From an uncultured Candidatus Competibacteraceae bacterium (GTDB taxonomy: Bacteria > Pseudomonadota > Gammaproteobacteria > Competibacterales > Competibacteraceae), in assembly GCA_903879705.1 (NCBI GenBank), contig CAIRMO010000119.1, positions 1 to 64,000 on the forward strand: a stretch of 64,000 nucleotides of DNA. Direction: 5' to 3'. Positions 1-64,000 of the stretch are shown piece by piece. Within the stretch, counting starts at the first letter, position 1; each line of letters starts with the position of its first letter. Under the pieces are notes generated by a model, which did not search any database, was not told the DNA's origin, and worked only from the letters and a program-made list of their open reading frames with translations. The translations under genes and the position numbers were made by a program.

Positions 1-111
1 CCTCGGCGGGATACCACCGTAGAGGAGGTCATCCGTCAGATGGAAGTCCGCCACCGTAAACGGCAGGCCGCGATCGATTCGGCCTGTCGTCAACAAAAAC
101 ATAATGAATAG
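1..111 (+). CDS. C-terminal end of an unidentified protein (partial)
   Basis: An open frame enters the window at base 1 and ends at TAG 109-111, leaving 36 residues. The tail is hydrophilic and basic (VRHRKRQAA, ending in CRQQKHNE) and looks helical. The next gene starts inside it (ATG at 104, overlap of 8 bases), so the two are probably translationally coupled. Too little remains to name a family. Confidence 0.55.
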   Translation, partial: PRRDTTVEEVIRQMEVRHRKRQAAIDSACRQQKHNE

Positions 112-355
112 TGACAGATATTCTGACAAAGTAGAATTAGTAGTGCTGGCGATCATCGGCCTGGTCACCGTCCAGTGGATGGGCGGCAAGCAACCAGCTC
201 CGCCGCCTCCGCCGCCCGCGTCCAGTCAGGTTGCTCCCCCGCCGACGGTTCCGACCCGTCCCCAGGATTTGAAAGCCTTCGAGCAGGATATGAACCGGTT
301 CATGCAAGATACCGCCACGCAACGAGATCGTCAGATTCAGGAAGATGGGCAATGA
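104..355 (+). CDS. small membrane-anchored proline-rich protein
   Basis: The product is 83 residues. After a short polar N-terminus comes one hydrophobic segment (about residues 11-26, VELVVLAIIGLVTVQW), then a proline-rich linker with a run of six prolines near 32-37, then a charged helical tail. This suggests a single-pass inner-membrane protein with its C-terminus in the periplasm. Its ATG lies inside the previous gene and its stop overlaps the next start (ATGA at 352-355), so the three genes read as one unit. The family is not recognised and no function is proposed. Confidence 0.6.
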   Translation: MNSDRYSDKVELVVLAIIGLVTVQWMGGKQPAPPPPPPASSQVAPPPTVPTRPQDLKAFEQDMNRFMQDTATQRDRQIQEDGQ

Positions 356-1314
356 ACCCGCTCGCTGATCTGCTGCAACGCTATCCGGTTCTGGTGGCAG
401 ACGGCGCGCTGGCGACTGAACTGGAGCGCCGGGGTTGCGATCTGCACGATCCGCTCTGGTCGGCCAAGGCGCTGATCGAAACGCCGGAACTGATCCGGCA
501 GGTGCATCGGGATTATTTCGAGGCGGGGGCCGATATCGCCATCACCGCCAGCTATCAGGCGACCATCGAAGGATTCATGCGGCGCGGGTTGGAGCGGGCG
601 GAGAGTATTGATCTGTTGCAACGCTCCGTCCGACTGGCGAAGGAAGCTCGCGACGCCTTCTGGGGAGAGCCTGCCCATCGCGTTGACCGGCCCCGACCGC
701 TGGTGGCGGCTTCGATAGGGCCTTATGGCGCGTTTCTGGCTGACGGCTCCGAATATCGGGGTGATTACCGGCTGAGCGAGGAGCAACTAATGGCTTTTCA
801 TCGCCCGCGTCTGGCCGCACTGCTGGATGCCGGTCCCGATCTGCTGGCTTGCGAGACCATTCCCTGCTTCACCGAGGCGCGAGCGTTGGCGCGATTGCTG
901 GCGGAATTCCCGACCACCCGCGCCTGGTTCAGCTTCACCGCCAAGGACGATGCGCACCTCTGCCACGGCGAACCTTTAGCTGAGTGTGCGGCGTGGCTAG
1001 ACGATCAACCGCAGGTGGTGGCGGTGGGGGTCAACTGCATCGCCCCCAGCCGTATTCCGGCGTTAATCCAGGCGATCCGCACCGCGACCGACAAGCCGGT
1101 AGTGGTCTATCCGAACTCCGGCGAAATTTATCAGCCGGAAAGCCACGGCTGGCAAGGCGTTTCGTCCAGTGGGACCTTTGCGGCTGAAGCTGAACGCTGG
1201 TATGCCGGCGGGGCCAGGATCATTGGCGGTTGCTGCCGCACCACACCCGATCATATCCGGGCCATCGCCGCTTGGGCGCGCCGCCTTCCCCGAACGGCTA
1301 TTGCCGTGATCTGA
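352..1314 (+). CDS. mmuM: homocysteine S-methyltransferase
   Basis: The 320-residue product fits the MmuM family (about 310 residues), which moves a methyl group from S-methylmethionine (or S-adenosylmethionine) to homocysteine, giving methionine in the cytosol. Seen in the sequence: the N-terminal DGALATELERRG motif of the barrel, and the zinc-binding cysteines C229 in GVNC and C294/C295 in GGCCRT. The ATG at 352 overlaps the previous stop as ATGA. A frame running further upstream has no family similarity and only crosses the previous gene. A BHMT-like methyl donor cannot be excluded. Confidence 0.88.
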   Translation: MNPLADLLQRYPVLVADGALATELERRGCDLHDPLWSAKALIETPELIRQVHRDYFEAGADIAITASYQATIEGFMRRGLERAESIDLLQRSVRLAKEARDAFWGEPAHRVDRPRPLVAASIGPYGAFLADGSEYRGDYRLSEEQLMAFHRPRLAALLDAGPDLLACETIPCFTEARALARLLAEFPTTRAWFSFTAKDDAHLCHGEPLAECAAWLDDQPQVVAVGVNCIAPSRIPALIQAIRTATDKPVVVYPNSGEIYQPESHGWQGVSSSGTFAAEAERWYAGGARIIGGCCRTTPDHIRAIAAWARRLPRTAIAVI

Positions 1315-1316
1315 GC

Positions 1317-1342
1317 AAAAAAAACCCGCCTCGCGGCGGGTT
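1317..1342 (-). terminator. intrinsic terminator of the 1364-2014 lipoprotein gene
   Basis: A perfect 8-bp stem (AACCCGCC at 1323-1330, GGCGGGTT at 1335-1342) has a 4-base loop. On the minus strand it is followed by a run of eight Ts (the A run at 1317-1324). It sits 21 bases after the lipoprotein stop. Read on the plus strand it has no T run, so it serves mmuM poorly. Confidence 0.8.
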
Positions 1343-1363
1343 CCATGCCAGGAACAGAAAAAT

Positions 1364-2014
1364 TTAACTCTTCTTGTTATTCCTGCCAGGGCTGGACTTC
1401 GCGGGCGCGGGCGCTGGATCGATGCTGATCGCCATTTCCTGCATGTACTCCGCTTCGATCTGGTCGCCAGCCTTGAACTTGCTGATGTCCATATCCTTGG
1501 GCACGGTGATCGTGATGGTCTTTTTGGCGCCCTGAACGATAACCTTGCGGGTCTTCTGGTTGACCGCAAGGATATTGGCGGTGACCTTGACAGTGTCGCG
1601 CACCGCACCGGACGGCATCTGGCCCGGCTGTGCGCTGCTGGCGCCAAGGGTGTCAGTGCGCCTGGCAATGCCGTCGCCAGCCTTGCCGGTCAGTTGCACC
1701 AGCAACGACTCGTAATAAGTCACTACGACCTTGTCGCCCACCTTGACCTGCGGCAGGTTAGTCACCGCGTCGCTGACCGTGATGGTGAAGGTCTTGCCTT
1801 TCTTACCTTGGAGGGTGACCTGCCGGGTATCAAGATTAATCGCTTTGACCATCGCCGTGGCGGTGATCTGGTCACGGATGGCGATGGCGGGTTCAGCGGG
1901 TTGCGCGGCAACCACCTTTTCATCCTTGGCCGGCGCTTTGTCCGGCGTACTGGCGCAACCCGCCAAGACCAACAAACTCAACGCCCCCAACACGGCCACA
2001 ATGCGTTCTTTCAT
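1364..2014 (-). CDS. lipoprotein with two repeated beta-rich domains
   Basis: The 216-residue product starts with a lipoprotein signal: MKER, a hydrophobic stretch, then a lipobox (LAGC) that puts the lipidated cysteine near residue 19. The mature part holds two related units of about 55 residues. Each has the pattern 'A.V.AIN..TR.V.LQG.K.K..TITV....-K.GD.V...Y', suggesting a tandem of small beta-barrels (OB-like). The ATG at 2014 is chosen because AAGGA sits just upstream and it directly precedes the signal; the frame extends further upstream without support. It is monocistronic with its own terminator. The role is unknown. Confidence 0.72.
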   Translation of the reverse strand: MKERIVAVLGALSLLVLAGCASTPDKAPAKDEKVVAAQPAEPAIAIRDQITATAMVKAINLDTRQVTLQGKKGKTFTITVSDAVTNLPQVKVGDKVVVTYYESLLVQLTGKAGDGIARRTDTLGASSAQPGQMPSGAVRDTVKVTANILAVNQKTRKVIVQGAKKTITITVPKDMDISKFKAGDQIEAEYMQEMAISIDPAPAPAKSSPGRNNKKS

Positions 2015-2194
2015 GATTTTTCCTTCACGTTCAGAAAACAACAAGTTGAAAAAACAGCGTCTGGAGTGATCCAGCGCCACAAGGACTCAGCGCCTGACCG
2101 GTGCTGTAGGATGCAATCGCCGGTCAGCCATGAATAGCATAATGCCAGTCTTGCCCGGATTGGACAAATCAGCGCGATGGGCCGGCGCACCCTT

Positions 2195-2866
2195 TCATGC
2201 CCCGGCCAGCACAATATGCAGCCGCAATGGCCCGTGGGCGCCGAGTTGCATGGTCTGTTCAATATCGCCGCTGCGCGACGGGCCAGTGATGTAATTGACG
2301 GTGCGCGGCATGGCCTCGCCGGTCGCCCGGAGTAAATCCCAGCCGTCTTCGTAACTGCCAACGATCCGCTCGGCGGGCAACAAGACGATGTGGATGTCGG
2401 GCAGGAAATTCAGCGTGGTCGGACGGTCTGGGCCGGAGCGCAACATCAGGGTGCCGGTTTCGGCAATCCCGGCGAAAGCGGCAGTAACGCTGACCTTGTC
2501 GCCATCCCGCGCCGCCCGCCGTTCAATACGGAGCAGCGGCTGGTTTTCCCAAGGTAACGCCGCCAATTCAGCGTCCGGGGCCATAACCACCGCAGTCGGC
2601 AATCGCTCCCGCGCCAGAAAGGCCGCTACCGCCGCGGGCACATCGTCCATACGGGCAACTTGATCCACCGTCGCCAGCGCGTATTCGGCCATCTTGATCA
2701 ACAGCGCCACTTGTTCCGAATGCGACCCTTGCGCCCGCGCCGGAAGCAGATGACGGGGTGGGTGCGCCAGCCGTACTTCCAGTTCCGCCCGCCGCGCTTC
2801 GTCCAACGGACCGCGCTGCAAGCCCCGCCGAACCGTTGCCAGAATCTGCTCCCGTATTTCGCTCAT
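2195..2866 (-). CDS. lutC: lactate utilisation protein C (LUD domain)
   Basis: The 223-residue product belongs to the LutC/YkgG family. With LutA and LutB it forms the iron-sulfur L-lactate oxidase complex that converts lactate to pyruvate in many bacteria. The family hallmark AGIAETGTLML is visible in the middle of the protein, as is FLPDIHIVLLP. The start ATG at 2866 overlaps the lutB stop by 4 bases (ATGA). An upstream in-frame start would lie inside lutB and is not preferred. It is the last gene of a lutA-lutB-lutC operon. Confidence 0.9.
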   Translation of the reverse strand: MSEIREQILATVRRGLQRGPLDEARRAELEVRLAHPPRHLLPARAQGSHSEQVALLIKMAEYALATVDQVARMDDVPAAVAAFLARERLPTAVVMAPDAELAALPWENQPLLRIERRAARDGDKVSVTAAFAGIAETGTLMLRSGPDRPTTLNFLPDIHIVLLPAERIVGSYEDGWDLLRATGEAMPRTVNYITGPSRSGDIEQTMQLGAHGPLRLHIVLAGA

Positions 2867-4287
2867 AGCCTGTTCTCCCGCCGCGCTGCCCATTGCTGCT
2901 GAAAAGTTCGCCCCTGCGGAGCCGGCAGATCGCGCCAGGCAGTCCAGCCCTTCGCCAGCGGCAGACTGCGAATCCGCCCCTTGCTAGCCGCCAGTCGTCG
3001 CAACAGCCATGCGCCCAGGTTCGTCGCCAGCCGGTACAGTTTTGGGCGCTGGGCGACAAAGGCCCAGAGACCCAGTCCAAAACGGGCAGCAGCCGGAGTC
3101 AGATGTCGCGCAAACTCGCGTTCCCGCCAATGGCGCATCATCTTGGGCAACGGAATATGCACCGGGCAAACCTCCTCGCAGCGCCCACAGAACGTGGAGG
3201 CATTCGGCAACTGAGCAGCGACTTCGATCCCAATCAGTTGCGGGGTCAACACCGATCCCATCGGTCCCGGATAGACCCAGCCGTAAGCGTGACCGCCAAT
3301 CGCGCCGTAGACCGGACAGTGGTTCAGGCAGGCAGCGCAACGAATGCAACGCAGCATGTCCTGAAACTCGCCGCCCAGCATCCCGCTACGACTATTGTCG
3401 AGCAGCACGACGTGAAACTGCTCCGGCCCGTCCAGATCATCCCGGCGACGTGGCCCGGTCGAAAACGTGGTGTAGACCGAAAGCTCCTGACCCGTAGCCG
3501 AACGCGCCAACAGCCGGAGCAATAGACTCACATCCTCCAGCGTCGGCACGACCTTTTCGATGCTGGACAGGGCGATATGCACCCGGGGCAAAATCTGAGT
3601 GAGATCGCCATTGCCTTCGTTGGTGACGATGACGGTGGTCCCGGTTTCGGCGACGCAGAAATTGGCCCCGGTAATCCCGACATCGGCGCGCAGAAACTGC
3701 TGACGCAACACTTGGCGGGCTTCGTCCAGCAGGGCCCTTGGCTCCTCGCGCCGTTCGGTGAAACCATAGGGCGCGTGATGAGCCTGAAACGCATCGGCTA
3801 TCTGGTCACGGTTCAGATGCACCGCCGGGGCGATAATATGGCTGGGATGCTCGTGGCGCAGTTGAATGATGTATTCGCCGAGATCGGTTTCGACCGGGCG
3901 GATGCCGTGAGCCTCGAGGAACTCATTCAGGCCGATTTCCTCGCTGATCATGCTCTTGCCCTTGGTCACCAGTCGGGCGTTCACCGACCGGCAGATCTCC
4001 AGCACGATCTGATTCGCCTCAGCCGCATCCCGCGCCCAGTGAACCTGACCACCACTTTCAATGACTTTCGCCTCAAACCGTTCCAGATAGAAATCCAGAT
4101 GGTCGAGAACGTGGTTTTTCAGCTCGCAGCCCGCATCGCGCAACAGCTCGAATTCCGGCAACTTGGCGACGGCGGCGGCCCGCTTGCGGACGAAACCGAT
4201 CTTGATGTTTTTCAGCGCCTTTTGCAGCGCTGGATTCTGCAACGCGGCACTGACGTTGCGCTGGAAAGCCTGGCTGGTCGCCTGCAT
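2863..4287 (-). CDS. lutB: lactate utilisation iron-sulfur protein B
   Basis: The 474-residue product has the expected order. An N-terminal LUD domain contains CVAETGTTVIVTNEGNG. A ferredoxin-like part follows with two cysteine clusters (CIRCAACLNHCPVY and CGRCEEVCPVHIPL) for two 4Fe-4S centres, and then a C-terminal helical region. This is LutB/YkgF, the electron-carrying subunit of the LutABC lactate oxidase. The start ATG at 4287 (MQATSQAFQ) touches the lutA stop (TGATG). The long upstream extension of the frame only shadows lutA. Confidence 0.92.
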   Translation of the reverse strand: MQATSQAFQRNVSAALQNPALQKALKNIKIGFVRKRAAAVAKLPEFELLRDAGCELKNHVLDHLDFYLERFEAKVIESGGQVHWARDAAEANQIVLEICRSVNARLVTKGKSMISEEIGLNEFLEAHGIRPVETDLGEYIIQLRHEHPSHIIAPAVHLNRDQIADAFQAHHAPYGFTERREEPRALLDEARQVLRQQFLRADVGITGANFCVAETGTTVIVTNEGNGDLTQILPRVHIALSSIEKVVPTLEDVSLLLRLLARSATGQELSVYTTFSTGPRRRDDLDGPEQFHVVLLDNSRSGMLGGEFQDMLRCIRCAACLNHCPVYGAIGGHAYGWVYPGPMGSVLTPQLIGIEVAAQLPNASTFCGRCEEVCPVHIPLPKMMRHWREREFARHLTPAAARFGLGLWAFVAQRPKLYRLATNLGAWLLRRLAASKGRIRSLPLAKGWTAWRDLPAPQGRTFQQQWAARRENRL

Positions 4288-5057
4288 CACTCGTCTCCTT
4301 CCGGTTCGCCAATGGCCGGAATGTCGGTCAAGCCGGCCAACACTTCGGCGACATGGCGGATCTTGATCGTCGCACCGTCGCGCTGGAGCTTGCCGGCGAT
4401 ATTCAGCAAACAGCCCAGATCGCCGGCCAGCACCGTATCCGCGCCGGTGGCAAGAATATGGGCGGCCTTGTCGCTGACCATCCGGTTGGACAGTTCCGGG
4501 TATTTGACGCAGAACGCGCCGCCGAAGCCGCAGCACACCTCGCTTTCTTCCAACTCGCGCAGTTCCAGCCCCGCGACCGTCGCCAGCAACCGGCGCGGCT
4601 GGGCTTTGATGCCCAGTTCCCGCAACCCGGAACAGGAATCGTGATAAGTGACCGTTCCGGCGTAATGGGCGTCCACTCGTTCCACGCCCAGCACGTCGTT
4701 CAGAAATAAGGTCAGCTCAAAGGTCTTGGCGCTGAGTTGTTCCGCCCGCACTCGCCCGTCGGGATCGTCGGCAAACAGGGATGGATAATGCCGCTTGATC
4801 ATCCCGGCGCAGGACCCGGACGGCGCAACCACATAATTGAACGGCTCAAAGGCGGCAATGACCTGTTGCGCCAAACTCCGGGCGGTGGCGCGGTCGCCGG
4901 CGTTGTAGGCGGGCTGGCCGCAACAGGTTTGGGGCGGAACTTCAACTACGCAGCCCGCCGCCTCCAGCAACTTGACGGCAGCAAATCCGACCGTCGGGCG
5001 GAATAGATCGATCAGGCACGTCACAAACAGGCCGACCCGGGGGGGTGAAGTAGTCAT
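4287..5057 (-). CDS. lutA: lactate utilisation protein A (CCG-domain)
   Basis: The 256-residue product has two cysteine-rich CCG motifs (QTCCGQPAYNAGD and EVCCGFGGAFCVKYPE), as in LutA/YkgE and the C-terminal part of GlpC and heterodisulfide reductase subunit B. It is the first gene of lutABC. The ATG at 5057 (MTTSPPRVGLFV) has GGAG 10 bases upstream. The repeat element at 5088-5219 lies immediately upstream, so the promoter must be inside or beyond that repeat. No regulator gene is adjacent. Confidence 0.92.
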   Translation of the reverse strand: MTTSPPRVGLFVTCLIDLFRPTVGFAAVKLLEAAGCVVEVPPQTCCGQPAYNAGDRATARSLAQQVIAAFEPFNYVVAPSGSCAGMIKRHYPSLFADDPDGRVRAEQLSAKTFELTLFLNDVLGVERVDAHYAGTVTYHDSCSGLRELGIKAQPRRLLATVAGLELRELEESEVCCGFGGAFCVKYPELSNRMVSDKAAHILATGADTVLAGDLGCLLNIAGKLQRDGATIKIRHVAEVLAGLTDIPAIGEPEGDE

Positions 5058-5087
5058 GGTGGTTAGCTCCGGTAGAATCATCGATCC

Positions 5088-5219
5088 TCTAAATTTTCCT
5101 GTGATGGCGCGGGCTTGCTGTGCAGAACTGGATCAGTGTTTTCACCCAACCATTTGATCTTGCTAAGGGACATTAATTGTCCTTGTCCGCGCCATGCTTC
5201 ATACCACAGAAAATTTAGA
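5088..5219. repeat. short interspersed inverted-repeat element, copy A
   Basis: An element of about 132 bp with imperfect terminal inverted repeats: TCTAAATTTTCCTGTG on the left, and on the right the complement TTCTAAATTTTCTGTG. Its interior matches the complement of copy C (28393-28523) along nearly the whole length by eye, including GGCTTGCTGTG and GATCTTGCTAA. It fills the gap between the lutA start and the end of the next minus-strand gene. It has no coding capacity of its own, so it looks like a MITE- or REP-type element. Confidence 0.75.
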
Positions 5220-5228
5220 AGAGGGAAA

Positions 5229-6566
5229 TTAAGGAACGATGCGGAGGGTCACGGTGAATCGTTCAGTCACCGAGCCGTCGCCTTCCCAGACCCGCCAGTA
5301 TTTGAGTTGGAGGGTTATTTCGCCAGGCTGGCGGGCGGTGAACTGAAAGGTGCGCTGGCCCTTGGCCCCGATGAAACCCGATTCTGGCGCGACATAATCC
5401 GAGCCGTCCAGCGTCAACAGCCGGCGGTTGGTTTCGTCAATGGCCCAACTGAAGCCGGTGGCAGGATTTTCAGCCAGCCGCACCGCGATCCGCTCGCCGA
5501 CCCGGACTTCGGCAGTGCGGTTGTGATCAGTGCGGGTCAACACCATAAGGCCATTTTCCCGAACGCCCGCCGGGCTGGTATTGGGCGATGCGCTTTTGGC
5601 GGCGCAGGCGGTGAGCAGGACCAAGGTCAGGATCAATAGAGCCCGGTTGAAAAGAGGCGATACTTTTGGATGAAGACCTGATTCTTGTCTTACGCCGGAT
5701 TGGCGCGGCATGGGTTCGCTGCTAACGCCGGCCCGCCACAGGTCCTGCAATTCGGCGAATTCCTCTTCCTCCACGCCGCCCTGAAATACATCGTTCCAGG
5801 CCACATAGAGCAGCGCGCCCAGATAAACCGGCAATGGCAAGGCCAGCACCTGGGCCGGAATCGACACCAGATCAAGAAACGGCAGCGCTGCCAGCGTCAA
5901 CCCGCTCAGGCCCAGCACCGGGAACAACCACGGATTCAACTGCATCGCCAAAGCGCTGCGCTGCCAGCACACTGCTAGCGGCAACTCGCGGAACAATTGC
6001 AGCGGGATCGCAAACCAGGCCAGCAGCACTTGTAAAACCAGCACCACACTGCCCAATACACTGAGCTGCGTTCCCAGCACCGTGCTGGCGATCCCGAACG
6101 TGACGGACGACAGTACCGGAGCGCCGCCCTCGACTGCCGCCAGATCAACGGGCAACAACTGATCCTGGACCCAGTAGACCACCAAGTAGCCTTGCAGCAC
6201 CAACAGAAACAGCAGCAGCGTAGTGCGGGTCAACGCCTTGATCGCCGTCCAGTTGAACAATTGCCGGGCTGACGGAGCCTGTTTGCGGTTGGCAGCGCGA
6301 GCCAGGCCACAGGCCAGCGCCACCGTGAAGCTCAATGGCAAGCCGTAGCAAAAGACGGTGGCGATCAGCGTGATCCAGGCACCCAGCGCCGGCAGCCACC
6401 AGTCCCAGATCGGCAAGGCTAGCAGCAGCGCCGTTCCCGCCGGTGCCAACAGGGCTACGGCGATGAACAGCCACAACTGCCGTCCGATCAGTTGCGCTGC
6501 CTGGATCAGCCAATCCCGACCGTCGCCGGGGGTCAGCGCACGTGGCCCAAAACCTTGCATGGTCAT
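5229..6566 (-). CDS. multi-pass membrane protein fused to a chagasin-like lipoprotein domain
   Basis: The 445-residue product has two parts. Residues 1 to about 280 are hydrophobic with roughly six membrane segments and resemble BPSS1780-type inner-membrane proteins. After an acidic linker (VEEEEFAELQ) and a basic patch comes a second signal-like stretch ending in LVLLTACAAKS, a perfect lipobox. Then follows a domain with chagasin (peptidase inhibitor I42) marks: NPATGFSW and a GAKGQRTFQF strand. The ATG at 6566 has AGGA 5 bases upstream. No stop separates the halves. An internal ATG at 5711 (MPRQSG) could start a separate lipoprotein but lacks a good ribosome site. Confidence 0.65.
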   Translation of the reverse strand: MTMQGFGPRALTPGDGRDWLIQAAQLIGRQLWLFIAVALLAPAGTALLLALPIWDWWLPALGAWITLIATVFCYGLPLSFTVALACGLARAANRKQAPSARQLFNWTAIKALTRTTLLLFLLVLQGYLVVYWVQDQLLPVDLAAVEGGAPVLSSVTFGIASTVLGTQLSVLGSVVLVLQVLLAWFAIPLQLFRELPLAVCWQRSALAMQLNPWLFPVLGLSGLTLAALPFLDLVSIPAQVLALPLPVYLGALLYVAWNDVFQGGVEEEEFAELQDLWRAGVSSEPMPRQSGVRQESGLHPKVSPLFNRALLILTLVLLTACAAKSASPNTSPAGVRENGLMVLTRTDHNRTAEVRVGERIAVRLAENPATGFSWAIDETNRRLLTLDGSDYVAPESGFIGAKGQRTFQFTARQPGEITLQLKYWRVWEGDGSVTERFTVTLRIVP

Positions 6567-6727
6567 TGTCCTGTGAGGAAAGTAAGGTGCCGCGAAGAGG
6601 TTTAAAATACCCAAAAGGCATTTTATTAGTGGAAAATGATCGGTATTCCCGCTAGAAATATAAACTCAAAGTCGTTGAATAGCATTTTGAGTAGCAGGGG
6701 TTCAACCCAACAAACAGGATTCGCATT

Positions 6728-7315
6728 TTGACACGCAGCGCAACGGTTCAACGCGACACGCTGGAAACCCGGATTCAGGTCAGCGTTAATCTGGATGGTT
6801 CCGGCAGTGCCCGGCTGGCCAGCGGCTTGCCCTTTCTTGACCACATGCTGGATCAGATCGCCCGTCACGGCTTGATCGATCTCGACATTGCCGCGCAGGG
6901 TGATCTGCAGATTGATGCTCATCACACGGTTGAAGATATCGGCATTACCTTCGGCCAGGCGGTGCGGCAAACCTTGGGCGACAAGCGTGGCATCCGCCGT
7001 TACGGCCATGCTTATGTGCCGCTGGACGAGGCCCTGTCGCGGGTCGTTCTGGACTGCTCCGGGCGGCCGGGTCTGGAATACGCGGTTGAATTTCCCCGCG
7101 CCCGAATCGGCGATTTTGACGTCGACCTGTTCCGCGAATTTTTCCAGGGTTTCGTCAATCACGCCTTGATCACGCTGCACATCGACACCCTGCGCGGGCG
7201 CAATGCCCACCATATCGCCGAGACCGTGTTCAAGGCGTTTGGCCGGGCGCTGCGGATGGCGGTTGAGTTTGACCCGCGCATGACTGATATTCCTTCCACC
7301 AAGGGCAGCTTGTGA
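6728..7315 (+). CDS. hisB: imidazoleglycerol-phosphate dehydratase
   Basis: The 195-residue monofunctional HisB makes imidazole-acetol phosphate in histidine synthesis. Metal-binding motifs are present: [18 protein letters not shown] and [14 protein letters not shown]. There is no phosphatase domain, unlike the bifunctional enterobacterial enzyme. The start appears to be TTG at 6728, with AGGA about 10 bases upstream; no in-frame ATG gives a full N-terminus. It is first in a six-gene his run (hisBHAFIE) that leads into tatABC. Confidence 0.93.
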
Positions 7316-7343
7316 CGCTCCCGTCTTCCACGAGTCTCCGGTG

Positions 7344-7982
7344 ATGACCCACATTGCGATCATTGATTACGGCATGGGCAACTTGCGCTCTGTGGCCAAG
7401 GCGCTCGAACACGTCGCACCATCGTCGCAGATCACCGTGACCCACGACCGCTCCGCCATTCGCCACGCTGACCGGGTGGTGTTTCCCGGTCAGGGTTCGA
7501 TCCGCGACTGTCTGCGGGAACTGGCGCACTGGGATTTGCTGGACGTAGTGCGGGAAGCGGCGCGCAACAAACCCTTTCTGGGGTTATGTCTGGGGCCACA
7601 GGCATTGCTCGAATTCAGTGAGGAAAACGGCGGCGTCGAGTGCCTGAAGGTCTTGCCGGGGCGGGTGGTCCGGTTCGGTGAATTGTGCGATCCGGCGACC
7701 GGCGAGCGGCTCAAAGTGCCGCATATGGGCTGGAATCAGGTCCATCAACTGAACGATCACGGACTCTGGCAGGGCATTCCCCAGGACAGCCGCTTTTATT
7801 TCGTCCATAGTTATTACCTGCAACCGGCGGATGCGGCGCTCACCGTGGGCCGGACGGATTACGGCTTCGGCTTCGCTTCGGCCATTGCCCGGGATAATTT
7901 GTTTGCCGTGCAATTTCACCCGGAAAAGAGCGCCCAGGCTGGATTGCAACTGCTCGCCAATTTCGCGGGCTGGAATCCTTGA
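7344..7982 (+). CDS. hisH: imidazole glycerol phosphate synthase, glutaminase subunit
   Basis: The 212-residue class I glutamine amidotransferase feeds ammonia to HisF. Seen: the N-terminal IIDYGMGNLRS, the nucleophile cysteine in LGLCLGPQALLE, and the His-Glu pair in VQFHPEKS. The usual residue after GLCLG is methionine; here it is proline, a mild oddity. The ATG at 7344 is taken; a GTG three bases earlier is also possible. It lies 28 bases after hisB. Confidence 0.93.
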   Translation: MTHIAIIDYGMGNLRSVAKALEHVAPSSQITVTHDRSAIRHADRVVFPGQGSIRDCLRELAHWDLLDVVREAARNKPFLGLCLGPQALLEFSEENGGVECLKVLPGRVVRFGELCDPATGERLKVPHMGWNQVHQLNDHGLWQGIPQDSRFYFVHSYYLQPADAALTVGRTDYGFGFASAIARDNLFAVQFHPEKSAQAGLQLLANFAGWNP

Positions 7983-8023
7983 AGCGATGAACCTCCTCCT
8001 CTCAATCCATGCAGAAACAGGCC

Positions 8024-8764
8024 ATGTTGCTCATCCCCGCGATTGACTTGAAAGACGGTAAATGTGTGCGCCTGCGGCAAGGGCGTATGGAAGATTCCAC
8101 GGTGTTCTCAGACGATCCGGTCGCGATGGCCGGACGCTGGGTCGATGCCGGCGCGCGCCGCCTGCATCTGGTGGATTTGAACGGAGCGTTTGCCGGCAAG
8201 CCGGTCAATGCCCAGGTCATCCGCCGCATCGTCCAGACCTTTCCCGATCTGCCCATTCAGGTCGGCGGCGGCATTCGCGATGAATCCACCGTGGATGCCT
8301 ATCTCGACGCCGGAGTCCAGTTCGTGATCATCGGCACCAAGGCCATCCAGGATCCACATTTCGTCAACGAACTGTGTCTGGAATATCCCGGCCACGTCAT
8401 CGTCGGGCTGGATGCCAAGGATGGACGGGCGGCGATTAACGGCTGGTCCAAGCTGTCGAAGCATGATGTCATTGATCTGGCCCGCATTTTTGAGCGGGAT
8501 GGCGTCGAAGCGATTGTTTATACCGATATTGGCCGCGACGGCATGATGCAGGGCGTCAACGTCGAAGCTACGGTCAAGCTGGCGCAGGCCATTTCGATTC
8601 CGGTGATTGCTTCCGGCGGAGTGAGTTCGCTGGACGATGTGCGGGCGTTGTGCGCGGTGCAGCAGGAAGGGATCATGGGCGTCATCATTGGACGGGCGTT
8701 GTACGACGGCGCGATCGATCTGGCTGAGGCGCAACGGATCGTGGCTGGCGGGGAGAACCGGTAA
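8024..8764 (+). CDS. hisA: phosphoribosylformimino-AICAR-phosphate isomerase
   Basis: The 246-residue TIM-barrel isomerase of the histidine pathway has its two catalytic aspartates in [13 protein letters not shown] and [12 protein letters not shown], and the phosphate-binding loops QVGGGIRD and IASGGVSS. The start at 8024 (MLLIPAID) fits the family. A second ATG at 8009 would add five residues; neither has a strong ribosome site. The stop overlaps the hisF start by one base (TAATG). Confidence 0.93.
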
Positions 8765-9537
8765 TGGGGCTGGCCAAACGGATCATTCCCTGTCTGGACG
8801 TCGATCATGGGCGGGTGGTCAAGGGCGTCAAGTTCGTGGCGATTCGCGACGCTGGCGATCCGGTGGAAATTGCCCGCCGTTACGATCAGCAGGGCGCGGA
8901 TGAACTGACTTTTCTTGATATCACCGCCAGTTCTGATGACCGCGCAACTATGGTTCACGTCGTTGAACAGGTCGCCGCTGAGGTCTTCATTCCGCTGACC
9001 GTGGGCGGCGGGATTCGCACTCTGGACGATGTGCGGCGGATGCTCAACGCCGGCGCGGACAAGGTGTCGATCAATACTGCCGCAATCGCCCGGCCTGAAT
9101 TCGTGCGCGAAGCCGCCGAGCGCTTTGGCAACCAGTGCATTGTCGTCGCCATTGACGCTAAAGCGGTTCATGGCGAAGGGGAATCGCCGCATTGGGAAAT
9201 CTTCACCCACGGTGGTCGGCGACCAACGGGCATTGATGCGGTGGAATGGGCGCGGCAGATGACCGAATACGGGGCGGGTGAAATTCTGCTGACCAGCATG
9301 GATCGGGACGGCACCAAGCGCGGCTTTGATTTGGCATTGACCCGCGCCATCAGCGAAGCGGTCAGTGTGCCGGTCATTGCCTCTGGAGGAGTGGGAACGC
9401 TGGATCATTTGGCCGACGGCATTCTGATCGGCAGGGCCGACGCGGTACTGGCCGCCAGCATTTTCCACTTTGCCGAATACACTATTGAACAGGCCAAGCG
9501 CCATATGCAGGGGCGGGGCATTGAAGTCCGACTTTAA
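8764..9537 (+). CDS. hisF: imidazole glycerol phosphate synthase, cyclase subunit
   Basis: The 257-residue TIM-barrel cyclase partners HisH to form imidazole glycerol phosphate and AICAR. Catalytic aspartates are seen in [14 protein letters not shown] and [15 protein letters not shown]; phosphate loops are LTVGGGIRT and [11 protein letters not shown]. Length and motifs are fully typical. It is coupled to hisA by a one-base overlap. Confidence 0.95.
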
Positions 9538-9561
9538 CCTTTGAATTTTAAAATTTAAAAC

Positions 9562-9951
9562 ATGAATAACGATTGGCTGGATCGCATTCAATGGACGGCA
9601 GACGGATTGGTTCCCGCCATTGCCCAGGACGCTAGCAGTGGCCGGATCTTGATGATGGCGTGGATGAACCGCGAATCCTTGCAGCGCACCGTCGATTGCG
9701 GCGAAGCGGTGTACTGGTCCCGCTCCCGGCAACACCTCTGGCACAAGGGCGAAATCTCCGGCCATACCCAAAAGATCAAAAGCATCCGGCTGGATTGCGA
9801 TGCCGATGTGCTGCTGTTGAGCGTTGTGCAGATCGGTGACATCGCCTGCCATACCGGGCGACAAAGCTGCTTCTTCGAGGAATTGCGCGATGGCGAATGG
9901 ATCGTCACCGATCCGGTTCTCAAAGACCCGCGGGAGATGTACGGCGCATGA
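9562..9951 (+). CDS. hisI: phosphoribosyl-AMP cyclohydrolase
   Basis: The 129-residue protein opens the purine ring of PR-AMP. Metal-site motifs are present: [14 protein letters not shown], the [10 protein letters not shown] strand and [11 protein letters not shown] with its cysteines and histidine. Here HisI and HisE are separate genes, not the fused HisIE of enteric bacteria. The stop overlaps hisE (ATGA). Confidence 0.94.
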
Positions 9952-10271
9952 GCGACCAAATCCTGCGTGAACTGGCGGCGGTGCTGGAAGCCCGCAAACA
10001 GGCCGATCCCGACAGTTCCTACGTTGCCCGGCTGTACGCCAGAGGGCTGGATGTCATTCTCAAAAAGGTGGGCGAGGAAGCCGCCGAAACGCTGATTGCC
10101 GCCAAAAATGGCGATCCTGAACATTTGGTGCGCGAAACCGCTGATTTGTGGTTTCATACCCTGGTCATGCTGGCCCATCAGGGACTTGGCCCGGAGGCGG
10201 TGCTGAACGAGTTACAGCGCCGTGCCGGCACTTCCGGTCTGACTGAAAAAGCCGCCCGCCCCGCCAGCTAA
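9948..10271 (+). CDS. hisE: phosphoribosyl-ATP pyrophosphatase
   Basis: The 107-residue all-helical pyrophosphatase makes PR-AMP from PR-ATP. The family motifs [16 protein letters not shown] and [11 protein letters not shown] are seen. The ATG at 9948 (MSDQILREL) overlaps the hisI stop by 4 bases. The tatA gene starts 41 bases later on the same strand, so his and tat may share a transcript. Confidence 0.93.
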
Positions 10272-10312
10272 ATCCTTTTTCCACCGGCCCCCGTTATCCG
10301 AGGCAAATCATC

Positions 10313-10576
10313 ATGCGTTTCAGCGTTTGGGAATTACTGTTAATTCTGGTCATTGTTCTGGTACTGTTCGGCGGAACCCGGCTGAGAAACCTCGGTTCCG
10401 ACCTGGGTTCAGCGATTCGCGGCTTTCGCAGTTCGATGAAGGAAGGCGATAAACCCGAAACCGCTGAGGAAAATCCCAGGAAAATTGAACAAACCACGAT
10501 CCAAGGGCATGAAGCCGGCGTTGCATCCTCGGCAACGCCTGATCCCTTGGCCAAAGATCGCAACAAGGTCGGTTGA
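10313..10576 (+). CDS. tatA: twin-arginine translocase subunit TatA
   Basis: The 87-residue pore-forming subunit of the Tat system exports folded proteins across the inner membrane. It has one N-terminal membrane helix (WELLLILVIVLVLFGG), the hinge motif FGGTRLRNLG, an amphipathic helix (LGSAIRGFRSSMKEG) and a variable polar tail. It is the first gene of tatABC, 15 bases before tatB. Confidence 0.93.
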   Translation: MRFSVWELLLILVIVLVLFGGTRLRNLGSDLGSAIRGFRSSMKEGDKPETAEENPRKIEQTTIQGHEAGVASSATPDPLAKDRNKVG

Positions 10577-10591
10577 CCGGATTGCGCCCCG

Positions 10592-11107
10592 ATGTTTGAA
10601 ATCGGCTTTTGGGAAATGGTCATGGTCGGCGTGGTCGCGCTGATCGTGGTTGGCCCCGAGCGGTTGCCCGGTCTGGCCCGCACCGCTGGCCTGTGGATTG
10701 GCAAAGCCCGGCGCATGTTCGCCGAGGTTAAGGCCGACGTAGACCGGGAACTGCATCTGGAAGAAATCAAGCAATCGCTCCGCCAGTCTGCCGATCTGAA
10801 TCCCTTGCAGGAGGTGGCCGACCAGGTGAAAGCAATCCAGAAAGATTTGCAGGCTGAATTCGACGATCCCGGCCCGCCGCCGGGCTGGCAGCCGGACCAG
10901 ATCAACGCTCCGCCTCCGCCCGGCTGGATACCGCCAGATTCCGTTCCAGTGCCAACGACCCTTTCGTTGCAGAAACCGGAAATTGTTCCACCACCGGTTG
11001 CTGTGTCTGCACCGCCTGAACCGGCTTTCGCTGCTCCGCTACCCTCTGCCCCGATTGAAACCCCGTGTCCAACTCCGATCACGAACAACCCTTCATCAGC
11101 CATCTAA
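10592..11107 (+). CDS. tatB: twin-arginine translocase subunit TatB
   Basis: The 171-residue TatB works with TatC to recognise the twin-arginine signal. The N-terminus (MFEIGFWEMVMVGVVALIV) is followed by VGPERLPGLART and an amphipathic helix, typical of TatB. The tail is rich in proline and contains repeated PPPGW segments. The end overlaps the proposed tatC start by 43 bases in another frame. Confidence 0.93.
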   Translation: MFEIGFWEMVMVGVVALIVVGPERLPGLARTAGLWIGKARRMFAEVKADVDRELHLEEIKQSLRQSADLNPLQEVADQVKAIQKDLQAEFDDPGPPPGWQPDQINAPPPPGWIPPDSVPVPTTLSLQKPEIVPPPVAVSAPPEPAFAAPLPSAPIETPCPTPITNNPSSAI

Positions 11108-11811
11108 TCGAGCTGCGTAGCCGGTTGTTGCGGATCGTCAGCGGAATCCTGCTGGTCTTTCTGGCGCTGTCGCCGTTTTCCAATCCGATCTATACCGCAC
11201 TGGCCGATCCGCTGCTTTCGCATCTGCCGGCGCACAGCAGCATGATCGCGATTGACGTGCTGTCGCCCTTTCTGACCCCGCTCAAGTTCACCCTGATTCT
11301 GGCGACGTTCCTGACCATGCCGTGGTCTCTTTACCAGGTCTGGGCTTTTGTCGCGCCGGGGTTGTATCAGCAGGAAAAGCGGCTGGCTCTGCCGATCGTG
11401 TTCGCCAGCACCGTGCTGTTCTATAGCGGCATGGCTTTTGCTTACTTCGTGATCATGCCGTTGTTCTTCGCCTTCCTGACCGGCACCGCGCCACAGGGGG
11501 TAGCGGTGATGACCGACATCAACCATTACCTTAATTTCGTTCTGACCCTGTTTTTCGCCTTCGGGGTGGCCTTCGAGGTGCCGGTCGCTACTGTATTGCT
11601 GACGCTGGCTGGGGTATTGACGCCTGATGCGCTGGTTGCCAAACGGCCCTACATCATCGTGGGCGCATTTGTGATCGGGATGTTGCTGACCCCGCCGGAC
11701 GTAATCTCCCAAACCCTGCTGGCGATACCCATGTGGCTGCTGTTTGAGGCGGGCGTTTTCGTCTCCAGGCTGCTACTGCGCCGTAAGGCCGAAGCCAGCG
11801 AGCCTCGATAG
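11065..11811 (+). CDS. tatC: Sec-independent protein translocase TatC
   Basis: The 248-residue protein has six membrane helices and is the signal-peptide receptor core of the Tat system. Family motifs seen: the N-terminal HLIELRSRLLRI, the loop WAFVAPGLYQQEKR, and FAFGVAFEVPVATVLL. The start is GTG at 11065 (MSNSDHEQPF), inside the end of tatB, which implies coupled translation. Confidence 0.94.
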   Translation: MSNSDHEQPFISHLIELRSRLLRIVSGILLVFLALSPFSNPIYTALADPLLSHLPAHSSMIAIDVLSPFLTPLKFTLILATFLTMPWSLYQVWAFVAPGLYQQEKRLALPIVFASTVLFYSGMAFAYFVIMPLFFAFLTGTAPQGVAVMTDINHYLNFVLTLFFAFGVAFEVPVATVLLTLAGVLTPDALVAKRPYIIVGAFVIGMLLTPPDVISQTLLAIPMWLLFEAGVFVSRLLLRRKAEASEPR

Positions 11812-12049
11812 ATCGTCCGCCTGAGGTGATTCGGCGGTTGATCGCGTTCTGGTCATAATCCAGTCTTTACGCCCTGACGACTTCGCAACAAGTAAACTGC
11901 GGAGGAAACGGCCTTGTCCGCTCTGGTCATTGCCCCGTGTCCGGCATAAAGTTAAAAATTGTTTCTTTAACTTTCTTAATAACAACGTCTTCAAATTTAA
12001 TAAAATAGAAGGGTATTTCAAAATTCCACAACCTGTATGGGAGACCTGT

Positions 12050-13696
12050 ATGCATGCTGAACTGGAGCAACGCCTGCGTTTTTGCGGCAACCTGCCGAGT
12101 TTGCCCGCGGTCGCCTTGCAAGTCATCGATCTCGCCAATGACCCGGATGTGCAATTAAATGACCTGGCCAAGGTGATCGAACGGGACCCGGCGCTAGTTA
12201 CCAAATTGTTTCGGGCCGCCAATTCGCCGCTGTATGGGATGCGTCGCCAAGCCTCTAACTTGCGGCAGGTGTTGAATCTGTTAGGCTTGCAGGGAACGCT
12301 GGCGCTGGCGCTCGGGTTTTCGCTGATGGAAAGTTCGCGCACCGACACCGCCACGCCGCTGGATACCGAACAATTCTGGCGGCGTTCGCTGCTGACCGCG
12401 ACCGCCTGCCGCATCCTGAGCGAGCGACTGGCGTTGAAAAGCCCGGATGAATTGTTTCTAGCCGGGTTGCTGCACGGAATCGGCATTCTGGTGCTGTCGC
12501 TGATGATGCCGGAGGACTATAGCCTGCTGTTGAACCAGGCCGCCGATCCCCAGAAGAAGGGGCCGGCGAGCCTGGACTGCGGGCGGCTGGCCGGGTTGGA
12601 GCGGGAACGGCTGGACGCGGATCACGCCGAGGTCGGTGCCTGGTTATTACGGCATTGGCAATTGCCGGAAGCGATCTGCCATGCAGTGGCCGGCAGCCTG
12701 GACCCGACCGGCACAGCCGCGCCCGCAGCCGATCAGCGCCTGGCCCAGTGCGTAGCGCTGGCGATCCGTATCGCCGACATCTGGATCCGGCCCAATGATT
12801 GGCAGCTTTCGCCCCAGATTGCGGCGCTGGCCCAGCAGTGGTTTGCGCTGGGCGAAGACGATTACATGGTGGTGCTGGAAGCGATGGGCAAGAAATTTCC
12901 TGAAATCGCCAACCTGTTCCGGATTCGCTCCCTCAACGCGCTCGAAATCGCTGGCATTCTCGATCAGGCGCGGGAAGTACTGGCGATCCGTAATGCCGCC
13001 CAGCACCAGTCCGATGCCAGCCAGCGCGCCCTGCCCGACGCTCCGGTACAGCGGCAACCGGCGTTGCCGCTACCGCTACCCCGGCCAGCGCCGGCAACCG
13101 CAGGCCGCTCAGCTCGCTCCACCCGCAGCGCCACCCCGTCCGGGCTGAATCGGCAATACTCGTTTGATGCCTTGACCGGGCTGTTCAACCGCCAGCACCT
13201 GGAGGAATGCCTGCGCCAGGAACTGTCCGGTGCCTGTACTCGCGGCTGGCCGCTCAGCTTGGCTCTGATCGATCTCGACGGCTGTACGCAGATCAACGCG
13301 ACCTATGGTCATGCGGTTGGCGATCAGTTGCTGATCGCGCTGGCTGGGCTGCTGGGTGGCAGCATCCGCCGCCAGGACCTGGTGACCCGTTATGGCGATG
13401 ATGCCTTTGCGCTGCTGCTGCCGGCCAGCGGGCTGAAAGTGGCCCGACCGCTACTTGAACGGTTGCTGACCCTGATTCGATCCTGGCGGCCTGATCAATC
13501 CAGTCGGCACAGTGTGTATCCGAACAGTGCGGGTCTGAACAGCGTGCATCCGAAGGTTTCGGTGGGGCTGGCGACCTACCCGGAAACCGGCCTGGCCCAT
13601 TGCGATTCCGTTGAGCAGTTGCTGCAAGCCGTTGAACAGGCTCTGAACCAGGCCAAGGCTGACGGTGGCGACCGGCTGGCCGTTTACGGCGAATGA
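12050..13696 (+). CDS. HDOD domain protein with a C-terminal degenerate GGDEF domain
   Basis: The 548-residue cytosolic signalling protein has an HDOD domain at about residues 10-210 (LPSLPAVALQVIDLAND near the start), a linker rich in Pro, Ala and Arg at about 325-365, and a GGDEF-type domain at about 365-545. The signature loop reads RYGDDAF instead of R(Y/F)GG(D/E)EF, so cyclase activity is doubtful; it may bind GTP or a partner instead. The ATG at 12050 is preceded by GGGAG. A frame continuing upstream runs through AT-rich non-coding DNA. It overlaps rarD by 13 bases tail to tail. Confidence 0.85.
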   Translation: MHAELEQRLRFCGNLPSLPAVALQVIDLANDPDVQLNDLAKVIERDPALVTKLFRAANSPLYGMRRQASNLRQVLNLLGLQGTLALALGFSLMESSRTDTATPLDTEQFWRRSLLTATACRILSERLALKSPDELFLAGLLHGIGILVLSLMMPEDYSLLLNQAADPQKKGPASLDCGRLAGLERERLDADHAEVGAWLLRHWQLPEAICHAVAGSLDPTGTAAPAADQRLAQCVALAIRIADIWIRPNDWQLSPQIAALAQQWFALGEDDYMVVLEAMGKKFPEIANLFRIRSLNALEIAGILDQAREVLAIRNAAQHQSDASQRALPDAPVQRQPALPLPLPRPAPATAGRSARSTRSATPSGLNRQYSFDALTGLFNRQHLEECLRQELSGACTRGWPLSLALIDLDGCTQINATYGHAVGDQLLIALAGLLGGSIRRQDLVTRYGDDAFALLLPASGLKVARPLLERLLTLIRSWRPDQSSRHSVYPNSAGLNSVHPKVSVGLATYPETGLAHCDSVEQLLQAVEQALNQAKADGGDRLAVYGE

Positions 13697-14589
13697 GGGG
13701 CGGGCAATCGGTGCCGATGGCTGATCCAGGCATCGCCGCTGTACAGCGCCAGCGCCAGCCAGATGCAGCCGAACACCGCCAGATGCACGCCGGTGAACCG
13801 TTCATGGTAAACGACGACCGCCAGCAAGAATTGCAGGGTGGGCGTCAAATACTGGATCAGGCCAATCGTGGACAGTTGCAGGCGCTGGCCGGCTTCGAGA
13901 AACATCAGCAGCGGCGCGACGGTGATCAGTCCGGCAACTAACAGCAACAGATCGATCTGGCGGTCGATCCGGCCCAGCGCACCGCCGCCCAGCGCCGCCA
14001 GAAAGAGCAGGGCGACCGGGGCCAGCAACAGCGTTTCCACTGCCAGCCCCAAGGCGGGATCGAGGCCGGCCCTCTTGCGCAACATCCCGTAGCTGCCAAA
14101 GCTGAACGCCAGGGTCAGGGCAATCCAAGGGAAGACGCCGTGGCCGATGACCAGCGTCAACACCCCGACGCCAGCGAAGGCGACCGCCAGCCATTGGCGA
14201 GGATTCAGCCGCTCGTGCAGAAACAGCACCCCCAGCAGGACGTTGACCAGCGGATTGATGTAATAGCCGAGGCTGGCGTCGAGAATCCGGCCTTGCTGCA
14301 CCGCCCAGATGTACACCAGCCAGTTGCCGGAAATCAGCAGAGTCGTCAGCAGGTAGAAGCACAGCCGCCGCCCGTCGCGGAATTCACTTCGCAGCGCCGG
14401 CCAGCGGCCTTGCAGCCCGATTAACGCCAGCAGAATCAGGGCTGATCCACAGATCCGGTGCGCCACCACTTCCAGCGCCGGCACTTGTTGCAGCAGCTTG
14501 AAATAGATCGGAAACAGCCCCCAGCAGCTAAAACAGCCCAGGGCGTTTAGAACCCCGGTCAGGGTCTGATTGGCGGGTCGGCGGGCCAT
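13684..14589 (-). CDS. rarD: EamA/RarD-type transporter
   Basis: The 301-residue protein with about ten membrane helices belongs to the RarD branch of the drug/metabolite transporter superfamily. RarD-like marks: GCFSCWGLFPIYFKLL at the N-terminus, VVAHRICGSALIL, and SLGYYINPLVNVLLG. The substrate is unknown for the family. The ATG at 14589 matches the usual N-terminus; a TTG at 14610 overlapping the upstream stop is the alternative. Confidence 0.88.
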   Translation of the reverse strand: MARRPANQTLTGVLNALGCFSCWGLFPIYFKLLQQVPALEVVAHRICGSALILLALIGLQGRWPALRSEFRDGRRLCFYLLTTLLISGNWLVYIWAVQQGRILDASLGYYINPLVNVLLGVLFLHERLNPRQWLAVAFAGVGVLTLVIGHGVFPWIALTLAFSFGSYGMLRKRAGLDPALGLAVETLLLAPVALLFLAALGGGALGRIDRQIDLLLLVAGLITVAPLLMFLEAGQRLQLSTIGLIQYLTPTLQFLLAVVVYHERFTGVHLAVFGCIWLALALYSGDAWISHRHRLPAPHSP

Positions 14590-14606
14590 ACGGATCAGTC
14601 GCGGCG

Positions 14607-15266
14607 TCAATAGCGCAATTCCACCTCCGCCGGGAATCGGTCGAGAGTGACGACGTTCGCGGTGAAAGTGGCGATGGGCTGGCGATTGACGATGACTTCC
14701 CGCAGTGGCCGATCCAGCGGCGAGTGCAGAACAATCCGGCCCGGCGACACAGTCACATCGCTGGCGAGTTGAATCTGTAGCGTATCCGGGACGCCCTCAC
14801 CGCCGGTTCCGCGCCCCTTGGCCAACGCGGGGAAGGGTGCAGCAGCGTGAAACGAGATCTGTAGATAGACCGTATGCGCTTCACCGGGCCGTAAATCCCG
14901 GCCATATTCCAGCGCCCCGGAGGCGTAGCCAAAACTCTCGTCGGTCGCCCGGGTCCGGTCCGGCAGCCTGCCTACCGCTAAATCATCCATGATCAAGCCT
15001 TGGTCAAAGGTGGCGGCGAGGAACCGGGCTGGCGCGTTCAGCACATGGATTCGTTTACCCGACGGCATGACCTTGATCGTCTGTTCGGCATAGTCCAATT
15101 CGAGGATCGGCGACACGCCGCCCACCATGTTCAGCGATGGCCAGGGCGGGTTGACCTGAAAGGGCCGCACTGCCAGAAACAGGATGACATGGCGGTTTTC
15201 GTCGCTCAAGTTTTCAACCCGATGGTGGGGCATACAGCGCCGACTCGCCCGGTTTGCCGGCGGCAA
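14607..15266 (-). pseudogene. C-terminal remnant of a large carbohydrate-related (discoidin/glucosidase-like) protein
   Basis: About 200 residues resemble the C-terminal part of much longer exported proteins often annotated as discoidin-domain or glucosidase-like (segments VILFLAVRPFQVNPPWP and NMVGGVSPILELD). The first good match begins near 15210, directly after the IS200/IS605 remnant, and no upstream part remains. The only start codons are a TTG at 15266 and an internal ATG, both in sequence belonging to the insertion end. I read it as a gene cut by the insertion. The family resemblance is from memory and is moderate. Confidence 0.5.
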
Positions 15267-15268
15267 AC
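15252..15268. repeat. hairpin at the likely right end of the IS200/IS605 remnant
   Basis: GTTTGCC (15252-15258) pairs with GGCAAAC (15262-15268) across a 3-base loop, 17 bases after the tnpB-tail stop. IS200/IS605 elements carry subterminal hairpins recognised by TnpA, so this may be the old right end. Without the left end this stays an inference. Confidence 0.35.
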
Positions 15269-15284
15269 GCGGTAATCCGTTGCA

Positions 15285-15419
15285 TCAACCATGACATTTC
15301 ATCCCACGATTGACTTCCTGCTTCAATGAGGCCGGTTTCACCAGGGTTGTTAAATCCTAGCCAGCGCCTTCCTCTCCACAGGCGTTACTTCCCGCCCAAC
15401 TGGCGGTAGGTTCCTGAGA
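15285..15419 (-). pseudogene. 3' end of an IS200/IS605-family tnpB gene
   Basis: On the minus strand one frame reads ...SNACGEEGAG, a TAG, then TTLVKPASLKQEVN and a short tail ending in MKCHG at TGA 15285. The CGEEG and VKPAS.KQE segments are the typical end of TnpB (OrfB) proteins. Only about 45 codons are left and one is a stop. A 7-bp hairpin (15252-15268) follows, where the right end of such elements usually has one. TnpA and the rest of TnpB are absent. Confidence 0.6.
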
Positions 15420-15668
15420 ACGAATAAAATTATACGTTTAACGACCAGGACGTCAATGTATTGACGATTGACACGGCTCCTTGGACGTTCCCCTCAAAGT
15501 CAAAATCTTGACAGCATCAAATGACGATAACAAACTGATATATCAATTATTTATTGGATGGCATCTATTTTGCTTAAAGCTCCGTAGCCCTCGGAAGGCC
15601 GAGTTGAGGCTGAGGGTTTGAGAGTGAATTACTGTAGACAATGAAGAATAACGGCAAAGGCAATCAAA

Positions 15669-16541
15669 ATGGAAACCAACCTGATGCGCTTTCTTGAGCT
15701 GTCCGTAAAGATCTTCGCCTTGGCGGGCGTCTGGCGCGGCGCTTCAGCAATGGTAGCTAATGGCACGATGACCGAACCGCTGGGGCTATTGCACACGCTC
15801 GAGCCGTTCACGATCCCGGTCACCCTGCTGGCGGTGATCGGTTCGGTGGCCGCCACCCAGATCGGGATTCGCGGCTGGCGGAGGTTTCGCCGGGCGTTGG
15901 ACAAGGACGGGCAGACCTCATTGTCGCAACCGGCCCGCGAGTTGTTCCCGGCTGACCGGCGCGACCAGTTGATTGCGGAATTGCAGAATCAGGTCATCGA
16001 ATTACACCGGGAAAAAGAATTCCTGAGCCGCGTTCTTGAGGAAAAGAGCGCCAGCTTGCGGCGGGATCCATTGACCGGGATCGCTAACCGGCTGGCCTAT
16101 GAAGAGCGGTTGCAACTGGAGTTTCTCCGCTGGAACCGGTTTGGCAATCCTTTAACCCTGCTGGTGTGGGACATCGATCACTTCAAGCAGGTGAATGATA
16201 GTCACGGTCACGCGGTCGGCGATGCGGTGTTGCGCAATATTGCCCAGCAACTAGCGGGTCACCTGCGGGTCACTGATTTTGTCGCCCGCTTTGGCGGCGA
16301 AGAATTCGTGATGTTATTGCCGGGAGCCGATGTTAGCGCCGCTCTGCATCTGGCCGAGCAGATTCGCCGCCAGATCGGTAAATCCGGATCTGATCAGGGT
16401 GATGACTGCGTTCCGGTGACAATTTCCTGCGGCGTGTCCAGCTTTGAACCGGGCGATTCACTACAAAGCGTGTTCAATCGCGCCGATCAGGCGCTGTATC
16501 AAGCCAAGCGGGACGGGCGCAATTGTTGCCGAGCGGCTTGA
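15669..16541 (+). CDS. membrane-anchored diguanylate cyclase
   Basis: The 290-residue protein has two hydrophobic segments (about residues 10-28 and 48-66), a coiled-coil linker (about 95-130) and a complete GGDEF domain (about 130-290). The active-site loop is RFGGEEF, with DIDHFKQVND upstream, so it should make c-di-GMP from two GTP. No clear inhibitory RXXD site stands out. The short membrane part has no obvious sensor fold. The gene stands alone after an AT-rich region that follows the tnpB remnant. Confidence 0.88.
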   Translation: METNLMRFLELSVKIFALAGVWRGASAMVANGTMTEPLGLLHTLEPFTIPVTLLAVIGSVAATQIGIRGWRRFRRALDKDGQTSLSQPARELFPADRRDQLIAELQNQVIELHREKEFLSRVLEEKSASLRRDPLTGIANRLAYEERLQLEFLRWNRFGNPLTLLVWDIDHFKQVNDSHGHAVGDAVLRNIAQQLAGHLRVTDFVARFGGEEFVMLLPGADVSAALHLAEQIRRQIGKSGSDQGDDCVPVTISCGVSSFEPGDSLQSVFNRADQALYQAKRDGRNCCRAA

Positions 16542-16841
16542 GTCGGACTGAAACAACTCGTTCAGAAAATCACGGAATGGGTGGCTCCAGCGCATTTTCA
16601 ACAGTACACTTTCAAGCAGCGGCATCGGAGCATCTCGTGGATTCGATGTGGGTTCGCAACTTCACCTTATCCGACCGCGCCCCTCAAAAACTGTCCGAAC
16701 TATTGTTATAAGCAGAATCGTTTGTGCGTCAAGCGGGTGCCACTGGCCGGGTCTGTAACAGAAACAGTAGTGCGGTCTATCCGTTCATTTTCAGGGCAAC
16801 ATAAATTTACATAGCGACCTTTCGGATCATCCTCATCACTT
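16542..16841. other. non-coding gap before the acyltransferase gene
   Basis: Only short frames with no family resemblance are present. No terminator-like hairpin with a T run and no convincing promoter was found. It must hold the promoter of the 16842 operon. Confidence 0.4.
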
Positions 16842-17771
16842 GTGACTACACGCATCCGACGGTTCAACTGGTCTTTTCTGGCGCCGCGCTACTGGCCGGT
16901 CGGATTGGGGCTGGGCCTGATGAAACTTATGGCGGCGCTGCCGTTTCGCTGGCAGCTTGCCACAGGTGACTGGATTGGCCGCCTGTTGAGTAACATTGCC
17001 CGGCACCGGCGGCAAATCGCCGCGATTAATTTGGACCTGTGCTTCCCGGAACTGTCGTCCACCGAACGAGCGTCGTTGCTGGAGGCGCATTTCGCTGCCT
17101 TAGGCATTGGTCTGTTTGAAACCGCCATGGCCTGGTGGACCCCGGACGAAAAACTGCGCGACCTGGTTCATGTTACCGGCGCGGAGCATCTGGAGCAGGC
17201 CTTGGCTCGCGGCAAGGGGGTAATTCTCCTGACCGGGCACTTCACCATGCTGGAGCTGGGTGCGCGGTTAATGACCCGGCAACAGCCGTTTCACGCCATG
17301 TACCGGCCACATAAGAACCTGCTCTACGAAAGCGCCCAGCGCCGTCAACGCGAATGGCGATGCCAGTTGCCACCGCTGCGGCACGAAGATTTGCGCGGTT
17401 TATTACGCGCCTTCAAACGGGGGCGGGCGGTCTGGTATGCGCCCGATCAGAATCATGGCCTGCGCAACAGCGTTTTCGTACCCTTTTTCGGTATCCCGAC
17501 CTGCACGATTACGGCTACCTCGCGGCTGGCGGAGTTAAGCGGCGCGGCGGTAGTTCCTTACTTTCCCCGGCGGTTGCCAGGAGCCGCTGGTTACGAAATC
17601 GCCATTTTACCGGCGCTGGAAAACTTCCCCGGCAGCGATGTCCTGGCTGATGCCGCCCGCATCAACGAACTGCTGGAGCATTACATCCGCCAGGCACCCG
17701 AGCAATATCTTTGGGTGCATCGCCGCTTCAAGACCCGTCCGCCCGGCAGTCCGGGCGTCTACCCCCGCTGA
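16842..17771 (+). CDS. LpxL/HtrB-type lipid A acyltransferase
   Basis: The 309-residue inner-membrane acyltransferase adds a secondary acyl chain to lipid A. Seen: an N-terminal hydrophobic anchor, the catalytic HX4E motif (GHFTMLELG, His near 133), AMYRPHKN, and the conserved PDQNHG segment. The start is GTG at 16842. The downstream neighbour is a heptosyltransferase-type enzyme 15 bases away, which fits an LPS operon. LpxL and LpxM types cannot be told apart here. Confidence 0.88.
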   Translation: MTTRIRRFNWSFLAPRYWPVGLGLGLMKLMAALPFRWQLATGDWIGRLLSNIARHRRQIAAINLDLCFPELSSTERASLLEAHFAALGIGLFETAMAWWTPDEKLRDLVHVTGAEHLEQALARGKGVILLTGHFTMLELGARLMTRQQPFHAMYRPHKNLLYESAQRRQREWRCQLPPLRHEDLRGLLRAFKRGRAVWYAPDQNHGLRNSVFVPFFGIPTCTITATSRLAELSGAAVVPYFPRRLPGAAGYEIAILPALENFPGSDVLADAARINELLEHYIRQAPEQYLWVHRRFKTRPPGSPGVYPR

Positions 17772-17786
17772 TATCAGAATCCTGCG

Positions 17787-18926
17787 ATGTCTTATTGCGC
17801 CCAACTGCCGGCTAATTCCGCCATTCGCCGCATCCTGATCATCAAGTGGAGCGCCATGGGCGATGTGATCATCGCCAGCGCCCTGTTCGAGGACATCGCC
17901 AAGGCGTTTCCAGACCGGGAGCTTCATCTGGATACTCAACCCGCCTGGCAACCGCTGTTTGCGCACGATCCCCGATTTCAGCAAATTCTGGTGGTGGATT
18001 GGCGTAACCGCCGGCAACGGCTCCGCCAGATGGCAACCTGGCTCCTGCAGGTGCGGGCGCAGCGCTACGACCTGGTGATCGATCTCCAGTGCAATGATCG
18101 TTCACGCCTGTTGATTAGCTTGCTGAATATGGCCGGGCGGCGAATTCCCTACCGCCTCGGTAACCGCCGGCAGTTTCCGTACAACATCGCGCCGGCGGAA
18201 TTGCCCCAACCGGCGCATCCCATCGCCCGCGGTCGGGCGGCGCTGGAAGCCGGTGGCATCCCGGCGACCACTCCCCGTCCGGTGTTGCATATACCCGATT
18301 CTAACCGGGTTCATGCCCCACTGATGCTGGCTGATCACGGCTTAAAGCCAGACCGCTACGCGATCTTTCTGCCCGGTTGTAATCCGAATGGTTATTTGAA
18401 ACGGTGGGGCGCTACCCGCTATGCGGCGTTGGCGAACCGGCTTCATCAGGATGGTCTGGATCAAGTTGTACTAATCGGTGGCCCGGATGAACAGGAGGAA
18501 TGTCAGCGCATCGCTGCACAATGCGGTGCCTGGCTGGTGAATTTATGCGGGCAGACGGCCATTCTTGACATTCCGCCGCTGTGTGAATCAGCGCGTTTTA
18601 TCGTCGCCAACGACACCGGGACTGCACATCTGGCTGCCGTCACAACTACCCCGATGCTGGTGCTGTGCGGTCCCACTGACCCGCGTCGAGTCAAACCGCT
18701 GGGCGATAATGTCACTGCCCTGCAAGCTGTCCTGCCCTGTATTAACTGCTACCGCAAGACCTGTTCTCACCACAGCTGCATGGTAATGCTGACACCGGCG
18801 TTGGTGTTGCAGCGCCTGCCGGTTAAACAGCCCGTTTCTTCTAATAATTCTTCTCGTATAAATTTTCCGGTGATAACCGTGGATCGCGGGGTTAGCAAAA
18901 TCGTCGAGGTTCTTCCAACCCATTGA
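17787..18926 (+). CDS. glycosyltransferase family 9 (LPS heptosyltransferase-like), C-terminus altered by a repeat
   Basis: The 379-residue cytosolic GT-B enzyme is probably for the inner LPS core. Family marks: IKWSAMGDVIIASALFEDI at the N-terminus, FLPGCNPNGYLKRW at the donor site, VLIGGPDE, and ANDTGTAHLAAV. The last 22 or so residues (from about 357, INFPVITVDRG onward) are encoded by repeat copy B at 18857-18990, so the natural C-terminus seems to have been replaced. Heptosyltransferases of this family usually end near residue 350. Confidence 0.85.
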   Translation: MSYCAQLPANSAIRRILIIKWSAMGDVIIASALFEDIAKAFPDRELHLDTQPAWQPLFAHDPRFQQILVVDWRNRRQRLRQMATWLLQVRAQRYDLVIDLQCNDRSRLLISLLNMAGRRIPYRLGNRRQFPYNIAPAELPQPAHPIARGRAALEAGGIPATTPRPVLHIPDSNRVHAPLMLADHGLKPDRYAIFLPGCNPNGYLKRWGATRYAALANRLHQDGLDQVVLIGGPDEQEECQRIAAQCGAWLVNLCGQTAILDIPPLCESARFIVANDTGTAHLAAVTTTPMLVLCGPTDPRRVKPLGDNVTALQAVLPCINCYRKTCSHHSCMVMLTPALVLQRLPVKQPVSSNNSSRINFPVITVDRGVSKIVEVLPTH

Positions 18927-18990
18927 GATAGCGGGTTTAAGGATCGTGTACTTACCCGGATTAGGGGTCCGATCACAGGAAAATTTAGAG
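18857..18990. repeat. short interspersed inverted-repeat element, copy B
   Basis: The element is about 134 bp with ends TATAAATTTTCCGGTGA and TCACAGGAAAATTTAGAG, inverted copies of each other and of the copy A ends. The middle has diverged more, but its complement keeps GATTTTGCTAA in a similar place to copies A and C. The flank after the right end (AGAATCGCAAGTTTTAGCAGG) resembles the flank of copy C. It overlaps the 3' end of the glycosyltransferase gene by 70 bases. Confidence 0.7.
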
Positions 18991-19134
18991 AAAGAAGAAT
19001 CGCAAGTTTTAGCAGGGTGAAGTCTATACCGAATGTCGGTACACTAAATATCTTCAGACGGGCGTTCGTTGCGGCGGGGTGGGATCGCACTGCGTCCTTG
19101 AATTCTTGCTACCTTGCAGCTTTGGAGCGCAGCC

Positions 19135-19656
19135 ATGCTTCCCCAGATCAGAACCATTCTGTACACGACAGCATTGGGCAGCCACACCCGGCCAGTCTTC
19201 CGCTTTACCGTCGGTCTGGCCCGGCAGCACAATGCCCGGATCGTGTTATTGCATGTCGCCGAGCCACTCAATAATTCAGTCCGGTTTCTGATGGAATCCT
19301 ATTTATCGCCGGAGAAGGCGCAACAACTCCACGAGGAAGCCACTACCGGCATTCTGCAAAAATTCCACCAGCGGCTGGAAGCGTTCTGCGAGGAGGAATT
19401 TGGCGCTACCCTCGAACAAACCGAGGTGATCTCGGAAATTCGCGTGGTCAGCGGCGTTCCTTACGAAGTGATCTTGCAGGAGGCCGACCGTTGCGAAGCC
19501 GATTTGATCGTTATGGGCGTTCATTCCGGCGGCACCCGGCGGATCGGGTTTCTCGGTTCAACGACTCGCCGCATTACCCTGCTGTCCAAACGACCAGTGC
19601 TGATCGTTCCGGTCGCCGACGCTGACCATAATGAATGGCCCGAAGCGCTTATTTAG
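19135..19656 (+). CDS. universal stress protein family (UspA)
   Basis: The 173-residue single-domain protein has the UspA fold pattern: TILYTTALGSHTRPVFR, ARIVLLHVAEP, CEADLIVMGVHSGG, and the ATP-binding loop GFLGSTTRRITLLSKRPVLI near the end. It probably binds ATP. The ATG at 19135 has GGAG 8 bases upstream. It overlaps the next gene by 26 bases in another frame. Confidence 0.88.
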   Translation: MLPQIRTILYTTALGSHTRPVFRFTVGLARQHNARIVLLHVAEPLNNSVRFLMESYLSPEKAQQLHEEATTGILQKFHQRLEAFCEEEFGATLEQTEVISEIRVVSGVPYEVILQEADRCEADLIVMGVHSGGTRRIGFLGSTTRRITLLSKRPVLIVPVADADHNEWPEALI

Positions 19657-20020
19657 GCGACGGTTATGGCTGACGGCGGCAGGGTGGCTGACCGTGGCGG
19701 GCGTTGCGCTGGGCGGAGAAGGAACGGTCTACACCTGGAAAGACGCCGGCGGACGGGTGCATTACAGCAACCGCCCGCCACCGGAAGGTCAGCCTGCTAC
19801 GCCGGTGGAGCTGAACGCCAAGCCGGTGAAGGTGCAGCCGACCGAGCGCATCTACACCTGGACGGATGCTGAGGGCAGAATTCACTATGGCCCGCAACCC
19901 CCGCCCGATGTTCCGGCCAAGGAACTCCGCGAGGATGACAGTTCGCTGTCCACGATCCGCCCCGGCCCGCTGCGCCCCGGCGAACAACAGCGTTGGCAGG
20001 ATTTGCAACAACGCCAGTAA
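19631..20020 (+). CDS. exported protein with two DUF4124 repeats
   Basis: The 129-residue product has an N-terminal signal (basic RLFRRRLW, then a hydrophobic stretch to about residue 28) and two DUF4124 units: YTWKDAGGRVHYSNRPPP and YTWTDAEGRIHYGPQPPP. The function of DUF4124 is unknown; such proteins are usually periplasmic in gammaproteobacteria. It starts inside the end of the universal stress gene, suggesting coupling. Confidence 0.75.
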   Translation: MNGPKRLFRRRLWLTAAGWLTVAGVALGGEGTVYTWKDAGGRVHYSNRPPPEGQPATPVELNAKPVKVQPTERIYTWTDAEGRIHYGPQPPPDVPAKELREDDSSLSTIRPGPLRPGEQQRWQDLQQRQ

Positions 20021-20042
20021 TTCCACCCGAAGGCCCCTTGCC

Positions 20043-20918
20043 ATGAATCCAGATGACTATTGCCAAAACCTGGCGGCCCGGCGGGGTTCGGATTTTCACT
20101 ACAGCCTGCTGGGTCAGCCGCCCGCGTCCCGGCAAACCTTGATCGCGGTGCAGGCGTTCTATCTCGAAACGACGGCGATTGCCGAGGAGTGTCGGGATCC
20201 GGGTGTAGCCCGCGACAAGCTCGACTGGTGGCGAACCGAGGCCGGACAGTTATTCGCCGGTGAGCCGCGTCACCCGATTACCCGCGCCCTGTGCCCACAA
20301 CTGGCGGCATTCAACCTGCCGGAAGAGTACTTCCGGGAAATTCTGGATGGGGCGGCGATGGACCTGGAGTACGACGCCTATCCCAGCTTTACCGAACTGG
20401 CGCTGTACCTGCACCGGCTCGGCAGTACCCCGGCCTTGCTGACGGCGGAAATTCTCGGCTATCGGGATCGGCGGAGTACGCCCCGCTTTGCCCACGAAGC
20501 TGGCGGAGCGCTGTTGCTATTTGACCGGCTGTATGAGGTGCGGCGGTACGCGCAACTGGGCCGGTGCTACTTCCCGGAAGACGAGATGCGCCGCTTTGGG
20601 GTCGGGCCAGGCGATCTGCTGGCGGCGCAGACCACCGGGCGGGTTCAGCAGTTGTTCGCCTTTCAGGCCGAACGGATTTGCGACTATGGCCGCCGGGCAC
20701 TGGAGCATCTGCCGGAGACGGAACGTCACGGCCAGTCCAGCCTGTTGATCCGCCTGGAGCTGGCGCTGGCACTGCTGACCGAGGTGGCCGACGATGGCTA
20801 CCGGTTACTCGAACAGCGCATCAGCCTGACACCGCTGCGCAAGCTGTGGTTGGCCTGGCGGTTGCGTCGTCGTGAACAGCGCCGCTATCGACGGCTGGCG
20901 GCAAAACGATCCATTTGA
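20043..20918 (+). CDS. squalene/phytoene synthase family protein, aspartate motifs degraded
   Basis: The 291-residue protein has the length and helical pattern of the family. The body (ALCPQLAAFNLPEEYF, ILDGAAMDLEYDAYPSF) and the GRCYFP segment match squalene/phytoene synthases. Where active enzymes carry DXXXD motifs, this one reads FYLETTAIAEEC and FDRLYEVRRYAQLGR, so the magnesium-binding aspartates are largely missing. It is more likely a non-catalytic relative (like the NDUFAF6-type branch) than a true synthase. It stands 22 bases after the DUF4124 gene. Confidence 0.75.
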   Translation: MNPDDYCQNLAARRGSDFHYSLLGQPPASRQTLIAVQAFYLETTAIAEECRDPGVARDKLDWWRTEAGQLFAGEPRHPITRALCPQLAAFNLPEEYFREILDGAAMDLEYDAYPSFTELALYLHRLGSTPALLTAEILGYRDRRSTPRFAHEAGGALLLFDRLYEVRRYAQLGRCYFPEDEMRRFGVGPGDLLAAQTTGRVQQLFAFQAERICDYGRRALEHLPETERHGQSSLLIRLELALALLTEVADDGYRLLEQRISLTPLRKLWLAWRLRRREQRRYRRLAAKRSI

Positions 20919-20952
20919 TGTTTCATTCTGCGGATAATCAGGGGGCATCGCC

Positions 20953-21696
20953 ATGAAGGACTATCAACCTGCCGCTCAGTTGCTGAAAGACCGGGTGATT
21001 CTGGTGACGGGTGCCGGGGACGGCATTGGCCGCGCCGCCGCCTGTGGCTTCGGCGCTCACGGCGCTACGGTGATCCTGCTGGATCGCGCCGTTCGCCCAC
21101 TGGAACAGGTTTACGACACCATTGAACAGGCTGGCGGCCCCAAACCGGCCATTTATCCGATGAATCTGGAGGGGGCGACGCCCAAGGATTATGCCGATTT
21201 GGCGCAGGTGCTGGAGGCTGAATTTGGCCGGCTGGACGGGCTGCTGCATAACGCCGCGCTGTTTGAGGGCTTGACGCCCATCGCCAATTACGACCTCGAA
21301 CTGTGGTACCGCACCCTGCACGTCAATCTCAACGCCCCGTTTCTACTGACTCATGCGCTGCTGGGGCTGCTAAGTCGCGCCACTGATGCCTCGATCGTCT
21401 TTACTGCCGACCGGGTCAGCGAGGAAGGACAAGCGTATTGGGGCGCTTATGCGGTCGCCAAGGGCGGCGCACAAACCCTGATGAAAATCCTGGCCAGCGA
21501 GCTGGAGACCAATACGGCGATCCGGGTCAACAGCATCGATCCGGGCCAGGTTCGCACCGCGCTGACCCGGAAAGCCTATCCGGGGCGCAATCCGGCAATG
21601 TGGGTGGATCCCGAAACGGTGCTGAACGCCTATTTGTATCTGCTTGGACCGGACAGCCGGGGGATCACCGGCCAGATCCTCCGCGCTCAGGACTAG
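20953..21696 (+). CDS. yciK: YciK-family short-chain dehydrogenase/reductase
   Basis: The 247-residue SDR has the NAD(P)-binding motif VTGAGDGIGRAAA, the NAA motif in LLHNAALFE, and the active-site YAVAKGG. The overall sequence follows YciK (start YQPAAQLLKDRVILVTG; GPDSRGITGQ near the end). The substrate is unknown. It is 34 bases after the synthase-like gene on the same strand. Confidence 0.88.
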   Translation: MKDYQPAAQLLKDRVILVTGAGDGIGRAAACGFGAHGATVILLDRAVRPLEQVYDTIEQAGGPKPAIYPMNLEGATPKDYADLAQVLEAEFGRLDGLLHNAALFEGLTPIANYDLELWYRTLHVNLNAPFLLTHALLGLLSRATDASIVFTADRVSEEGQAYWGAYAVAKGGAQTLMKILASELETNTAIRVNSIDPGQVRTALTRKAYPGRNPAMWVDPETVLNAYLYLLGPDSRGITGQILRAQD

Positions 21697-21753
21697 GTCG
21701 GCGCAAAACCAGTTTATCCAGCGAACATCCTGACTCACCAAGGCTTACCACTC

Positions 21754-22593
21754 ATGGCTCCACCCCTGCCCTTACATCTGCTGGTGATTGATCTCGAAAC
21801 CCGCCCGGATGTCGCCATTCTGCCCGAGGACCGCGCTCCTGAAGCGTTTCCGAAACCGATCCAGCATGAAATTATCACCCTCGGTTTCCTGCTGGCGCGG
21901 ATCGAGCGCGACGGTGGCTATGAACGCTATGTAGTGCGGAAGCTCGGCTCCGCCAGTATCGTTGATCGCAGCGAACGGGAAATTCTGGCCGGGTTTTGGA
22001 GCATGGTGGATCGTCAGCGGCCCCGGGTAGTCACCTGGAACGGGCGCAGCTTCGATGCCGCCGTGCTTAAGCAGCGCTCGTTGATTCACGGCCTGACCGC
22101 GTACAACTGGCACCGCACCGACCCCCGGTTTGGCTATGACTACCGCTACGAAACCCACTGGCACTGCGACCTGATGGATGCGCTGAGCGATTATGGCGCT
22201 TCACCCCGGCTGGGACTGGATGAAGCGGCCCGTGCCCTCGGTCTGCCGGGAAAATGGAACGGCCACGGCGGCAATGTGGCGGAGCAGGCGGCTGCCGGCG
22301 ATTACGCCGCGATCAACCGTTACTGCGAAGGCGATGTCCTCAACACCTATGTGCTGTATCTGCGCTGGGCTTACTTCAGTACCCGGCTCAGCGCTCACAG
22401 CCACAACGCTAGTGTCCAAAATCTGTTGGACACGCTGGAGGCTGGACGCGGGAAACATCTGCATTGGGGTGACTTCGCTGACCGCTGGCGGGCCAGCGCG
22501 CAACCCTGCCCGCTCTTGGTCGCCGAACCGATCGGCGAACCGGGGCCACAACCGCAGGAAGGGCATCTGCGCAGCGAGGATGTGTTGCCTTGA
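21754..22593 (+). CDS. PolB-like 3'-5' exonuclease
   Basis: The 279-residue protein of the DEDD ribonuclease-H-like fold is related to the proofreading exonuclease of family B polymerases. Acidic motifs: DLETRP near the start (DXE), WNGRSFDAAVLK (motif II), and YCEGDVLNTY (motif III). It has no polymerase part. The tail after about residue 235 is polar and variable. A likely DNA-repair or nucleic-acid processing role is inferred from the family. Confidence 0.82.
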   Translation: MAPPLPLHLLVIDLETRPDVAILPEDRAPEAFPKPIQHEIITLGFLLARIERDGGYERYVVRKLGSASIVDRSEREILAGFWSMVDRQRPRVVTWNGRSFDAAVLKQRSLIHGLTAYNWHRTDPRFGYDYRYETHWHCDLMDALSDYGASPRLGLDEAARALGLPGKWNGHGGNVAEQAAAGDYAAINRYCEGDVLNTYVLYLRWAYFSTRLSAHSHNASVQNLLDTLEAGRGKHLHWGDFADRWRASAQPCPLLVAEPIGEPGPQPQEGHLRSEDVLP

Positions 22594-24210
<1,617 letters not shown>

Positions 24211-24457
24211 GTCACCAAAAGCGCACATTCACACGGTGTCGAAAAAGCCTATCGCCCATTTGAATCAACTGAGTCCCCATCAGCGGTGCGCCAATGTGCA
24301 GCATGGCCGTGCTTTCAGTACGGAGACCGGCATTGCGATCCCGTAAAGTCGTCATAAACAGTTACCCGTGATTGCAGCGCTAATAGCGGAGCGAGGCCGT
24401 GCTAAAATGCGGTTTTCGGCGAGTTTTTCGCCTTCAGCGACAGGAATAAATTCAGCC

Positions 24458-25573
24458 ATGATTGTCATTCTCGATCCCGGTATTACCGAACAGTCCGAAG
24501 CCTACCGACGGACCCTTGATTACTTGTCCCGCTTGCCCGATGTCACTGCCCGTGTGCATAACATCCAGGGCGCTCAGCAGACGTTGACCGAAATTTACCT
24601 GATCGGCGATACCCGCAAATTGTCCGCCGAGGAGATCAGGGTGTTGCCGGGGGTAGAGCGGGTGATCCGAGTGTCAGAAGAATACCGGATTCTGGGGCGA
24701 CATCAGGATGGGCAACGAACCAGTGGTTTTGAGTACAACGGGGTGCTGTTCAGCCAGGATAATCTGAATGTATTTGCCGGGTTATGCGCGGTCGATACCC
24801 CGGAGCATGTTGAGCAGATGCTCAAGGCGCTGCGGGATCACGGCCAGGTCTGCACCCGGATGGGCGCGTATAAACCCCGCACCAGTCCCTACGCCTTTCA
24901 GGGCCACGGTAAGGCCTGTTTACCCTATGTATTTGAGTTGGCGGGGAAGTACGGAATCAAGGTTGTTGCGATGGAAGTGACCCACGAAAGCCATGTCGAG
25001 GAGATCCACGAGTGTCTGGAGCAGACCGGTCAGCCGACCGGAGTGATGGTGCAAATCGGCACCCGCAATACCCAGAATTTCGAGCTGCTGAAAGCAGTCG
25101 GGCGGCAGCAGGAGTTTCCGGTGCTGTTCAAGCGCGGCTTCGGCATTACCCTGAATGAGTCGCTCAATGCTGCCGAATATCTGGCCAGCGAGGGCAATTC
25201 GCGGGTGGTGTTCTGCCTGCGCGGAGTGAAGACCAACATGGGCGACCCACACCGAAATCTGGTGGATTTTAGTCATGCGCCTGTGTTGAAGCGACTGACC
25301 CGAATGCCAGTCTGCGTCGATCCATCGCACTCCGTCGGCACTCGTGAGCGGTCGCCGGACGGCATTCTCGATCTGATGCACGCCGCCGTGCAGGGGATAG
25401 TGGCCGGGGCGAACATGGTGCTGATTGACTTTCACCCGGAGCCCGCCAAAGCACTGGTCGATGGACCACAGGCAATGCTGCTGGGTGAGTTAGGCTGGTT
25501 TCTGGAGGATGTAGCGCTGGCGCGGGAGTGCTATGAACAACGTCAGGCTTTAGCAGAACGGCGGGCTAGTTAA
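24458..25573 (+). CDS. aroF: 3-deoxy-7-phosphoheptulonate synthase with N-terminal ferredoxin-like domain
   Basis: The 371-residue DAHP synthase is the first step of aromatic amino acid synthesis. Residues 1 to about 70 form a ferredoxin-like regulatory domain (MIVILDPGIT start), as in the Thermotoga-type (I-beta) enzymes; the barrel follows (FAGLCAVDTPEH, YKPRTSPYAFQG, MVQIGTRNTQNFELL, VCVDPSHSVGTRE). The ATG at 24458 has AGGAA upstream. In this subclass the extra domain usually gives feedback control by tyrosine or phenylalanine. The symbol is given by function, not by close match to E. coli AroF. Confidence 0.88.
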   Translation: MIVILDPGITEQSEAYRRTLDYLSRLPDVTARVHNIQGAQQTLTEIYLIGDTRKLSAEEIRVLPGVERVIRVSEEYRILGRHQDGQRTSGFEYNGVLFSQDNLNVFAGLCAVDTPEHVEQMLKALRDHGQVCTRMGAYKPRTSPYAFQGHGKACLPYVFELAGKYGIKVVAMEVTHESHVEEIHECLEQTGQPTGVMVQIGTRNTQNFELLKAVGRQQEFPVLFKRGFGITLNESLNAAEYLASEGNSRVVFCLRGVKTNMGDPHRNLVDFSHAPVLKRLTRMPVCVDPSHSVGTRERSPDGILDLMHAAVQGIVAGANMVLIDFHPEPAKALVDGPQAMLLGELGWFLEDVALARECYEQRQALAERRAS

Positions 25574-25597
25574 AGCCGTTTTAAAGGTGGAGTCCGG

Positions 25598-26299
25598 CTA
25601 CGGCAACAAGACCTTCCGCGCCTGATTCAACCGTGCCGCCAAATAAGCCGATCCGCCATGATCGGGATGCAAGCGCTGCATGAGCCGACGGTAACTAGCT
25701 TGAATCTCTTCCTGACTGGCACCCAGTGACAAACCCAACACTTCATAGGCTTCCACCCGGCTCATGGCACTTTCGTGCGAGGCCGGGCGGGTAGCATCGG
25801 CGGTTTCCGCCTGCCGAAACTGTTCTCGCCACTCTGTATTACCTTGCCGATCCAGCCAGGCTTCCAGCACTGCAATCGATTCCTGGTCAACCTGACATTC
25901 TCGCCACAGCGCCAATAACTCCTGAGGAGTCAAATCAGGCAATAACCGACCAGCAAAGCGACCGGTTTGAACAACGCCCGACATCACCCCGGCGGCATGA
26001 TCCAAAGTCATTCGTAAAAAGCGGGTTGTTACTTCAGACGTTCTCGCTACGCACGGCGGTGCTGTTGTGGAGGGTAGTGGCGCATTCAACCAACGCAACA
26101 GAAAAGGCGCTAATATAGTCAGTAAAGGCAAAGCAATTTCAGCGCCGCCCCGCACGATCAATAACAGCAATACTGAACCAACGCCAATCGTCGCGACAAT
26201 GCGCCGAAGCCGCTGACTCCAGCCCAACCGGCGCAATCGGCGTAACAGAAAATAAGCCCCAATCAACAGGGCAACTAACAGAATCAGCCGCGGCAACAT
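25598..26299 (-). CDS. membrane-anchored J-domain protein
   Basis: The 233-residue protein has two N-terminal hydrophobic segments (about 1-19 and 37-70), a middle helical region, and a C-terminal J domain (about 180-233) with the HPD motif in YRRLMQRLHPDHGGS. The J domain stimulates a DnaK-type ATPase, so this should recruit Hsp70 to the membrane, as Tim14- or DjlA-like proteins do. It follows the VWA gene by 9 bases and is likely co-transcribed with it. Confidence 0.82.
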   Translation of the reverse strand: MLPRLILLVALLIGAYFLLRRLRRLGWSQRLRRIVATIGVGSVLLLLIVRGGAEIALPLLTILAPFLLRWLNAPLPSTTAPPCVARTSEVTTRFLRMTLDHAAGVMSGVVQTGRFAGRLLPDLTPQELLALWRECQVDQESIAVLEAWLDRQGNTEWREQFRQAETADATRPASHESAMSRVEAYEVLGLSLGASQEEIQASYRRLMQRLHPDHGGSAYLAARLNQARKVLLP

Positions 26300-26308
26300 A
26301 AACTGGCC

Positions 26309-27016
26309 TTACTTGGACCGGGTCAGTTGACAAAGTAATTCACGCTGCTGACCGAGAGTCGCCAGCGCCTGATGACCACCGGCGGCATAGACTGCAACCG
26401 CGCGTAATAACTCACGCAATTGCCGAGCGCTGCCCGCGTCAAAACGACAATAAGCCCCATGCGTCAGCCGGGCGATTTCCTGGAAACCCTGCGTTGCTTT
26501 CAAGTCATTGCCCTCCTGAAAAGCAAACACAGGCACTCCCAGCAGACCCAGTTCACCGGCAAAATGACAAAGCGGATCCACCGGTTCCTCCAGACAATCA
26601 CCGACCAGCGCCAGCGCATTGACGCGCTGACGCCGGGTTTCCTGAAGCGCATGTTGCAATACCCGACCGACTTGAGTGAGTCCGCCACAACAGTGTACTG
26701 CGGTCATTCGCCGCTGCAATTCCGCGGAGTCAATCAACCACGGTTCAGCTTTAAATTCGCCATAGCCACGATACCAGACCAGTTGAATTGCCAACCCGCC
26801 CGGTTCCGCCACCGCTGCAAACATCTCTCCCTGCAATTGACAGGCGCGATCCCAAGTCGGCTGGCGGCTGGCAGTCGCGTCCAGAGCAAAGATTAACCGA
26901 CCCCGGACCGCAGCTACTGCGGGAACACGAGCCGCTTGGCGCAAAAACTCCACAACCTCGGTCATAGTCGATTGCATTGATTTCACAGCAGCCACCATTT
27001 TTGACCAGTTATTCAT
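26309..27016 (-). CDS. VWA-like domain protein
   Basis: The 235-residue cytosolic protein has a von Willebrand A-type fold: RGRLIFALDATASRQPTWD carries the DXTXS metal site (DATAS), followed by GGLTQVGRVLQHAL and LALVGDCLEEP. The ATG at 27016 follows a TTG three bases upstream. With the J-domain gene 9 bases downstream it forms a two-gene operon. The partner and function are unknown. Confidence 0.78.
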   Translation of the reverse strand: MNNWSKMVAAVKSMQSTMTEVVEFLRQAARVPAVAAVRGRLIFALDATASRQPTWDRACQLQGEMFAAVAEPGGLAIQLVWYRGYGEFKAEPWLIDSAELQRRMTAVHCCGGLTQVGRVLQHALQETRRQRVNALALVGDCLEEPVDPLCHFAGELGLLGVPVFAFQEGNDLKATQGFQEIARLTHGAYCRFDAGSARQLRELLRAVAVYAAGGHQALATLGQQRELLCQLTRSK

Positions 27017-27019
27017 CAA

Positions 27020-27321
27020 TCGCCAGATGATTAATCCAGTTCCGTTGTTGAAAGCTCGATGCGTGTATTTCGATTAACGGAAATTCCGTTTTCAGCAAAC
27101 TCAGTTCCAGCGCCGCTATAGTCCGTTGATATTAACGACTATTTTTCAATATCCACACACAGTTTTGGTTCTCTGGGAATCTCAGGAAATTAATTATACT
27201 TAAAACCATAATGTTAGTTGAGGCAAGTAATTTTTTATGCCTCAATAAATTCAGGAATAATCTGGTAAGTCTATGATTTTTTCATGCGTATAAAGAATAT
27301 CCTGAAAGATCTAAATAAATG
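27020..27321. other. AT-rich non-coding stretch upstream of the VWA gene
   Basis: This is distinctly AT-rich compared with its surroundings, with no gene seen. It should contain the promoter of the VWA/J-domain pair. It abuts the inverted-repeat element at 27322. Confidence 0.4.
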
Positions 27322-27449
27322 TGCCAGCAGTTCCCGGCCCCTTGATTTGTGATTGATTTGTAAGAAGTTTTTATGTATAACCAGAGTTGCATTGAGAAAA
27401 ATAGCATTACGATTTAATAATCTGCAAAAAGAGACCGGGAACTGCTGGT
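27322..27449. mobile_element. MITE-like element with 14-bp terminal inverted repeats
   Basis: CCAGCAGTTCCCGG (from 27324) is repeated in inverse as CCGGGAACTGCTGG (ending 27449), with further partial match inwards. The AT-rich interior of about 100 bp has no gene. Short length, inverted ends and lack of coding capacity fit a MITE or a deleted insertion sequence. A clear target-site duplication is not visible. It ends about 22 bases from the vgrG fragment. Confidence 0.5.
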
Positions 27450-27471
27450 AAATTTGATGCCCGCGTTCTCG

Positions 27472-27603
27472 CTAAATGAGGTCAAGATGGAACTCGAATG
27501 GCTGGCTCAGTCGTTCGTGCGCGTCCATCCGCCGAAACAGGAGAGCATCGGCACCGAGGGTGCAGGCGATGGCAATAGGTCTATGCTTCTGAGTAGCAGC
27601 CAT
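27472..27603 (-). pseudogene. 5' fragment of a vgrG gene
   Basis: The minus strand from ATG 27603 gives 43 residues that match the VgrG N-terminus: TQKHRPIAIACTLGADALLF, then PFEFHLDLI before TAG at 27472. The intact VgrG at 49743 has TQKHRIIAVSTPLGGDVLVF and LFEFDLELF at the same places. A ribosome site (AGAGG) is still upstream. The rest of the gene is gone, with the MITE-like element just beyond. Confidence 0.75.
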
Positions 27604-27697
27604 GTTTTAAACCTCTTTGCTTTCCATGAAGGCTAGATCAAAATTTCCACAAATAAAACCCCGAGGCTACTTAATAAGTAGCTTGGAAGTTTATCCA

Positions 27698-28223
27698 TTA
27701 CTTCAACAAGACGTAAGTCCCCGGCGCATCGCCCACCGGATGCAGACCTTTATCGGGAGCGCCCAATGGCGGCGGCGATACCTGATGTTCAGCCGAATGC
27801 TGGATCAGCCAATCCTGCCAGGCTGGCCACCACGAACCTTGCTGTTTAGGCGTCGTCGCCTGCCAAGTATCCGGATCGATGTAGCGATCCTGATCGGTAC
27901 GGCCCGCGACCTGATAAACCCGCCGGCCATGACCGGGTTCACTGACAATCCCGGCGTTGTGTCCACCGCTGGTCAATAAAAACACCAATTCATCAGCATC
28001 CGCCAGCAAATTAATTTTGTAGACCGACCGCCACGGTGCGACATGATCCTGCTCGGTAGCGACAATGAAGATGGGGGCATGAATGTCGGTAATCGCGATG
28101 CGCCGAGGAGCCTTGGTCAGACCGGCTATGGACAGGATGATGGTGCGCGAGTTTAGCCGGGGCTGTGCTGGTAGCGGGCGGTTGGACTGCGGGAGTCGGG
28201 GTTGTTTCATTCGGGTTTGCCAT
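27698..28223 (-). pseudogene. phaC: polyhydroxyalkanoate synthase gene with a large internal deletion
   Basis: From ATG 28223 (GGAGG upstream) the frame begins MANPNETTPTPAVQPP, a plausible PhaC N-terminus. After about 25 codons it runs out of frame into the C-terminal end of a class I PhaC: DIHAPIFIVATEQDHVAPW with the catalytic Asp, GGHNAGIV with the catalytic His, GSWWPAWQDWL, and GDAPGTYVL at the end. The central part with the catalytic Cys, roughly 400 residues, is missing. Both ends are recognisable, so this is a deletion rather than a fragment that arrived alone. Confidence 0.75.
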
Positions 28224-28392
28224 GACGATGCACCTCCGTCGAGTCTATTTCAGACTTGTGCCACTTTTTTATACTCATGAAGCGGGCGAAAACCTTGTTC
28301 TAACGCTGAGCGGCGGTCCGGGGCTGATTTCCCGGAACCATGCCATTATCAACCCTCCGAGCGCGGTTGTTCCTCCATGAAAAATCCTCCTC

Positions 28393-28523
28393 ATAAATCT
28401 TTCTGTGACACGAACCATAGCGTGGACAAACACAATTAGTATCTTTTAGCAAAATCAAATATTTGGGTGAAGACAACGATCCGGTCTTACACAGCAAGTC
28501 CTCGTTATCACAAAAAAATTCAG
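28393..28523. repeat. short interspersed inverted-repeat element, copy C
   Basis: The element is about 131 bp. Its reverse complement aligns with copy A along the full length (shared blocks include ACTTGCTGTG, TTCACCCAA and GATTTTGCTAA). Ends are ATAAATCTTTCTGTGA and its inverse TTGTGATAAC...side with AAAAAAATTCAGA. It sits in the gap between the phaC remnant and the metalloprotease terminator. Confidence 0.75.
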
Positions 28524-28574
28524 AAGAGGAGAATCGCAGGTTATGGCGGGGTGAAGGATAACGCTGAAAAAACA

Positions 28575-28606
28575 AAGCCCGCCGGGATTGCCGGCGGGCT
28601 TTTTTA
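28575..28606. terminator. bidirectional intrinsic terminator
   Basis: An 11-bp perfect stem (AAGCCCGCCGG at 28575-28585, CCGGCGGGCTT at 28591-28601) has a 5-base loop. T runs follow on both strands (TTTTTT on plus; TTTGTTTTTT on minus). It ends the metalloprotease gene (stop at 28617) and blocks read-through from the phaC side. Confidence 0.88.
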
Positions 28607-28616
28607 TGAGAAACGG

Positions 28617-31322
28617 TTATCGAGTAATGACAATAGCATTCGCCGCTGCCCGACCGTTGTTAATTTCATTACTCTCCGTGACTACCCCATTTTTGTCCGC
28701 GTAGGCTCCAAAATAGTAGGTGCCTAGAGCCAAATTGGCGGGAATTTGAATTTGCCCCCCGCAAGTGATGCTCGCCCCGGCAACCAGATTGCCGGTATTG
28801 CAACCCCATCCCGTATAAATATCACTAAGGGTGATCGCCGTATCTCCGGAAAACATCAGTGCCAACAAGGAAGTCGGCGCAGAAGCTGAGCCTTGATTCT
28901 TTACGGTCACTGAAACTGTGATCAAGCCGCTTACCTTGCCGGTCGACGGACTACTAACTGCCGTCACGATCAGATCAGATTTGGCAATGGATTGGTTAAA
29001 GGTTGCAGTGACCGTCTTGGCGGCGGACATGGTGACAGTGCAGGTAGTTCCACTGACCGAGCCGCAGCCGCCCCAACTGGCGAAGGCGGAACCGGCTGCG
29101 GGCACCGCGGTGAAAATTACGTTGCCACTGAAGCTAGATGAACAGGCCGTGCCACAGTTGATCCCGGCGGGGCTGCTGGTGACCATTCCGGTGCCGGTGC
29201 CTGCTTTGGCGACGGTTAGCGCATAAGTAGCGGGTTGGCTGGATGTAACGACGATAGCGTTCGCCGCTGCCCGACCGTTGTTAATTTCATCACTCTCCGT
29301 GACTACCCCTTTTTTGTCCGCATAGGCTCCAAAATAGTAGGTGCCTGGAGCGAGATTGGCGGGAATTTGAATTTGCCCCCCGCAAGTGATGCTCGCCCCG
29401 GCAACCAGATTACCGGTATTGCAACCCCATCCCGTGTCAATATCGCCAAGGGTGATCGCCGTATCTCCGGAAAACATCAGTGCCAACAAGGAAGTCGGCG
29501 CAGAAGCTGAGCCTTGATTCTTTACGGTTGCAGAAACCGTGATCAAGCCGCTTACCTTACCGGTCGACGGACTACTAACCGCCGTCACGATCAGATCAGA
29601 TCCGGCAGTGGATTGGTTAAAGGTTGCAGTGACCGTCTTGGCGGCGGACATAGTGACGGTGCAGGTAGTTCCACTGACCGAGTCGCAACCGGCCCAATTA
29701 GCGAAGGCGGAACCGGTCACAGGCACCGTGGTGAGGATTACGTTGCCGCTGAAGTTATATGAACAGGTCGTGCCCGTGCCACAGTTGATCCCGGCGGGGC
29801 TGCTGGTGACCATTCCGGTGCCGGTGCCTGCTTTGGCGACCGTGAGTGGATAAGTCCCAGTCCCACTAACCGATATGCATGAGGGATTAGTGTTGGCGAC
29901 CGCGGCTACATAGCTGCTGATTTGGCTACTGACACGGCTGGCTGCAATGCCATACTGGTGATCAAGGCCAAACTTGAGGGCGATATTCGCCATACCGCCG
30001 CCAAGCAGGTGGCAATAACTCATGATGGTGCCGTTGCCAGTATTTGGCGTTCCGCCAGAAAGTGCGTTGATGCCTGGTAGATATCCGCTAGTGCAGGCAT
30101 CAACCGGATTGCTGTTATTGCCGATACCCTGATAGTCATGGGTGTGGAGCGAATTGAAGTTATGTCCAATTTCATGGGTGACGACGACCAGATCCCAGAC
30201 TGGCTGGGGATTGCTGATCTGAAAATCGCCGCTAAGATTGGCGCTATAACCGTAGCCGTAACTGCTGCACAGCGCACCCAAATAAGCTATTCCGCCGCCC
30301 AGGCTGCGCGCACTCAGAAAATGAGCAGTTGCGCGGTTGATGCTTTGCCGGTTGGCGTTCCAGTAATTCTCGAAACTCTGCAAGCCTTGCAGGGTGCTAG
30401 TGTGGTTCCAAGGATCGGCGGTCTGCCAAAGGCTGATATAGCCTACGGTAAGTTTGGAGCTGGCTTCCCGTTGATAGATAGTTGAGGCATAGGCGAACAG
30501 ATTGCCGATGTAGGATGTTGCGGCGCTGGTACTGCCGCTGAACAAAGCCAAGAACTCGTTATCGGTCTCAATAGCCACAGGGACATTATAAAATTGCCCT
30601 GCTGGCAACGATTTCGGGATGAATGCTTCCGAAGCCATGTGACGGGGAGTGCGCAGAGCTGCGGGAAGTTTGTCGAAACTGCACTGGAGCGGGGTAACGT
30701 CATTCGCCAAACCGCTTTGCCGAAGTTCGCGGCTGGTTAAACCAACCGGCGACCCGCCGGCTTTGGCACCGCCCGCCACAATCCAGAATTTCTCTTCATC
30801 TTGTACGATCCCCTGCATATTGCCGGAGGGATCGGCGGAGAGTACGGCCAGCGAATCCGGTCTTCCGGTGATTTTGCCACGAAAATAAGCGGTTGCCGGT
30901 ACTGGCAGGATGTCCTGGCCGTTCTCACGATGAACCACAATGCGGGCATCAGGCTCGAATACTGTGAAGCGTTCCAGCTCCAGGATAACCGGCAAGCGTT
31001 CCTGATCGAGCAACACTTTTTCCAGCCTCACGAATTGACCTATGGCCACTCGTGTTAACACCTCGGCTTGCACAGTCTCCATGTCAGCGACGTATTGAAC
31101 CAAGGAGATAGATTGCTCGGATGCTTCCGCCGCATGAAGCACAGCGACATCTTGCGTGTGGGTGTCGGAATCTTTAAAAATCGGCGTTAAATCAGCCGAC
31201 CAAGCGGGACCAGCAAGGATTACCCATGCTACTGAACCCAAGAGAGCTCCAAGCGGAGCAAAACGGACGCGGCGCGAACAACCGCTATTGACAAAACACT
31301 GAGAGAACTTGCTGATAGCCAT
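28617..31322 (-). CDS. secreted zinc metalloprotease with duplicated B-repeat and CARDB modules
   Basis: The 901-residue exported protein has a signal peptide (residues 1 to about 42, ending AGPAWSA), a propeptide-like region to about 220, and a reprolysin-type protease domain with the zinc motif HEIGHNFNSLH near 384-394 and a downstream MSYCH methionine turn. Then come two tandem copies of an InlB-type B-repeat (AKTVTATFNQS) followed by a CARDB domain (GLITVSATVKNQGSASAPTS). The two modules are nearly identical in DNA (621-bp period). The start ATG at 31322 has CAGGAG upstream. It is probably secreted beyond the outer membrane, perhaps by type II secretion. Confidence 0.85.
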   Translation of the reverse strand: MAISKFSQCFVNSGCSRRVRFAPLGALLGSVAWVILAGPAWSADLTPIFKDSDTHTQDVAVLHAAEASEQSISLVQYVADMETVQAEVLTRVAIGQFVRLEKVLLDQERLPVILELERFTVFEPDARIVVHRENGQDILPVPATAYFRGKITGRPDSLAVLSADPSGNMQGIVQDEEKFWIVAGGAKAGGSPVGLTSRELRQSGLANDVTPLQCSFDKLPAALRTPRHMASEAFIPKSLPAGQFYNVPVAIETDNEFLALFSGSTSAATSYIGNLFAYASTIYQREASSKLTVGYISLWQTADPWNHTSTLQGLQSFENYWNANRQSINRATAHFLSARSLGGGIAYLGALCSSYGYGYSANLSGDFQISNPQPVWDLVVVTHEIGHNFNSLHTHDYQGIGNNSNPVDACTSGYLPGINALSGGTPNTGNGTIMSYCHLLGGGMANIALKFGLDHQYGIAASRVSSQISSYVAAVANTNPSCISVSGTGTYPLTVAKAGTGTGMVTSSPAGINCGTGTTCSYNFSGNVILTTVPVTGSAFANWAGCDSVSGTTCTVTMSAAKTVTATFNQSTAGSDLIVTAVSSPSTGKVSGLITVSATVKNQGSASAPTSLLALMFSGDTAITLGDIDTGWGCNTGNLVAGASITCGGQIQIPANLAPGTYYFGAYADKKGVVTESDEINNGRAAANAIVVTSSQPATYALTVAKAGTGTGMVTSSPAGINCGTACSSSFSGNVIFTAVPAAGSAFASWGGCGSVSGTTCTVTMSAAKTVTATFNQSIAKSDLIVTAVSSPSTGKVSGLITVSVTVKNQGSASAPTSLLALMFSGDTAITLSDIYTGWGCNTGNLVAGASITCGGQIQIPANLALGTYYFGAYADKNGVVTESNEINNGRAAANAIVITR
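28630..29850. repeat. 621-bp tandem duplication inside the metalloprotease gene
   Basis: Unit 1 (28630-29228) and unit 2 (29251-29849) begin with nearly the same bases (ACAATAGCATTCGCCGCTGC and ACGATAGCGTTCGCCGCTGC) and stay almost identical through the CARDB and B-repeat coding parts. Unit 2 carries a 6-base insertion near 29770. The high DNA identity points to a recent duplication or ongoing gene conversion. Confidence 0.9.
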
Positions 31323-31856
31323 GACTGCACTCCTGGAGGTTGTGCGGTCCTAGGCCAGCCATAAGCAGGGGTACCAGTAAACGCTGAAGATCAAAAAAGC
31401 GATTCATCTGGCGGTTCCGCTATCATAGGGCTGTACCCCTTAGACCGGTAACTTTGCGCCACTACCTTTCAGTAGTTTTGCCGTTTTCAGATTTAATCCT
31501 TATAGCTTGTTCCGATGAACTTTTGCAAAGGACTTGACAATTTAGGCAATAATTGTACCAATTATGATTTTTCCATGCAATCCTGGGTGTTATTTATAAT
31601 GAACTGATTATTATTATAATTTATCAATTTTATGCCGGGAGTACGGCTTGAGAACTCGTTATAAAAGTGCTGAAAATTATCCTACTGATCCATGATCACC
31701 TATTTCCGACAGTCAAAAAAAGTTTTTTATATTCAATGTGATATATAGGCATATTGTATACTGAGGCAAAAAAATGCTCATTAAAATTCAATGAGTTGCA
31801 AAAGTGAGCGAAAGTACGGCGATCAAGTGACCTTTAACGTCATATAGTGCCTATAT
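31323..31856. other. AT-rich non-coding stretch upstream of the metalloprotease
   Basis: There are no credible genes. Composition is very AT-rich from about 31490 to 31860, unlike the neighbouring genes. It should contain the promoter of the metalloprotease on the minus strand; no clear boxes are claimed. Confidence 0.4.
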
Positions 31857-32200
31857 TTATAAAAAAGATCGGTGCGAGGCAGGTTTTTTGTGGATGAAAG
31901 ATCGGAGAAAAGTTGCCGGACTGCTGATTACAATGCCTGCACCCGTCCCGGTTTTAGCAACACTCAACAGGTAAGTAGCCGTGCTGCGGTTGAAAGTCGC
32001 GGTGACGTTCTTGGCGGCACTCATGGTGATTTTACAGACCCTTGTTCCAATACAGGCTCCAGTCCGCCCGGCAAAAATCGACCCGGCAGCGGACGTAGGA
32101 ATCAAAGTAACGAGGGTACTCATCGGGAAGGACTTGCTACAAATCAAGCCGCAATTGATTCCCGCCGGACTGCTGGTTACAATGATTGGTAGTGGCTATA
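31857..32200 (-). pseudogene. remnant of a second B-repeat protein
   Basis: The minus-strand frame reads IVTSSPAGINCGLICSKS, then ITMSAAKNVTATFNRSTATY, then SVAKTGTGAGIVISSPA before running into an unrelated end at TAA 31857. These are parts of two successive B-repeats like those in the metalloprotease (AKTVTATFNQS), diverged and without start, protease or CARDB parts. It probably derives from a paralogue or an older longer version of the same locus. Confidence 0.65.
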
Positions 32201-32505
32201 TAGAAAAAGGCTGCGATCAAGTCGTTGGACATCGCCAGAAGAAAAAAGGGATGAGTTGGCGTGAAGCTGGAAGTCGAAGTTTAGGAATTTTAAAAGTTGC
32301 AGAACTGAACCATCAATGGGCGCAATTTGGTTTCCCATAGAAGCGGCTAACGATTCGGCAAACTTGCGGCTTGCTTCAACTTCATAAGCGATCACAGGAA
32401 AATGTACTCGAGGGATTTTTTCGCATTGTCATAACCCATGTGGTTGCCAGGCGACATTGTGCGATACTGACTACAATCTACCCACACAAACCAATGAGGA
32501 GCTTA
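32201..32505. other. gap with a solitary repeat end
   Basis: No recognisable gene is present. GATCACAGGAAAAT at about 32390-32403 equals the right end of repeat copy B, but the rest of the element is absent. The last bases hold the ribosome site (GAGGAG) of the next gene. Confidence 0.35.
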
Positions 32506-33264
32506 ATGATGACTGCAATGCGGGCGGACGCTGGTCGCGGCTGGAGCTGGATCGTTGAGGGCTGGCGGTTGTTTGTCAAAGCGCCGGGCGGATGGATCGT
32601 GATCCTGTTGATTTATTTCGGGATTAATTTTGTACTGTCGCTGATTCCCCTGATTGGCGGATTAGCCTATCTATTGCTGTCGCCAGTGCTGACCGGTGGA
32701 GTCCTGTACGGTGCCGATACTCAGGCGCGGGGCAAAGCGCTGGACATCAGCCATCTGTTCCGGGGGTTTCGGGATCAGGAACGGATGGGACCGCTGGTGA
32801 TGTTGGGGTTGATCAGCCTGGCCGGCTATGCGCTGATGGTCCTGATAGCGGTCGGCTTCGTTGGCGGCGGTTTAGCCACCGGGATAGTGATGGACAACGC
32901 GGGACAGGACTTCTCCCCGGAAATGATCGAGGGATTGTTTGGCGCTGGTTTTATGGTGCTGGTTCTGGTGGAACTGACGATCTGGGCGGTGATCCTGATG
33001 GCGATGTTTTATGCCATTCCACTGGTGATGCTGGATCGGCAAGATGCCTGGACAGCCGTGCAGGACAGCATCGCCGCCTGCTGGATCAATATGTGGCCGC
33101 TACTGGTTTTTGGCCTGATCGGGCTGGTACTCGCGGTGATTGCGGCAATTCCCTTCGGCCTCGGGTTTCTGATGTTGTGGCCAGTGATGAGCTGCGCAGT
33201 TTACGCCAGTTATCGGGAAGTTTTTGCAGAACCCGCGCCGACTCGAGTGACGCTGAGGAAATAG
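32506..33264 (+). CDS. BPSS1780-type inner-membrane protein
   Basis: The 252-residue protein begins with the family's soluble stub (RADAGRGWSWIVEGWRLF), followed by about six membrane helices (WIVILLIYFGINFVL first). A GAGGAG ribosome site is 5-8 bases before the two adjacent ATGs at 32506 and 32509. Longer upstream frames are in AT-rich non-coding DNA. The function of the family is not known. Confidence 0.8.
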   Translation: MMTAMRADAGRGWSWIVEGWRLFVKAPGGWIVILLIYFGINFVLSLIPLIGGLAYLLLSPVLTGGVLYGADTQARGKALDISHLFRGFRDQERMGPLVMLGLISLAGYALMVLIAVGFVGGGLATGIVMDNAGQDFSPEMIEGLFGAGFMVLVLVELTIWAVILMAMFYAIPLVMLDRQDAWTAVQDSIAACWINMWPLLVFGLIGLVLAVIAAIPFGLGFLMLWPVMSCAVYASYREVFAEPAPTRVTLRK

Positions 33265-33292
33265 ACGACCTGGTTTGGAATGAGCTGAAAAC

Positions 33293-33327
33293 ACCGGCGC
33301 AGTCCGGTCAATTTAGACTGCGCCGGT
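33293..33327. terminator. strong hairpin between convergent genes
   Basis: A 12-bp perfect stem (ACCGGCGCAGTC at 33293-33304, GACTGCGCCGGT at 33316-33327) has an 11-base loop. On the minus strand it is followed by GTTTTC, on the plus strand by TTAGTGTT, so the T runs are weak. Its place between the BPSS1780 gene and the convergent PilZ gene supports a terminator role. Confidence 0.6.
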
Positions 33328-33359
33328 TAGTGTTGGAGTATAAAACACACTTACTGCGC

Positions 33360-33716
33360 TTAGAACTTGAACTCCTCGATCAGTAGCTGGAGCTGCAACA
33401 GCGCATGGGTGTCGATATTCAGGATGCGGAGACCGGAATCGTAAAAATCCGGATTAACATCCCGTCCGCACCAGAGGCTTTCCGCTTCCAGATGGATACG
33501 CTGATTGGTGCCACTCTCTTTAGGAACATCCACTGAGAGCCGTAACAGTTGGTTAGGCCGGATCGGTTTATCGCTGACCAGCCGGATCCCGTCCTTATTG
33601 ATGTCAACGACATGACCGATTATTTCTTGAGTGTCCTGGTTATAGACGCGCAGGTACAAAACCAGATACCAACGTTTGACCCGACGTTTATCAGCGCCAG
33701 AGAGTTCGGGACTCAT
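33360..33716 (-). CDS. PilZ-domain c-di-GMP binding protein
   Basis: The 118-residue single-domain protein has the c-di-GMP site: RRVKRW (RXXXR) near residue 10, then the DINKDGIRL loop, in place of the usual D/NXSXXG, about 30 residues later. The ATG at 33716 (MSPELSGADKRR) has AAGAGG 8 bases upstream. A paralogue is at 62664. It is likely a c-di-GMP effector or adaptor. The serine of the second motif is replaced (DINKDG), which may weaken binding. Confidence 0.78.
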   Translation of the reverse strand: MSPELSGADKRRVKRWYLVLYLRVYNQDTQEIIGHVVDINKDGIRLVSDKPIRPNQLLRLSVDVPKESGTNQRIHLEAESLWCGRDVNPDFYDSGLRILNIDTHALLQLQLLIEEFKF

Positions 33717-33836
33717 GGCAACCTCTTGATGGCAAGTGTGGACTGTAGAAACACCATCCTTGAAACGGACGGCGAAATAGGGGGAGTAAAACCACAACTC
33801 CCGGACCGCACGGGAAGATCATTCATTATCAGGCGC

Positions 33837-34466
33837 TCAAGTGGGCACCGCGGGATTGAGGCTATAGACCACGGTCAGCCTAGCCTGATCCAGCACATGG
33901 TTTTTTATCGCAACCAGAATTTCAGGGCCAGTGAAAGCGCCGTCCACCGGGACGCGATCTACGTCCAGCGCATAGAGCGTGAATAGATAGTGATGGATGA
34001 TGCTGTCGTTCCACGGTGGACACGGCCCATCGTAACCGAAGTAATCGCCGGCCATCGCCGGATCGCCAGCGAACCATTCCCGGTAATTATTGACGCCTTG
34101 CCGAACGCCGCGTGGTCCTGCCGGTCCCGCTTTACCGCCGGGGGTAATGCCTTGCGAGAATTCTCCCGCCAGAATGTGCGCGGGTTCGGGCGGCAAATCG
34201 ACCAGAATCCAGTGAAAAAAGTCCATGCGAGGCAAATCAGCCGGCACCTGCCGCCCCTCCTGATTGACATCGTCAGCCCGGGTTGGCACATCCGGATCGT
34301 GGCAGATCAATGCGAGCGCGCGCGTTCCAAGCGGCAGATCGCTCCAGGCTAACGGGGGATTGGTGTTAGGACCGAGCGCGACATGCTGTTCCGGATCGAC
34401 GATGCCAAACGCATAGTCGACGGGGATCGGCTGCTGATCGCGCAATACGGAACTGGTCAGTTTCAT
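33837..34466 (-). CDS. PEBP family (Raf kinase inhibitor-like) protein
   Basis: The 209-residue protein of the phosphatidylethanolamine-binding family (YbhB/YbcL type) shows NTNPPLAWSDLP, ALICHDPDVPTRADD (the DPD-P motif) and MDFFHWILVDLPP at the ligand pocket, then YDGPCPPWNDSIIHHY. No signal peptide is seen, so it is cytosolic. The ATG at 34466 has GGAG upstream; an upstream extension of the frame lacks support. Confidence 0.87.
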   Translation of the reverse strand: MKLTSSVLRDQQPIPVDYAFGIVDPEQHVALGPNTNPPLAWSDLPLGTRALALICHDPDVPTRADDVNQEGRQVPADLPRMDFFHWILVDLPPEPAHILAGEFSQGITPGGKAGPAGPRGVRQGVNNYREWFAGDPAMAGDYFGYDGPCPPWNDSIIHHYLFTLYALDVDRVPVDGAFTGPEILVAIKNHVLDQARLTVVYSLNPAVPT

Positions 34467-34718
34467 CAGAATCTCCGCGAGAAACCCCGTCCTTTGGAAG
34501 GGGGATGGATGGCGGCGGGCATCGGGAACGATGGGGTTACCCGTCCGCACCGGTTGTTATAACGATCGGTGATTTCGATCGCCCGATCCTTTACCATCAT
34601 AATAGCGCATACACCGATACCCATAACATGATCCATCTGCGCCATTGTTGCCCAAGCCAGCCGGTCTTCTGCTGACGCAGTCGAGCGCTTGGAGCGCGGA
34701 TAGGGAGCCGTTGAACCG

Positions 34719-36374
34719 ATGAGCGATGAAATCTCGCGCAGTGAAACCGGGGAGCCAGCCCCGCTGGAGCCGATCGCGACTCAAGCCGGGCTGGATGAGG
34801 GCCTGCAAACCTTGGAGCAGTCGCCGCTGCGATCGCCTGCGCCGGGTGGAAACATGGCCCCTAAACCCCCGGTTACCCGGATGCCGATGGGCAAGAAAGG
34901 CCAGCGGGTCACTTTCCAACGGGCACCGCTTAAAACCACGCTGCACATGGTGGGGCTGTTGCTCATCATGGTCAGTGTCACCATGCTTCCGCCGATGGGA
35001 CTTGCCTGGTGGTACGACGGTTATACGGTGGTCGTACCCTTTGCTGAATCGCTAGGCGCTATGCTGGGCCTCGGTCTGCTGTGCTGGTTACCCGTCTGCC
35101 GGTTCAAGATTGATTTGCGCAATCGAGATGGCTTTATCGTGGTAGTGGCGTTCTGGTTTCTGCTGTCACTGCTCGGCGCTTTGCCGTTTGTGCTGTCCGA
35201 CAACCCGCACATGGCGTTTGTCGATGCGGTGTTCGAGACTGCCTCCGGGTTGACCACCACTGGTGCCACTGTTCTCTCCGGCCTTGATGCGATGCCCAAG
35301 GCGATTGTGTATTACCGGGCGCAACTGAATTTTCTCGGCGGGATGGGCATCGTGGTGTTGGCAGTGGCGTTGTTGCCCATGCTCGGCATTGGCGGCATGC
35401 AGCTCTACAAGGCGGAAACGCCGGGGCCGATGAAGGATGAAAAGCTGACGCCGCGCATTACCGAGACCGCCAAAAATCTTTGGTATATTTATGTCGGTCT
35501 GAATGTACTCTGTACCCTGTCGTTTTGGGCAGGAGGCATGAGTTTTTTTGATGCCCTTTGCCATAGTTTTGCCACAATAGCGCTCGGCGGATTTTCCACT
35601 CACGACTCCAGCATCGGTTATTTTCAAAGTCCAACGATTGAATTGATCGCCGGTTTTTTCTCGATTGTGGCGGCAGTCAATTTTGCCCTTTATTTTCTGG
35701 CTTGGCGTTCACGCAGCTTGGAAGCTATTTTCCGCGATGCCGAGTTTAAGTTCTGCATGGCGGTGTTCGGCGGAATTATTATGGTGGCTTGCGGCTACCT
35801 GTATTTCAGCGGCAAATTTCCCCTGTGGGAATCGATATATCACGGCTTTTTTCAAACGGCGTCAATCATCACTGATAATGGGCTGGTGACGATCGGTTAT
35901 CCAGCAGATTGGCCATTATTCGTTCCTTTATTGCTGCTGTTAGGCAGCTTTTTTGGCGGTTGTGTGGGCTCAACTTGCGGTGGCATCAAGGCAATGCGCT
36001 TTCTGTTGCTGTACAAGCAGAGTGTGCGCGAGGCCCGGTTATTGATTCGGCCCACTGCTCAGATAGCCGTCAAACTGGGCAGTCACGCCATCCCAGATCG
36101 GGTCATGCATGCGGTTTGGGGATTTTATTACCTGTATATTTTTAGCTATTGTTTTTTCTCGCTGACGCTGACCGCGCTAGGTGTAGATATGGTGACCGCA
36201 TTCGGCTCAGTGGCCGGCTGCATGAACAACATGGGGGTGGGTTTGGGTGAAACCGCCGGCAACTTTGCACCACTGGGTGATACAGCCATTTGGGTGCTGT
36301 CGTTGTCGATGCTGGTTGGCCGACTGGAAGTGTTTCCGCTACTTCTGATTTTTTTGCCGGATTTCTGGAAGTAA
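34719..36374 (+). CDS. trkH: TrkH family potassium uptake protein
   Basis: The 551-residue membrane protein has four repeated helix-pore-helix units. The filter-like segments are visible in order: [32 protein letters not shown] and [11 protein letters not shown]. The first 70 residues are an unusually long polar N-terminal extension. It works with a TrkA-type regulator not present here. Its last 36 bases overlap the end of cobQ on the other strand. Confidence 0.9.
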
Positions 36375-37838
36375 TCCCCTTTCAGCACCCAGCCGATCCA
36401 GAAATCGCAAATCCAGATGTTCGGCAATGGCGTCCGCTAGTCGATTAATGCCGTCTTCACGCAATTGCCGATAATCAGGTGTTTCCCGCACTGCCAGTCC
36501 TGCCCAGTGCAATAACGCATCGCGGGCGGACGCTGCATCAAATAATCCATGCAAATAAGTGCCGAAAATTTGTCCATCATCGGACACCGCGCCATCCAGC
36601 CGCCCTTCACTGAATTGAATCGCTGGCTTTGCCAAAGCAGGGCCGATGCTGATTCCGGCATGAATTTCATAGCCCGTCACAAAAGCCGCATTAACCGTCA
36701 AATAACCTTCAACGCGCCATAATTGTTTTTCTGGTTCCAACGTGGTTGTAAAATCCAGAAAGCCGAGTCCTGGACTGCTGCCGGGTTCGCCTTCCAGTCC
36801 GGCTGGATCGTGAATCCACGTTCCCAACATCTGAAAGCCGCCACAAATCCCAATCAGCTTGCCACCATAGCGCAAATGGTGGTTAATTTGCCCATCCCAA
36901 CCTTGATCGTGCAGGCGCTGCAAATCACTGCGAGTGCTTTTGCTGCCGGGCAAAATGATCAGATCGACTGGCGGAATGGACTCACCCGCCCGCACCCAGA
37001 TAACTTCGACCTGCGGATGCAGCCGCAATGGATCAAAATCAGTGTGATTGCTGATGCGCGCTAATACCAGCACCGCAACACGCAGTCGTTCGCTATCTTT
37101 AGCAACAGTAGACTCACCCGGCAGGGCATCCTCGGCTTCCAGATGCAAGCCTTGCAAATACGGCAATACCCCTAAGACGGGTTTGCCGGTTTCTCGCGTG
37201 AGCCAGTCCAGTCCCGGCGTCAGCAGACTCACATCGCCCCGAAAGCGGTTAATGATCAATCCAGTCACTCGCGCCCGTTCACTCTCCGCCAACAGCGCCA
37301 GAGTCCCGTATAAATGCGCGAAGACTCCGCCGCGATCAATATCGCTGACCAGCCACACTGGACAATCCACCGCCTCGGCAAAGCCCATATTGGCAATATC
37401 CTTATCGCGCAAATTGATTTCCGCCGGACTGCCGGCACCTTCCACCAGCACCACGTCATAAGCGGCGCACAACCGTTGATAAGAGTCCAGCACGGCCTGC
37501 ATCGCTATCGGCTTGTAATCGTGATAACGGCGGGCATCCATATTCGCTAACGCCCGGCCTTGAATAATCACCTGAGCGCCAATATCAGTGTTGGGTTTAA
37601 GCAATACCGGATTCATATCGGTATGTGGCTCCAGAAAAGCCGCTTGTGCTTGCACCGCCTGAGCGCGGCCGATCTCGCCGCCGTCCACGGTCACGGCGCT
37701 GTTCAGGGCCATATTTTGCGGTTTAAAAGGAACGACCCGCACCCCGCGCCGGGCCAGCAATCGACATAAACCAGCGACCATGACGCTTTTGCCAGCGTCG
37801 GAAGTGGTGCCTTGAATCATTAGAGTTTTAGCGTTCAT
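36339..37838 (-). CDS. cobQ: cobyric acid synthase
   Basis: The 499-residue enzyme amidates side chains b, d, e and g of the corrin ring using glutamine. N-terminal ATP-binding part: [31 protein letters not shown], and [13 protein letters not shown]-terminal glutaminase part: the nucleophile Cys in [10 protein letters not shown] and the His in TYLHGLFD. Length is typical. It diverges from cbiB, and its end overlaps trkH. Confidence 0.93.
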
Positions 37839-37847
37839 GGCGGGATT

Positions 37848-37878
37848 TTGACTGAAACGGTTGGTTTTTGGCTACACT
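37848..37878 (+). promoter_or_regulatory. possible promoter of the cbiB operon
   Basis: TTGACT (37848-37853) and TACACT (37873-37878) are spaced by 19 bases, about 90 bases before the cbiB start. The boxes are imperfect and the spacing is long, so confidence is low. No cobalamin riboswitch could be recognised in the cobQ-cbiB gap. Confidence 0.3.
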
Positions 37879-37967
37879 AGCGGGCCTTATCCCTGACCCG
37901 GATCACCGATGCGCTTGAAAAATAACCATTACCGCTGGCCCCTTATGTCGTGGGCAAGGAAAATTTG

Positions 37968-38891
37968 ATGCTCACCGCGCTGCTGTGTCTAGGCGCGGCC
38001 CTGTTGGACCGGGCGCTCGGCGAACCGCGTCGCTGGCATCCGCTGGTCGGCTTTGGTTGGCTGGTGCAACGGGTCGAGGCGCTGGGATACGGGCCGCCGG
38101 ACCTGAGCTACAGCGCCCGCCGTGAACGCGGCATCTTCGCCGTCATGCTGCTGCTGGTTCCTTTCACCATTGCGGCCTGGCTGTTGGCATGGCTGCCGCT
38201 TATTGGCTTGGCGGTCGCGCTGGGTTTGCTGTATCTGGCGATCGGCGCACGCAGTTTGACTGAACACGCCGAAGCGGTGGCGGCAGCGCTGCAAACTGGC
38301 GATCTGCCATTGGCACGCGAAAAGGTGGCGCTGATTGTCAGTCGCGATGCCGCCGATCTGGATGAGGAAGGAATTAGCCGAGCCACGGTGGAATCGGTCC
38401 TGGAAAATGGCTGCGATGCGATTTTCGGGGCGCTATTCTGGTTCGTGCTGACTGGCGCGGCGGGGGTGGTGCTGTACCGGCTGGCGAATACGCTGGATGC
38501 GCGGTGGGGCTATCGGACGCCGCGTTATCTGCACTTCGGCTGGGCGGCAGCGCGGCTCGATGATGGGCTGAACTGGCTGCCCGCGCGGTTGACCGCGTTG
38601 AGTTATATGTTGGTTGGATCAAAACCAGCCTTGGCTTGGCAGTGCTGGCAAGCGCAAGCCCCGAACTGGAAAAGTCCGAATGCTGGCCCGGTGATGGCGG
38701 CGGGTGCTGGCGCATTGGGTTTGGCGTTGGGCGGGCCGGCCTGTTATCACGGTCAATGGCAATCACGGCCGCCGTTGGGCGAAGGTCTGGCCCCTTGCGC
38801 TGAGGATATCGGGCGGGCAGTCAAACTGGTGCAACGGGCGATGTGGCTGTGGCTGGCGGTGATCGTCGGCGGAGGATGGGCGCTTGCTTGA
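37968..38891 (+). CDS. cbiB: adenosylcobinamide-phosphate synthase
   Basis: The 307-residue membrane protein of the CbiB/CobD family attaches aminopropanol phosphate to cobyric acid. Family marks: LDRALGEPRRWHPLVGFG at the N-terminus, IVSRDAADLDEEGISRATVE, and the NGCDAIFGALFW segment. The ATG at 37968 has AAGGAAA 8 bases upstream; a GTG at 37950 is less likely. It overlaps the next gene by 8 bases. Confidence 0.92.
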   Translation: MLTALLCLGAALLDRALGEPRRWHPLVGFGWLVQRVEALGYGPPDLSYSARRERGIFAVMLLLVPFTIAAWLLAWLPLIGLAVALGLLYLAIGARSLTEHAEAVAAALQTGDLPLAREKVALIVSRDAADLDEEGISRATVESVLENGCDAIFGALFWFVLTGAAGVVLYRLANTLDARWGYRTPRYLHFGWAAARLDDGLNWLPARLTALSYMLVGSKPALAWQCWQAQAPNWKSPNAGPVMAAGAGALGLALGGPACYHGQWQSRPPLGEGLAPCAEDIGRAVKLVQRAMWLWLAVIVGGGWALA

Positions 38892-39879
38892 GCATGGCGG
38901 GGGGTTGCGGGCGGCAGCGGCCCGTTACGGAATTGCGCTCGGCGACTGGCTGGATTTGTCTACCGGCATCAACCCGCACGGCTGGCCGGTTCCGCCAGTT
39001 CCGCCGACGGTCTGGCAACGCTTGCCGGAACTGGACGACGGGCTGGAAACAACAGCGGTGGCCTATTACGGAACGCCGCAGGTGTTACCGGTTGCGGGTT
39101 CACAAGCCGCGATTCAGGCGTTGCCCCGCTTACGCAAACCCGGCCGGATCGGCGTCCTCCAGCCCAGTTATGCCGAACACGCCCACGCTTGGCGAGGAGC
39201 CGGACATCAGCTTGAATTATTGCCGCCTGATCAACTGGAAGCTGCGGCAGATCGGCTGGACGCGCTGGTCTTGGTCAATCCCAATAATCCTACCGGGCAG
39301 CGTTTTGATCCGGCATTGCTGCTGGAGTGGCGGGCGCGACTGGCGGAACGCGGCGGCTGGCTGGTGGTGGATGAGGCGTTTATGGATGCCACGCCTGAGC
39401 AAAGTCTCACGATCCAGATGGGTCTGCCGGGGCTGATCGTGCTGCGCTCGCTGGGCAAGTTCTTTGGTCTGGCCGGAGCGCGGGTCGGCTTTGCGCTGGC
39501 CGAACCCGAATTGCGGGAGCGGTTGCAGGAAGCGCTGGGTCCGTGGCCGGTGAGTGGGCCGAGTCGCTGGATGGCAACTCAAGCCTTGGCGGATCGGGAC
39601 TGGCAGGCGCGCACCCGGTTGTGGCTGGAGCAGGTGGGCAAGCGGCTGGCGGATTTGCTGCGACGGCAGCGGTTGCCGGTCGCTGGTGGAACCGGGCTGT
39701 TTCAGTGGGTTCCCATGCCGGAAGCCGATTTTTGGCAGGACGCTCTGGCGCGACGGGGAATTCTGGTGCGCCGCTTTAACGATCCACCGGGTTTACGCTT
39801 CGGATTGCCAGGCGCGGAGTCGCATTGGCGACGGCTGGAATTAGCACTGACTGGAGTGCGCGCCGAGCGGTTACGGTAA
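38884..39879 (+). CDS. cobD: threonine-phosphate decarboxylase (CobC/CobD type)
   Basis: The 331-residue PLP enzyme of the class I/II aminotransferase fold makes (R)-1-amino-2-propanol phosphate for the cobalamin side chain. Seen: DLSTGINPHGWP at the N-terminus, the PLP region LVNPNNPTGQ, DEAFMD, and the lysine in RSLGKFFGLAGARVG. The start is TTG at 38884, overlapping cbiB. Naming differs between schemes (cobD in Salmonella, cobC in Pseudomonas). Confidence 0.9.
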   Translation: MLEHGGGLRAAAARYGIALGDWLDLSTGINPHGWPVPPVPPTVWQRLPELDDGLETTAVAYYGTPQVLPVAGSQAAIQALPRLRKPGRIGVLQPSYAEHAHAWRGAGHQLELLPPDQLEAAADRLDALVLVNPNNPTGQRFDPALLLEWRARLAERGGWLVVDEAFMDATPEQSLTIQMGLPGLIVLRSLGKFFGLAGARVGFALAEPELRERLQEALGPWPVSGPSRWMATQALADRDWQARTRLWLEQVGKRLADLLRRQRLPVAGGTGLFQWVPMPEADFWQDALARRGILVRRFNDPPGLRFGLPGAESHWRRLELALTGVRAERLR

Positions 39880-39924
39880 CAATGACCCGATTTCACCCCT
39901 AAGCACTGATTAGGAGAACGCAAG

Positions 39925-40518
39925 ATGGCGTTGAATCCGCAATTACACTTCATCAGCGAGCAAGATTATCTGGCCGGCGAACGGATCAGCCCGATCAAGC
40001 ATGAGTACATTAATGGCGATGTTTATGCGATGGCGGGGGCGAGCGTCAATCACAACAGAATTACCGTCAATGTGCTGCGCAACCTCGGCAATCACCTGGA
40101 AAATACCCCATGTGAACCGTTCTCTTCCGACATGAAAATCAAGGCTGGAAATGATTTTTTTTATCCGGATGTGATCGTGGTCTGTCATCATCAGAATAAC
40201 GATTTGTACTATACCGAAACACCGATCATCATCGTTGAAGTATTGTCCAAATCAACCCGCAGAATGGACCAGACTCTGAAACGTCAGGCCTATCAAACTT
40301 TGCCTGGTTTTGAGGAATATGTGCTGATTGAGCAGGATTTAGTGGATGTTGAAATCTGCCGACGAGCTAATCATTGGCAGTCTGAACATTATTATCTGGG
40401 CGATGTGGTTTATTTCGCCGCAATTGACCTGCATTTGCCAGTTGGGGCCATTTATGCCCGGGTCGTTAATCCTGATATGCAGGAATTTTTAGCTCGCAGT
40501 CATCAGGAATCAACCTGA
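39925..40518 (+). CDS. Uma2 family (DUF820) endonuclease-like protein, copy 1
   Basis: The 197-residue protein of the Uma2 branch of the PD-(D/E)XK fold has a catalytic pattern in FFYPDVIVVC (PD), [11 protein letters not shown] (EXXSXST) and EEYVLIEQ. These proteins are common in cyanobacteria and some gammaproteobacteria; their role is not established. It sits between cobD and a second copy, breaking up the cobalamin genes. Confidence 0.82.
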   Translation: MALNPQLHFISEQDYLAGERISPIKHEYINGDVYAMAGASVNHNRITVNVLRNLGNHLENTPCEPFSSDMKIKAGNDFFYPDVIVVCHHQNNDLYYTETPIIIVEVLSKSTRRMDQTLKRQAYQTLPGFEEYVLIEQDLVDVEICRRANHWQSEHYYLGDVVYFAAIDLHLPVGAIYARVVNPDMQEFLARSHQEST

Positions 40519-40546
40519 ACCCTCCCTGGATGATGGAGAAATCAGT

Positions 40547-41149
40547 ATGGCGTTGAATCAGCCGTTACACTTCATCAGCGAGAAAGATTATCTGGCCGGC
40601 GAACTGATGAGTACGGTGAAGTATGAGTACATCCATGGTGATGTTTACGCGATGGCAGGAGCCAGTAAAAATCACGATAAAATTGCAGGTAATATATTTG
40701 CAAAATTTCACCTTCATCTGGAAAAAACCGTGTGTATGCCGTTTTCTTCCGATGTGAAAGTTAAAGTTGAAAATGATTATTTTTATCCTGATGTCACGGT
40801 GGTATGCGACGAAAATTCCGGGGATTCGTACTACACTGAATCACCGATCATCATCGTTGAAGTATTGTCCAAATCAACCCGCAGAATAGACCAGACTCTG
40901 AAACGTCAGGCCTATCAAACCTTGCCCAGTCTTAAGGAATATGTGTTGATTGAACAGGACTCAGTGGATGTTGAAATCTGCCGACGAGCTAATCATTGGC
41001 AGTCTGAACATTATTATCTGGGCGATGTGGTTTATTTCGCCGCAATTGACCTGCATTTGCCAGTCGGGGCCATTTATGCCCGGGTCGTTAATCCTGACAT
41101 GCAGGAATTTTTAGCTCCCAGTCATGGAAAATCGAATGACAATGAATAA
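40547..41149 (+). CDS. Uma2 family (DUF820) endonuclease-like protein, copy 2
   Basis: The 200-residue tandem paralogue of the preceding gene has the same motifs ([29 protein letters not shown]). The 3' two-thirds of the two genes are almost identical in DNA (from IIIVEVL onward), while the 5' third has diverged clearly. This is a recent duplication or gene conversion. Its end overlaps the cobA start. Confidence 0.82.
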
Positions 41150-41966
41150 TTCAGCGCAATCCCTGGTTGGCGAGGTATATCTGGTCGGGGCCGGGCCGGG
41201 CGATCCGGAACTGTTGACCTTGAAGGCGTTGCGGCTAATGAAACAAGCCGACGTAGTGGTATATGACCGGTTGGTGGGGCCGGATATTCTGGAGTTGCTG
41301 GAACCACAAATCGAGCGGATTTTTGTCGGCAAGGAGCCGGATCGCCATACGCTGCCGCAGGATGACATTAACCAGTTGTTAGTAGATTTGGCGGTGCAGG
41401 GTAAAAAGGTGCTGCGATTGAAAGGCGGCGATCCGTTTATTTTCGGGCGCGGCGGTGAGGAAATTGAAACCCTGATGGCGGCGGGAGTGCCGTTTCAGGT
41501 GGTGCCTGGAGTAACGGCCGCCGCTGGTTGCGCCGCATATGCCGGGATTCCGCTGACTCACCGCGATTATGCCCAAGCCTGCGTCTTTATTACCGGCCAT
41601 CTTAAAAATGGCGCGCTGGATTTGAACTGGCTGATGCTGGCGCAACCACGGCAGACGGTGGTGTTTTATATGGGGCTGAAAAGCGTCGGTCAGATTTGCC
41701 AGAAACTGCGCGAGCATGGCGTCGCGGACCAGATGCCGGCGGCGCTAGTGGAACAGGGGACCACTGCGCAGCAGCGGGTTTATACCGGGACGCTGGCCGA
41801 TTTACCGGAAAAGCTGCAACGCGCCGGGGCGCATTCCCCGGCGCTGCTGATTGTCGGCGAGGTCGTGAAACTGCGCTCGCAACTGGCGTGGTTTCAACCC
41901 GCTACGCCTACCGCCCCCGAAACCCGCCCGGCACTGTTTCCGGCACCTCCGACGGGGAGGGTCTAA
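41136..41966 (+). CDS. cobA: uroporphyrinogen-III C-methyltransferase
   Basis: The 276-residue SAM-dependent methyltransferase makes precorrin-2, the branch point to cobalamin and siroheme. Motifs: [40 protein letters not shown], and [11 protein letters not shown]. There is no CysG-type dehydrogenase domain. The ATG at 41136 (GGAAAA upstream) is chosen over ATGs at 41124 and 41142; all overlap the end of the Uma2 gene. The tail after about residue 255 is proline-rich. Confidence 0.91.
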
Positions 41967-42522
41967 AGGGGGGATTGGGCCGGGGCGGCGGCCTGATGGG
42001 TTCCGGTAGCGGTATGGGACGATGCTGGTGACAATCAGGCCACGGTTGGCAGGGCGGGCCATGTGGCGGTCGGGGAGAATAAGATGGATCCGGATTGGAA
42101 TAAGGATAGTGATCATAGGGCGACGAACCAAGCAGGAGGTCGTTACTGTTATTGCTTTGCGATGGTTGCTGTTGCTGTTTAAGCAGATCATTTTGCAGTT
42201 GCTGGTTTTGTTGCTCCAAATCGCGAATCGCCTGTTCCTGGCGGGTCTGTTCCGTCGCTAGGCGCTCACGGGCCATTTGCTCGGCCAATGCGTTGATCCG
42301 GACGATTTCTGCGGCAGCATCGGTGTTGCCGGGCGCAGTCGGGGGCGGCGGCGGCGCGATGTCGATGGTTTGGATCTGCGCTGCGCCTTCCGGCTTTTGC
42401 TGGCCGTAATGGACCCGCCCGGCGGGGTCTGTCCATTTATAGACCTGGGGCCACACCACGCTGGGGAAGGTTTGGAGCAATACGGCGGCAATGATCACGG
42501 AAGTGAAGGGCTTGGAGTTCAT
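41908..42522 (-). CDS. exported DUF4124 protein with coiled coil
   Basis: The 204-residue product has a signal peptide ([19 protein letters not shown], cleavage after about residue 25), one DUF4124 unit ([19 protein letters not shown]), a coiled coil rich in Gln and Glu (about 70-125), and a proline-rich end. It is probably periplasmic with unknown function. The 3' end overlaps cobA on the other strand by 59 bases. The start at 42522 precedes the signal. Confidence 0.72.
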
Positions 42523-42588
42523 GGTCAGGCCTGTGCAATAGCTAAAATCACTGGTTGAGTTTCCGGCTACGATGCTGAAGGAGTCTCT

Positions 42589-43413
42589 TTGGACGTTCTG
42601 TTGATGATCAAGGCGCTGATTTTGGGCTTGGTAGAGGCGGCCTCGGAATTTCTGCCTGTTTCCAGCACCGGCCATTTAATTATTGTCGGAGATTTTCTCA
42701 ATTTTACCGGAACGCGGGCCGAAACCTTCGAGATTTTCATCCAGCTGGGCGCGATCCTGTCGGTGGTGTGGATTTACCGGGAGCGCTTGCTCGACCTGGT
42801 CATCAACCTCGACTGGGATCGCAAGGCGCAGCGCCTGACGTTGAATCTGGCGATTGCGTTCCTGCCAGCGGCAGTGCTGGGTTTGTTGCTGCATCAATAC
42901 ATCACCCGTTATCTGTTCAACCCGGTCAGCGTGGCGGCGGCGCTGGTCGCGGGCGGTTTTGCCATCCTGCTGATTGAACGCTACGCCCGAACCGGCCGGG
43001 TGCAGTCGGTGGAAGACATAACCTGGAAAAACGCACTGGCGGTCGGGATTGCCCAGAGTATGGCGTTGTTTCCGGGGGTGTCGCGGTCGGGAGCCACGAT
43101 TATGGGCGGAATGTTGTGTGGCGTATCGCGGTTCGCTGCCACCGAATTTTCCTTTTTTCTGGCGATTCCGACCATGTTCGCCGCCACCGGTTACAGCCTC
43201 TACAAGGAGTGGGGCAGCTTGACGCTGGCCGATGCGCCGCTGTTTGCGGTCGGGTTCATTGCCGCCTTTCTGGGTGGGCTGGCCGTGGTGCGGTTCCTGC
43301 TCGTCTATGTCGGCCAGCACAGTTTTGCGCCGTTCGCCTGGTACCGGATCGGGTTCGGCGGGTTGCTGCTGGTTTATTTTCACTACCATCCGTGGGTAGG
43401 CCAAGGCGGATGA
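42589..43413 (+). CDS. uppP: undecaprenyl-diphosphatase
   Basis: The 274-residue membrane phosphatase of the BacA/UppP family recycles undecaprenyl pyrophosphate for cell-wall synthesis. Both active-site motifs are present: EAASEFLPVSSTGHL and FPGVSRSGATIMGGM. The start is TTG at 42589 with AAGGAG 6 bases upstream. It is followed by a small gene overlapping by 4 bases. Confidence 0.94.
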   Translation: MDVLLMIKALILGLVEAASEFLPVSSTGHLIIVGDFLNFTGTRAETFEIFIQLGAILSVVWIYRERLLDLVINLDWDRKAQRLTLNLAIAFLPAAVLGLLLHQYITRYLFNPVSVAAALVAGGFAILLIERYARTGRVQSVEDITWKNALAVGIAQSMALFPGVSRSGATIMGGMLCGVSRFAATEFSFFLAIPTMFAATGYSLYKEWGSLTLADAPLFAVGFIAAFLGGLAVVRFLLVYVGQHSFAPFAWYRIGFGGLLLVYFHYHPWVGQGG

Positions 43414-43625
43414 CTCGCTCCAGCGATCAGCCATTGAACAGAAATGCACTCCCGGATTCGGACGAGCCGCTGCTCGCGGTGTTTTCCGCAGCCTGGATGC
43501 GGGAATACGCCCGGCTGTGGAATGCCGAACAGGCGATGGTGCGGGAATTGACCCGGCAGCGGTTCAGTGCGCTGTTGCGGGCCTTTGCGTTAATGCCGGA
43601 AGTGCGGATAGTCCAATCTCAGTAG
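43410..43625 (+). CDS. small helical protein coupled to uppP
   Basis: The 71-residue soluble protein is mostly helical and rich in Arg, Ala and Leu (AWMREYARLWNAEQAMV). The ATG at 43410 overlaps the uppP stop (ATGA), a sign of coupling and of real translation. No signal peptide or membrane helix is seen. The family is not recognised. Confidence 0.5.
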   Translation: MTRSSDQPLNRNALPDSDEPLLAVFSAAWMREYARLWNAEQAMVRELTRQRFSALLRAFALMPEVRIVQSQ

Positions 43626-43656
43626 GTTGCTGATAACAGTGGAAATAATAGAATAG

Positions 43657-44574
43657 ATGACGACCGAAATCAACCCGTTTTTCAGCAGTTGCCAACCGCT
43701 CCATTACGACCTGCCCGTTTGGCGACCACCGTCCGAAGCGGACAGCTTCATTCTGCAAGCCACGCTCGGTTGCAGCTTTAACCGGTGCAGCTTCTGTTCG
43801 ATGTACCGCACCAAAACCTTCACGATCCGCCCGTTGGATGCCGTCAACACCGATATTCAGATCGTGGCGCGGCAGTACCCGAATACGCGGCGGGTATTTC
43901 TGGCTGATGGCGATGCCTTGGCTGCACCGACTGATCCTCTGCTGGCGATTCTGCAAGCGCTGCAGACCGCTTTTCCCCGGCTGGAGCGCGTGTCCAGCTA
44001 TGCCCTGCCGGCCAATCTGCTGAAAAAGTCGGTGGCAGAATTGACGCAACTGCGGGAGGCGGGCCTGACGCTGCTGTATTACGGCATCGAAACCGGCGCG
44101 GCGGATCTGCTCAAGCGCATTACCAAGGGCGCAACCCCGGAAGCCATAATCACCGGCTTGACCAAGGCGAAACAGGCCGGGTTGAACATCTCCGCAACGG
44201 TGATTCTCGGCTTGGGCGGGCAGATCTATTGGCGGGAGCATATCGACGCCACCGCCGAACTGGTCAATCAGGTCAAGCTGGACTATCTGTCCACCTTGCA
44301 GTTGATGCTCGATCCGATGATTCACGCTGAATTTCAGCGCAAATTTCGTGAACCGTTCCAAAAGCAGGACGACCACGCGCTGCTGGTGGAACAGGTCCGA
44401 TTGATCGAACGGCTGAATCCGCCCGCGCCGCTGACTTTTCGTTCCAACCATGCCTCCAACGCCTTGGCGCTGGCCGGTGAGTTGCCACGGGATCGGGAAA
44501 AGCTGCTGGCGCAACTGGAACAGGCGTTGGCCGGGACGGTGCGACTGCGCCCGGAATGGCTGCGTGGCTATTGA
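43657..44574 (+). CDS. radical SAM protein with CX4CX2C cluster motif
   Basis: The 305-residue radical SAM enzyme has its cluster-binding cysteines at C39, C44 and C47 (GCSFNRCSFCSMY), that is CX4CX2C instead of the usual CX3CX2C. The barrel follows (VFLADGDAL, YYGIETGA, LGLGGQ). There is no B12 or auxiliary cluster domain. The reaction is unknown. It stands alone between uppP and the TIGR02285 operon. Confidence 0.82.
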   Translation: MTTEINPFFSSCQPLHYDLPVWRPPSEADSFILQATLGCSFNRCSFCSMYRTKTFTIRPLDAVNTDIQIVARQYPNTRRVFLADGDALAAPTDPLLAILQALQTAFPRLERVSSYALPANLLKKSVAELTQLREAGLTLLYYGIETGAADLLKRITKGATPEAIITGLTKAKQAGLNISATVILGLGGQIYWREHIDATAELVNQVKLDYLSTLQLMLDPMIHAEFQRKFREPFQKQDDHALLVEQVRLIERLNPPAPLTFRSNHASNALALAGELPRDREKLLAQLEQALAGTVRLRPEWLRGY

Positions 44575-44663
44575 AGCGCTGCCATTACAGGAAAACCGGC
44601 GCAGGCTGCCGGAGCGTTCTACAATGCACTGAAGGAAACCCACCCTTTTAGGAAGTTATCACC

Positions 44664-45557
44664 TTGACCCGATCCGCTATCCTGAAACCGCGCCGCTGCG
44701 CCTTGACTTTGTTCAGTCTGCTTCTCCTGCTGATCGTCGCCGCGCCGGCTTTCACCCAGGAAAAGCCGGTCGTGGTTTGGTATGTCCTCGATTTTCCTCC
44801 TCTCCTTATCGCTCAAGGCCCCGCCAAGGGGCAAGGCTACATGGATGTGGTGATGCGTCAGTTGATCGAACAGACCCCGGAATTCACCCATCGGATCACC
44901 CACAGCAATACCAAACGGATTTACGACACGATCAGAGATACGCCCAACCTCTGTAATCCATCCACGTTATGGACTCCGGAACGAACGGAATTCATGGTTT
45001 TTTCTCAGCCGATCTTGAGATGGAAGGGACTGCCTAATGGGATCATCATCCGCACCCGGCAGGCAACCCTCTTCGCCCCGTTCCTAAATACCGCGGGTGA
45101 GCTGCAACTGGAAAAGCTGCTCACCGAATTTCCTTTCCGCATTGGCATTGTCCCTGATCGCGCCTATGGCACAGAGATCGATCAGATTCTTGCTCGCCAT
45201 CGGGAGCGCCTGGTCGAGGTCGCCTCCTCGAACCTGTTCGCGAGCAACTTGCTCAAACTGGCGACCCAGACCGAATTTGATGCGGTCGTCGGTTATGCTG
45301 AAGAACTGCACTACCTGATCGGGTCAGGCGCGGTGCCCGCGGAGTTCCAGTTTCTGCCCATTGCCGAAGCCCGGCACCTGCTTGAAGGCGGTATCGGCTG
45401 TTCCAAAACCGAGGAAGGTCAACGCATCATGGCCGCGTTCGACCGCATTTTGTCCCACCCGGAGGTGCAAGCGGTCAATGAAGCCGCCTATCTACGTTGG
45501 CTCCCCAATGACCGGTTACGCGCCTATTACCTGCAACGCAAGGCCGAACAAAAATGA
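44664..45557 (+). CDS. TIGR02285-type periplasmic binding-like protein 1
   Basis: The 297-residue exported protein has a signal peptide (to about residue 32, ending APAFTQ) and a periplasmic solute-binding fold of the TIGR02285 group. WYVLDFPPLLIAQGP is near the start and RTEFMVFSQPILRW in the middle. Such proteins resemble the binding components of amino-acid transporters but lack a transporter here. The start is TTG at 44664 with AGGAAG upstream. It overlaps the next gene by 4 bases. Confidence 0.78.
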   Translation: MTRSAILKPRRCALTLFSLLLLLIVAAPAFTQEKPVVVWYVLDFPPLLIAQGPAKGQGYMDVVMRQLIEQTPEFTHRITHSNTKRIYDTIRDTPNLCNPSTLWTPERTEFMVFSQPILRWKGLPNGIIIRTRQATLFAPFLNTAGELQLEKLLTEFPFRIGIVPDRAYGTEIDQILARHRERLVEVASSNLFASNLLKLATQTEFDAVVGYAEELHYLIGSGAVPAEFQFLPIAEARHLLEGGIGCSKTEEGQRIMAAFDRILSHPEVQAVNEAAYLRWLPNDRLRAYYLQRKAEQK

Positions 45558-46444
45558 CCCTGATTCCACTACAAAGGCTGGGCGGGCGGCTGGCCCTCGT
45601 GGCTATCCTGAGTTCGGGATGGGCGCTGGCCGAAGAACTACCGACCCTGAACTGGCACCGGATGCAGTTCGCTCCAACCTTCATTCTCACCGGCGAGGCC
45701 CACGATCAGGGCTTCGGTGATGTGTTGCTGCGGGCGCTGATCGCAAAATTGCCGCAATACCAGCACCGGTTGATCGCTGCGTCCTTGGAACGGACGTTGG
45801 AGCGGACCGGCGAGGGACAAGAACTGGCCTGCGCCGGTGCTTTGTTGCGGACCCCCGAGCGCGAAGCCCGGATGTATTTTTCCGATCCCTTTCTCACCGT
45901 GCCGCCGAACGGCGCGGTGATCCGGGCCAAAGACCACTCCCGCTTTGAGCCGTTCCTGGACACCGGACGGTTGTCCCTGACTCATGTGCTGCAAACCGAG
46001 AGTTTCGCCATCGGCATCACTGAGTATCGTAGTTATGGTTCCGGCCTCGATGCCGTACTCGCACCGCATGTCGGCCAGTCCTACCTGGTTAAGAAACGCG
46101 GGCAAAGTGCCAGCGCGGTCACGCTGTCCGATCTGTCCGCGCACCGGGGCATCGATCTCGTCATTGCCTACCCCTTGGAAGCGGCTTACTGGCTGAAAAC
46201 CAGTCGTAGTCCGATCCCGCTTCATTTCCTGCCGATTGCCGAGACATCGGCCAATGAGCGATACCGGATCGCCTGTTCCCGCACCCCGCAGGGCGAGCAG
46301 GTCATCGTCGCGATTAACTACCTGCTGACCGACCCGGAATTCCGGCAGGGCTATTTGCACACCTACGCCGACTGGCAGGGACAACTCCTCGGCCTGTTGC
46401 CCGGAGCGCCGCGTTCTACTGACTCACAGGATTCACCCCCGTGA
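45554..46444 (+). CDS. TIGR02285-type periplasmic binding-like protein 2
   Basis: The 296-residue paralogue of the preceding protein has a signal peptide (to about residue 24, ending GWALA), then LNWHRMQFAPTFILTGEA, ARMYFSDPFLTVPPNG, and the same overall length. The two have diverged strongly, so they probably bind different ligands or form a pair. It overlaps both neighbours by 4 bases. Confidence 0.77.
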   Translation: MTLIPLQRLGGRLALVAILSSGWALAEELPTLNWHRMQFAPTFILTGEAHDQGFGDVLLRALIAKLPQYQHRLIAASLERTLERTGEGQELACAGALLRTPEREARMYFSDPFLTVPPNGAVIRAKDHSRFEPFLDTGRLSLTHVLQTESFAIGITEYRSYGSGLDAVLAPHVGQSYLVKKRGQSASAVTLSDLSAHRGIDLVIAYPLEAAYWLKTSRSPIPLHFLPIAETSANERYRIACSRTPQGEQVIVAINYLLTDPEFRQGYLHTYADWQGQLLGLLPGAPRSTDSQDSPP

Positions 46445-48132
46445 AGGAACCGCGCCCGCTGGCAACGGTGCTGCTCCGCAAGGTGGCGGTGTGGTACCTG
46501 ATTTTCGCCGTTGGTATTACCGGCACCCAGTTATTTTTTGAATACCGCAATATCCGGCAGGACATCGTCCATTCGCTGGATGCACTGGCCAACACCTTCG
46601 CCCCCGGCGCTGCAACGGCACTCTGGGATTATCAGGAAGATCTGCTGAAATCCTTGGTCCGGGGCGTTGGCGAGCATAGCGCGGTGACGGCGGTGGACAT
46701 TAGGGACTTCCGCGGACACATCAGCGCGATCCATTCTGCGGAGGAAACTGAAATGGTCTCGCCGGACCTGAGCGTGCGGCAAACCCTGTACCACCGGTTT
46801 GAAGACGGTCAGCAAGAGACGCTCGGCACCCTGAACATCGCTTCGAGCGAGGCCAAAGTAATGGCCCGCCTCAACGGCATTGCGGCATCAGTCGGTTTGA
46901 CCATTACCGCGCAACTGCTGTTTTTAGCGGGGATGCTGGCAGTGCTGGCGCGATTGCTGGTCGTCAGGCCGCTCAGCCGGTTTTTGGAGGAAGTGCGCCG
47001 GTTAGGCGCAACCGATCAGGTGCAGCAGATCGATGCGGGTCCGGTGGAGATCATCGAAATCGCCACGCTGCAACAGGGTTTCAACCAACTGCTGCGCCAG
47101 ATCGCTGAAAGCCGTGCCTTGATTATTACCGCCAACGTCGAGTTGGAGCAGCGGGTCGTCGAACGCACCCGGAAGCTGGATCAGCGTAATCAGGCCTTGA
47201 TGCGAGAGCATGAGTTCACCTTGGCGCTGGTGCGTTCGATTCCGGGTTTTGTCTGTGTGCTGGATGCTACTGGCGGCATCGTGATCGCCAATCAGTCTGC
47301 GGAAGTGCTGATCGGCAGTCCCGGCGTCGCGCTGGCTGGGCAAAACTGGTTATTGCTACCTGCCTTGGCGGCGGCGAATCATCCGTTGCCGGAACTGCTA
47401 CAGCAGGTTCACAAATCCGGCACCGGAAACGCTGAAGCGAGCTTTCTGAAGGATACCGGGCAAGAAATCATCTACCAGTTTGAGGCGCTCCGGGTCGGGG
47501 ACGGCTGGGACACCCGGATCGTTGTGGTCGGCATAAATATCACTGAAAAACATCAGCAGGCGTTGCGGTTGCAGCATCAAGCCTCTCATGATCGCCTGAC
47601 TGGCCTGCCGAACAGGGCGTTGCTGTTGGAACGCCTGGAACAGACGCTCGCCATTGCTACCCGACGCAACGACACCTTTGCGCTGGCGTTCATCGACTTG
47701 GATCAGTTCAAACCGATCAATGATTCGGCGGGCCACGGTGCCGGCGATATGGTGCTGTGCGAAATGGCCGTCCGGTTCTGCCGCTGTGTGCGCGAAACCG
47801 ATACGGTGGCTCGCCACGGCGGCGATGAGTTTGTGTTGCTCCTGCGGAACAGCACCTCCGACGGTTTGCAACGGATCGCCAGAGAGGTGCTGGCGGCAGC
47901 AGCGGAATCGATCTCCTGGAAAGACCGCGTATTTCGGATCAGCGCCAGTATCGGATTTGCGGTATTTCCCCGCGATGGCCGGAGTGTAAAAGAGTTGCTC
48001 GATGCTGCCGACGCGGCGATGTACCGGGCCAAGCAGGCCGGGCGAAACCAGGCCGATTTCGGAACATCGCTGGCGGAATCGGGCTACCGCCATAACCCGG
48101 CCAGCGTCGCTGCCGGTTCCGCCAGCGACTGA
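46441..48132 (+). CDS. membrane sensor diguanylate cyclase (periplasmic sensor-HAMP-PAS-GGDEF)
   Basis: The 563-residue protein has a membrane helix at about 14-32, a periplasmic sensor region to about 150, and a second helix at about 150-172. A HAMP-like linker (about 173-225) and a coiled coil follow. Then come a PAS-like domain (about 255-365) and GGDEF (about 385-545) with the active loop RHGGDEF and DLDQFKPIND. It should make c-di-GMP in response to a periplasmic signal. The start is GTG, overlapping the previous stop (GTGA). The tail overlaps the TssC-like gene by 49 bases. Confidence 0.88.
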   Translation: MKEPRPLATVLLRKVAVWYLIFAVGITGTQLFFEYRNIRQDIVHSLDALANTFAPGAATALWDYQEDLLKSLVRGVGEHSAVTAVDIRDFRGHISAIHSAEETEMVSPDLSVRQTLYHRFEDGQQETLGTLNIASSEAKVMARLNGIAASVGLTITAQLLFLAGMLAVLARLLVVRPLSRFLEEVRRLGATDQVQQIDAGPVEIIEIATLQQGFNQLLRQIAESRALIITANVELEQRVVERTRKLDQRNQALMREHEFTLALVRSIPGFVCVLDATGGIVIANQSAEVLIGSPGVALAGQNWLLLPALAAANHPLPELLQQVHKSGTGNAEASFLKDTGQEIIYQFEALRVGDGWDTRIVVVGINITEKHQQALRLQHQASHDRLTGLPNRALLLERLEQTLAIATRRNDTFALAFIDLDQFKPINDSAGHGAGDMVLCEMAVRFCRCVRETDTVARHGGDEFVLLLRNSTSDGLQRIAREVLAAAAESISWKDRVFRISASIGFAVFPRDGRSVKELLDAADAAMYRAKQAGRNQADFGTSLAESGYRHNPASVAAGSASD

Positions 48133-49598
48133 AACCGCGCCAGCCGAACGACATTGCGCTGGCGGTGCCCCAGGATCGGCATCAGGCCCCGCGCCAAAAC
48201 CGCATTCATCGCCCGCTCGCCCAGCAAGGCTTCGGTTCCGGGTTGCATGATCCGCTCGCCGGCTTCCTCGTAAACATGCACCGGCCAATCCTCGACTTCC
48301 AGCACATCACCAGGACTGAATTCCCAGCCATTTTCCGCAAACCCTGCCGCGATCAACCGGGCGCAGAGGAAGGCCGGATTGCCCCACAGGTAGGCATCGG
48401 GATCGCGTCCGCCGGGCATTTCCTCGAAAGCGATGGCTTCCATCGGATCGGTTTTTCGCCCGTAAGGCAGGCGCAGCAATACCCTCGGCAGGGCCAGCCC
48501 GATCCAGGGCGCAACCGCACAGCGCCGCAGGGCCTGCCAGTTTTGTTCAACCCCAGCCGGCAAAGGCTGCCATTGTCCGGGATCGGCCAGCCTCGCGGCG
48601 GAATCACAGCCCAGCAGTTCCGGGGCCGCCGCTGCTAAAAAGGGACCACCGGCCTGAGCCGCCAGCGAACCCAGCATTGCCAGCAGCGCAATGTCTTCCG
48701 GCCCGGCCCCAAATCGGTAGTCGCCGACCAGCGCCGCCCAAGGCTGGCCGTCCGGCATCTGGACCCCACGCTCAATCAGCCGTTGATAAAGACCCGTGGC
48801 CTTGGGATCGCCGCCCGCCGTCCGCAGATCGGCCAGCAGCTCCTGCCGGGTCGCATCGAGCAGAAAAATCTGCACTGTGCCGCTGTCGCTGTTGACCACC
48901 AGATCATGAACCCCGCGCCAAGCCGCTTCCAACCCCTGAAACGCTGGCTGGTGCAGGATCGCCCGCAATTGATCGCCAATCGCGGCGTCCACCGCCGCCA
49001 CCCAGGCCGGTTGGCGCGAGTCGCTATGAACAATGTGCGGTTGAACCACGGCGTGCAGCAGCCGTTGAATCGCAACGGCTCCGGCATCGACCGATTGCGC
49101 CCGCACCGTCGCGGGAGCCTTGCCTAACAGTCGTCCGAGCAGATCCGCCTCTTTTTCGCTGGCCGCCGCCGGGTCCGTCTGAACCGGCGCAGCGACCGGC
49201 AGCGGGACCAGTTCGGCAGCCGCCTGAGCAAAACTGGCCGGGTCCAGCAGCCGGGCGCGGGTGCGGCGCAGCGTCTGAAAGAGTTCCAGATGTTGATAGA
49301 GCGCATCAGGATGAAAATCATCAAGCTGCTTGAACCGGATCGTAATCGTCTCGTCGGTCGCGCCTACCGGTAACTGCACCGTGGGCGCCAAGCGTGCCAT
49401 GACCGCGGTCAGGCGGTCTACATCGACGGCCAGCACCGGACGATCCGCCAGATCGGGCGAAACCATCGGCGCTTCCCGGTGGGCGCGGCCACTGAAATCG
49501 GCCATGATCAGCATTCGCAGCGGCGCATCGGCATCGTGGCGAGTTCGGGTCGCAATCGACTGGGTCAGATTCAATTGGAATTCCATTGGACTTGGCAT
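48084..49598 (-). CDS. type VI secretion TssB-TssC-like fused sheath protein
   Basis: The 504-residue protein joins two sheath subunits. Residues 1-150 resemble TssB (RMLIMADFSGRAHRE, VDVDRLTAVMARLAP, LDDFHPDAL at 92-100). Residues about 185-504 resemble TssC (QGLEAAWRGVHDLV, LVGDYRFGAGPEDI, LPRVLLRLPYGRKTDP, YLWGNPAFLCARLIA). Sheath proteins are normally encoded separately by tssB and tssC. The start at 49598 (MPSPMEFQ) has GGAG upstream. It diverges from vgrG; no other core secretion gene lies in the window. Confidence 0.75.
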   Translation of the reverse strand: MPSPMEFQLNLTQSIATRTRHDADAPLRMLIMADFSGRAHREAPMVSPDLADRPVLAVDVDRLTAVMARLAPTVQLPVGATDETITIRFKQLDDFHPDALYQHLELFQTLRRTRARLLDPASFAQAAAELVPLPVAAPVQTDPAAASEKEADLLGRLLGKAPATVRAQSVDAGAVAIQRLLHAVVQPHIVHSDSRQPAWVAAVDAAIGDQLRAILHQPAFQGLEAAWRGVHDLVVNSDSGTVQIFLLDATRQELLADLRTAGGDPKATGLYQRLIERGVQMPDGQPWAALVGDYRFGAGPEDIALLAMLGSLAAQAGGPFLAAAAPELLGCDSAARLADPGQWQPLPAGVEQNWQALRRCAVAPWIGLALPRVLLRLPYGRKTDPMEAIAFEEMPGGRDPDAYLWGNPAFLCARLIAAGFAENGWEFSPGDVLEVEDWPVHVYEEAGERIMQPGTEALLGERAMNAVLARGLMPILGHRQRNVVRLARFQSLAEPAATLAGLWR

Positions 49599-49742
49599 GA
49601 CGCATGATCTCCAAAACAGGGGCGATGGCAGAAGTCTAGTCTGAACTTTACGCATCCGGGCCACCGGCTTCCCCACCGGGATTTGCTGCTAAACTCATTC
49701 AACACGCACACTACTGACCACTACAGGTTATGGAGTCTGTCC

Positions 49743-52154
49743 ATGTCAGCTATCACCGTCACGCAAAAACACCGGATAATCGCAGTCAGTACGCCTTTGG
49801 GCGGGGATGTCCTGGTCTTTGGGCGAATGACCGCGACGGAACAGTTGGGCCGGCTGTTCGAGTTTGATTTGGAATTGTTCAGCGACAGAAACGATATTAG
49901 CCCTGCCGACGTACTGGGCAAGAACATGACGGTCCGGCTGGACTTGCCGAAAGGCACCCGTTACTTCAACGGTTATGTGACCCGCTTTGTTCATATTGAT
50001 ACCCAAAGCCAGCGTTACGACGCTTACCGGGTCACTTTGAGTCCCTGGCTGTGGTTTTTGACCCGCACATCGGATTGCCGAATTTTCCAGAACAAGAAAG
50101 TCCCCGACATTATCAAGGAAATTTTCCGCGAACACGGGTTTTCTGATGCCATTAAGGATTCGCTCAGCGGCAGCTATGGGGAGTGGGAATACTGTGTGCA
50201 ATACCGGGAGACCGATTTTAATTTCGTCAGCCGGATGATGGAACAGGAAGGTATTTACTATTACTTCACACATGAAAACGGCAAGCATTTTATGGTGCTG
50301 GCCGATGCCTACAGCGCGCACAAGACCTTTCCCGACTACGCTCAGGTTCCCTATTTTCCGCCGGATGTCCACGATCACCGGGAGCGGGATCACCTGTCAG
50401 AATGGATCACGGTTCAACAGATCCAGCCAGGGGCTTATGCGCTCAACGATTTTGATTTCAAGGCCCCGCGCAAAAATCTCAAGGCGGTGTTGAAAAAACC
50501 CAAGAACCACACGCTGGCTGATTTCGAGATGTACGATTATCCAGGTGAATATATTGATAAAAGCGACGGGGAGAACTACTCGAAGATTCGTTTGCAGGAG
50601 TTATTGGCCCAGTACGAGATCGCGCATGGGCGAGGCAATGCCGCCGGACTGGCGACTGGCTATCTGTTCAGCCTGACCCAGTGTTCGCGCGAAGATCAAA
50701 ACCGTGAATATCTGATTATCTCCGCCGTCCACCGGTTGGAATCGGACGATTATGAATCGGTGGCCGGCGCGGAAGGCACCGGTAAACCGTATCGGGGCGA
50801 CATCTCTGCCATTGATGCCCAACAACCTTTCCGGGCGGCGCGGCTCACACCCAAACCGTTGATGCAGGGACCACAAACCGCCATCGTGGTCGGCAAGTCC
50901 GGCGAGGAAATCTGGACCGACGAATATGGCCGGGTCAAATGCCAGTTTCCCTGGGACCGCTACGGCAAATCCGACGAAAACAGCTCCTGCTGGATTCGGG
51001 TTTCGCAAAGCTGGGCCGGCAAGAAATGGGGCGCGATGAACATCCCGCGCATCGGTCAGGAAGTCATTGTCGATTTCCTGGAAGGCGACCCTGACCAGCC
51101 GATCATCACTGGCCGGGTCTACAACGGCATCAACATGCCGCCCTATGCCTTGCCGGACAAGGCCACCATGTCCACCCTCAAGAGTAATTCCAGCAAGGGC
51201 GGGGATGGTTTTAACGAGATTCGTCTGGAAGACAAGAAGGACGAGGAACAACTGTTTATCCATGCCCAGCGCAATGAGGATATTCGGGTCAAGAAAGACG
51301 CGATGGAATGGATTGGCGAAGAACGGCATTTGATCGTCAAGAAAAAGCAGTTCGAGCAGGTCGAGGGCGAAAAACACCAGATCATTAAATCCGGCGACGG
51401 CGGTGCCGGTCATCACAACGCCAAGGTGGACGGAACCGTGTCGCTGAAAGTGGTCGGCGACCAGAAAGAGGACATCGGCGGCGATCAGCACCTGAAGATC
51501 GGCAGTCGGCAGAACATCAAGACTGGCGGCACCGTATCGCTCAACGTCGGTCAGGACTTGCAGCAGAAGGTCGCCGCAAAGTGCGCGGTGGATGCCGGGC
51601 AGGAGATTCATCTCAAGGCCGGGATGAAGGTGATCATCGAAGCCGGGATGCAATTAACGATCAAGGCCGGTGCCAGCTTCATCGACATCGGGCCGGCGGG
51701 CATCACCATCAGCGGTACGCCCATGGTGAAAATTGTCGGTGGACCGATGGTGATGATTAACAGCGGTGGCGGTTCGGCGGGTTCCGGTTCCGGCTGTTCG
51801 CCAGCGTCCCCCTCCGCCCCGACGGCTCCCACTGCACCCAAGGAAGCCGCTAATGCTGAATCCGGCCAGGTCAGCGACACCCAGGCTCAGAGTCCGGCCC
51901 AGCAGCAAAGTCATAGTCTCGACTCGGTCACGGTTGATAATTCCCAAATGGATAATGGCGACAGCGGGGCAGGCGGTGGCGGTGGTTCTTCCTCCTCCTC
52001 ACAGCAACCCCGGCAGCAGACTGAACCGGATCGGGAGCGGGAGCGGGCGGGGGAAGGCAAGGAAGATGAAGATCAGGAGCGCATTCGGCAAAACCGGCAG
52101 GCCGAGTCGGCCAGAAAAGCCAGTGACAGCGGCCGACCGTTTCGTAAACCATAA
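49743..52154 (+). CDS. vgrG: type VI secretion spike protein VgrG with long C-terminal tail
   Basis: The 803-residue VgrG has a gp27-like part (TQKHRIIAVSTPLGGDVLVF, GRLFEFDLELF), a gp5-like OB part (GRVKCQFPWDRYGK, SCWIRVSQSWAGKKWG, IPRIGQEVIVDFLEGDPDQP), and a repeating beta-helix with DUF2345-like sequence (about 530-680). The last 130 residues or so are low-complexity (Ser, Gly, Gln, then charged) with no catalytic domain recognised. The ATG at 49743 has GGAG upstream. A DUF4123 gene follows 18 bases later. Confidence 0.9.
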   Translation: MSAITVTQKHRIIAVSTPLGGDVLVFGRMTATEQLGRLFEFDLELFSDRNDISPADVLGKNMTVRLDLPKGTRYFNGYVTRFVHIDTQSQRYDAYRVTLSPWLWFLTRTSDCRIFQNKKVPDIIKEIFREHGFSDAIKDSLSGSYGEWEYCVQYRETDFNFVSRMMEQEGIYYYFTHENGKHFMVLADAYSAHKTFPDYAQVPYFPPDVHDHRERDHLSEWITVQQIQPGAYALNDFDFKAPRKNLKAVLKKPKNHTLADFEMYDYPGEYIDKSDGENYSKIRLQELLAQYEIAHGRGNAAGLATGYLFSLTQCSREDQNREYLIISAVHRLESDDYESVAGAEGTGKPYRGDISAIDAQQPFRAARLTPKPLMQGPQTAIVVGKSGEEIWTDEYGRVKCQFPWDRYGKSDENSSCWIRVSQSWAGKKWGAMNIPRIGQEVIVDFLEGDPDQPIITGRVYNGINMPPYALPDKATMSTLKSNSSKGGDGFNEIRLEDKKDEEQLFIHAQRNEDIRVKKDAMEWIGEERHLIVKKKQFEQVEGEKHQIIKSGDGGAGHHNAKVDGTVSLKVVGDQKEDIGGDQHLKIGSRQNIKTGGTVSLNVGQDLQQKVAAKCAVDAGQEIHLKAGMKVIIEAGMQLTIKAGASFIDIGPAGITISGTPMVKIVGGPMVMINSGGGSAGSGSGCSPASPSAPTAPTAPKEAANAESGQVSDTQAQSPAQQQSHSLDSVTVDNSQMDNGDSGAGGGGGSSSSSQQPRQQTEPDRERERAGEGKEDEDQERIRQNRQAESARKASDSGRPFRKP

Positions 52155-52172
52155 ACCGCCAGGAAGATCGCC

Positions 52173-52700
52173 ATGCCCGATTCTTTAGCCGATGCGCTGG
52201 CCAAAGCCCTGTTTGCTGAGGCTGACGCCCATGTCTATGCGGTGCTGGACGGTGCCGCCATCCCCGGCTTGCTGACCAAAGCGCAGGAATGCCAGATTGA
52301 ACCCATCTGTCTGTATCGTGGCGATCTGGTTCCTGAAATGGCGGTGGCAGCCCCTTATCAAGTGACGCTGGAGCGCGGATCGCCGTTCACGAACTGGCTA
52401 CTCCAGGAAGGCTGGGGAAACCATTGGGGGATCTTCGTCGTCAGCCGCACCGACTGGCGGCCCATGCGCGAGCATTTGTGCAGTCTGACTCAGGTTTATG
52501 ATCCCGATTATCAGCCGATCTACTTCCGTTATTACGATCCCCGGGTGTTGCGCATCTATTTACCGACCTGTGACGCCGGGGAATTACGAACGGTATTCGG
52601 CCCAATCTCCCGCCTGCTCTGCGAGGACCAGGAGGGCGGATTGTTGCGGTTCTGGGTGTCCGGCGGGGAATTGGGCAGCGACTGTCTGCCGCTGAAATAG
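52173..52700 (+). CDS. DUF4123 type VI effector chaperone/adaptor
   Basis: The 175-residue protein belongs to the DUF4123 group (Tap/TEC chaperones), which load effectors onto VgrG. Typical pieces: HVYAVLDGAAIPGLL, YQVTLERGSPFTNWLL, WGIFVVSRTDW, and the YFRYYDPRVLRIYLP segment. Its position directly after vgrG fits that role. The cargo would be a neighbouring gene product. Confidence 0.83.
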   Translation: MPDSLADALAKALFAEADAHVYAVLDGAAIPGLLTKAQECQIEPICLYRGDLVPEMAVAAPYQVTLERGSPFTNWLLQEGWGNHWGIFVVSRTDWRPMREHLCSLTQVYDPDYQPIYFRYYDPRVLRIYLPTCDAGELRTVFGPISRLLCEDQEGGLLRFWVSGGELGSDCLPLK

Positions 52701-52722
52701 CCGCAGCAAGGAGAATTTGATC

Positions 52723-53607
52723 ATGCTGGTTATTCGCAAAGCACAGATGGAAGCCTTCGAAAAGATCGCGGTTCGGCGCTTCGAGGACGGTCTGCTCGAT
52801 CACCTGCGCACCTTTTTCCCTGATCACGCCGCCGTCCTGGGCGATCAGCCGTTGGGCCGGGTGATCCGCTACGGATTGCAACGGGCGCAAAGCCGCAACG
52901 TGCAAACCGAACGCGGCGTTTATCGCTATTTGGCGCTGATGTTCATGCTGGGCAGCCTGTTTGATGAAGACCCGCAACTGCCTTGGGCGGCGCCTCAGGA
53001 ACCGGTAACTCCGCCGGCGGTGAACGAAGGTGAAACGGCGGAATCCGCGCCGCCGCCAGAGGAAATCCCGGAAACCCCGGACGCGCAGATCGAGCGGGTT
53101 TATGGCGAAGCGATGGGCTTTCTGGATCAAACCGCCGGGCCGGATAACGGCCATCTGCACCAAACCCTGAATCTATTGCGCCAGCCGCAGGTGTTTGACG
53201 GGTTGCCGCCAGCGCCCAGTTTCGGTCATCGCCTGTTGTTGTTATTGCAGGCCCTGGCGCCGGCCAAGTACCAGGCGCTGGGGGATGAACCGGTGCGGGC
53301 GCTGGTTCGGTCCGGGTATGAAGCCGCCAAGCGCCACGGCTTCGTGACTGAACCCGGCATGATGAATTACATCGCCTTGGCCTATGTCCTGGGCAGCGGG
53401 TTTGATCGCGATCCGGTCTATCCCTGGGCGGCGGCGACTCTCAGCGATCCGGCGCTGGTCAATCCGGCGCAGCGCAGCGCGGTGTTGCGGGAAACGGCGC
53501 TCGCGTATTTGGCGAAATGCCCGCCCGGTTGTTCCCATCGGGCGGAACAGAGCGCGGCAGTGCTGGAAAAAGCTGACCAACCGTGGTTGCGGATCGTTGA
53601 AGGCTGA
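52723..53607 (+). CDS. duplicated-domain protein linked to VgrG/DUF4123
   Basis: The 294-residue soluble protein has two related helical domains. The first covers about 5-88 (FFPDHAAVLGDQPLGRVIRY, YRYLALMFMLGSLFDEDP) and the second about 165-245 (LVRSGYEAAKRHGF, MNYIALAYVLGSGFDRDP). An acidic, proline-rich linker joins them. Similar single-domain proteins often sit next to type VI spike genes. No catalytic motif is visible, so it could be cargo, a second adaptor or an immunity protein. The ATG at 52723 is used; the ribosome site AAGGAG is 12 bases upstream. Confidence 0.65.
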   Translation: MLVIRKAQMEAFEKIAVRRFEDGLLDHLRTFFPDHAAVLGDQPLGRVIRYGLQRAQSRNVQTERGVYRYLALMFMLGSLFDEDPQLPWAAPQEPVTPPAVNEGETAESAPPPEEIPETPDAQIERVYGEAMGFLDQTAGPDNGHLHQTLNLLRQPQVFDGLPPAPSFGHRLLLLLQALAPAKYQALGDEPVRALVRSGYEAAKRHGFVTEPGMMNYIALAYVLGSGFDRDPVYPWAAATLSDPALVNPAQRSAVLRETALAYLAKCPPGCSHRAEQSAAVLEKADQPWLRIVEG

Positions 53608-53613
53608 ACGCGG

Positions 53614-54615
53614 GTGAAATCGACCGGGACTTTCTGGACGATCATCGCGTTGGCAGGATTAGCCGGCGGTGGCTGGACGACTTGGCTGTGGCTAGGTCCG
53701 GTCACGGTCGAAACGACGCAGCCGAGCCGAGGACCCGCGGTGCGTGCGGTCTATGCCACCGGTACGGTGGAGCCGACGGTGATGTTGCCGATTGCCCCGC
53801 GCAATGCGGGCCGGCTGATGGAGCTGAACGCGGCTGAAGGCGATCAGGTTCGCGCCGGGCAGATGCTGGCCCGCCTGGAAGATGCCGACCTGAAAAAATC
53901 AGTCGATGAACTCGAAGCACGAGCGCGATTCGCCAAAAGCCAACTGGATCGCGCCCAGACCTTGCTGGATAAGGGCTTGGGCACGGTGCTGGAACGGGAT
54001 CGGGCGCAATCGGAACGGCAGGCGGCGGATGCAGCGGTGGCCCGCGCCCGTGCCTTGCGGGGGTTTATGACCCTGACCGCGCCCGCCGATGGGCAAATCC
54101 TGCAACGTGACGGCGAGGTCGGGCAACTGATCCCGGCCAATCAGCCGATCTTCTATTTCTCCTGCTGCGCGCCGTTACGAATCGAAGCCGAAGTCGATGA
54201 GGAAGACATCCTGCTGGTGCAGCCCGGCCAGCGCACCCTGATCCGGGCGCCGGCGCTGCCGGGACGGATTCTCGAAGGCCAAGTGGCCGAAATTACCCCG
54301 AAAGGCAACCCGGTCACCCGTGGTTACCGGGTGTGGATTCGGTTTGCCGAAGACCCGCCACTGCGAATCGGGATGACTGCCGAGGTCAATATCGTCGTCA
54401 GTGAACACCAAGATGCGCTACTGGTTCCTGCTACAGCGGTCAGCGAAGGGCAGGTCTGGCTGGTGCGCGATGGGTATCTGCATCGGCAGGCGGTGCAGAC
54501 CGGCATCGTCGGCGAGGCCAAAACCGAGATTTTGGCGGGCTTGAGCGCAACCGACCGGGTTGCGATTCGCCCGGCGGCGGTGTTGCAGGAGGGGCGGCGC
54601 GTGCGTAGCTGGTAA
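53614..54615 (+). CDS. periplasmic adaptor of an ABC exporter (HlyD/MacA-like)
   Basis: The 333-residue membrane-fusion protein has an N-terminal anchor (FWTIIALAGLAGGGW), a lipoyl-like half (GDQVRAGQMLARLEDADL), a short helical hairpin (about 95-140), a second lipoyl half (LTAPADGQILQRDGEVGQL), and beta-barrel domains. The start is GTG at 53614. It is first in a three-gene exporter operon with the permease and ATPase. Confidence 0.88.
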   Translation: MKSTGTFWTIIALAGLAGGGWTTWLWLGPVTVETTQPSRGPAVRAVYATGTVEPTVMLPIAPRNAGRLMELNAAEGDQVRAGQMLARLEDADLKKSVDELEARARFAKSQLDRAQTLLDKGLGTVLERDRAQSERQAADAAVARARALRGFMTLTAPADGQILQRDGEVGQLIPANQPIFYFSCCAPLRIEAEVDEEDILLVQPGQRTLIRAPALPGRILEGQVAEITPKGNPVTRGYRVWIRFAEDPPLRIGMTAEVNIVVSEHQDALLVPATAVSEGQVWLVRDGYLHRQAVQTGIVGEAKTEILAGLSATDRVAIRPAAVLQEGRRVRSW

Positions 54616-54633
54616 TCGCCCGCGTCTAATATC

Positions 54634-55878
54634 GTGTCCATTCAGTTCGCTATCGCCATTACTCATCTGGTCAGCCGCAAGCGACCGACGCTGGTTTCCT
54701 TGACCGGCATTGCGCTGGGCGTGGCGTTCTTTCTGGCGGTGTCGTCGCTGATGCGCGGCTCCGAGCGCGATTTCATCAAGCGGCTGGTCGATAACAGCCC
54801 GCACATCACTGTTTCCGACGAGTACCGCAATCCCCAGCCCCAGCCCGCCCGCGAGTTCTGGCCTGATGGTGCGGTCGAACTGCGGCGAGTCAAGCCGCTG
54901 CCCGAGGTGCGTGGGCTGCGCGGCCATGCTCAGAAACTGGCGTTCATTGAAACCTTGCCCGGACTGCGGGTGGCGCCAGTGCTGGTCGGTTCGGTGGTGC
55001 TGACGTTCGCTGGCCGCAGCGAGGGCGTCACCCTCAGCGGCATCATCCCGGCGAAAATGAAGGGCGTTTCGACCATTGAGGAAAAAATGACTCAGGGTTC
55101 GCTGGATGCGCTGGCGGTCAATCCCAACGGGATTCTGATCGGCGATGGGCTGGCGAAAAAGTTTGGCCTGAGCATGGGCAGCGTGGTCAATGCCGCTTCG
55201 CCGGGCGGTGAAGTCCGCACCTTGAAAGTGGTGGGCATCTTCCGCACCGGCAATGTGAGCTACGATGAAACCCAGACCTTCGCCCTGCTCAAGCGGGTGC
55301 AGGGGATGCTGGATCGGCCCAACCGGGTTAACCGCTTTATCCTTCAACTTGACGATCCTTATGCCGCCCGCGAAGTCGCCAGCGTGATTGAGCAGCGGGT
55401 CGGCTACAAGGCGGTCTCGTGGCTGGAAGCCTCGCAAGACTTGATAAGCGTTTTGCTGGTGCGGAATCTGATCATGTACAGCGTGGTCGCGGCGATTCTG
55501 GTGGTCGCCGCCTTCGGCATTTACAACACCATTTCCACCATCGTCATGGAGAAAATCCACGACATCGCCATTCTGAAATCAATGGGTTTCCATGCCCGCG
55601 ATATTCGCCGCATCTTCCTGATAGAAGGGATTTTGCTGGGATTGATGGGCAGTCTGCTGGGGTTAATTCTGGGGTTGGGCTTGATGGCGTTATTAGGACA
55701 GGTCGAGATCAAGCCGCCCGGCGCGACCGATATCGTGTTTCTGCCGATCTACTGGGGCTATGACCAGTATCTAATCGCCTTGGGTTTTGCGCTGTTGTCA
55801 GCAATAGGCGCGGCCTATCTGCCAGCCCGCAAAGCCGGGCGAGTGCATCCGGTGGCGATTTTGCGGGGGATGGGATGA
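54634..55878 (+). CDS. MacB/FtsX-type ABC permease
   Basis: The 414-residue permease has one N-terminal membrane helix (LVSLTGIALGVAFFLAVSSL), a large periplasmic domain (about 45-270), and three C-terminal helices (VVAAILVVAAFGIYNTIST, then LLGLMGSLLGLILGLGLM and a last one near 380). The sequence KSMGFHARDIRRIFLIEG is the cytosolic coupling segment. It is of the LolC/MacB kind. The start is GTG at 54634. It overlaps the ATPase gene by 4 bases. Confidence 0.9.
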   Translation: MSIQFAIAITHLVSRKRPTLVSLTGIALGVAFFLAVSSLMRGSERDFIKRLVDNSPHITVSDEYRNPQPQPAREFWPDGAVELRRVKPLPEVRGLRGHAQKLAFIETLPGLRVAPVLVGSVVLTFAGRSEGVTLSGIIPAKMKGVSTIEEKMTQGSLDALAVNPNGILIGDGLAKKFGLSMGSVVNAASPGGEVRTLKVVGIFRTGNVSYDETQTFALLKRVQGMLDRPNRVNRFILQLDDPYAAREVASVIEQRVGYKAVSWLEASQDLISVLLVRNLIMYSVVAAILVVAAFGIYNTISTIVMEKIHDIAILKSMGFHARDIRRIFLIEGILLGLMGSLLGLILGLGLMALLGQVEIKPPGATDIVFLPIYWGYDQYLIALGFALLSAIGAAYLPARKAGRVHPVAILRGMG

Positions 55879-56561
55879 GCGCAGTGCTGGCCGCAGATCG
55901 GCTGGGGCGAACCTTGCCCGGTGAAGTGCCGGTGACCTTGGTGCAGGACATCACCCTCGACATCGGGCGTGGCGAGTTTGTCGCCATCATGGGACCGTCC
56001 GGGTCCGGCAAATCCTCGCTGCTGTATTTACTGGGCTTGCTGGATGTGCCGACCGCCGGGCGGGTGTTGCTGGACGGCCAGGATACGTCGGGTTATGGCG
56101 AGGATGAACTGGCGACGACCCGGCTGCAAAAACTCGGCTTCGTGTTCCAGTTTCACTTTCTGCTGGCGGAATTCACGGTGCTGGAGAATGTGCTGTTGCC
56201 GATGCGCCGGCTTGGCGCGTTGCCGGAAGCCGCCGCCCGGCAACGCGCCGGGGAATTATTGGGGCAATTTGGTCTGGGTGATCAGGGTCACAAACGCCCG
56301 CATCAACTTTCCGGCGGTCAGCGGCAACGGGTTGCGATTGCCCGCGCCCTGGCGAACGATCCGCCGATCATTCTGGCCGACGAACCGACCGGCAATCTCG
56401 ACAGCCGCGCCGCCACCAACGTCCGGCAAATCCTGCACGATCTGACCCGCGAATGGGGCAAAACGGTGATCGCGGTCACCCACGATTTGACCTTCGCCAG
56501 CGCCGCCGACCGTCAGATCGGCATCGTGGATGGCTTGATCGATCTGAGTTGGCAGGCGTAA
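55875..56561 (+). CDS. ABC exporter ATPase (MacB/LolD-like)
   Basis: The 228-residue ATPase has Walker A GPSGSGKSSL, a Q loop in FVFQFHFLL, the signature LSGGQRQRVAIARAL, Walker B PIILADEPTGNLD, and the H loop in VTHD. It powers the upstream permease. The MacA-MacB-ATPase order suggests export of a peptide, lipid or antibiotic through an outer-membrane channel encoded elsewhere. Confidence 0.93.
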   Translation: MSAVLAADRLGRTLPGEVPVTLVQDITLDIGRGEFVAIMGPSGSGKSSLLYLLGLLDVPTAGRVLLDGQDTSGYGEDELATTRLQKLGFVFQFHFLLAEFTVLENVLLPMRRLGALPEAAARQRAGELLGQFGLGDQGHKRPHQLSGGQRQRVAIARALANDPPIILADEPTGNLDSRAATNVRQILHDLTREWGKTVIAVTHDLTFASAADRQIGIVDGLIDLSWQA

Positions 56562-56573
56562 GCGCTCACAGTG

Positions 56574-56858
56574 CTACTCCCTGAACACGGCTTCCAGAGT
56601 ATCGGCGTTCAACAATTGCTTAGCCCATTGCTCCAATTGCGACGTAGTTCCTTCCTGCAATTTGGTTTCGACCCAAGACGGTGAGCTGCCAAATCGTTGG
56701 TTTAGTTGCCAGCGAAGCATTAAGGTTAAGCCCTTCTGCAAGCCTTGTTGCTCACCCTGCTGCAAGCCTTGTTGCTCACCCTGCTGCAAGCCCTTCTGCA
56801 AGCCCAACTCCTCTCCGCGTCTCATGCCGATTCGCTCGGCGCTGCTGATGTAACGCAT
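56574..56858 (-). CDS. possible intragenic short Rpn product
   Basis: Inside the Rpn gene an in-frame ATG at 56858 (codon 248, MRYISSAERIGMRRG) has AGGAG 9 bases upstream, a better ribosome site than most genes here. It would give a 94-residue product with the Gln/Gly repeats and the DUF4351-like end. In E. coli, short C-terminal products made from inside rpn genes act as antitoxins of the full-length nuclease. Whether this one is made is an inference. Confidence 0.45.
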   Translation of the reverse strand: MRYISSAERIGMRRGEELGLQKGLQQGEQQGLQQGEQQGLQKGLTLMLRWQLNQRFGSSPSWVETKLQEGTTSQLEQWAKQLLNADTLEAVFRE

Positions 56859-57599
56859 CTTTTCGCTCTCCTCCAGTTCATGAATTTCATCCAGAAAGGC
56901 ATCTTCCAAGGCGTCCGGCAACGCCAGCAGCCAGTCGATGAATTCATACAGGTCAAGGACTTCCTGCTTGGTCCAGCCGCGCTGGTACAACCGCCGGGTC
57001 AAGGCCAGTTTGCCGGCGAAGCGTTGCTGCGGGTCGTGCCGGGTGGTTTGCGCCAGCAGGTGCGCCGCTGTCGCTAGGGCAAATGGATTGGGGTCGGTTT
57101 CCAGTTCCGCCAGCCGGGGCTGATAGTCCAGCAATTTGACCACCGGAAACTGCAAGGCCAGCTTGCACGCCCATAACTCGCGTTCGTAGTGGTTCGGTCG
57201 CCATTTGGGCCGTTCATCGGCCAGCACCACCAGACTGGCCAGCGGCAGGCGGTAGCGGTCGAACAGCCGGTAGTAGTAGACGAACATCCGCTCGGCAAAG
57301 TCGGTTTCATAACCGGCCTGAATTTCGATATGCACCAGCACCCAGGTTTCTTCTCCGTCGCGCCGCCAGACTTTGACCAGCTTGTCGGCGTAACGGCGTT
57401 TCTCCTTGGCGCGGCGGGCGATCTTTTGCAATTCCTTGTCGAGGAAGACATAACCGCGATCCCAGTCAATGTCGGCGGCGATGTGTGGAAAAAACCACGC
57501 CAGAAACGCGGGAAAATAGCGCTCCAGCAAGGTTTTCCACGGCGAATCAAAGTCGTCCTGAGCCGGTGGCGATGGCGCTTTGCGAGATGGGCGTTTCAT
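56574..57599 (-). CDS. Rpn family (PD-(D/E)XK, DUF4351-tail) nuclease-like protein
   Basis: The 341-residue protein of the Rpn/PDDEXK transposase-like family has an N-terminal domain (to about 150) with ETWVLVHIEIQAGYETDF (E-I-E/Q-X pattern) and FVYYYRLFDRYRLPLASLVV. A helical middle follows, then a tail of QQGEQQGL repeats and a DUF4351-like end (WETKL... style, seen as VETKLQEGTTSQLEQW). The ATG overlaps the previous stop by 4 bases (ATGA), so it is the third gene of the operon. Rpn proteins are DNA nucleases linked to phage defence and recombination. An internal start is listed separately. Confidence 0.82.
   Translation of the reverse strand: MKRPSRKAPSPPAQDDFDSPWKTLLERYFPAFLAWFFPHIAADIDWDRGYVFLDKELQKIARRAKEKRRYADKLVKVWRRDGEETWVLVHIEIQAGYETDFAERMFVYYYRLFDRYRLPLASLVVLADERPKWRPNHYERELWACKLALQFPVVKLLDYQPRLAELETDPNPFALATAAHLLAQTTRHDPQQRFAGKLALTRRLYQRGWTKQEVLDLYEFIDWLLALPDALEDAFLDEIHELEESEKMRYISSAERIGMRRGEELGLQKGLQQGEQQGLQQGEQQGLQKGLTLMLRWQLNQRFGSSPSWVETKLQEGTTSQLEQWAKQLLNADTLEAVFRE
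56736..56790. repeat. 24-bp tandem repeat in the Rpn tail
   Basis: Two perfect 24-bp units (56736-56759 and 56760-56783) are followed by a partial third. Each codes for eight residues of the QQGEQQGL type. The unit is a multiple of three, so copy-number change would keep the frame. Confidence 0.88.
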
Positions 57600-59848
57600 G
57601 TTCCGGGGGTTGTTTCCAGTTTGGCGGCGAAGGTTTTGACCGCTTGAGAGTAAGCGGGATTGCTCAGGACCAGTTGTTTGAGTTGGTCGCGCTTGGGGAG
57701 TCCCAACTGGTCGTAGATCAGCAGGTAGGCTTTGACCCGGAAGTCGTCGCTGCCCACGCCGTGATCGCGCAGGAGAATCAGGGCGTCCTGATGGTAATTG
57801 TTCTTGATCAGGTGGCGCACGGCTTCTTGGGCGAGGTCGTCGGAGTCGTAGGCGGTGAGCAGGGCCTGGAAATCAGCGGGGCTGGGGTGTCTGGTCGCCA
57901 GTGAGCGGACGTAATCCGGCAGATTTGCGCCACTCAATGAGGAGAGTTCACAGCCTTTCAGGCAGCGGCGGATGGCGGAATAAACCGGGTCTTCGATATT
58001 CAGCAAGCGGCTGTCGTCGCGGCCTTGGGCGATGTATTGGGCGACGGCGGTTTGAATGCGGGCGGAATCGGCGTTAATCACCAGCAGGTTCAGGGCGCTG
58101 GCTTGCTGGCGGGCCTGGTTAAGATAGCCGGTTGCAAGAAATTCGCGGATCGTGTCGAGATAACGGGTGGTGAGTCGCTGAGCGGCTTTCCCTTGCGTGT
58201 CGAGGTCGCGGATCGCCAGATAGGTGGCGCTTAACAGGGAGAGTTCAGCAGTCTGGTCGGCCAGTTGGATGAATTGCGCCAATCCGCCTTCGGCATATCC
58301 AGCATTCTGGGTGGCCTTGTATAAATCGGCATAGGTTGCGGCCAGAAAGTAATAGGCCAGCGCGAGTTGTTGGGCGTTGTCGGTATTCTGACCTTGCAAT
58401 TGAACGAGGGTGTCCTTGAATTTGGTGAGGCTGGTCAGGGCGTCATCAAGGTGTTTTCGCTCCTGAGTCCGTTGATAGAGGTCCAGATACCCGATCCCGC
58501 TATCGAAATCGGCTCTGATTTGGGCATTCAAGGTACTTTGAATTTGGTCAACTTTGGTGGATAAGCTCGCCAGACTTTCCGAGATGCTGATGAGTTGGTT
58601 GCCAATATCCACTAGCTTCAAATTAACTTGTTCGACCGCTTGCCCGACTTTGAGAATTTCTTGCAGATTGCTCTGAATCGCGGCCATTTCTGCGGCGTGT
58701 TGTTCGCGGAGATCATTGCCGAGAATGGCAAATTCAGCCGTCATGCGATTTTGCAGGGTTTCAATGCGCTGATTGGTCTGGGCCATTTCCTGCCGAACCG
58801 CTTCATTATTTTCAGAGGTTCCCGGCTCACCGGCCATGACGGTGTTAATCGCAGCGTCAACGACATAATCTGCCGCAATACCGCCAACCAGACTTAATAC
58901 GAAACCAATAGCTGCGCCCGGCGGTCCTCCGACAACGAATCCAGCGGCGGCAGTGCCGAAAGCGGTTTTTACATTCGACAGCAGCGATTTAACAGTACGT
59001 TTAGCGTATTGCTGGGCGACTTTGGAATTGGCGGTGCTGGCGCGGTTGGATGGAGCAGGCGATAGCTTGGCCGGTTTTGGTGAAGTCGCAGCAATCCGGG
59101 CAGCGTGTTGATCGAGTACCTGACCCATCAGCTTGGGATCGCGGCGAATATCGGCAATCAGCCGATTCCGTTCAGTAGCAGAAATGCCCTGCTTTTCAAG
59201 AGCGGTATCAAAATTCCGGTAGTAACCATCAACGATTTTGCGCTGAAATTCATCCTTGGGATTGGCGAGATCGATAGTCTGGTTGCCGGCATATTGAATT
59301 TTGTACTTGGCCCCGCCTTTCAAGTCGGCAGTATTGACATCAGTGCCAGTGCTGCTGATGTCCTGAAGATCGATCCGTAATTGACCGTCCTGCATTCCGC
59401 CAACGCGCCAGAGCCGGTTGCGATAGTTGCCGGCCTTGACCTGTTGTTCAATCTGCCGGTATTGCTTGAGGCGTTCATTATCCTGTTTGCTCTCGGCGTC
59501 CTGAATAAGACTGGACAGCTTGCATTGCACCCAGGCTGCCGACATTTGATTGCCTCCGCATTTCAGATCGGTTGCGAGCTGGCTGGTGTTGTACTTACTC
59601 TCAGCAATGAGTACGTCCTTGATTGTGCCGCTGGCGTCAGTTTTGACGAATAGTCCGTCAATGCCTTGGCGTCCAGTTTGTCCTGATACGGACTGCCAGC
59701 CGCTTTGAGTAAAATAGTTCTGCATCAATCCTTCAGCGGCATCGCCCATGACATGCCGCATGTCGGCGGCATTAGCGATTCCCGCTAAAACGGCGCTTAG
59801 AGTTAGTATGATCCAGCAGAGGATCGGGCGGAACGCTTTAGAGTTCAT
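57596..59848 (-). CDS. exported PD-(D/E)XK nuclease-like protein with membrane segment, coiled coil and helical repeats
   Basis: The 750-residue product has a signal peptide (to about residue 28, AGIANAA). A nuclease-like domain (about 30-180) follows, with E39 in AAEGLMQNYF, D64 in RQGIDGLFV and E83-S-K85 in DVLIAESKYN, then NQMSAAWVQCKL. This layout occurs in restriction-fold toxin domains. Next come a linker, a glycine-rich hydrophobic segment (about 305-345, AAAGFVVGGPPGAAIGFVLS), a coiled coil (about 365-460), and TPR-like helices to the end. The ATG at 59848 has AAGGGG upstream and lies inside the previous gene. No matching family as a whole is recognised. Confidence 0.7.
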   Translation of the reverse strand: MNSKAFRPILCWIILTLSAVLAGIANAADMRHVMGDAAEGLMQNYFTQSGWQSVSGQTGRQGIDGLFVKTDASGTIKDVLIAESKYNTSQLATDLKCGGNQMSAAWVQCKLSSLIQDAESKQDNERLKQYRQIEQQVKAGNYRNRLWRVGGMQDGQLRIDLQDISSTGTDVNTADLKGGAKYKIQYAGNQTIDLANPKDEFQRKIVDGYYRNFDTALEKQGISATERNRLIADIRRDPKLMGQVLDQHAARIAATSPKPAKLSPAPSNRASTANSKVAQQYAKRTVKSLLSNVKTAFGTAAAGFVVGGPPGAAIGFVLSLVGGIAADYVVDAAINTVMAGEPGTSENNEAVRQEMAQTNQRIETLQNRMTAEFAILGNDLREQHAAEMAAIQSNLQEILKVGQAVEQVNLKLVDIGNQLISISESLASLSTKVDQIQSTLNAQIRADFDSGIGYLDLYQRTQERKHLDDALTSLTKFKDTLVQLQGQNTDNAQQLALAYYFLAATYADLYKATQNAGYAEGGLAQFIQLADQTAELSLLSATYLAIRDLDTQGKAAQRLTTRYLDTIREFLATGYLNQARQQASALNLLVINADSARIQTAVAQYIAQGRDDSRLLNIEDPVYSAIRRCLKGCELSSLSGANLPDYVRSLATRHPSPADFQALLTAYDSDDLAQEAVRHLIKNNYHQDALILLRDHGVGSDDFRVKAYLLIYDQLGLPKRDQLKQLVLSNPAYSQAVKTFAAKLETTPGT

Positions 59849-60935
59849 TAGCCAGCCCCTTCGCTGTTTGCTTGACTTGCAGTTGCGTTCCTTGCAGTTG
59901 CAGTTCGTATTTGAAGGAGCGGCCTTTGCGGCTGACCAGTACCAGCTCAAACGGCTTGGACGCCATTTCTATCGGTATTTCAGCGGTAAAGGTGTAGACC
60001 TTGGATAGCGAGGGTTGAAGCTGAATTTGGGTTGATTGTGGCGGGAGTTTGTTTTCCCATAGCAGAGCGTGTTCCAAATCCAGATCGGCAACAACACGCA
60101 AATTCAATGAGCAGAGCGTTCCTTTTTTCGGACATTCGCCAACAACTTTGATGTTTTCCCCTTCGGTTAGATTGGCAAGTTCAACGGCTACGTCAGGATA
60201 GGGATAAAGAATCTTTCTCGTGGAATCGTTGACTAGAAAAACTTCTTGGTCTGTAACTAAGCGGCGGGTATCCCCAATATTAAGAAAAGTCGGTTTCTTG
60301 AGATGGGATAGTGGAAACTTTAGCAATTGGGGATTGTATTCTGTAGCTTTGTCAAATTCAACTTTAGCCTTATTTAATTCTCCTTTTGACCACCATAGCG
60401 AGGCTTGCGTCAAAGCATATTCTTGGGTTTCCTCCCTTGCTTTTCTTGCTGCTGCTTCTTCCTTCGCTTTCTTTTCTGATTCCTTCTTGTGAGCAGGATA
60501 TTCATCATATACCCTGCGAACATATTCATTACTTTTTGGATCCAATTCAAGGGCTTTTCTAGCATCGGCAAGGGCTTCATCCCATCTGCCTTTTGCCTGC
60601 CATATTTCACTGCGTAAGGCATAGACAGTACCATAAAAATCAGGACGCATTTCAATGGCTTTATTAGCATCGGCAAGGGCTTCATCCCATCTGCCTTTTG
60701 CTTTCCATAATAGACCGCGTTGGACATAATACCAAGTAACATTCGGAAGCTTTTTAATTGCCGTATTAATATCAGCAAGCGATTGATCCAATTCTCCTTC
60801 TGCCTGTTTTAGATTGCTACGATTGGCGTAGTCCCAAGCATCCTTAGGATTGATGCTGTCAGCTACGGTGATACTCGTGCTGGATATCAATCCAACAATT
60901 AAAAAACCATTCATAAGCATCACTGATTTTTTCAT
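59838..60935 (-). CDS. exported TPR protein
   Basis: The 365-residue product has a signal peptide (to about residue 26, ending SITVA) and about three TPR units (WKAKGRWDEALADANKAIE and WQAKGRWDEALADARKALE are clear). A charged helix (KKESEKKAKEEAAARKARE) and a beta-rich C-terminal half of about 160 residues follow. The ATG at 60935 has GGAG 9 bases upstream. It is the first gene of the operon and overlaps the nuclease gene by 11 bases. It is AT-rich compared with its surroundings. Two TPR units share an exact 36-base stretch (60561-60596 and 60666-60701). Confidence 0.75.
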   Translation of the reverse strand: MKKSVMLMNGFLIVGLISSTSITVADSINPKDAWDYANRSNLKQAEGELDQSLADINTAIKKLPNVTWYYVQRGLLWKAKGRWDEALADANKAIEMRPDFYGTVYALRSEIWQAKGRWDEALADARKALELDPKSNEYVRRVYDEYPAHKKESEKKAKEEAAARKAREETQEYALTQASLWWSKGELNKAKVEFDKATEYNPQLLKFPLSHLKKPTFLNIGDTRRLVTDQEVFLVNDSTRKILYPYPDVAVELANLTEGENIKVVGECPKKGTLCSLNLRVVADLDLEHALLWENKLPPQSTQIQLQPSLSKVYTFTAEIPIEMASKPFELVLVSRKGRSFKYELQLQGTQLQVKQTAKGLANEL

Positions 60936-61245
60936 GCTCAATTACTCCGTTTTGACTTTAGAAGTATGCCAATAGTGGAAATTATAGCCCAAAGATCAAG
61001 GTTCACCAGAAAGAAACTCTCCCAGACGCAAGGGAAAGCGTAGCGAGGCAAGCCCAGTTCTTCCCCATGTCTCATGCCGATTCACCCCGCGACTTCCAGA
61101 ACATCCTGCAAAGTCGGCAGCCGGTCGATCTACTTGATCCAACCGCCGGGTCAAGGCCAGCTTGCCGGCCCGTAGTAAAGATCCACCCCTGATCGCCGAT
61201 ACCAGAGATAGCCACCGGCACCAGTCAGCAGGAAGGAGATCCGCA
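60936..61245. other. divergent intergenic region holding the Rpn fragment
   Basis: This lies between the minus-strand operon and the plus-strand gene at 61246. Both promoters should lie here, partly within the decayed Rpn fragment. No clear boxes were identified. Confidence 0.4.
61047..61172 (-). pseudogene. decayed fragment of an Rpn-family gene
   Basis: Pieces of the Rpn gene at 56574 recur here in the same order but with parts missing: AAGCCCAGTTCTTCC then TCTCATGCCGATTC (like 56800-56833), and ACCGCCGGGTCAAGGCCAG with TTGCCGGC (like 56990-57016). No frame is open. It is a second, broken copy on the same strand, 120 bases before the TPR gene. Confidence 0.65.
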
Positions 61246-62373
61246 ATGAGAATCGCCAGTTCAGACGTTTTATTGTCCAGCCAACACGCGGCCGTCGCAA
61301 CCAGCGAGGTCAGGGAATCGTTGCGGATGTGGATCGGTCAGCAGCGGCCCGATTTCGAGGGGCAGGCTCGTGGTCGGAGTCAACCCGCGCCACCGGGACG
61401 CGCACAAGCCGATGCCGTCCATTTCTCGCAGGCAGCTCTTGCCGCCCAACCTAGCAAACAGATCGCGCCCGAAGACGCCGAATTATCCCCGGAAGACGAG
61501 CCGAAACTGGCGCTGCTCATCCGCATGATCGAAGTCCTGACCGGCAAGAAGATCAAACTGATTTCGCCCAAACAACTCAGCAAAGAGATGCAAGCGGCCC
61601 AGGCCCAGACCCAGGAAACGACCGCTGCCTTGCAGAAGGCCCAGCAGCAGCAACAGCCAGCCTCCGGGCAAGCAGCGCCACCGCCGCCGGAACGGGCCGG
61701 ATACGGCGTCGAATATGACTATTACGAACGCCATTACGAAGCCGAGAAGACCACTTTTGCCGCGGAAGGCGTCGTCCAGACCCAGGACGGCAAAACCATC
61801 CAGTTCTCGGTTGATTTGAGCATGAGCCGGGAATTCCAGCGCGAGCAGAGCGTCAGCCTGCGGGCCGGCGATGCCCAAATCCAGGTCAAAGATCCGCTGG
61901 TGTTGAATTTCAATGGCAACGCCGCCGAATTGACGACTACCCGCTACAGCTTCGACATTGATTCCGACGGTCGCCAGGACCAGATCGCTTTCGTCAGCCC
62001 GAACAGCGGTTTTCTGGCGCTGGATCGTAACAAAGATGGCGTGATCAATAATGGCAGTGAATTGTTTGGAGCCGCCACCGGACAGGGCTTTGCCGAACTG
62101 GCCGCCTATGACGAGGACGGCAACCAATGGATCGACGAGAACGACTCCATTTATCAAAACCTGCGCATCTGGTCCAAGGACGCCGGAGGACGCGATCAAC
62201 TGGTCGGACTCGGTGAGCGCGGGGTGGGGGCGATTTACCTGGGACATGTCACTACCCCCTTCGCGCTCAAGGACAGCGCGAACAACCTGCAGGGCCAAAT
62301 CCGCGACTCTGGAGTTTTTCTCAGCGAGAATGGCGCACCGGGGACGGTGCAACAAATCGATCTGAGCGTCTGA
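61246..62373 (+). CDS. conserved protein with calcium-type DXDXDG motifs
   Basis: The 375-residue protein has a polar, glutamine-rich N-terminal half. A C-terminal half follows with FDIDSDGRQDQIAF, LDRNKDGVINNGSELFG and YDEDGNQWIDENDSIY, which are EF-hand or dockerin-like calcium loops, and then a beta-rich end (GVGAIYLGHVTTPF). Similar proteins are widespread in proteobacteria and often carry VCBS-like annotation. No signal peptide is visible. The ATG at 61246 has AAGGAGAT 8 bases upstream. Function is unknown. Confidence 0.75.
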   Translation: MRIASSDVLLSSQHAAVATSEVRESLRMWIGQQRPDFEGQARGRSQPAPPGRAQADAVHFSQAALAAQPSKQIAPEDAELSPEDEPKLALLIRMIEVLTGKKIKLISPKQLSKEMQAAQAQTQETTAALQKAQQQQQPASGQAAPPPPERAGYGVEYDYYERHYEAEKTTFAAEGVVQTQDGKTIQFSVDLSMSREFQREQSVSLRAGDAQIQVKDPLVLNFNGNAAELTTTRYSFDIDSDGRQDQIAFVSPNSGFLALDRNKDGVINNGSELFGAATGQGFAELAAYDEDGNQWIDENDSIYQNLRIWSKDAGGRDQLVGLGERGVGAIYLGHVTTPFALKDSANNLQGQIRDSGVFLSENGAPGTVQQIDLSV

Positions 62374-62663
62374 CCGACCCGTTAATTTTCCCTCACCGCT
62401 TTCGTACACTGCCCAGATCGTCGATCTGATACGGCGGGCATTGGCTGAAACCGACTTTCTCCGCCTCAGTACCGGCTACGGTTGATCGCCATCGTACCGC
62501 CCAATCTCCCTTTCTTCTTGCTTGACAATAACCCCCATTGTGTTCATAGTTTTTATAGAATTATGGTGCAGAAGCTCATTGCAATTTATATCTTTACCAT
62601 TCTCCCATAAAATCTGATGACTTTCTTTTCCTGCTTGAGTCCCAACCAACCGGTATAAATAAC
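62374..62663. other. AT-rich gap before the second PilZ gene
   Basis: There are only short frames without resemblance to known families. From about 62500 the DNA becomes clearly richer in AT than the preceding gene, continuing through the PilZ gene to about 63200. Confidence 0.4.
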
Positions 62664-63023
62664 ATGCTGACAACACGGATTACGCCAGATGATCAACGAA
62701 AATTTAAGCGTTATCCTTTAATGTATTACCTGAACACTTTTGATTTTAATACCAAAAAATTGATTGGTAATTTAATCGATATATCCATCGAAGGCGCGAT
62801 GATTTTCAGCGAAAATCCCATTACTTGTGATGAGAAAATTAAGTTACATATAGAGTTACCCGCCGGATTTCTTGATGGAAATTGCCTCGACGTCGAAGCA
62901 GAAATGGTCAGAAATATTCGTGACATTAATGCTGATTATCATAACATTGGATTCCGCTTTATTAATTTGGATTCCCGAAGTCAAGAAGTGATTGAGTCCT
63001 TAATTCATTATTATGTGTTTTAA
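62664..63023 (+). CDS. PilZ-domain protein 2
   Basis: The 119-residue single-domain protein has both c-di-GMP motifs: QRKFKRYPL (RXXXR) and DISIEGAMI (DXSXXG). It is more canonical than the paralogue at 33360. The gene is distinctly AT-rich, with codon use unlike its neighbours, which suggests a different origin. Confidence 0.8.
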   Translation: MLTTRITPDDQRKFKRYPLMYYLNTFDFNTKKLIGNLIDISIEGAMIFSENPITCDEKIKLHIELPAGFLDGNCLDVEAEMVRNIRDINADYHNIGFRFINLDSRSQEVIESLIHYYVF

Positions 63024-63069
63024 TACCAATTCTCGGTAGGTTCTCGTATTTAATGGTTCTCGTTTTCCG

Positions 63070-63093
63070 TCATACCCGCATTCGCGGGAATGA
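63070..63093. repeat. imperfect palindrome upstream of the phosphofructokinase promoter
   Basis: TCATACCCGC (63070-63079) and GCGGGAATGA (63084-63093) form a hairpin with one mismatch. It has the look of the short 'CCCGCnnnnGCGGG' interspersed repeats common in proteobacteria. It lies just before the candidate -35 box. Confidence 0.5.
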
Positions 63094-63099
63094 TGAATA

Positions 63100-63129
63100 A
63101 AGACAAAATCTATCGGTAGACGGTATAAT
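63100..63129 (+). promoter_or_regulatory. candidate promoter of the phosphofructokinase gene
   Basis: AAGACA (63100-63105) and a perfect TATAAT (63124-63129) are separated by 18 bases, 80 bases before the start codon. The -10 is exact, the -35 is weak. Confidence 0.5.
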
Positions 63130-63208
63130 AACTCTTTCTGATTTATTGAGAAATGTCTATCCTTATTTGCACCATCCAGTTTCCGAATCCAGTGGGAGAA
63201 CCGCAGAC

Positions 63209-64000
63209 ATGGCCGGCCTTGAATCCACCACCAGCATCGGCGTCCTGACCAGCGGCGGCGACGCCCAGGGCATGAATGCGGCAGTTCGCGCCGTCGTGCG
63301 TTCCGCCTTGCACCAAGGCACCGTCGTCTACGCCATTGACGAAGGCTATCAGGGCATGGTGGACGGTGGCAGCCGGATTCGCCCGCTATCGTGGGATGAC
63401 GTGGGCAGCATCCTGCATCGGGGCGGCACCGTGATCGGCACTGCCCGCTGCGCCCGGTTCCGCGAGCGGGAAGGCCGATTGCGGGCCGCATGTAATCTGT
63501 TGCAGTGCGGCATCGACCGGCTGGTGATTATCGGCGGCGATGGCAGTCTGACCGGGGCTGATACCTTTCGCCAGGAATGGCCGGGCCTGGTGGCGGAACT
63601 GCGCGAGCGTGGCGAAATTGACGAAGCGACCGCGCAGCAGCATCCGGCGCTGATGATCGTCGGGCTGGTCGGCTCGATTGATAACGACATGGTTGGCACT
63701 GACATGACCATTGGCGCGGATTCCGCGCTGCACCGGATCACCGAGGCGATGGACGCGCTCACCAGCACCGCCGCCAGCCACCAGCGCAGTTTCGTGGTGG
63801 AAGTCATGGGCCGGCATTGCGGTTACCTGGCCCTGACCAGCGCCATCGCCGGCGGTGCCGACTATGTGCTGATTCCCGAAAATCCGCCCGCCGAAGGTTG
63901 GGAAGATCAGATGTGCGAGCTGCTGCGGCGGGGCCGGGCGGCCGGGCGGCGCGACAGCATTGTGGTCGTTGCCGAGGGCGCTGCCGACCGCGCCGGGAAC
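63209..64000 (+). CDS. pfkA: 6-phosphofructokinase, eukaryotic-type N-terminal half (partial)
   Basis: The first 264 codons of a phosphofructokinase run off the window. Glycolytic enzyme making fructose 1,6-bisphosphate. Motifs: [20 protein letters not shown], the GGDGS loop in [12 protein letters not shown], and [19 protein letters not shown] followed by [10 protein letters not shown]. The GLVGSIDND wording is that of animal and fungal PFK; most bacterial ATP-PFKs read G(I/L)PKTIDND. The glycine after GGDG argues for ATP as donor. The ATG at 63209 has GGGAGA about 11 bases upstream. Confidence 0.9.

Follow-up and report, generated by a model that had tools for sequence, protein, structure and literature searches.

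Two genes for periplasmic binding proteins that run directly into the gene of a sensor diguanylate cyclase raise a simple question: do the binding proteins (SBPs) serve a transporter, or do they bring signals to the cyclase (DGC)? This arrangement is found in a 64,000-nucleotide stretch of DNA from an uncultured Competibacteraceae bacterium (hereafter the window), where SBP1 (44664..45557, TTG start, 297 aa), SBP2 (45554..46444, ATG start, 296 aa, directly 5′ of the cyclase gene) and the cyclase (46441..48132, GTG start, 563 aa) are all encoded on the plus strand, neighbouring genes sharing four bases each (ATGA and GTGA). Both SBPs score above the curated NCBIfam cutoff of TIGR02285 (143.3 bits), with 185.5 bits for SBP1 and 161.4 bits for SBP2, and are the only TIGR02285 genes found in the genome. 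Family scores and ORF positions thus agree with the original prediction, which had described two TIGR02285 proteins and a periplasmic-sensor GGDEF protein overlapping by 4 bases. It had also stated that no transporter is present; indeed, no importer turned up among the genes between ~38 and 56 kb of the window that were checked against Pfam, and the nearest transport genes are those of a MacAB-like exporter (53.6–56.5 kb), past T6SS genes.

On its 5′ side, the operon is preceded by cobalamin-type genes, two Uma2 genes, a tetrapyrrole methylase gene, UppP and, just 5′ of SBP1, a radical SAM gene (43657..44574, plus strand; Radical_SAM 8.9e-14); on its 3′ side lie the T6SS genes and then the MacAB-like exporter. 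The radical SAM gene marks the locus because it is syntenic in relatives, and we do not claim it as part of the sensor. A sigma-70 promoter scan gave nothing informative. As to the surroundings themselves, the two Uma2-family genes are adjacent (39925–41149) and lie between the cobalamin-type and tetrapyrrole methylase genes, and a minus-strand ORF (48084–49676) that adjoins vgrG (49683–52154) joins a TssB-like segment (residues 46–144) to a TssC N-terminal domain (177–518). The latter ORF is either a TssB–TssC fusion or a sheath-like paralogue, and a closely similar ORF is found in a relative (G027, L036 3031–4566).

The N-termini of SBP1 and SBP2 look signal-peptide-like (as judged by eye), and no lipobox was seen in SBP1. 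An AF2 model of SBP2, built from seven sequences (pLDDT 71.8), gave 881 matches in the PDB at E <= 0.001, the top ones being mostly amino-acid SBPs; the matches include 4i62 and GlnBP. SBP2 is therefore predicted, on the strength of this model, to have a type II periplasmic-binding-protein fold of the amino-acid-SBP kind, a fold whose structural relatives also include enzymes such as cyclohexadienyl dehydratase. Few positions are invariant across 21 diverse TIGR02285 members; they include two cysteines (C97 and C246 of SBP1). The Arg of a TPER motif is nearly invariant in the same set, and the motif aligns with its counterpart in amino-acid SBPs and cyclohexadienyl dehydratases of known structure: the family has kept the Arg that makes the carboxylate contact in amino-acid-binding relatives. 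SBP1 and SBP2 are only ~31% identical. A tree suggested that they were unrelated recruitments, a proposal that was not upheld, as an AU test on the question of a tandem duplication (p 0.35) favours neither origin. TIGR02285 is not mentioned in the literature searched.

The cyclase is made up, in order, of TM1, a periplasmic CHASE5-like PAS/Cache domain, TM2, a linker/coiled coil, a PAS domain and a GGDEF domain (GGDEF 1.7e-46, 158 bits; PAS_4 4e-06). The two predicted TM helices flank a periplasmic stretch of ~110 residues (residues ~34–146; 46540..46878, plus strand), which is a candidate docking site for the SBPs. The signature that combines the I-site RxxD (RETD) and the A-site GGDEF (47785..47836, plus strand) has both sites intact (RETDTVARHGGDEF), and RxxD-x5-GGDEF is present in every orthologue checked; the enzyme is predicted from its sequence to be active and product-inhibited. 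No sequence match to the sensor was found in the PDB. A model of the cyclase N-terminus shows TM1, a PAS/Cache-like domain and TM2, with a pLDDT of ~90 over most of the domain. This fold is structurally most like the periplasmic domain of CdgS9, a LapD orthologue (4u64; Z 11.9, 118 residues, 12% identity), with the WalK, DcuS and CitA sensors next.

Pfam does not call CHASE5 (PF17149) in the window cyclase, and a PF17149 search of the genome returned no match at E 0.001. We compared profiles with hhalign, using nine orthologous sensors on one side and 34 CHASE5 sensors on the other. The whole sensor aligned with CHASE5 over ~190 columns spanning TM1, the periplasmic domain and TM2, with a probability of 98.8–99.2 and E-values of 1e-16 to 2e-18 that are optimistic because the sensor profile is shallow (Neff ~1.9), so that the argument rests on the controls: the reversed whole-sensor profile gave E 0.26 and two unrelated receptor decoys gave 0.19 and 0.017. 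The periplasmic segment alone matched the CHASE5 alignment at E 7e-9. By this comparison of sequence profiles the window sensor is a divergent CHASE5 domain of PAS/Cache fold, which we call CHASE5-like rather than a Pfam member because it falls below the PF17149 gathering cutoff. The kinases found by TIGR02285 genes in four other genomes (G556, G415, G412 and G509) match CHASE5 too (E 3e-9 to 2e-15) and are likewise missed by Pfam; they adjoin the TIGR02285 gene, except that the G415 C21 kinase is two genes away.

At this locus the gene order in the Competibacteraceae is radical SAM, SBPs, cyclase. The order SBP(s)–DGC and the 4-bp overlaps are kept in four genomes, with three SBPs in G030, two in the window genome and one, SBP2, in G038 and G028; SBP2 orthologues are thus found in G028, G030 and G038. 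SBP1 is absent in G038 and is a pseudogene in G028, where C-terminal scraps with a stop are left. No relative with a full-length SBP lacks SBP2, and because of this retention SBP2 is likely the main partner of the cyclase, SBP1 being probably an accessory predicted periplasmic binding protein added on to it. For most pairs dN/dS is ~0.2–0.35 in SBP2 and the sensor alike (~0.2–0.3 in SBP2), indicating purifying selection of similar strength; since order and overlaps recur in relatives and dN is well below dS, the SBP and DGC genes are real and selected. A search of genome contigs with the sensor alignment returned eight orthologues within the family.

The original prediction of a "locked" operon was nevertheless too strong: SBP1 or all SBPs have been lost or have decayed in relatives (G028, G038, G005, G006, G027 and G037), in which the DGC is often kept. 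Indeed, the DGC is intact in three of the four genomes devoid of a full-length SBP (G005, G006 and G037), which means that the cyclase can outlive its SBPs. G037 has no SBP, and G005 and G006 carry a 72-codon in-frame fragment in which SBP1 residues 1–73 are fused to residues ~229–249; the radical SAM gene lies 5′ of the locus in all three. In the fourth genome, G027, which belongs to the same genus, both SBPs and the radical SAM gene are reduced to scraps, and the cyclase reading frame is interrupted within the GGDEF domain, which could be an assembly error instead of decay. The 72-codon remnant itself (L037 3803–4021; L068 6397–6615) lies just 5′ of the cyclase gene in two species and overlaps it by four bases; it is either a decaying gene or a leader retained for translational coupling.

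We then asked what TIGR02285 genes adjoin elsewhere. Outside the Competibacteraceae, core genes scoring >= 110 bits define 23 loci in 16 genomes. A kinase or cyclase gene is adjacent at 6 of these loci, where HisKA and GGDEF counts would lead one to expect 1.17 (p ~8e-4), and a two-gene window gives a weaker excess (7 loci with a receptor, 2.3 expected, p 0.005), these p-values being indicative because the number of genes was estimated from genome size, each locus was assessed by hand and the 110-bit threshold was our choice. The enrichment comes from one genome set: a repeat survey brought no new genomes, and family and order searches overlapped nearly fully. A survey of GGDEF neighbours had been proposed to decide the matter, and its outcome is divided: a GGDEF gene is adjacent at a single locus (1/23, 0.50 expected), which is near random and led us to reject TIGR02285 as a general GGDEF partner, whereas placement beside receptors as a class is non-random (6/23 vs 1.2). 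All but one of the six adjoining receptors (the exception being G514, L122) are of the CHASE5 type. In G772 (L115) the gene beside TIGR02285 encodes a CHASE5–GGDEF protein, and the TIGR02285 loci of G258, G415, G502, G556, G412 and G509 contain, or have nearby, kinases of CHASE5 or CHASE5-like type. Judging from these gene neighbourhoods, the partner of TIGR02285 is most likely the CHASE5-type sensor, whichever output it carries. Receptor-linked TIGR02285 proteins also group on the tree (7 changes, compared to a shuffled mean of 13.9; 0/500 shuffles as low), partly because close relatives are included.

Other neighbourhoods of the family differ. In one genus (L116, L117 and L118), a TIGR02285 gene lies near an SBP_bac_8 gene, a response-regulator gene and a HAMP-GGDEF gene whose sensor is dCache-like; together they make up a second, different SBP–cyclase cluster. 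In genus g435 (L111, L112 and L114), TIGR02285, in tandem in G742, adjoins a ~1065-aa many-TM protein that is not a receptor and is probably an RND-type efflux pump.

The reciprocal survey started from CHASE5. An SBP_bac_3 gene recognized by Pfam (E <= 1e-3) is adjacent at 6 of 30 CHASE5 loci, to which two TIGR02285 genes add, and an iterated, more sensitive profile raises the number with an adjacent SBP gene to 13/30; 0.23 is expected in either case, and independent cases number fewer than 30 because some loci belong to the same genus (e.g. L156 with L161). Several SBPs per receptor are also found: three in G030, two in G258 and two in G502, while on G415 C21 a TIGR02285 and an SBP_bac_3 protein lie by one receptor. 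CHASE5 receptors were seen to adjoin SBP_bac_3, Peripla_BP_4 and perhaps Peripla_BP_6 and ABC_sub_bind genes (L130, L131, L139–L163), some pairs having a 4-bp overlap.

Among known systems, the closest likeness is to NspS–MbaA of Vibrio cholerae and Sinorhizobium meliloti, in which an SBP gene lies 5′ of the gene of a membrane c-di-GMP receptor and overlaps it by 3–16 bp (PMC9993111), as the SBP genes of the window overlap and precede theirs. The parts differ: NspS is PotD-like and binds polyamines, and MbaA is a GGDEF-EAL protein, whereas the present operon combines two TIGR02285 proteins of SBP_bac_3-like fold with a CHASE5-type sensor and PAS-GGDEF only. In Salmonella, the periplasmic-sensor cyclase STM1987 depends genetically on an amino-acid SBP, ArtI, to sense its ligand (PMC8846402); however, the STM1987 sensor is dCache_1, and ArtI, a putative arginine-binding protein, is not a dedicated operon partner. 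LapD/CdgS9 has the periplasmic domain closest to the sensor fold predicted by our model, yet LapD is an inside-out c-di-GMP receptor, whereas the window protein is a predicted cyclase. The CHASE5 kinase AruS (PA4982) resembles the present case in that an SBP gene, PA4985, lies near its gene; their interaction was not detected, and the authors of that study concluded that the proximity of genes does not always mean a functional link (PMC11113362). PA4985, however, is of the SBP_bac_8 family, and the two genes are not immediately adjacent. The searchable literature holds no known function for CHASE5, the one test found (AruS) being negative, and the literature searched does not mention PF17149.

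Taken together, these data make it probable, in our judgement, that the three genes specify a c-di-GMP sensor coupled to binding proteins, which resembles NspS–MbaA and is built from other parts. The SBPs would be exported to the periplasm and bind a small molecule from outside the cell; SBP2 would dock on the CHASE5-type domain, and its ligand state would shift the TM helices, the PAS linker and the GGDEF dimer, and thereby cyclase activity. SBP1 probably uses the same dock, adding a second ligand or tuning the response. In favour of this coupling we count the conserved SBP(s)–DGC order with 4-bp overlaps in four genomes, the TIGR02285–receptor adjacency (6/23 vs 1.17), the CHASE5 profile match of sensor and kinases where decoys and reversed control fail, the reciprocal CHASE5–SBP adjacency (6 to 13/30 vs 0.23), the cluster of receptor-linked TIGR02285 proteins on the tree, the SBP scraps of G027 occurring together with a broken DGC frame, and the precedent of NspS–MbaA (PMC9993111). 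Against it stand the 17/23 TIGR02285 loci that have no adjacent receptor, the AruS–PA4985 result (PMC11113362) and the intact cyclases of G005, G006 and G037, which may detect a ligand themselves or work with other SBPs. The survival of these cyclases is compatible with an SBP that modulates the enzyme without being essential to activate it. The original prediction that the SBPs are signal-delivery partners of the sensor, not of a transporter, is thus probably the best reading of the conserved operon, the CHASE5-type sensor, the receptor enrichment and the NspS–MbaA precedent; the test that it proposed, centred on GGDEF, overlooks the pattern.

The persistence of intact cyclases in three genomes after SBP loss would also be expected if the SBPs, mainly SBP2, held the cyclase off as YfiR does YfiN (DgcN), with a ligand or the loss of the SBP freeing it. 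In that system a periplasmic protein controls a TM-PAS-TM cyclase, and the LapD/PAS type of sensor fold is one used to dock periplasmic proteins: the periplasmic domain of LapD docks one. The window cyclase scores 196 bits against the DgcN model, below the cutoff of 325, the best stretch being the GGDEF region; its sensor matches CHASE5; no YfiR match was found for the TIGR02285 proteins, whose fold, unlike that of YfiR, is that of a type II binding protein. We regard such restraint as doubtful; it is in any case a sub-case of SBP coupling that differs in sign alone.

Cache-type domains commonly bind ligands directly. The PAS/Cache-like domain of the cyclase might accordingly bind a small ligand itself, with the SBPs having an unrelated periplasmic role (scavenging, enzyme or chaperone); orthologous cyclases that lack SBPs and the enzymes among the fold relatives, such as cyclohexadienyl dehydratase, would fit. 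We consider this improbable: chance co-operoning would not be expected to place TIGR02285 repeatedly beside CHASE5-type receptors with different outputs, nor to place other SBPs beside CHASE5 receptors. Should the SBPs be coupled to the cyclase, the two of them could bring two different ligands to one receptor. The recurrence of two to three SBPs per receptor (G030, G258, G502, G415 C21) and the low identity of SBP1 to SBP2 speak for such a dual or competitive sensor, the model put forward in the original prediction; however, G028 and G038 do without SBP1, and divergence alone is no proof of different ligands, so that we hold it to be rather unlikely.

More broadly, SBPs from different families (TIGR02285, SBP_bac_3 and possibly Peripla_BP types) could all dock on CHASE5-type domains, which would then be a general platform, each receptor often taking two or three SBPs and signalling through a kinase or a cyclase. 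The Contendobacter operon would be its c-di-GMP form, in which SBPs compete or combine; we rate this wider rule as a tentative proposal, with somewhat less than an even chance of being correct. An SBP-coupled c-di-GMP receptor is already known in NspS–MbaA, and the wider rule is the part worth pursuing: if true, many orphan receptors would become pairs, and their ligands could be found through a soluble SBP, which is far easier than through a membrane receptor. In the Competibacteraceae, it would provide an entry to c-di-GMP control and perhaps to the way in which granules and flocs form in activated sludge.
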